From: Desulfobacterales bacterium
GTDB lineage: Bacteria > Desulfobacterota > Desulfobacteria > Desulfobacterales > QNYZ01
Length of the DNA: 18,001 nucleotides
Reading direction: 5' to 3'
Assembly: GCA_029938515.1 (NCBI GenBank)
Contig: JAOZUU010000004.1
Span: 1 to 18,001 of the forward strand
Positions 1 through 18,001 of this stretch are shown here, piece after piece (position 1 is the stretch's first letter; every line of letters begins with the position of its first letter). A program made the position numbers and the translations under genes. The notes beneath the pieces were generated by a model. The model saw nothing but the letters and a program-made list of their open reading frames with translations, searched no databases and was not told where the DNA came from.

Positions 1-145
1 GATATGTTTGGTGTTATCAATTTGGTGAATACTATATATGACAATCCAAGACTTGTTTCGTCGAGTTCAATCCTAGCTTAGGAATTGGTAGAAAAAGTGG
101 GGGCAGGTCAAAACGATACAGCTACGCTACGGAAAAAGAACAGTT

Positions 146-247
146 CTATAACCCAAAAAAAGGTAGCTTCGTATAAAGCCGTAAAAATACACGCAAATCA
201 GACTAAAGTGTGTAAATCTTGAAATCTGTTAACACTTTGGGTTATAG
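146..247. repeat. Spaced 12-bp perfect inverted repeat
   Basis: CTATAACCCAAA at 146-157 is the exact reverse complement of TTTGGGTTATAG at 236-247, with 78 bases between the arms. The ends read TATA on both sides, as in a small element inserted at a TA dinucleotide, but only one copy is in the window and no gene lies inside. It could be a MITE remnant, a two-half-site operator or an RNA stem. The match is seen directly; the role is unknown. Confidence 0.5.
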
Positions 248-256
248 GTCTGAAAA

Positions 257-270
257 ATAACAATGGTTTA
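257..270 (+). promoter_or_regulatory. 14-bp motif shared with the tssA upstream region (copy 1)
   Basis: ATAACAATGGTTTA occurs here, ending 101 bases before the first start codon. It recurs identically at 10302-10315, ending 93 bases before the tssA start. Identical sequence, orientation and near-identical distance suggest a common regulator site for the two T6SS transcription units. It does not fit the sigma-54 -24/-12 spacing or a Fur box. Its role as an operator is inferred. Confidence 0.4.
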
Positions 271-336
271 CGAGTATTGCATTGCATGTAAAAAGTAGGT
301 ATGTACCAAATGAGATTTTCTTTTGATTTTTGATCA

Positions 337-365
337 TTTTATTCATAACTTTTTGACAATATACA
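337..365 (+). promoter_or_regulatory. Weak promoter candidate for a possible leaderless transcript
   Basis: TATACA at 360-365 resembles a -10 box. A 17-base spacer places a poor -35 (TTTTAT) at 337-342. Transcription would begin at about 372, the A of the first ATG. No Shine-Dalgarno sequence is visible before that ATG, which fits a leaderless message. TTGACA at 353-358 is a good -35 hexamer, but its -10 would fall inside the gene. Low certainty. Confidence 0.2.
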
Positions 366-371
366 TAAACC

Positions 372-2084
372 ATGACGAATACAAGGACCAAGCTTAACAG
401 AAAGCATCCCACGCTTTTTCCTTATATCAAAACAGGGAAAAGCGGTATCCGGATTGATTTCTTACCTAAGGTTGGTCCACTGGATAAAAAAAACATAGCC
501 TTTCCTTTTGAAATTCGGGATCATTCGGATCCGCTGGTCCACCTTGTTAAAGCCCGCCTTGTTACCGATGCAGGTAGCGAGATCGAGCACCTTTTAATAT
601 TGCTTCAAAGAGATCATGTCCAACCTGTAAAAAATATATCTCTACCAAAGACCAATCCAGCCATTAATCAATGCTGGCAGCAAGCATTTAGCCATTATTC
701 CAGGAATGAGGCCTTTAGCAACGATTGCTTGATTCGATTGGGCGACCAATTTGCGAATAATGGTCGCCTGCTACCTTTTCAGCCCTTACTTTACTGCTCG
801 TTTAAAAAACAATTCTTTCCCCCTCCTTGCCCCATTTGCGGCGGGTTGCTTGATCTATGCCGTGATGACAAACTGCTTGTTTCCACCGGCTTGCAGCCGT
901 ATTCCAATTCGCTTCGCCGATACCTTTACTGTCCGACCTGCTACCAATTGGCGGGGGAGACCGATTTTTATACCTGTTTACCCTCGGATCAAGACCGAGA
1001 CCATTGCAAAAGCCAATCAGAATTAATCAGCGAACTTAAAAAACTGGCCGCCTCGGCGACCCCAACCCACCGGTTTCCTTGCCGGGATTGTACCGAAATC
1101 GACGCGTGTCATGCCCCAAATGGCCCGATGTCACATCGAGTTTCTCCCCTTGCCTTCTATCCTTTTCACATGCTTGTATTCAGGGGCGCTTCAGTTAATG
1201 CCGCCGATTTTCCGCCGTTGACGATCCAGGAACCCGGTGCGTCGCCTTCGAAAAATAATTCTTCTGAACAATCGATTGATACCGCCTCGATTGCGGATAT
1301 TTTACGGCAAATCATCAACCAATGGCAAACAGAAGCGGCTGAATACCTGACCCAAAACAGGGAAAAAGTATCCCTGATCGATTCGGCCGAACAACCGTCA
1401 CGGCCGCCCCCTCGCGAACCATTCGACGACCCGTCGACGCAGGCGCCGATATTGAACGGAAATCCGGATTTACAGGAAACGATCATTGCTTCCACAAACA
1501 GGAATCAGCTGCCGGCTGGTGAGAAGCCAGATGTGTCGATCGATGCGGATATTCCCGAAACGATGATCATCGGCGCACCGGAACCGACAACACCCGAAAG
1601 CGATCATTCCGGACCCACCAGAGGAAATCGCCAACGTCCGCCTTCTTCGATACCGGATACCGTAAAACCACAACAAACGGACATTCTTCCGGAAACCATT
1701 ATCGTTTGCCCCCCTGAATCTAACTCGCCGGGAGTCCGGAGCCAAAAGATCTCATCCCACATCATGCCCAAACAGCCGGATGGACAAAGGTATGTTCATC
1801 CAAATATCAAATTTGCTTTTAGCGCAACAGGCTCACCGGACCCGATGGATTCATCCTTTATGAAGAGCAAACAACGCGATATCTCATCGGATCCGGATAA
1901 AAAACTTCTGAAGACATTCACGCTCGGGCCTGATGAAAAGGGGGTAGACGATTTGAGGAAAGACAGCGCATCGTTTTCCCCGGATCGAAACAAAGCACGC
2001 ACCCAATCCAGACCGGATGCGGAAGACAAATTGGCCAAAACCATCGTCGTTCCCGTAAAAGAAACAGGTAAGGATAAAAAATAA
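372..2084 (+). CDS. Cysteine-knuckle protein with repeated [E/K]T-I-I-V motifs, T6SS-associated, function unknown
   Basis: I do not recognise a named family for this 570-residue protein. The N-terminal half (about 1-260) looks folded and contains three cysteine clusters: C153xxC156, C187xxC190 and C237xxC240 with C246-H247. These suggest one or two zinc-binding ribbons. From about residue 275 on the chain is rich in P, S, D and N and is probably disordered. This tail carries ETIIA (T370), ETMII (T397), ETIIV (T442), KTFTL (T515) and KTIVV (T557), which look like phosphothreonine docking sites for FHA domains (pTxx[I/V/L]). There is no signal peptide or membrane segment. The ATG at 372 follows an in-frame stop at 366 and has no clear ribosome site. 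Only one base separates its stop from the next gene. The pair occupies the position of fha1 in H1-type T6SS clusters, so a regulatory or scaffold role is inferred. Confidence 0.75.
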   Translation: MTNTRTKLNRKHPTLFPYIKTGKSGIRIDFLPKVGPLDKKNIAFPFEIRDHSDPLVHLVKARLVTDAGSEIEHLLILLQRDHVQPVKNISLPKTNPAINQCWQQAFSHYSRNEAFSNDCLIRLGDQFANNGRLLPFQPLLYCSFKKQFFPPPCPICGGLLDLCRDDKLLVSTGLQPYSNSLRRYLYCPTCYQLAGETDFYTCLPSDQDRDHCKSQSELISELKKLAASATPTHRFPCRDCTEIDACHAPNGPMSHRVSPLAFYPFHMLVFRGASVNAADFPPLTIQEPGASPSKNNSSEQSIDTASIADILRQIINQWQTEAAEYLTQNREKVSLIDSAEQPSRPPPREPFDDPSTQAPILNGNPDLQETIIASTNRNQLPAGEKPDVSIDADIPETMIIGAPEPTTPESDHSGPTRGNRQRPPSSIPDTVKPQQTDILPETIIVCPPESNSPGVRSQKISSHIMPKQPDGQRYVHPNIKFAFSATGSPDPMDSSFMKSKQRDISSDPDKKLLKTFTLGPDEKGVDDLRKDSASFSPDRNKARTQSRPDAEDKLAKTIVVPVKETGKDKK

Positions 2085-2085
2085 C

Positions 2086-2814
2086 ATGCCTGTCGTCATA
2101 TCGGTTTCGCAATTGGAAGCGGAAATTAAAAAAATCTACATCGCCGATCCCACAGATGCGCCAGAGCGGATTCAAACCCACCTCAATAATCGTCTTGAAT
2201 CCATGCCGTTAACCGAACGAATCGGGTTGCTGGAACAGGTGGCTGTTCAATTCGATCCGGATGCGGCCACGACGATGCCCCCGTCTCCGGTTCAACATGA
2301 CATTCTGGCCGATTTATGCCTACTCCTTCTGGGAGAAAAAGCCTCCCACATGGAAATGCAATCGGAAAAACAACTGGAGCGACTCGCCGATGCCATCAAT
2401 ACCATATTCGATTCACTCAATGAGCTCATCGACGTCATAAATACGGCCTTAAAAGGGACTGCATCCCAGGAAGAGACGATTCGAGGACTCATCGGGATGC
2501 GTCTATCGGATGAGATGGCGGCCGTTTCGCTGGGGGCACATCTGGGACAAATCAAGCAAGCCTTTTTATTGTCGCGAGAGGCCTCGACGGATGCCGCCCG
2601 GTCGATGGTGAGCGACATCCTGGCCGAGCTTGACCCGGAGCGCCTGGAAAGCAAGCGAAAACCGGCCCGATTTAGTCCTTTCCGGAAAGCGGAGTTACTG
2701 GATGTCTTTAAGGAAAAACACCAACGTTGCCGTCGTTGGTTCGAATCGGACCGATTTGAACAAAAATTGCTACGGAAATTTGAAAAGAGCTGCGCCAAAC
2801 ATTACGGAGATTGA
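2086..2814 (+). CDS. TagH/Fha C-terminal-domain-like protein without an FHA domain
   Basis: A 242-residue soluble protein, starting one base after the previous stop with AGG-type ribosome-site sequence at about 2066-2073. Its second half matches my recollection of the C-terminal domain of T6SS FHA proteins (TagH/Fha1). A helical region (about residues 100-130) comes first, then a stretch ending in AELDPERLESK, corresponding to the family's 'FDPEALE' signature. After that come a basic 'FRKAELLDVFKEKHQRC' segment and a closing 'LLRKFEKSC' helix resembling 'FAREFARAYEE'. The N-terminal FHA domain of TagH is missing: no GR...SxxH-type motif is present here or in the preceding protein. Its place directly before tssJ is that of fha1 in the P. 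aeruginosa H1 operon, which supports the call. It probably helps switch on assembly of the membrane complex. A profile comparison would decide. Confidence 0.6.
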   Translation: MPVVISVSQLEAEIKKIYIADPTDAPERIQTHLNNRLESMPLTERIGLLEQVAVQFDPDAATTMPPSPVQHDILADLCLLLLGEKASHMEMQSEKQLERLADAINTIFDSLNELIDVINTALKGTASQEETIRGLIGMRLSDEMAAVSLGAHLGQIKQAFLLSREASTDAARSMVSDILAELDPERLESKRKPARFSPFRKAELLDVFKEKHQRCRRWFESDRFEQKLLRKFEKSCAKHYGD

Positions 2815-2953
2815 TTGACCGGCGTCTCATTTTCCGATATAGATGGTAGACATGCGAGGAAAAGTTAACTTGGACAATCCGTAGCGCCACTTACACCACG
2901 ATCCATTTTTTTCTAAAAAACGAATCAAATCTCATTAAAAAGGGAGGCGCCCA
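2815..2953. other. Intergenic gap before tssJ
   Basis: 139 bases without a gene. A TTGGAC hexamer at 2870-2875 lacks a good -10 partner. A T-run followed by an A-run (about 2905-2926) is symmetric but has no GC stem, so it is not a convincing terminator. AGGGAGG at 2941-2947 is the ribosome binding site for the TTG start of tssJ. Nothing else is recognised. Confidence 0.5.
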
Positions 2954-3508
2954 TTGAAAAAGGTCGTTTATCTTTCCAGCCTGATGGTATCCCTGGTTCT
3001 GATCAGTTCCTGTGCGCATCAACCCCCGCCGATTCCCCAATGGCGGTACGCCCGGGAAGCGATCCACTTACAAATCCATGCCGATGCCAATCTAAACCTG
3101 CATGAAGGCAAGCCCCATACACTGATGATCTGCATCTATCAACTCAGCCGAAAAGCCGGTTTTAATTCTTTGACCGATGAGATCGACGGTCGTTACAAGT
3201 TACTTGAATGCCAGCCGTTTGATGGGACGGTGGCCAATACCAAACGGCTGATCATCCATCCGGGCGATCAATTGAATCTGTTGATGGATCGTTTTGAGGG
3301 GGCTAGGCACCTATCCATTGTGGCCGGCTACTATCTGTTACAGAAAAAACGGATTATCCGCATGGTGGATTTTCCCGTGATCACCGAAAAACATGGATTT
3401 ATGGGAAACAAAACCACCACCCGGGTCGGCAAACTGAACCTTAAGATCACATTCGGTGATCAACAAATCAAGGGGATTGGAATAAAAGATACCCGAGGAG
3501 CACAATAA
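2954..3508 (+). CDS. tssJ: T6SS outer-membrane lipoprotein TssJ
   Basis: TssJ (VasD/Lip/SciN family) is an outer-membrane lipoprotein that caps the periplasmic part of TssM and anchors the trans-envelope complex. The 184-residue product has a lipoprotein signal peptide: basic start MKKVVYL, a hydrophobic core, and lipobox I17-S18-S19-C20. Ala at +2 fits outer-membrane sorting. The mature part contains the strand-rich TssJ pattern with L(M)ICIYQLS near the start and FPVITEKHGF...KTTTRVGKLNLKITFG near the end. Translation begins at TTG 2954, preceded at good spacing by AGGGAGG (2941-2947). No ATG gives a better signal peptide. tssK follows after three bases, marking the start of a compact tssJ-K-L-M-tagF block. 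Confidence 0.93.
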   Translation: MKKVVYLSSLMVSLVLISSCAHQPPPIPQWRYAREAIHLQIHADANLNLHEGKPHTLMICIYQLSRKAGFNSLTDEIDGRYKLLECQPFDGTVANTKRLIIHPGDQLNLLMDRFEGARHLSIVAGYYLLQKKRIIRMVDFPVITEKHGFMGNKTTTRVGKLNLKITFGDQQIKGIGIKDTRGAQ

Positions 3509-3511
3509 CCC

Positions 3512-4897
3512 ATGGACAGACCGGTCTTCTGGCACGAAGGGCTCTTTCTTCAGCCTCAGCATCTCCAATTGGAACATCAATTCTTTCGCTCCCTGCTTAC
3601 ACCCTTCCATAAATTCGTCGCGCCCCATTTCTGGGGAATCGGTGCGATTCAGATCGCCGAAGCCGGGTTGGGGAACTTTCTGTTTGATATTTCCGGTTGC
3701 GAGTTGGTCCTTCCAGACAACACCCACGTGGTCTATCCGGAAAATGCGCTTTTTGAATCCCGATCCTTCGAGGATGCCTGGGTTGACGGTGGAAAACCGT
3801 TTACCGTCTATCTCGGTTTAAGAAAACTGGATCGGGCCGGAGAAAATGTCACGGTGGTTTCCAACCTCGACAATATTTCCGATATCGGTACCCGTTACGT
3901 CACCACCACGGACCCGGAAGAGATTCGAAGCCTGTATGAAGACGGACCACCGGCAAATGTGAAGCGTCTTTACTATGTATTGAAAATTTTCTGGGAAACG
4001 GAAATCGATCAGGCCGACGATTACGTCACCCTGCCGGTGGCGAAATTGGTCCGAACCGGCGACAGCATAGGTCTGTCCGAAAATTACGCCCCGCCCGCCC
4101 TGGCGCTGGCCACGACACCGGCATTGATGAAATTGGTCAAGGACGTCCGCGATCAAATTGCCGCACGCGGTCGCCAGCTTGAGGCGTATAAACGGGAACG
4201 GGGGATTCATACTGCGGAATTCGGCGCCCGGGACATGGTCTACCTCCTAGCATTGCGGACGCTCAATCGCTATGCTCCGTTTCTTTTTCATATCACCGAC
4301 ACCCCCCGCGTTCACCCCTGGGCGGTATATGGCCTATTGCGTCAGGTGATCGGCGAACTATCGGCGTTTTCCGAACAGGCCAGCGCCATGGGTGAAATGG
4401 CCGATGGCGCCCATCAGGTGACCGCATACGACCATCGTCGCCTATGGGATTGTTTTTCAGCGGCCCGGTCGGTCATTATCCGGCTGCTGGACGAAATCAC
4501 CGCCGGACCGGAGTACATGATCCAGTTGATTTATGATGATACTTACTTTGCGGCCGATCTGAACCCCCAGATGTTTGAGGGACGAAACCGGTTTTACCTG
4601 GTTCTGGATACTGAAATGGACCAAGCGTCGTTAATAAAATCTTTGTCGACGACGGGAAAACTCAGTGCGAAAGAATCGCTTCCGATCCTTATTGCCCGGG
4701 CGTTACCGGGCATTCAGCTGGCCCATTTACCCGAGCCGCCCCAGGAGCTACCCCGCCGGTCCCGTTCTACATACTTCAAAGTCGATCTGCAGGGCGATCA
4801 ATGGCAAAACGTCAATAAATTTAACAATATCGCCATGTTCTGGGATACGGCACCCGACGATTTAAAGATCGAATTAATGGTTTCAGGGAGAGACTGA
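3512..4897 (+). CDS. tssK: T6SS baseplate adaptor TssK
   Basis: TssK (ImpJ/VasE family) is a cytoplasmic trimer that connects the TssEFG baseplate wedges to the cytoplasmic parts of TssL and TssM. At 461 residues the protein has the usual length. It opens with the family hallmark FWHEGLFLQPQHLQLEH (about residues 6-22). The middle contains the helical tail-to-head region, and the C-terminal head ends in YFKVDLQGDQWQNV and a final IELMVSG. No signal peptide or membrane segment is seen. The ATG at 3512 has GAGGAG at 3495-3500. tssL starts two bases after the stop, so the two are very probably translated together. Confidence 0.95.
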   Translation: MDRPVFWHEGLFLQPQHLQLEHQFFRSLLTPFHKFVAPHFWGIGAIQIAEAGLGNFLFDISGCELVLPDNTHVVYPENALFESRSFEDAWVDGGKPFTVYLGLRKLDRAGENVTVVSNLDNISDIGTRYVTTTDPEEIRSLYEDGPPANVKRLYYVLKIFWETEIDQADDYVTLPVAKLVRTGDSIGLSENYAPPALALATTPALMKLVKDVRDQIAARGRQLEAYKRERGIHTAEFGARDMVYLLALRTLNRYAPFLFHITDTPRVHPWAVYGLLRQVIGELSAFSEQASAMGEMADGAHQVTAYDHRRLWDCFSAARSVIIRLLDEITAGPEYMIQLIYDDTYFAADLNPQMFEGRNRFYLVLDTEMDQASLIKSLSTTGKLSAKESLPILIARALPGIQLAHLPEPPQELPRRSRSTYFKVDLQGDQWQNVNKFNNIAMFWDTAPDDLKIELMVSGRD

Positions 4898-4899
4898 TC

Positions 4900-5571
4900 A
4901 TGCGTTTGATGGACTGTTTTATCGAGCTGGTGGCCTATGTCGTTTACTTTAAAAAAACGGCCGGCGAGCGGCAACAGCCGTACGATCAAGTCAAGAACGA
5001 TATTGAGCGGTTCATCGCCATGAGCCAAAACCGAGCGACCCAAAGCGGATCATCGTCGGACGACTATGACCAAGCTCGCTTCGCCATTTTTGCATGGGTG
5101 GACGAGGTGGTTTTAAGCTCGAACTGGTCTCATAAAAACCGATGGCAAGGTGAGCAACTCCAACGTATTTACTTTCAAACCACCGACGCGGGCGAGCTTT
5201 TTTTCGAACGCTTAAACAACCTTGGCCCCCATCAGAAAGATGTTCGGGAGGTTTATTATCTTTGTCTGGCCCTCGGATTCATGGGCCGCTATTGCCACGA
5301 TGGGGATGAGTATTTACTCGATCAACTCCAAACGTCGAATTTGAAACTCTTAACCGGTAGTGCCGTGGGACCGCCGTCTGTTGACGGTACCCTTTTGTTT
5401 TCAGAGGCGTATCCCACCGAGACCGAAACACCGATGGTGTCGGATCAAAACCGGGGACTGTTTTCCGCGTTTACCCTTTTTTGCATCGGTTTTCCGGTGA
5501 TCCTTTTCGGCGCTCTTTTCTTTGTCTATCGATTTATTTTAAACAACATTGGCGAAGGATTTATTTTATAG
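4900..5571 (+). CDS. tssL: T6SS inner-membrane protein TssL (DotU family, short form)
   Basis: TssL forms the inner-membrane complex with TssM and contacts TssK from the cytoplasm. The 223-residue product has the DotU-type cytoplasmic helical domain (YDQARFAIFAWVDEVV...WQGEQLQRIYF; then FFERLNNL and VYYLCLALGFMGRY). A single C-terminal membrane segment lies at about residues 187-214, giving a cytoplasm-facing N terminus. There is no OmpA-like peptidoglycan-binding extension, so cell-wall anchoring must come from another protein. ATG 4900 has GGGAG at 4886-4890. tssM begins nine bases after the stop. Confidence 0.94.
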   Translation: MRLMDCFIELVAYVVYFKKTAGERQQPYDQVKNDIERFIAMSQNRATQSGSSSDDYDQARFAIFAWVDEVVLSSNWSHKNRWQGEQLQRIYFQTTDAGELFFERLNNLGPHQKDVREVYYLCLALGFMGRYCHDGDEYLLDQLQTSNLKLLTGSAVGPPSVDGTLLFSEAYPTETETPMVSDQNRGLFSAFTLFCIGFPVILFGALFFVYRFILNNIGEGFIL

Positions 5572-5580
5572 GGACCCGAG

Positions 5581-8500
5581 ATGAAAGCCTTCCTGATAAA
5601 AGCATTAAAAATTTTCCTCCTTATTACCTTGGTGCTGCTTATCGTTCTGGTGGTATTCGGGCTCGTTTTAACCCTGGGATGGCCCTGGTGGATGGGGGGA
5701 TTTATCCTGGCCGGCATCATCGGGTTTATCCTGATCCTAATGTTTATTCGAAGGCTCTTATTGCGACGTCGCGAGAAAAATTTTGTCAACCAGGTTATTG
5801 CCCAAGACGAGGCGTCGTTAAAAGGCGTGGATATGGGGGAAGCTGAGCGGCTTCGCGACCTTCAGGGCCGCTGGAAAGAGGCCATAGATGCCCTGAAATC
5901 ATCCCATTTAAAACAATACGGCAATCCGTTGTACGTCCTGCCGTGGTATCTTGTCATCGGCGAAAGTGGTTCCGGCAAGACCACGGCCATTAAAAATGCC
6001 GGCCTTTCGTCCCCCTTTGCCGAAGTCAGCCGAACATCCGGGCTTTCCGGTACCCGAAATTGTGACTGGTGGTTCTTCGAACAAGCGGTCCTTCTCGACA
6101 CAGCCGGACGGTATGCGATCCCCGTGGATGAAAGTCGTGATCGGGATGAATGGCATCAATTTTTATCTCATCTGGCAAAGTTCAGGAAAAAAGAACCGTT
6201 AAATGGGTTGGTGGTAACGATTGCCGCGGACAAGCTGGTCCAGTCCAATGCGGAAAAACTGGCAGAGACCGGCCAAAGTATCCGCAAACGTATCGATGAG
6301 CTCATGCGGATCCTGGGCACAAAATTTCCGGTCTATATTCTCATCACCAAGTGCGACCTGATCCAGGGGATGACGCAATTTTGTGACCAACTCGATGAAA
6401 ACGCCCTGCAACAAGCCATGGGGGCCATCAATCGGGATCCCATGGCCGAAGTGGCCACGTTTGTCAGTGAAACGATTTCCACCATCGCCGAACGGTTGCG
6501 AGATCTTCGTCTCGTCTTGTTGCACAAATCATCAAATACCGGCCATGCACCGATAACCGGTGACAAAACCGATCCCGGTCTCATCCTTTTTCCAAACGAA
6601 TTCGAGCAGGTCAAACCAGGGCTGTCGGCGTTCATGGAGGGGGTTTTTCAGCCCAATCCTTACCAGGAAACACCTATATTACGGGGGGCTTATTTTAGCA
6701 GCGGCCGCCAAGAGGGGACGCCGTACTCTCATTTTTTAAAGGCCCTCGGGGTCATCGAAGATCGGGATGTCCTCCCCGGAACCGACCGCGGCCTGTTTTT
6801 GCACAACCTGTTCACTAAAATTCTCCCCCACGACCGCCGATTGTTCGTTCCGACGACGCGAACCATCCGGTGGGGCCGTCTGACCCGTAATCTCGGGTTG
6901 ACCGCCTGGGTAACCATTTTGATTACCCTATGTGGCTTGCTGAGTTTTTCATTTGTCAAAAACCTACAGATTATTCGGGGAATACCCACCGAATTTTCAC
7001 AACCGCCGAGCCTTGAGGGGAACCTTTTGTCCGATCTTTCCCGGATGGACCGCTTCCGGCAAGCAGTTCTCGATGTTGAAAAGAAAAACAGTGGCTGGTG
7101 GCTGCCCCGTTTCGGTTTAACCGAAAGCAAACAGGTGGAAGCACGCCTTAAAAATACCTATTGTCGCACCTTCTCCGAATCGCTATCCGCGGCTTATGAT
7201 CTTCGCCTGGAAGACACCTTGGGCACTTTCGCCAAGGAAATCCCCGACAAACTCGTCGGTCGCTATTCTGCTCATTTGACCCGAAGAATTAACTTGATAA
7301 CGGCGCGGTTGGCCGGAGATGGATTTGAAAATCTCCAAAATCGTGTCCAGCCGCTATACGACCCCGATCTGGTCATGGCCGATGCGGCCCTGCAATCGGA
7401 AATCACCTCACAATTTAACGTGTTAAATAATCAGTATCTGGTCTGGCAAGGACAAACCGAACGATTAACCAAAGAAAAGCAACGCTTGCAGAGCTGGCTA
7501 AAATATATCCTGGCCTCCAAACCGGATAATCTGAACTGGCTGGTGGCGTGGGCCAATATTCAATCGGAGCTGGCATATTTTACACTCGAGGATTTCTGGG
7601 GCGACCGGCTGCAAAATCCGGACAATATTACGGTCCCGCCAGCCTTTACGGTGGAAGGGAAAAAACAGATCTATCACCTGATAGACGAGATCGAAACCGC
7701 TTTGCCCGATCCCACCATTTTTACCGAAAAAAAACCGGATTTCAATCAATGGTACCCCGCTACCTATGCCAAAATATGGAACGATTTTACCACCGCTTTT
7801 CCCAAGGGCGAGTACTGGCTGGCCGACAAGACTGCCTGGCAACAGGTCGCCGCGAAAATCACCACGGATCAAAGTCCCTACTTTGCATTTTTAGATACCC
7901 TCGCCGTTCAGCTGACGGCCCTGGATGAGAAAAAAGAGCAAATACCCTGGGCGCATCTGGTGCAAGGGTTTCAAGCGGCCAAGGCCCAGGTGGTCAGCGA
8001 TGAATCGATAAAAAAACTGGGCGTTATTGCCAAGGCGACCAAAAAAGGAAAAAGGTTGCTGGAAAAAATTGAAAGAATTGAAAAAAAAGTCGGAAAAGCT
8101 GGCGCGGGGCGTCCTTTGGAATCGCAGCTGATTGCCGCTAAATCCTATCAAGCCTATCGTAAGGCTTTAAGCGACATTGCCCTGGCCGCCGAATCTCGGC
8201 AAGTCTCCTACCAGTTAACCGTAGACTATTTTAAGGAAGACCCAGCGACCAGTGAATCACCTTTTTTTGTTGCCCACAGGGCACTGAAAAAACTCCAAAA
8301 TGCTCTTGAAGCCGATCACCCAATTTATCAGAAAACATTCTGGAACCTCGCCTCGGGTTCCCTCTATTTCATGCGTGATTATGTCAATTTAGAGACCGCC
8401 TGCCATTTGAATCGTCTTTGGGAAAAAGAGGTGTTATTTGAAATTCAGGGGGTCAGGGACAAAACACGGGTTCAGGACCTTCTTTTCGGGTCTAGCGGCT

Positions 8501-9504
8501 ATGCTATTCAATTCATCAACGGGCCGGCGGCCCCCTTCCTCAGCCGCAACCTCGAAAAAGGGATTTTTGCCCGCCTATCGCTCGCTCGGCAACTCCCCTT
8601 TAAACCCGAGTTTCTTGATTACATCACCCGTAGCATCGAGATGGTTAAGCAAAAACAAGGGATTGATTTAGATACCGGATTGGGCGCCTCGTTGAAAACG
8701 GCGGGTGAAACCGAAGCATTGCTGGAGCTATTATTTTTACGAGATGATATAAAAATACCGATACAATCCAAGGAACCGGCACCACCGGAACCGGAACCAT
8801 CACTGGAATTAGAAGACAAATATGAGGTGTCCATTAAAGGACTTCCCACCGATGTCAATGCGGGTGCCCGCATTGAACCCCATACCACGACGTTAACGCT
8901 TAATTGCGGTGACCGGCGAACCCGCTTGGTGAATATGAATTTTCCGGTGAAGAAAACCTTCGTCTGGGTACCCGGGGCCTGTACCGATGTCATTCTTAAA
9001 ATTGAAATCGGCAGCCGGGTGTTAACAAAAAAATTTTCAGGGCAGCTGGCTTTTCCCGAATTTTTTAAGGCATTTACCGGTGGCAAACGAACATTTCCAT
9101 TAGAAGCGTTTGCCGGAAACACCGATGTCCTTAAACATCAAGGCGTTAAGTATATAAAGGTAAACTTTCAGTTCGACGGACATCAGCCAGTGGTGGCGAT
9201 TATTACCGATAAAGAAAAACGCGACAAAAAAAGGAAAGAAGCTCTGAGAATCGCTGCGGCAGCTAAAAATGCATCCCAGGCCCGAGATGCGCGTCAAAAA
9301 ACGAAGCAATCCCGTAAGCCTGCAAACATCCAGGATATTCTCGCTCAATGGGAAGCCAAACAGGCCTTAAAAGAGCTAAAAGACCGCCGGGCCAAGGAGC
9401 GACTGGAAAAACAAAAAAAACTATTGGACCGGAAATTAAAACAAAACTGGGAGGCCAGAATACCGGATGTTCCCCGGAATATTGTCACGTGCTGGGACCA
9501 TTAA
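5581..9504 (+). CDS. tssM: T6SS inner-membrane core protein TssM (IcmF family)
   Basis: TssM is the large core component that spans the inner membrane and periplasm to reach TssJ. The product is 1307 residues, a little longer than common homologues. Two N-terminal membrane helices (about 7-30 and 36-58) precede a cytoplasmic NTPase-like domain with Walker A G127-E-S-G-S-G-K133-T134 and a D173-T-A-G motif. A third membrane helix lies at about 439-461, followed by the long periplasmic IcmF region. A proline/glutamate-rich linker sits near 1062-1078 before the C-terminal TssJ-contacting domain (FPLEAF... VNFQFDG). Unusually, about 95 further residues (about 1212-1307) form a very basic, probably coiled tail. 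ATG 5581 has a modest GGGA site at 5571-5574. The 3' end overlaps tagF by 16 bases and contains an A8 run. Confidence 0.95.
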   Translation: MKAFLIKALKIFLLITLVLLIVLVVFGLVLTLGWPWWMGGFILAGIIGFILILMFIRRLLLRRREKNFVNQVIAQDEASLKGVDMGEAERLRDLQGRWKEAIDALKSSHLKQYGNPLYVLPWYLVIGESGSGKTTAIKNAGLSSPFAEVSRTSGLSGTRNCDWWFFEQAVLLDTAGRYAIPVDESRDRDEWHQFLSHLAKFRKKEPLNGLVVTIAADKLVQSNAEKLAETGQSIRKRIDELMRILGTKFPVYILITKCDLIQGMTQFCDQLDENALQQAMGAINRDPMAEVATFVSETISTIAERLRDLRLVLLHKSSNTGHAPITGDKTDPGLILFPNEFEQVKPGLSAFMEGVFQPNPYQETPILRGAYFSSGRQEGTPYSHFLKALGVIEDRDVLPGTDRGLFLHNLFTKILPHDRRLFVPTTRTIRWGRLTRNLGLTAWVTILITLCGLLSFSFVKNLQIIRGIPTEFSQPPSLEGNLLSDLSRMDRFRQAVLDVEKKNSGWWLPRFGLTESKQVEARLKNTYCRTFSESLSAAYDLRLEDTLGTFAKEIPDKLVGRYSAHLTRRINLITARLAGDGFENLQNRVQPLYDPDLVMADAALQSEITSQFNVLNNQYLVWQGQTERLTKEKQRLQSWLKYILASKPDNLNWLVAWANIQSELAYFTLEDFWGDRLQNPDNITVPPAFTVEGKKQIYHLIDEIETALPDPTIFTEKKPDFNQWYPATYAKIWNDFTTAFPKGEYWLADKTAWQQVAAKITTDQSPYFAFLDTLAVQLTALDEKKEQIPWAHLVQGFQAAKAQVVSDESIKKLGVIAKATKKGKRLLEKIERIEKKVGKAGAGRPLESQLIAAKSYQAYRKALSDIALAAESRQVSYQLTVDYFKEDPATSESPFFVAHRALKKLQNALEADHPIYQKTFWNLASGSLYFMRDYVNLETACHLNRLWEKEVLFEIQGVRDKTRVQDLLFGSSGYAIQFINGPAAPFLSRNLEKGIFARLSLARQLPFKPEFLDYITRSIEMVKQKQGIDLDTGLGASLKTAGETEALLELLFLRDDIKIPIQSKEPAPPEPEPSLELEDKYEVSIKGLPTDVNAGARIEPHTTTLTLNCGDRRTRLVNMNFPVKKTFVWVPGACTDVILKIEIGSRVLTKKFSGQLAFPEFFKAFTGGKRTFPLEAFAGNTDVLKHQGVKYIKVNFQFDGHQPVVAIITDKEKRDKKRKEALRIAAAAKNASQARDARQKTKQSRKPANIQDILAQWEAKQALKELKDRRAKERLEKQKKLLDRKLKQNWEARIPDVPRNIVTCWDH
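9394..9420 (+). other. Candidate -1 frameshift site in the tssM/tagF overlap
   Basis: The tssM codons read CAA AAA AAA CTA at 9412-9423, giving an A-AAA-AAA heptamer at 9414-9420. AAGGAG at 9394-9399 lies 14 bases upstream, similar to the internal Shine-Dalgarno stimulator of dnaX. The -1 frame is open from here through the entire tagF gene. I see only a weak 4-bp hairpin downstream (9447-9458). A run this long may also cause transcriptional slippage. Function is unproven. Confidence 0.25.
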
Positions 9505-10238
9505 TCGGTAAATCCCGGTGGTGCTGGACGATCTGGGGCAAACACCCGTCGGCCGGTGACTTCCTGGGGCGAGGATTAGCCACCCGGGTGGAACAGGCCA
9601 TTTCCAACTGGATTCAGAAAGGATACGCCCGGCTGAATGTCAAGGGAAGTGATGCCCGCATCCCGTGTGCCTGGCGATTCTGGACCCAGGCCACGGGCAA
9701 TCATGCCATTGCATGCGGCATTTTAGGCAACAGCTGTGATCAGCTGGGCCGGCCCTATCCCCTGCTGATTATGGGCACGGGTAAATTAAAAGGCTGGGAA
9801 CGTCACTGGGAATACCTACCGGCGGGATTAGAGCCAACCTGGCGTCAGATGGAACAACTGAGCGCCTCCCGTGCCGAGCGATTTGAGGAACTGGAGCGAA
9901 TTTTAAGTGGGTTTAAACCACCCGATCTGGACTGGTCGAGCCTAAAAAATGGAAAATGGGATCTGAATAACAATCCTGTGGGTTCTCTTCCGGAAACGAA
10001 ACGGCTCTACTTAAACAACATTGAACAAACCGATAATGTAGCGATCGAAAATCATCAAATCGTGCCACTGAGCGGCGATTCCATTGACGCCGCGATGGAA
10101 TGGCACAAAGAGGCGAAGGCAAAAAACCAGCGAATTCCCAGCTCACTCTTTATGGGCGGACCGGTAGAAAAGCCTTATCTGGCCGTTTTTACACGTGCCC
10201 TATCACCATCGGATTTCGTCCGTTTGTGGACCCTGTAA
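9489..10238 (+). CDS. tagF: T6SS-associated protein TagF
   Basis: TagF (DUF2094/ImpM family) is a cytoplasmic post-translational repressor in systems where it has been studied, acting on or through the Fha protein. The N-terminal signature WGKHPSAGDFLGR corresponds to the family's 'GKLPARGDFV'. Internal WRFW and the closing GGPVEKPYLAVFTRALSPSD also fit. The best start is GTG 9489, which places the signature about 20 residues from the N terminus as in homologues and gives 249 residues. The reading frame stays open further upstream, but those codons merely overlap the tssM tail and do not resemble TagF. No strong ribosome site precedes the GTG, so coupling to tssM translation, or a frameshift, is likely. 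pppA and ppkA, which follow tagF in H1-type clusters, are absent here. Confidence 0.88.
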   Translation: MLGPLIGKSRWCWTIWGKHPSAGDFLGRGLATRVEQAISNWIQKGYARLNVKGSDARIPCAWRFWTQATGNHAIACGILGNSCDQLGRPYPLLIMGTGKLKGWERHWEYLPAGLEPTWRQMEQLSASRAERFEELERILSGFKPPDLDWSSLKNGKWDLNNNPVGSLPETKRLYLNNIEQTDNVAIENHQIVPLSGDSIDAAMEWHKEAKAKNQRIPSSLFMGGPVEKPYLAVFTRALSPSDFVRLWTL

Positions 10239-10301
10239 AAAAGGATTGATCCGGGTTTGTGTAAAATGATGTTTACAATTTAGAACTTGAATGATAATAA
10301 T

Positions 10302-10315
10302 ATAACAATGGTTTA
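10302..10315 (+). promoter_or_regulatory. 14-bp motif shared with the cluster leader (copy 2)
   Basis: ATAACAATGGTTTA, identical to 257-270 and in the same orientation, ends 93 bases before the tssA GTG. The flanking bases differ between the copies, so this is not part of a longer duplication. A shared operator for the two T6SS units is the simplest reading. Confidence 0.4.
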
Positions 10316-10349
10316 GAATTTTGTGAGCAAAGATGAGTTTCAGAAAACT

Positions 10350-10377
10350 TTGACACTTACGCCTGAAACATTAAAAC
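10350..10377 (+). promoter_or_regulatory. Possible sigma-70-type promoter for tssA
   Basis: A perfect -35 hexamer TTGACA (10350-10355) is followed after 16 bases by TAAAAC (10372-10377), a 4-of-6 match to the -10 consensus. This would give a leader of roughly 25 bases including GGAG (10398-10401) before the GTG start. The -10 is weak, so this is only a candidate. Confidence 0.3.
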
Positions 10378-10408
10378 AAGAAAGAAAACCCGGGTATGGA
10401 GATGCGTT

Positions 10409-11560
10409 GTGACCCATATTGATGTTGACACACTCCTCGCGGAAATTTCACCTAATTCGCCCTGTGGAAAGGATATCACATACGACGTTGCTTTTCTGGA
10501 GCTTGAGCAACTCGTACATGGCACGGCGGAGATGCAAGTAGGCGACCATATTCAGGAAAGCGAAGAACCTGACTGGGAGAAAGTCCACAGCCTCAGCCTT
10601 GAGTTGCTTGAACACAGCCGGGATCTTAGGCTGATAAACTATCTGACGATCTCGGCACTTTGCGTGGACGGATTACCGGGGTTTTGCGATGGCCTTGCCT
10701 TGCTGAGAGGTATGGTGGAACGCTACTGGGACCACATATTCCCGCAATTGGACCCCGAGGATGACAATGATCCACTGGAACGGATAAACATCATCAGTTC
10801 CCTTTCCCCCCCCAATACAGTGATGAGCGATCAGGATCCCATGAAATTCAGATCCCGATTGATGGATGTACCCCTTTGCACACCGGATGATGCCCGCCTA
10901 CCGAATCCAAGCCTGCGTCACATCCTTGTGGCATCGGGAGAAATTCCGATGGCCGAGGCAGATGTGAGTAGCGTACCGACAATGCAGCTTATCGACGCTG
11001 CCTTTGAACAAACTCAAATCGAAGCACTACAAGCCAACCATCAGGTATTACATGACTGTCTGGAGCACGTCGATGCCCTGGACAAGATGCTAATTGACCA
11101 TGTTGGTGCCGCGGCATCACCGAATTTGAGTAAGCTTGAACACCTGTTGAAACAGATTCAATCGAAAATAGGGAAATATCTGGAGCACAGGGGATACGGC
11201 AAAGATGTATCGATGATCAAACATATCCAGACAAAAATGGGGACATACTTGGAACGGAAACGATCTAACCCAAACAAGTCACCGGCGGATACCGGAGGTC
11301 AAGCGGTCTCCCCAGGCAACGCGCCACATCCGGAGTTTTCCGGACAGGTCACATCGAAGCAGGAGGTGCTCAAGGCCCTGGACATGATTGTGAACTATTA
11401 CGAGCAGAATGAACCTTCCAGCCCGGTACCTTTGCTGATTAAGCGAGCCAAGCGTCTTGTGGGAAAAAGTTTCGTGGATATCATTCGCGATCTTTCCCCG
11501 GATGCCATAACCCAGGTGAAAATGGTCAGCGGGGAGCAGGAAGGATCGTCCGAAGAGTAA
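10409..11560 (+). CDS. tssA: T6SS baseplate/cap protein TssA (ImpA N-terminal family)
   Basis: TssA contacts the baseplate and the distal end of the growing tail and coordinates priming and polymerisation of tube and sheath. The 383-residue product starts with the ImpA-type domain: S14-P-N-S-P-C-G-K-D-I, then LELEQLVHG and DWEKV. The C terminus has the short-TssA pattern YYEQN-E335-P-S-S-P-VPLLIKRAKRLVGKSF with IIRDLSPDA. Between them, K248-E259 and K271-E282 are a near repeat (KQIQSKIGKYLE / KHIQTKMGTYLE), probably a duplicated helix in the linker. The start is GTG 10409 with GGAG at 10398-10401; nearby ATGs at 10396 and 10402 are in other frames. It begins the second block and is separated from tssB by a repeat element. 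Confidence 0.92.
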   Translation: MTHIDVDTLLAEISPNSPCGKDITYDVAFLELEQLVHGTAEMQVGDHIQESEEPDWEKVHSLSLELLEHSRDLRLINYLTISALCVDGLPGFCDGLALLRGMVERYWDHIFPQLDPEDDNDPLERINIISSLSPPNTVMSDQDPMKFRSRLMDVPLCTPDDARLPNPSLRHILVASGEIPMAEADVSSVPTMQLIDAAFEQTQIEALQANHQVLHDCLEHVDALDKMLIDHVGAAASPNLSKLEHLLKQIQSKIGKYLEHRGYGKDVSMIKHIQTKMGTYLERKRSNPNKSPADTGGQAVSPGNAPHPEFSGQVTSKQEVLKALDMIVNYYEQNEPSSPVPLLIKRAKRLVGKSFVDIIRDLSPDAITQVKMVSGEQEGSSEE

Positions 11561-11570
11561 TTCATGGTTC

Positions 11571-11698
11571 TATAGGCTTTCAGATAATGTTTTTGGCAAG
11601 GCTAGAGGGAAGCCCCCTTGGGTAAGTCGTACACACCGTACGTCGTCGAAGAGAGGCGACCGATAACACAGTCCAAAAACTTTATCTGAAAGACTATA
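11571..11698 (+). repeat. MITE-like 128-bp repeat with 26-bp terminal inverted repeats, copy 1
   Basis: The left arm (11571-11596, beginning TATAGGCTTTCAGATAA) and right arm (11673-11698, ending AAAGACTATA) are inverted repeats with 24 of 26 positions matching. Both ends read TATA, as expected for insertion at a TA dinucleotide. There is no room for a transposase. The interior contains a small hairpin CGTAC-acacc-GTACG (11628-11642) and a GTCG...CGAC pair. The element starts ten bases after the tssA stop. A second copy lies at 13956-14084 in the same orientation. Size, TA ends and arm length recall Correia elements and IS630/Tc1-type MITEs, but I cannot confirm a family. Confidence 0.85.
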
Positions 11699-11780
11699 CG
11701 ACCTGTGGAGAATGTTTAACCGTTTACAACGCCTCGTTGTATAGGCATTTTTTGCATATAAAAAGAGGGGAGGAAAAATT
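11699..11780 (+). promoter_or_regulatory. tssB: tssB leader with hairpin, T-run and strong ribosome site
   Basis: TACAACG-cct-CGTTGTA (11725-11741) can form a 7-bp hairpin, and a six-T run follows at 11748-11753. A competing GCCT/AGGC pairing (11731-11734 with 11743-11746) sits right before the T-run. This might act as an attenuator, but both stems are short. AGAGGGGAGG (about 11763-11773) is an unusually strong ribosome binding site, consistent with the need for many sheath subunits. Confidence 0.35.
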
Positions 11781-12314
11781 ATGGCCAAAAGAAAAGCAAG
11801 CAGTCAAAAGTTCATCGCCCGTAACAGAGCGCCGAGGGTTCAGATAGAGTATGATTTGGAGACCTACGGAGCCGAGCAGACCATCAACCTGCCGTTTGTC
11901 ATGGGGGTGATGGCTGATCTGTCGGGAAAACCTGAAGAGGCATTACCGGCGGTAGCCGACCGCAAATATCTGGAAATCGATGTGGATAATTTTGATGAAC
12001 GGATGAAATCATCGAAACCACGGGTGGCATTTCAGGTTCCCAACACCCTAACCGGGGAAGGCAATCTCAACGTTGATTTGACCTTTGAAAGCATGGATGA
12101 TTTTTCACCCGCCGCGGTGGCCAAAAAGGTTGAATCGTTGGATAAACTACTCTCCGCCCGAACCCAATTGTCCAATTTATTGACTTATATGGATGGCAAG
12201 GGGGGCGCCGAGGAACTCGTTGCCAAGCTCTTGAACGACCCGGCGCTGATGCAGTCATTATCCTCGGCACCCAATCCGGATGAGGGATCCGAAGAGACGA
12301 AAGAGGAAGGTTGA
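11781..12314 (+). CDS. tssB: T6SS contractile sheath small subunit TssB (VipA/HsiB1)
   Basis: TssB pairs with TssC to build the contractile sheath around the Hcp tube. The 177-residue product contains the family blocks SSQKFIARNRAPRVQIEYD, LPFVMGVMADLSGKPEE and DRKYLEIDVDNFD. It also has NTLTGEGNLNVDLTFESMDDFSP and LLTYMDGKGGAEEL. From memory this aligns nearly throughout with P. aeruginosa HsiB1 of the H1-T6SS. ATG 11781 follows a very strong GGGGAGG site. The acidic tail ends at TGA 12312-12314, two bases before the tssC ATG, so the pair is translated in near-stoichiometric amounts. A repeat element lies on each side of the tssBC pair. In H1-type systems TagJ binds TssB, and tagJ is present downstream. 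Confidence 0.97.
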   Translation: MAKRKASSQKFIARNRAPRVQIEYDLETYGAEQTINLPFVMGVMADLSGKPEEALPAVADRKYLEIDVDNFDERMKSSKPRVAFQVPNTLTGEGNLNVDLTFESMDDFSPAAVAKKVESLDKLLSARTQLSNLLTYMDGKGGAEELVAKLLNDPALMQSLSSAPNPDEGSEETKEEG

Positions 12315-12316
12315 TC

Positions 12317-13816
12317 ATGGCAGATAAAAAACAGGATATGGCCCCAGAGGCGGCGGAAGCCCAACCGATGGAGACGAGTGAGTTTGATTGGCTTCTAAAA
12401 AAGGAGTTTAAACCCAAGACGGATCGGGCACGCGAGGCGGTGCAGACCGCTGTCCAGACATTGGCGGCCGAAGCCTTGGAACAGACGGCGTTGATTTCCG
12501 ATGATGCGGTCAAAACGATCGAATCAATGGTAGCGGAAATCGACCAAAAACTAAGCGAACAGATAAATTTAATCATGCACCATGAAGATTTTCAGCAGAT
12601 AGAAGGCACGTGGCGCGGATTATCTCATCTGATCAACAATACGGAGACGGATGAGAATCTCAAGATCAGGGTGTTGAATCTGTCCAAGAAAGACCTCGGT
12701 AAAACCATCAAGAAGTTTAAAGGGACCGCCTGGGATCAGAGTCCGTTATTTAAAAAGATGTACGAAGACGAATACGGTACACCGGGTGGCGAACCATACG
12801 GTTGCCTTATCGGTGATTACAACTTTGATCATACACCCCAAAATGTGGAGATGCTTAAAGGGATGGCGGAGATTGCAGCCGCCGCCCATGCGCCGTTCAT
12901 TTCGGCCGCCGATCCGGAACTGATGAACATGGAAACGTGGCAGGAATTAGGGAATCCACGGGATTTAACCAAGATTTTTCAAACGGCCGAATATGCGCCT
13001 TGGCGATCCCTGAGAGACTCGGAAGACTCCAAGTATATTGGATTGACGATGCCCCGGTTTTTGTCCCGCATTCCGTACGGCGTAAAGACAGAGCCGGTGG
13101 AGGAATTTGACTTTGAAGAAGACGCCGAGGGTACAGATCATTCAAAGTATTGCTGGTCCAATGCCGCCTATGCGATGGGTGTTAATATCAACCGGGCATT
13201 TAAACTTTACGGCTGGTGTTCGCAAATTCGGGGCGCGGAAAGCGGCGGTATGGTGGAGGGGTTGCCGTGCCACACGTTTCCTACAGACGATGGTGGCGTG
13301 GACATGAAATGTCCTACGGAAATTGCCATCACGGACCGTAGGGAATCAGAACTGGCCAAAAACGGTTTAATGCCGCTTTCGCACTGGAAAAACACAGACT
13401 ATGCGGTTTTTGTCGGTGCACAGTCGCTGCATAATCCCCCGGAATTTGATGATCCCGACGCTACTGCCAATGCAAACCTGGGTGCAAGGCTACCGTATCT
13501 CTTTGCGACCTGCCGCTTTGCCCACTATTTGAAGTGTATTGTTCGCGATAAAGTCGGTTCTTTTAAAGAAAGAGCGGGTGTCGAAACCTGGTTAAACGAG
13601 TGGATCACAAACTATGTGACTACCGATCCAACCGCTTCGGATGATGTGAAGGCCAGGTATCCATTATCCGCCGCGGAAGTCGTGGTTGAGGATATCGAGG
13701 GCAACCCCGGATACTATAGCGCCAAGTTTTTCTTGAGACCGCACTATCAATTAGAGGGCCTGACCGTATCTCTGCGGCTAGTCTCCAAACTCCCTTCAGC
13801 GAAAGGGGGATCGTAA
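12317..13816 (+). CDS. tssC: T6SS contractile sheath large subunit TssC (VipB/HsiC1)
   Basis: TssC is the large sheath subunit. Contraction of the TssBC sheath drives the Hcp tube and spike out of the cell. The 499-residue protein shows near-continuous similarity to P. aeruginosa HsiC1: EFKPKTDRAREAVQTAVQTL, INLIMHHEDFQQIEGTWRGL, the cluster TDDGGVDMKCPTEIAITDRR and the C-terminal YSAKFFLRPHYQLEGLTVS. I prefer ATG 12317, giving MADKKQDM, with GAGGAAGG (12303-12310) at proper spacing. TTG 12311 would add two residues but sits too close to that site. In H1-type order hcp comes next; here a 294-base gap with a repeat element and then tagJ follow. Confidence 0.97.
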   Translation: MADKKQDMAPEAAEAQPMETSEFDWLLKKEFKPKTDRAREAVQTAVQTLAAEALEQTALISDDAVKTIESMVAEIDQKLSEQINLIMHHEDFQQIEGTWRGLSHLINNTETDENLKIRVLNLSKKDLGKTIKKFKGTAWDQSPLFKKMYEDEYGTPGGEPYGCLIGDYNFDHTPQNVEMLKGMAEIAAAAHAPFISAADPELMNMETWQELGNPRDLTKIFQTAEYAPWRSLRDSEDSKYIGLTMPRFLSRIPYGVKTEPVEEFDFEEDAEGTDHSKYCWSNAAYAMGVNINRAFKLYGWCSQIRGAESGGMVEGLPCHTFPTDDGGVDMKCPTEIAITDRRESELAKNGLMPLSHWKNTDYAVFVGAQSLHNPPEFDDPDATANANLGARLPYLFATCRFAHYLKCIVRDKVGSFKERAGVETWLNEWITNYVTTDPTASDDVKARYPLSAAEVVVEDIEGNPGYYSAKFFLRPHYQLEGLTVSLRLVSKLPSAKGGS

Positions 13817-13955
13817 TAAAGGCCGTGGGAAAAAATAAATGGACCCGATGGGACCGGATTTTAGTTCATATACAATGTGCATCCGCCGGTGCATCTTGGG
13901 ATATGTGTCGGTGGATGCAACACCGAAGATGAATTAAACGTCAGCAGTCGATTTA
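13817..13955. other. Gap after tssC at the usual hcp position
   Basis: No hcp gene or recognisable remnant is seen here. A 32-codon reading frame (13839-13937, beginning MDPMGPDFSS) has a GGGA at 13827-13830, but no family resemblance. It also contains the stem-loop described separately, so I do not call it a gene. Confidence 0.5.
13878..13919 (+). other. Stem-loop downstream of tssC
   Basis: TGCATCCGCCG (13878-13888) pairs with CGGTGGATGCA (13909-13919), leaving a single G-T position that is a wobble pair in RNA. The loop is 20 bases. No T-run follows, so this is not a standard intrinsic terminator. It may stabilise the 3' end of a processed tssBC message. Confidence 0.4.
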
Positions 13956-14084
13956 TATAGGCTTTCAGATAATGTTTTTGGCAAGGCCAGAGGGAGCCCC
14001 CCTGAGTAAGTCGTACACCCCGTACGTCGTCGAAGGCGCGCGCGACCGATAACGCAGTCCAAAAACTTTATCTGGAAGACTATA
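13956..14084 (+). repeat. MITE-like 129-bp repeat, copy 2
   Basis: This is a second copy of the element at 11571-11698, in the same orientation. The left arm (13956-13981) is identical to copy 1. The right arm (14059-14084) differs by one A-to-G change that converts a U-A pair into a U-G wobble in RNA. The interior is mostly conserved, including CGTAC-accccc-type hairpin arms (14012-14016 with 14022-14026) and ACCGATAAC. The element ends 26 bases before the tagJ start. TATA borders both ends. Confidence 0.85.
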
Positions 14085-14110
14085 TCTCCAGAATAAAAAG
14101 CGGGGTATCT

Positions 14111-14929
14111 ATGCGTGCCGAAGAACACCTTCAAGCCGGCGACCTTGAACAGGCTCTGGCCGTCCTCCAGGAGGAAGTCCGTAGCAACCCGGCTAAAGCA
14201 GATCTCCGGGTATTTCTTTTCCAACTGCTCAGCGTACTTGGACAGTGGGACCGGGCCATGACTCAGCTCAATGTCGCCGCGGACATGGATTCAGACGCTC
14301 TGTTGATGGCACAAATATATCGCCCTGCATTGAACTGTGAGGCCTTACGTTCGGATGTATTCAAAGGCAAACGGACCCCTTTAATTTTTGGTGAGCCATT
14401 GGAATCGATGGGTTGGCTCACCCAGGTACCGGGTCTTTTGGCCGATGGTAACATTGAAGCGGCCGCCGATCTGCGCGATCAGGCTTTTGAAGCGGCCCCA
14501 GTGACAGCGGGCCTGATAGACGGCCAGGCGTTTAAGTGGATTTCGGATGCTGACCCAAGGCTCGGACCGATGCTTGAAGCCATTGTCAACGGCAAGTATT
14601 ATTGGATCCCCTTCGAGCGGATTCGAGACATTCGGATCGAAAAACCTGCGAATCTCCGCGACGTCATCTGGACTACGGCCACATTCACCTGGACCAATCA
14701 AGGAGAGGCGGTTGGCCTGATCCCGAGCCGGTATCCCGGTTCGGAAAAAAATGAAGACAGTTCTATTCGGATGGGACGAAAAACCGATTGGACAGATGTC
14801 GGAAATGACTTTTATCTAGGAATCGGGCAGCGAATGCTGGCCTCGGACGAAGGAGAATATCCGTTGCTGGACATTCAACACCTGCACCTCGATCATCCAA
14901 CCGATGGAGATTCGGAAAAGGGCGAATAA
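14111..14929 (+). CDS. tagJ: T6SS accessory protein TagJ (ImpE/HsiE1 family)
   Basis: TagJ is a cytoplasmic accessory protein that binds TssB in H1-type systems and is thought to assist ClpV-dependent recycling of contracted sheaths. The 272-residue product has a TPR-like helical N terminus (AEEHLQAGDLEQALAVLQEEVRSNP... LLSVLGQWDRAMTQLN). The C-terminal ImpE region has YYWIPFERIRDIRIEKPANLRD, followed by DVIWTTA and, near the end, PLLDIQHLHL. ATG 14111 follows GGGG at 14102-14105. It lies where hcp would normally intervene after tssC, and tssE starts two bases after its stop. Its presence, with this TssB type, supports the H1-like assignment. Confidence 0.92.
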   Translation: MRAEEHLQAGDLEQALAVLQEEVRSNPAKADLRVFLFQLLSVLGQWDRAMTQLNVAADMDSDALLMAQIYRPALNCEALRSDVFKGKRTPLIFGEPLESMGWLTQVPGLLADGNIEAAADLRDQAFEAAPVTAGLIDGQAFKWISDADPRLGPMLEAIVNGKYYWIPFERIRDIRIEKPANLRDVIWTTATFTWTNQGEAVGLIPSRYPGSEKNEDSSIRMGRKTDWTDVGNDFYLGIGQRMLASDEGEYPLLDIQHLHLDHPTDGDSEKGE

Positions 14930-14931
14930 CA

Positions 14932-15438
14932 ATGACCGAGCTGACGCCATCGGAGAAATTGCAGCCATGCCTACTGGACAGGTTGACGGACGATGAGCCT
15001 AAAAAGCAGAAGGAGAGCCGGAATCAACGTGTAATGAGCATGCGGCGATACCGCCAGGCGGTTCTCCGAGACTTGGCATGGCTGCTGAACACCAGTGCCC
15101 ACATTGAGCAGGACGGTTTGGACGAGTTTGATGAAGTCACGTCGTCGGTGCTGAACTTTGGTGCACAGGATATTTCAGGGATGACGGCTTCCAGCCTGAG
15201 TGCCGAAGAAATGCGATATCAATTGCTGGAAGCCCTTCGGCGTTTTGAGCCACGCATCATTCCCAACACAATTTCTATTAAAATGGCGGTGGCCCCGGAG
15301 GAAATGAACAATCGTTCCATCCGGTTTGAGATTTGGGGGGATCTCTGGTCCCAACCGATCCCTGAATCACTGTTTATCAAAACCGAAATAGATCTGGAAA
15401 CAGGCGAATGCAAGCTATATCGGGGAACAAATGGATAG
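14932..15438 (+). CDS. tssE: T6SS baseplate protein TssE (gp25-like)
   Basis: TssE resembles phage T4 gp25, the baseplate component that nucleates the first sheath ring. The 168-residue protein has the basic RRYRQAVLRDLAWLLNTSAH motif and VTSSVLNFGAQDISG. The hallmark gp25 segment E106-P-R-I is followed by a beta-rich end (IKMAVAPEEMNNRSIRFEIWGDLW). ATG 14932 lies two bases after tagJ, with AAGGG at 14918-14922. Its 3' end overlaps the tssF start by eight bases, so translation is probably coupled. Confidence 0.94.
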   Translation: MTELTPSEKLQPCLLDRLTDDEPKKQKESRNQRVMSMRRYRQAVLRDLAWLLNTSAHIEQDGLDEFDEVTSSVLNFGAQDISGMTASSLSAEEMRYQLLEALRRFEPRIIPNTISIKMAVAPEEMNNRSIRFEIWGDLWSQPIPESLFIKTEIDLETGECKLYRGTNG

Positions 15439-17305
15439 GCGGCTTTTAAGATACTACAATCGGGAACTACAGCACCTACGGGGAACCGCCGGCGAGTTTG
15501 CCCGGGAGTTTCCCAAGATTGCCAGCCGTCTTTCCCTGGACGAATTTGCCTGTGGCGACCCGTATGTCGAACGGCTGCTGGAGGGTTTCGCCTTTCTTTC
15601 CGCGCGGGTACAATTAAAACTGGATGCCGAGTTCCCTCAGTTTACGCAGTCGATCCTGGAGACCGTTTACCCTCACTACCTGTCGCCAACACCTTCCATG
15701 GCAGTCGTGGCGTTCACATCTGACATGGCGAGAAGTGGTTTAGAAAATGGATTCGAGATCCAACGAGGTACAGTGCTTCGATCGATCATCGGCAAGGGTG
15801 ATCGTACCGCGTGTGAATATCGGCCGGGACATTCGGTTACCCTTTGGCCGATCAAGGTCAGTGAAGCAAAGTACTACTCACGAGACCTTAGTAGTCTGAA
15901 ACCTCCCGCTTCAACGGCATCGGCCAGGGCGGGTATTCGAATTCGTCTTGAAACACGGGAGGACCTGGCTTTTTCCAGTCTTAACCTAGATTCCCTGACT
16001 TTTTTTATCCGCGGGACGGAAGATTTCCCGATGCATATTTATGAACAAATTTTTGCACACGGGATGAATATTCTGGTACAACCGGTGGAAAAACCGTTTG
16101 ACTGGCAGCACGTGTTGCCGCCTTCAAATATCAAACAGGTTGGGTTTTCCGACGAAGAGGCCCTCCTGCCGGTGGGCGCCCGATCCTTTCAGGGCTATCG
16201 GTTGCTGCAAGAGTATTTTACATTTCCTCAAAGATTTTTGTTTTTTCGCATAGAGGGGCTGGCTGAAAGCATCAAGCGCTGTGAAAGCAACCGCTTGGAC
16301 CTCGTTATTCTTCTTGAGAGTGAGGACTCGGAACTCGAAGGCCGGGTTGATGCCGGCAATTTTGTGTTGCATTGCGCACCGGTCGTCAACCTGTTTCCGA
16401 AACGGGCCGATCGCATTCATCTATCCGATAAATTTAGTGAATTTCACGTGATACCGAATCGGACTCGTCCCATGGATTTTGAGGTTTACCAAGTGCTTGG
16501 GGTGACCGGTTTTGGTGTGCGCGCCGATGATGAGCAGCCGTTTACCCCTTTTTACTCGGCCACGGATTTTGAAGAGACAAATGGGGGTGGCGCATATTTC
16601 ACTGTAAACCGCACTCCGCGACTGATGTCGAGCCGCGAGAAGCAGCGGGGTCGGCGTTCCAGCTACGGAGGCAGTGAAGTTTTTTTATCCCTCGTCGACG
16701 CCAAAGCCGCACCATACCGATCCGATTTACGCCAACTGGCTGTTGAGACACTTTGCACGAACCGGGATCTCCCTATTCAGATGGGTACGGGTCGGGGCGA
16801 GACGGATTTCAGTCTGGACATCAGTGCACCGGTGGTTTCCGTGCGATGTGTCTCGGGCCCCACACCCCCACGCCCGTCCAATGCCGAGGGAGAGATTAGC
16901 TGGCGGATTATCAGCCACCTGAGCCTTAATTACCTGTCTTTGATCGATAGCCCGGATGGAAAGGGGTCTACCGCTATTCGTGATCTGTTAAAATTATATA
17001 GTGACACCAACGACCTCCAGACTAAAAAACAGATCGAAGGGGTATTGTCGGTGAGCAGCCGACCCGTGAGGCGCCGGATCAGCGATCGCGGACATATCGC
17101 TTTTGCCCGGGGCCTTGAGATTGCCCTGACATTTGACGAAGCGGCTTTTGAGGGAACCGGCGTGTTTGTTTTGGGAGCGGTGATGGATGTTTTCTTTTCA
17201 AAGTATGTTTCGATTAACGCTTTCACGGAAACGGTGATAAAAACCAAGGAGCGTGGGGAAATAATGCGATGGCCAGCGAAATCCGGAACCCGACATACGC
17301 TTTAG
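15431..17305 (+). CDS. tssF: T6SS baseplate protein TssF
   Basis: TssF (VasA/ImpG family, gp6-like) combines with TssG to form the wedge core of the baseplate. The 624-residue product begins with the signature LLRYYNRELQHLRGTAGEFA followed by FPKIASRL, then VERLLEGFAFLSARVQLKLD and ETVYPHYLSPTPSMAVV. The C terminus has FEGTGVFVLGAVMDVFFSKY. The length is typical and no frame disruption is visible. ATG 15431 overlaps the tssE stop, with GGGGA at 15422-15426. The last 37 bases overlap the start of tssG, a usual arrangement for this pair. Confidence 0.96.
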   Translation: MDRRLLRYYNRELQHLRGTAGEFAREFPKIASRLSLDEFACGDPYVERLLEGFAFLSARVQLKLDAEFPQFTQSILETVYPHYLSPTPSMAVVAFTSDMARSGLENGFEIQRGTVLRSIIGKGDRTACEYRPGHSVTLWPIKVSEAKYYSRDLSSLKPPASTASARAGIRIRLETREDLAFSSLNLDSLTFFIRGTEDFPMHIYEQIFAHGMNILVQPVEKPFDWQHVLPPSNIKQVGFSDEEALLPVGARSFQGYRLLQEYFTFPQRFLFFRIEGLAESIKRCESNRLDLVILLESEDSELEGRVDAGNFVLHCAPVVNLFPKRADRIHLSDKFSEFHVIPNRTRPMDFEVYQVLGVTGFGVRADDEQPFTPFYSATDFEETNGGGAYFTVNRTPRLMSSREKQRGRRSSYGGSEVFLSLVDAKAAPYRSDLRQLAVETLCTNRDLPIQMGTGRGETDFSLDISAPVVSVRCVSGPTPPRPSNAEGEISWRIISHLSLNYLSLIDSPDGKGSTAIRDLLKLYSDTNDLQTKKQIEGVLSVSSRPVRRRISDRGHIAFARGLEIALTFDEAAFEGTGVFVLGAVMDVFFSKYVSINAFTETVIKTKERGEIMRWPAKSGTRHTL

Positions 17306-18001
17306 ATCTGAGATTCCTTGAGAATCCTGCCGGGCTCAGCTTCTATCAGGCTGCCCGAAAGGTGGAATGTGCGGTTCCCGATAAGCCGCGCCTGGGGTAC
17401 GCGGGCCGCTCAGCGGATGATCCCATTCAATTTTGTCAGGAACCGTCTCTGGGTTTTGCACCCGCCACGCTGCAGCGGTATACGCCACCTAAAAAGAGTG
17501 GGAAGCCACGTCTCATGGTAAACTTTTTTGGCCTGCTCGGCCCCCATGGCCCCATGCCGCTCCATATAACCGAGTATGTGCACAACCGCGAATTAAATTA
17601 TGATGACCACACGCTGGCCCGGTTCCTTGACATTTTCAATCACCGGATGACCAGCCTGTTTTACCGGGCATGGGCCTGCAATCGGCAAACGGTCAGTCAC
17701 GACCGGCCGATGGAAGACCGATTTTCTCACTATATCGGGAGCTTGTTCGGGATCGGCCAAAATTCCTTCCGGGATCGTGATGAAGTGCCCGATATGGCAA
17801 AGCTCCATTTTTCAGGACACCTTGCGTGCCAGACACGACATGCCGAAGGGCTATGTGCCATTTTGCAAAAATTTTTCAACATCAACGTATCAATAAAAGA
17901 GTTCATCGGCCAGTGGATCACGTTCCCGGAAAAATACTGGTGCCGCTTGGGCCAATCGCCGGATACGGCAACAGTGGGTGTCAATGCGGTCGTTGGCTCG
18001 C
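17269..18001 (+). CDS. tssG: T6SS baseplate protein TssG, 3' end beyond the window
   Basis: TssG (ImpH/VasB family, gp7/gp53-like) joins two TssF copies in the baseplate wedge. The first 244 residues are visible, and the frame is open to the window edge without a stop. The start ATG 17269 (MASEIRNPTYALDL) lies inside the end of tssF and has GGGGA at 17255-17259. Diagnostic motifs are F86-F-G-L-L-G-P-H-G-P-M-P-L, then F119-L-D-I-F-N-H-R and SLFYRAW. LHFSGHLACQTRHAEGL also fits the family. About a quarter to a third of the protein is missing beyond the window. clpV would be the expected next gene in the H1-type order. Confidence 0.95.
   Translation, partial: MASEIRNPTYALDLRFLENPAGLSFYQAARKVECAVPDKPRLGYAGRSADDPIQFCQEPSLGFAPATLQRYTPPKKSGKPRLMVNFFGLLGPHGPMPLHITEYVHNRELNYDDHTLARFLDIFNHRMTSLFYRAWACNRQTVSHDRPMEDRFSHYIGSLFGIGQNSFRDRDEVPDMAKLHFSGHLACQTRHAEGLCAILQKFFNINVSIKEFIGQWITFPEKYWCRLGQSPDTATVGVNAVVGS

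Follow-up and report, generated by a model that had tools for sequence, protein, structure and literature searches.

The two hairpin repeats that flank tssB and tssC in the T6SS operon are very probably insertions of one non-autonomous IS630-type MITE, which would have been mobilised in trans and have reached tssBC by chance. The window, i.e. the whole stretch of DNA that was analysed, has a length of 18,001 nucleotides.

Two element copies in the T6SS operon

Copy 1 occupies 128 bp (11571-11698) and copy 2 occupies 129 bp (13956-14084); they are in direct orientation, with 2,385 bases from start to start. The preliminary description of this DNA had proposed two similar hairpins of the same orientation at tssBC, and both were confirmed with an identity of 92% (BLAST), slightly above the 88% claimed there. 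The terminal inverted repeats of 26 bp and the TATA ends were also recovered by sequence comparison; aligned as inverted repeats, the arms of 26 bp have an identity of 92%, with TATA at both ends, and the arms of copy 1 have 87% identity when taken over 31 bases. No coding capacity had been seen, in agreement with an element that is short and carries no transposase gene. The two copies fold with -47.3 kcal/mol (z -5.9) and -46.2 kcal/mol (z -4.0), and 0/200 shuffles were as low. The inner stems are degenerate in both copies.

The features were located as follows:

10409..11560, + strand: tssA (ImpA_N), upstream neighbour (Pfam)
11571..11698, + strand by conserved-core orientation: MITE copy 1, TA + TAG...CTA + TA (repeat and BLAST searches; 119.2 bits with the R1 model)
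11571..11596, + strand: left arm of copy 1 (inverted repeat; arm pattern search)
11597..11612, + strand: conserved core, 5' side, of copy 1, CAAGGCTAGAGGGAAG (alignment)
11628..11642, + strand: inner hairpin of copy 1, CGTAC-ACAC-CGTACG (loop varies among genomic copies)
11657..11671, + strand: conserved core, 3' side, of copy 1, CGACCGATAACACAG (alignment)
11673..11698, + strand: right arm of copy 1 (inverted repeat)
11781..12314, + strand: tssB (VipA) (Pfam)
12317..13816, + strand: tssC (VipB) (Pfam; start set at ATG 12317, where the ORF list begins the frame at TTG 12311)
13956..14084, + strand: MITE copy 2 (repeat and BLAST searches; 122.2 bits with the R1 model)
13956..13981, + strand: left arm of copy 2 (inverted repeat; arm pattern search)
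13982..13996, + strand: conserved core, 5' side, of copy 2, CAAGGCCAGAGGGAG (alignment)
14043..14057, + strand: conserved core, 3' side, of copy 2, CGACCGATAACGCAG (alignment)
14059..14084, + strand: right arm of copy 2 (inverted repeat; arm pattern search)
14111..14929, + strand: tagJ/ImpE, downstream neighbour (Pfam)

Copy 1 is found 10 nt 3' of the tssA stop and 82 nt 5' of tssB, and copy 2 is found 139 nt 3' of the tssC stop and 26 nt 5' of tagJ. The copies therefore do flank the pair as described, while 'directly outside' is approximate given spacings of 82 and 139 nt. No Rfam family reaches its gathering score in the window, and at E<=10 there are five chance-level matches on three loci, none of them on an element.

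Copies in the host genome and mobility

A DNA search of the host assembly (3.23 Mb) placed the element at no fewer than 40 distinct sites, the two in the window included, and 19 further rows of this search are arm-only matches. At least 38 places beyond the window pair sit in other contexts. The arm pattern, with at most three mismatches, occurs 88 times in the host genome (48 forward, 40 reverse) versus 0 times when the pattern is read backwards. The search for further genomic copies, suggested earlier as a check, was thus positive, and the element has the properties of a MITE: it is short, lacks a transposase gene, and has terminal inverted repeats and many dispersed copies. Carriage by a phage or plasmid was considered and rejected, as blastn gave no match and viral contigs had no match to the pattern.

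A TA duplication, also named as a check, was found by comparing occupied and empty sites at one orthologous spacer of family f24 of the order, a site other than tssBC. The empty site in genome G233 reads AATTAAGC-TA-ACCGGAGG and the occupied site in G023 reads AATTAAAC-TA-[TAG...CTA]-TA-ACCGGAGG; the element is present at 4 of the 13 sites of this spacer. Across 137 copies the target context is symmetric, with W-N-C before TATAG at both ends.

Thirty transposase-homolog loci were examined, and in the four most similar both ends are of the TATAG type. The L185/L213 transposase, which has an intact frame of 371 aa in L213, is assigned to IS630 by NF033545 (246 bits; cut-off 100) and also matches DDE_3 of Pfam. 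The ends of this TATAG-ended IS630 subgroup equal the element arm at 19-23 of 24 bases, i.e. are similar and not identical to it, whereas those of 17 elements from other IS630 subgroups do so at only 9-15. In a control, 30 of 631 other TATAG 24-mers also agree with an arm at no fewer than 19 bases, but this control is contaminated because the loci used hold real elements. The full-length transposon that had been asked for was seen elsewhere in the order, with these similar ends. A transposon together with MITEs of identical ends was found in no genome examined, and the host assembly, which is 72% complete, yielded no IS630 transposase. The earlier assignment to MITE-like, IS630-type mobile elements is upheld by the copy number, the TA duplication elsewhere and the IS630 ends shared in other genomes. 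We propose that a TATAG-ended IS630 transposase, absent from the host or unassembled, moved the MITE in trans, and that the copies at tssBC would be chance insertions in spacers of the T6SS operon.

Breadth of the family

In the order, 151 of 389 genomes match at E<=1e-3 and about 95 at E<=1e-10 (counted from the same table). A sample of the phylum gave 17 matching genomes out of 395 at E<=1e-6, nine of them outside the order, and three Nitrospinota/Nitrospinia contigs carry the element as well. Many genera of the order, and the Nitrospinota contigs, retain the structured core. With the R1 model true elements reach up to 55 bits on the wrong strand, so hairpin arms alone may account for some of the weak R1 matches. 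The preliminary description had considered the family possibly undescribed, and in the searches made it falls under no described family. The literature searched holds no account of it, though one of the 250 mobile or repeat candidates that PMC11109978 counts could be this family.

Comparison with Correia elements and other known repeats

The likeness of the element to Correia was taken as the starting point, so the matching words were not picked blind; the profile test came afterwards.

According to PMC2229807 and PMC2649163, Correia elements (CREE/NEMIS) of Neisseria share the TATAG...CTATA ends and arms of about 26 bp, are about 105 and 153-157 bp long, have a target duplication and exceed 100 copies per genome; their mobilising mechanism is described as undetermined in PMC2649163. 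The resemblance in ends, arms and length that had been pointed out may reach into the interior, where ACAAGGC after the left arm, a GTAC-n-GTAC hairpin and AACGC before the right arm can be aligned collinearly on the same strand. Differences are the long form's 50-bp insert with an IHF site and the arm itself, TATAGTGGATTAACAAAAATCAGGAC in Correia and TATAGGCTTTCAGATAATGTTTTTGG in the element, as the preliminary description had recognised.

The 106-bp Correia form has a profile score of 20.3, which was reached by 0/10,000 dinucleotide and 0/10,000 structure-preserving shuffles. The core can also be aligned collinearly with an intergenic repeat of E. coli (ycbX-rlmL), whose score 0/10,000 structure-preserving shuffles reached; this repeat came out on top among the 19,974 windows of a background control, and the test was unplanned and used the best register. 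The opposite strands of the two score -3.6 and -9.7. The R1 model gives the 106-bp form 28.3 bits versus 12.4 on the opposite strand. With default filters on 16 contigs it reported one Correia copy only, at 35.4 bits; much of this score is due to the arms, since the opposite strand has 20.4. The enterobacterial ERIC shares a length of 127 bp, TA ends and AAGGC ... AACGCAG. R1 aligns one ERIC copy end to end with 18.2 bits versus 4.5 on the other strand, and another copy with 13.1. ERIC differs in having TATAC ends, and its likeness is only moderately significant, weaker than that of Correia 106 or the E. coli repeat.

These comparisons tentatively suggest, with slightly less than even probability, that this family, Correia, the E. 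coli repeat and possibly ERIC belong to a single ancient superfamily of structured MITEs that IS630 transposases of the TATAG type have moved, with a folded core kept across phyla and arms rewritten to suit local transposases. That the likeness reflects convergence of hairpin repeats and not common descent is a serious possibility, if still short of probable. Convergence would fit the moderate ERIC result and the weak or empty nhmmer tests: against Correia the interior gave 1.8 bits, reached by 2/1,000 shuffles, and 0.6 bits, reached by 8/1,000, and with the whole element neither Correia form was reported, yet 9 and 27 of 2,000 interior-shuffled controls were. It would also fit the 155-bp Correia form, whose score 68/2,800 shuffles reached, a non-Correia window in the Neisseria background at 16.2, and the R1 results, with 8.3 bits for the E. 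coli repeat and, with default filters, no match in the 50 kb of K-12 that hold it. The structure-preserving shuffles and the negative opposite strands speak against convergence. As a structured element that is likely to be related to Correia and for which an IS630 partner group has been identified, the family offers a concrete testable hypothesis for Correia mobilisation.

Three further repeats are similar by description. In PMC4853749, the MITEs of Candidatus Thiomargarita nelsonii have TATAG ends, a long hairpin and copies on more than 100 contigs, and their authors likened them to Correia and mentioned IS630 with no parent IS found; the likeness to our element is by description, core sequence aside. 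RUP of S. pneumoniae is non-autonomous with TA ends and a proposed mover, IS630-Spn1 (PMC2229807), in contrast to which the present element has an interior conserved across genera. The MRSC-65-2 motif likewise consists of one long covarying stem and occurs in diverse phyla, in many cases with dozens of copies in a genome, and differs by including a UYCCGG repeat, which is missing from the present core (PMC11109978).

Conservation of the core

From one genome to another the arms vary, with changes on one side compensated on the other, and the inner stems likewise vary as compensated pairs, while the core AAGG-TAGAGGGAG / CGACCGATAACGCAG is kept; for one pair inside it, several genomes have A-T in place of G-C. 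The predicted fold of the core contains G.A blocks, and tandem G.A pairs are an established motif. Covariation was 0.345 versus 0.124 +/- 0.008 in shuffles (0/500 as high), in a test where the alignment had itself supplied the structure and related sequences may beat such shuffles without structure. Changes on both sides affect 18 of 30 pairs versus a shuffled mean of 12.1, and 93.2% of cells pair under the proposed structure versus 36-44% when it is slid. An alignment of 49 copies has 71 G.T versus 19 A.C, or 39 versus 13 without G000 and G054; two positions give 41 of the 71 G.T.

Within the host genome, the arm pairs of 38 copies (2 skipped) were compared with the consensus, and the single departures amount to 17 G.T, 19 A.C, 25 other and 0 compensated. 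Copies between co-directional genes have no orientation bias (36 versus 37). A role as host RNA was rejected on this absence of bias and the equal G.T and A.C decay. As host copies decay without regard to pairing and have no orientation bias, the fold probably serves the element itself.

In the usual view, a MITE is what is left of a transposon, with ends that are conserved and a middle that is dispensable; varying arms around a constant middle are the reverse of this. It is unlikely that we are dealing with an ordinary MITE whose core is functionless and whose interior seems conserved merely through recent spread. The high copy number, the patchy distribution and the neutral arm decay in host copies would suit such an element, but the compensated changes of arms and inner stems around a constant core, and the G-C to A-T change within it, do not. 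Since the middle is kept while the ends change with compensation, it probably does something useful for the element. The core may be kept since its single-strand fold, as RNA or ssDNA, would aid persistence or amplification of the element, independent of any host need.

Relation to tssBC

The R1 model found no match at the tssC loci of 19 relatives, none of them close to the host, and a T6SS-specific role of the element was rejected on this basis. A same-strand ORF of tssB size adjoins tssC in 17 of these 19 loci (ORF by size and strand), all without the element. The analysis gives no sign of capture, loss or regulation of tssBC.

It is quite improbable that the RNA hairpins flanking tssBC are a functional part of the operon, setting sheath stoichiometry through RNase III processing or mRNA protection. 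Both copies share one orientation within spacers of the operon and would be part of its transcript, a like role has been proposed for NEMIS/Correia hairpins in Neisseria, and RNase III acts on Correia transcripts (PMC2229807 and PMC2649163). Against this stand the 19 element-free tssC loci, the dispersal over other contexts, the degenerate inner stems of both window copies and the missing orientation bias. If they are chance insertions of a MITE, the copies at tssBC would do no more than affect mRNA processing incidentally.

The proposal that tssBC could be lost or captured as a unit found no support, in view of the dispersed family, the damaged inner stems and the relatives' loci. That the copies form a composite unit which captured tssBC or can lose it, through transposition from the outer ends or recombination of the direct repeats, is very improbable: outer ends TATAG...CTATA and 92% identical copies in direct orientation would allow it, but tssB-size ORFs adjoin tssC without the element, the host has a single tssC match at E<=1e-80, and close pairs of copies are also found on the host contigs C288, C224 and C149.

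Copies in the window and the host genome

The element represents a new group of MITEs of IS630 type, unusual in that its structured interior is conserved. The preliminary description had placed two repeats beside tssB-tssC, and both were confirmed at the following positions, 92% identical in direct orientation and with 26-bp arms:

11571-11698, first copy
13956-14084, second copy

The window, which spans the full 18,001 bases of contig C133 and carries a T6SS cluster, comes from an assembly of 3.23 Mb in 560 contigs that is 72% complete. Both copies look old, since their inner stems are damaged in comparison with other host copies. At tssC, none of 19 further genomes from the order has an element, and the window insertions therefore look lineage-specific.

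The element is dispersed: searching the host assembly at the DNA level gave at least 40 distinct places plus 19 arm-only rows. Host copies come in two sizes, near 128 bp and near 139 bp; what sets the larger class apart is an additional hairpin, GTCCCGC-n5-GCGGGAC, within the core's left half. Arm-like sites numbered 88 versus 0 for the reversed pattern, some of them being parts of further truncated or rearranged copies. Pairs of copies less than 2.5 kb apart occur on four host contigs (C133, C288, C224 and C149), where by our arithmetic about one is expected for 40 random places; the elements thus cluster mildly. The tssBC pair is one of these four, and the bracketing of tssBC is most likely incidental.

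Among 38 host-genome copies, 4 of them not parsed, 18 different sequences were read for the loop of the inner GTAC hairpin (window 11633-11636); the register was not fixed by the search and the variability is an absolute count. A deltaproteobacterial MAG contig (L126:228-4185) has four copies within 4 kb. Copies identical including their flanks were seen in the locus pairs L033/L151, L048/L145 and L052/L100 (one member of each pair coming from genome G038, of the same order).

Distribution

A covariance model of the element (R1), whose E-values are rough and whose copy numbers per genome are lower bounds, had matches at E<=1e-3 in 151 of the order's 389 genomes, spread over 64 of 150 genera, and at 1e-10 in about 95 genomes by our count. 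At 1e-6 it matched 17 of 395 genomes drawn from the phylum: the host, seven others of the order and nine from outside it (four of the nine weak).

Occupied and empty sites

The best comparison of occupied and empty sites is from f24, a family of the host's order, where the same RsbU-like gene was found in 13 of 17 searched genomes. The element lies between this gene and a STAS-type gene in four of the 13 and the spacer is empty in nine; one locus of the comparison (L274) has a single weak R1 match, located elsewhere. The check for a TA duplication that had been suggested earlier came out positive in this spacer, distinct from the window sites: G023 carries the element and G233 lacks it, and this pair, the closest of the set with RsbU-like proteins 94% identical, shows a clean TA duplication around TAG...CTA. 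The copy of G149 resembles copies of its own genus and is therefore likely a separate insertion or replacement. A preference for W-N-C before TATAG is shared by both flanks of 137 copies, picked by us from the R1 matches after leaving out wrong-strand, cut, weak and repeated rows; a target that is palindromic about TA would be expected to give such symmetry.

The four occupied genomes (L265, L268, L269, L275) belong to three genera and have the insertion at one and the same TA, and the RsbU-like gene receives its stop codon TAG from the inserted element.

Conserved core

An interior-only pattern, AAGGNTAGAGGGA-N25-55-CCGATAACGCAG, hit 60 stretches in genome contigs, of which three are titled Nitrospinota or Nitrospinia and the others Desulfobacterales, Desulfobacteraceae, Desulfosarcina, Desulfococcaceae, Desulfaltia or Deltaproteobacteria. 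Within a hairpin, mostly with TATAG-type ends, sit 58 of the 60; the exceptions are one cut at a contig end and one (L109) without a right arm. The arms differ among genomes and remain complementary.

In an alignment of 49 copies of our selection, 93.2% of the cells are paired. Changes on both sides were seen in 18 of 30 pairs (shuffled mean 12.1), and the covariation score was 0.345 versus 0.124 +/- 0.008 in 500 shuffles and 0.025-0.075 in slid controls; kinship among copies can inflate such counts. One core pair (columns 51-112) is G-C in 43 of the 49 copies and A-T in four, the A-T form recurring in six further copies outside the alignment. As judged from base sequence, TAGAGGGAG and CGACCGATA can form, in a single strand, U-A, A-U, two G.A/A.G blocks and three G-C pairs.

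Likeness to known hairpin repeats

Correia elements, taken from viral contigs by arm sequence, were compared with the profile of the present element family by global alignment. The interior of one 106-bp Correia element scored 20.3 (opposite strand -3.6). None of 10,000 dinucleotide shuffles (mean -3.4, sd 4.7), none of 10,000 structure-preserving shuffles and none of 42,000 background windows sampled from Correia-bearing contigs reached this value; among the windows, the top one (17.3) was another Correia copy and a non-Correia window gave 16.2. For the 155-bp form with insert, 68 of 2,800 shuffles reached the score, and nhmmer comparison of the element with Correia was weak or empty.

As background control for ERIC, 50 kb of E. 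coli K-12 was scanned. Among 19,974 windows the highest score, 28.6, fell on an intergenic repeat; by profile score its interior fits the core better than that of Correia does:

L300:7695-7811 (E. coli K-12 NC_000913.3, about 1007695-1007811), repeat between ycbX and rlmL, ends TAGGC...GCCTA

No shuffle reached its score, whether dinucleotide (2,800) or structure-preserving (10,000), and a 171-base query taken from it has a median of 5 matching places per E. coli genome. Rfam sX9, a Xanthomonas sRNA, gives a sub-threshold match to the opposite strand of the repeat, at 25.8 of 44 bits. ERIC, sampled as five stretches with two distinct interiors, scored 10.6 and 14.3. Dinucleotide shuffles attained these values 14 and 2 times in 6,000, respectively, and structure-preserving shuffles 59 and 7 times in 10,000; R1 aligns end to end with one ERIC copy (L298:110-236) at 18.2 bits versus 4.5 on the other strand. 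These sequence likenesses suggest, short of proof, common descent of the element, Correia, the ycbX-rlmL repeat and possibly ERIC.

Level at which the core is conserved

Host use of the hairpins as RNA would lead resident copies to retain G.U in preference to A.C mismatches and might bias their orientation relative to transcription; neither was seen. The mismatches numbered 17 and 19, respectively, in host-genome copies; G.T exceeds A.C in the 49-copy alignment, mostly from two positions. Orientation relative to transcription was unbiased (36 versus 37), with genes called by a simple longest-ORF rule, 21 of the 137 copies left out for short flanks and 27 of the remaining 116 overlapping a called ORF of at least 210 nt. 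This favours an explanation of core conservation that lies with the copies that transpose. For such copies the core may act as RNA, as ssDNA or in protein binding, and we lean towards a fold needed for amplification.

Putative IS630-type partner

The earlier suggestion to look for a transposon with the same termini led to similar ends (19-23 of 24 bases) in other genomes; no DDE_3 transposase was found in the 72% complete host assembly. DDE_3 matches were present in 22 of 30 element-bearing genomes, and TATAG ends at one of 30 DDE_3 loci examined (L185, genome G269), whose transposase is IS630 family by NCBIfam.

Of the order's 389 genomes, 118 carry homologs of this transposase. Thirty loci were examined, eight of which, including L217, are without convincing paired ends; L230, near-identical to L229, was left out of the end comparison. 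Four loci, L213 to L216 (identity to the query 100, 81, 78 and 68%), are bounded on either side by TATAG ends that equal element arms at 19-23 of 24 bases, the best being L216 in genome G302 with 23 and 22; L217 matches at one end alone (22). For 17 elements from other subgroups the agreement is 9-15 of 24. In a control set of 631 other TATAG 24-mers in the fetched loci, which contain real elements, 30 also reach at least 19. No transposon was found sharing a genome with MITEs of identical ends, and the match therefore denotes a transposon group, not a proven driver.

Four loci of genome G041 (L037, L040, L043, L046) have one TATAGTTTTTAAGATAAAGTTTTTGGGG end each and an interior different from that of the element; they may represent a further group of MITEs linked to the same transposase. 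Repeat stretches of the CTGGATACTGGATTCTGG type lie inside or beside truncated elements at L079 (about 1060-1250) and L037:777-1012.
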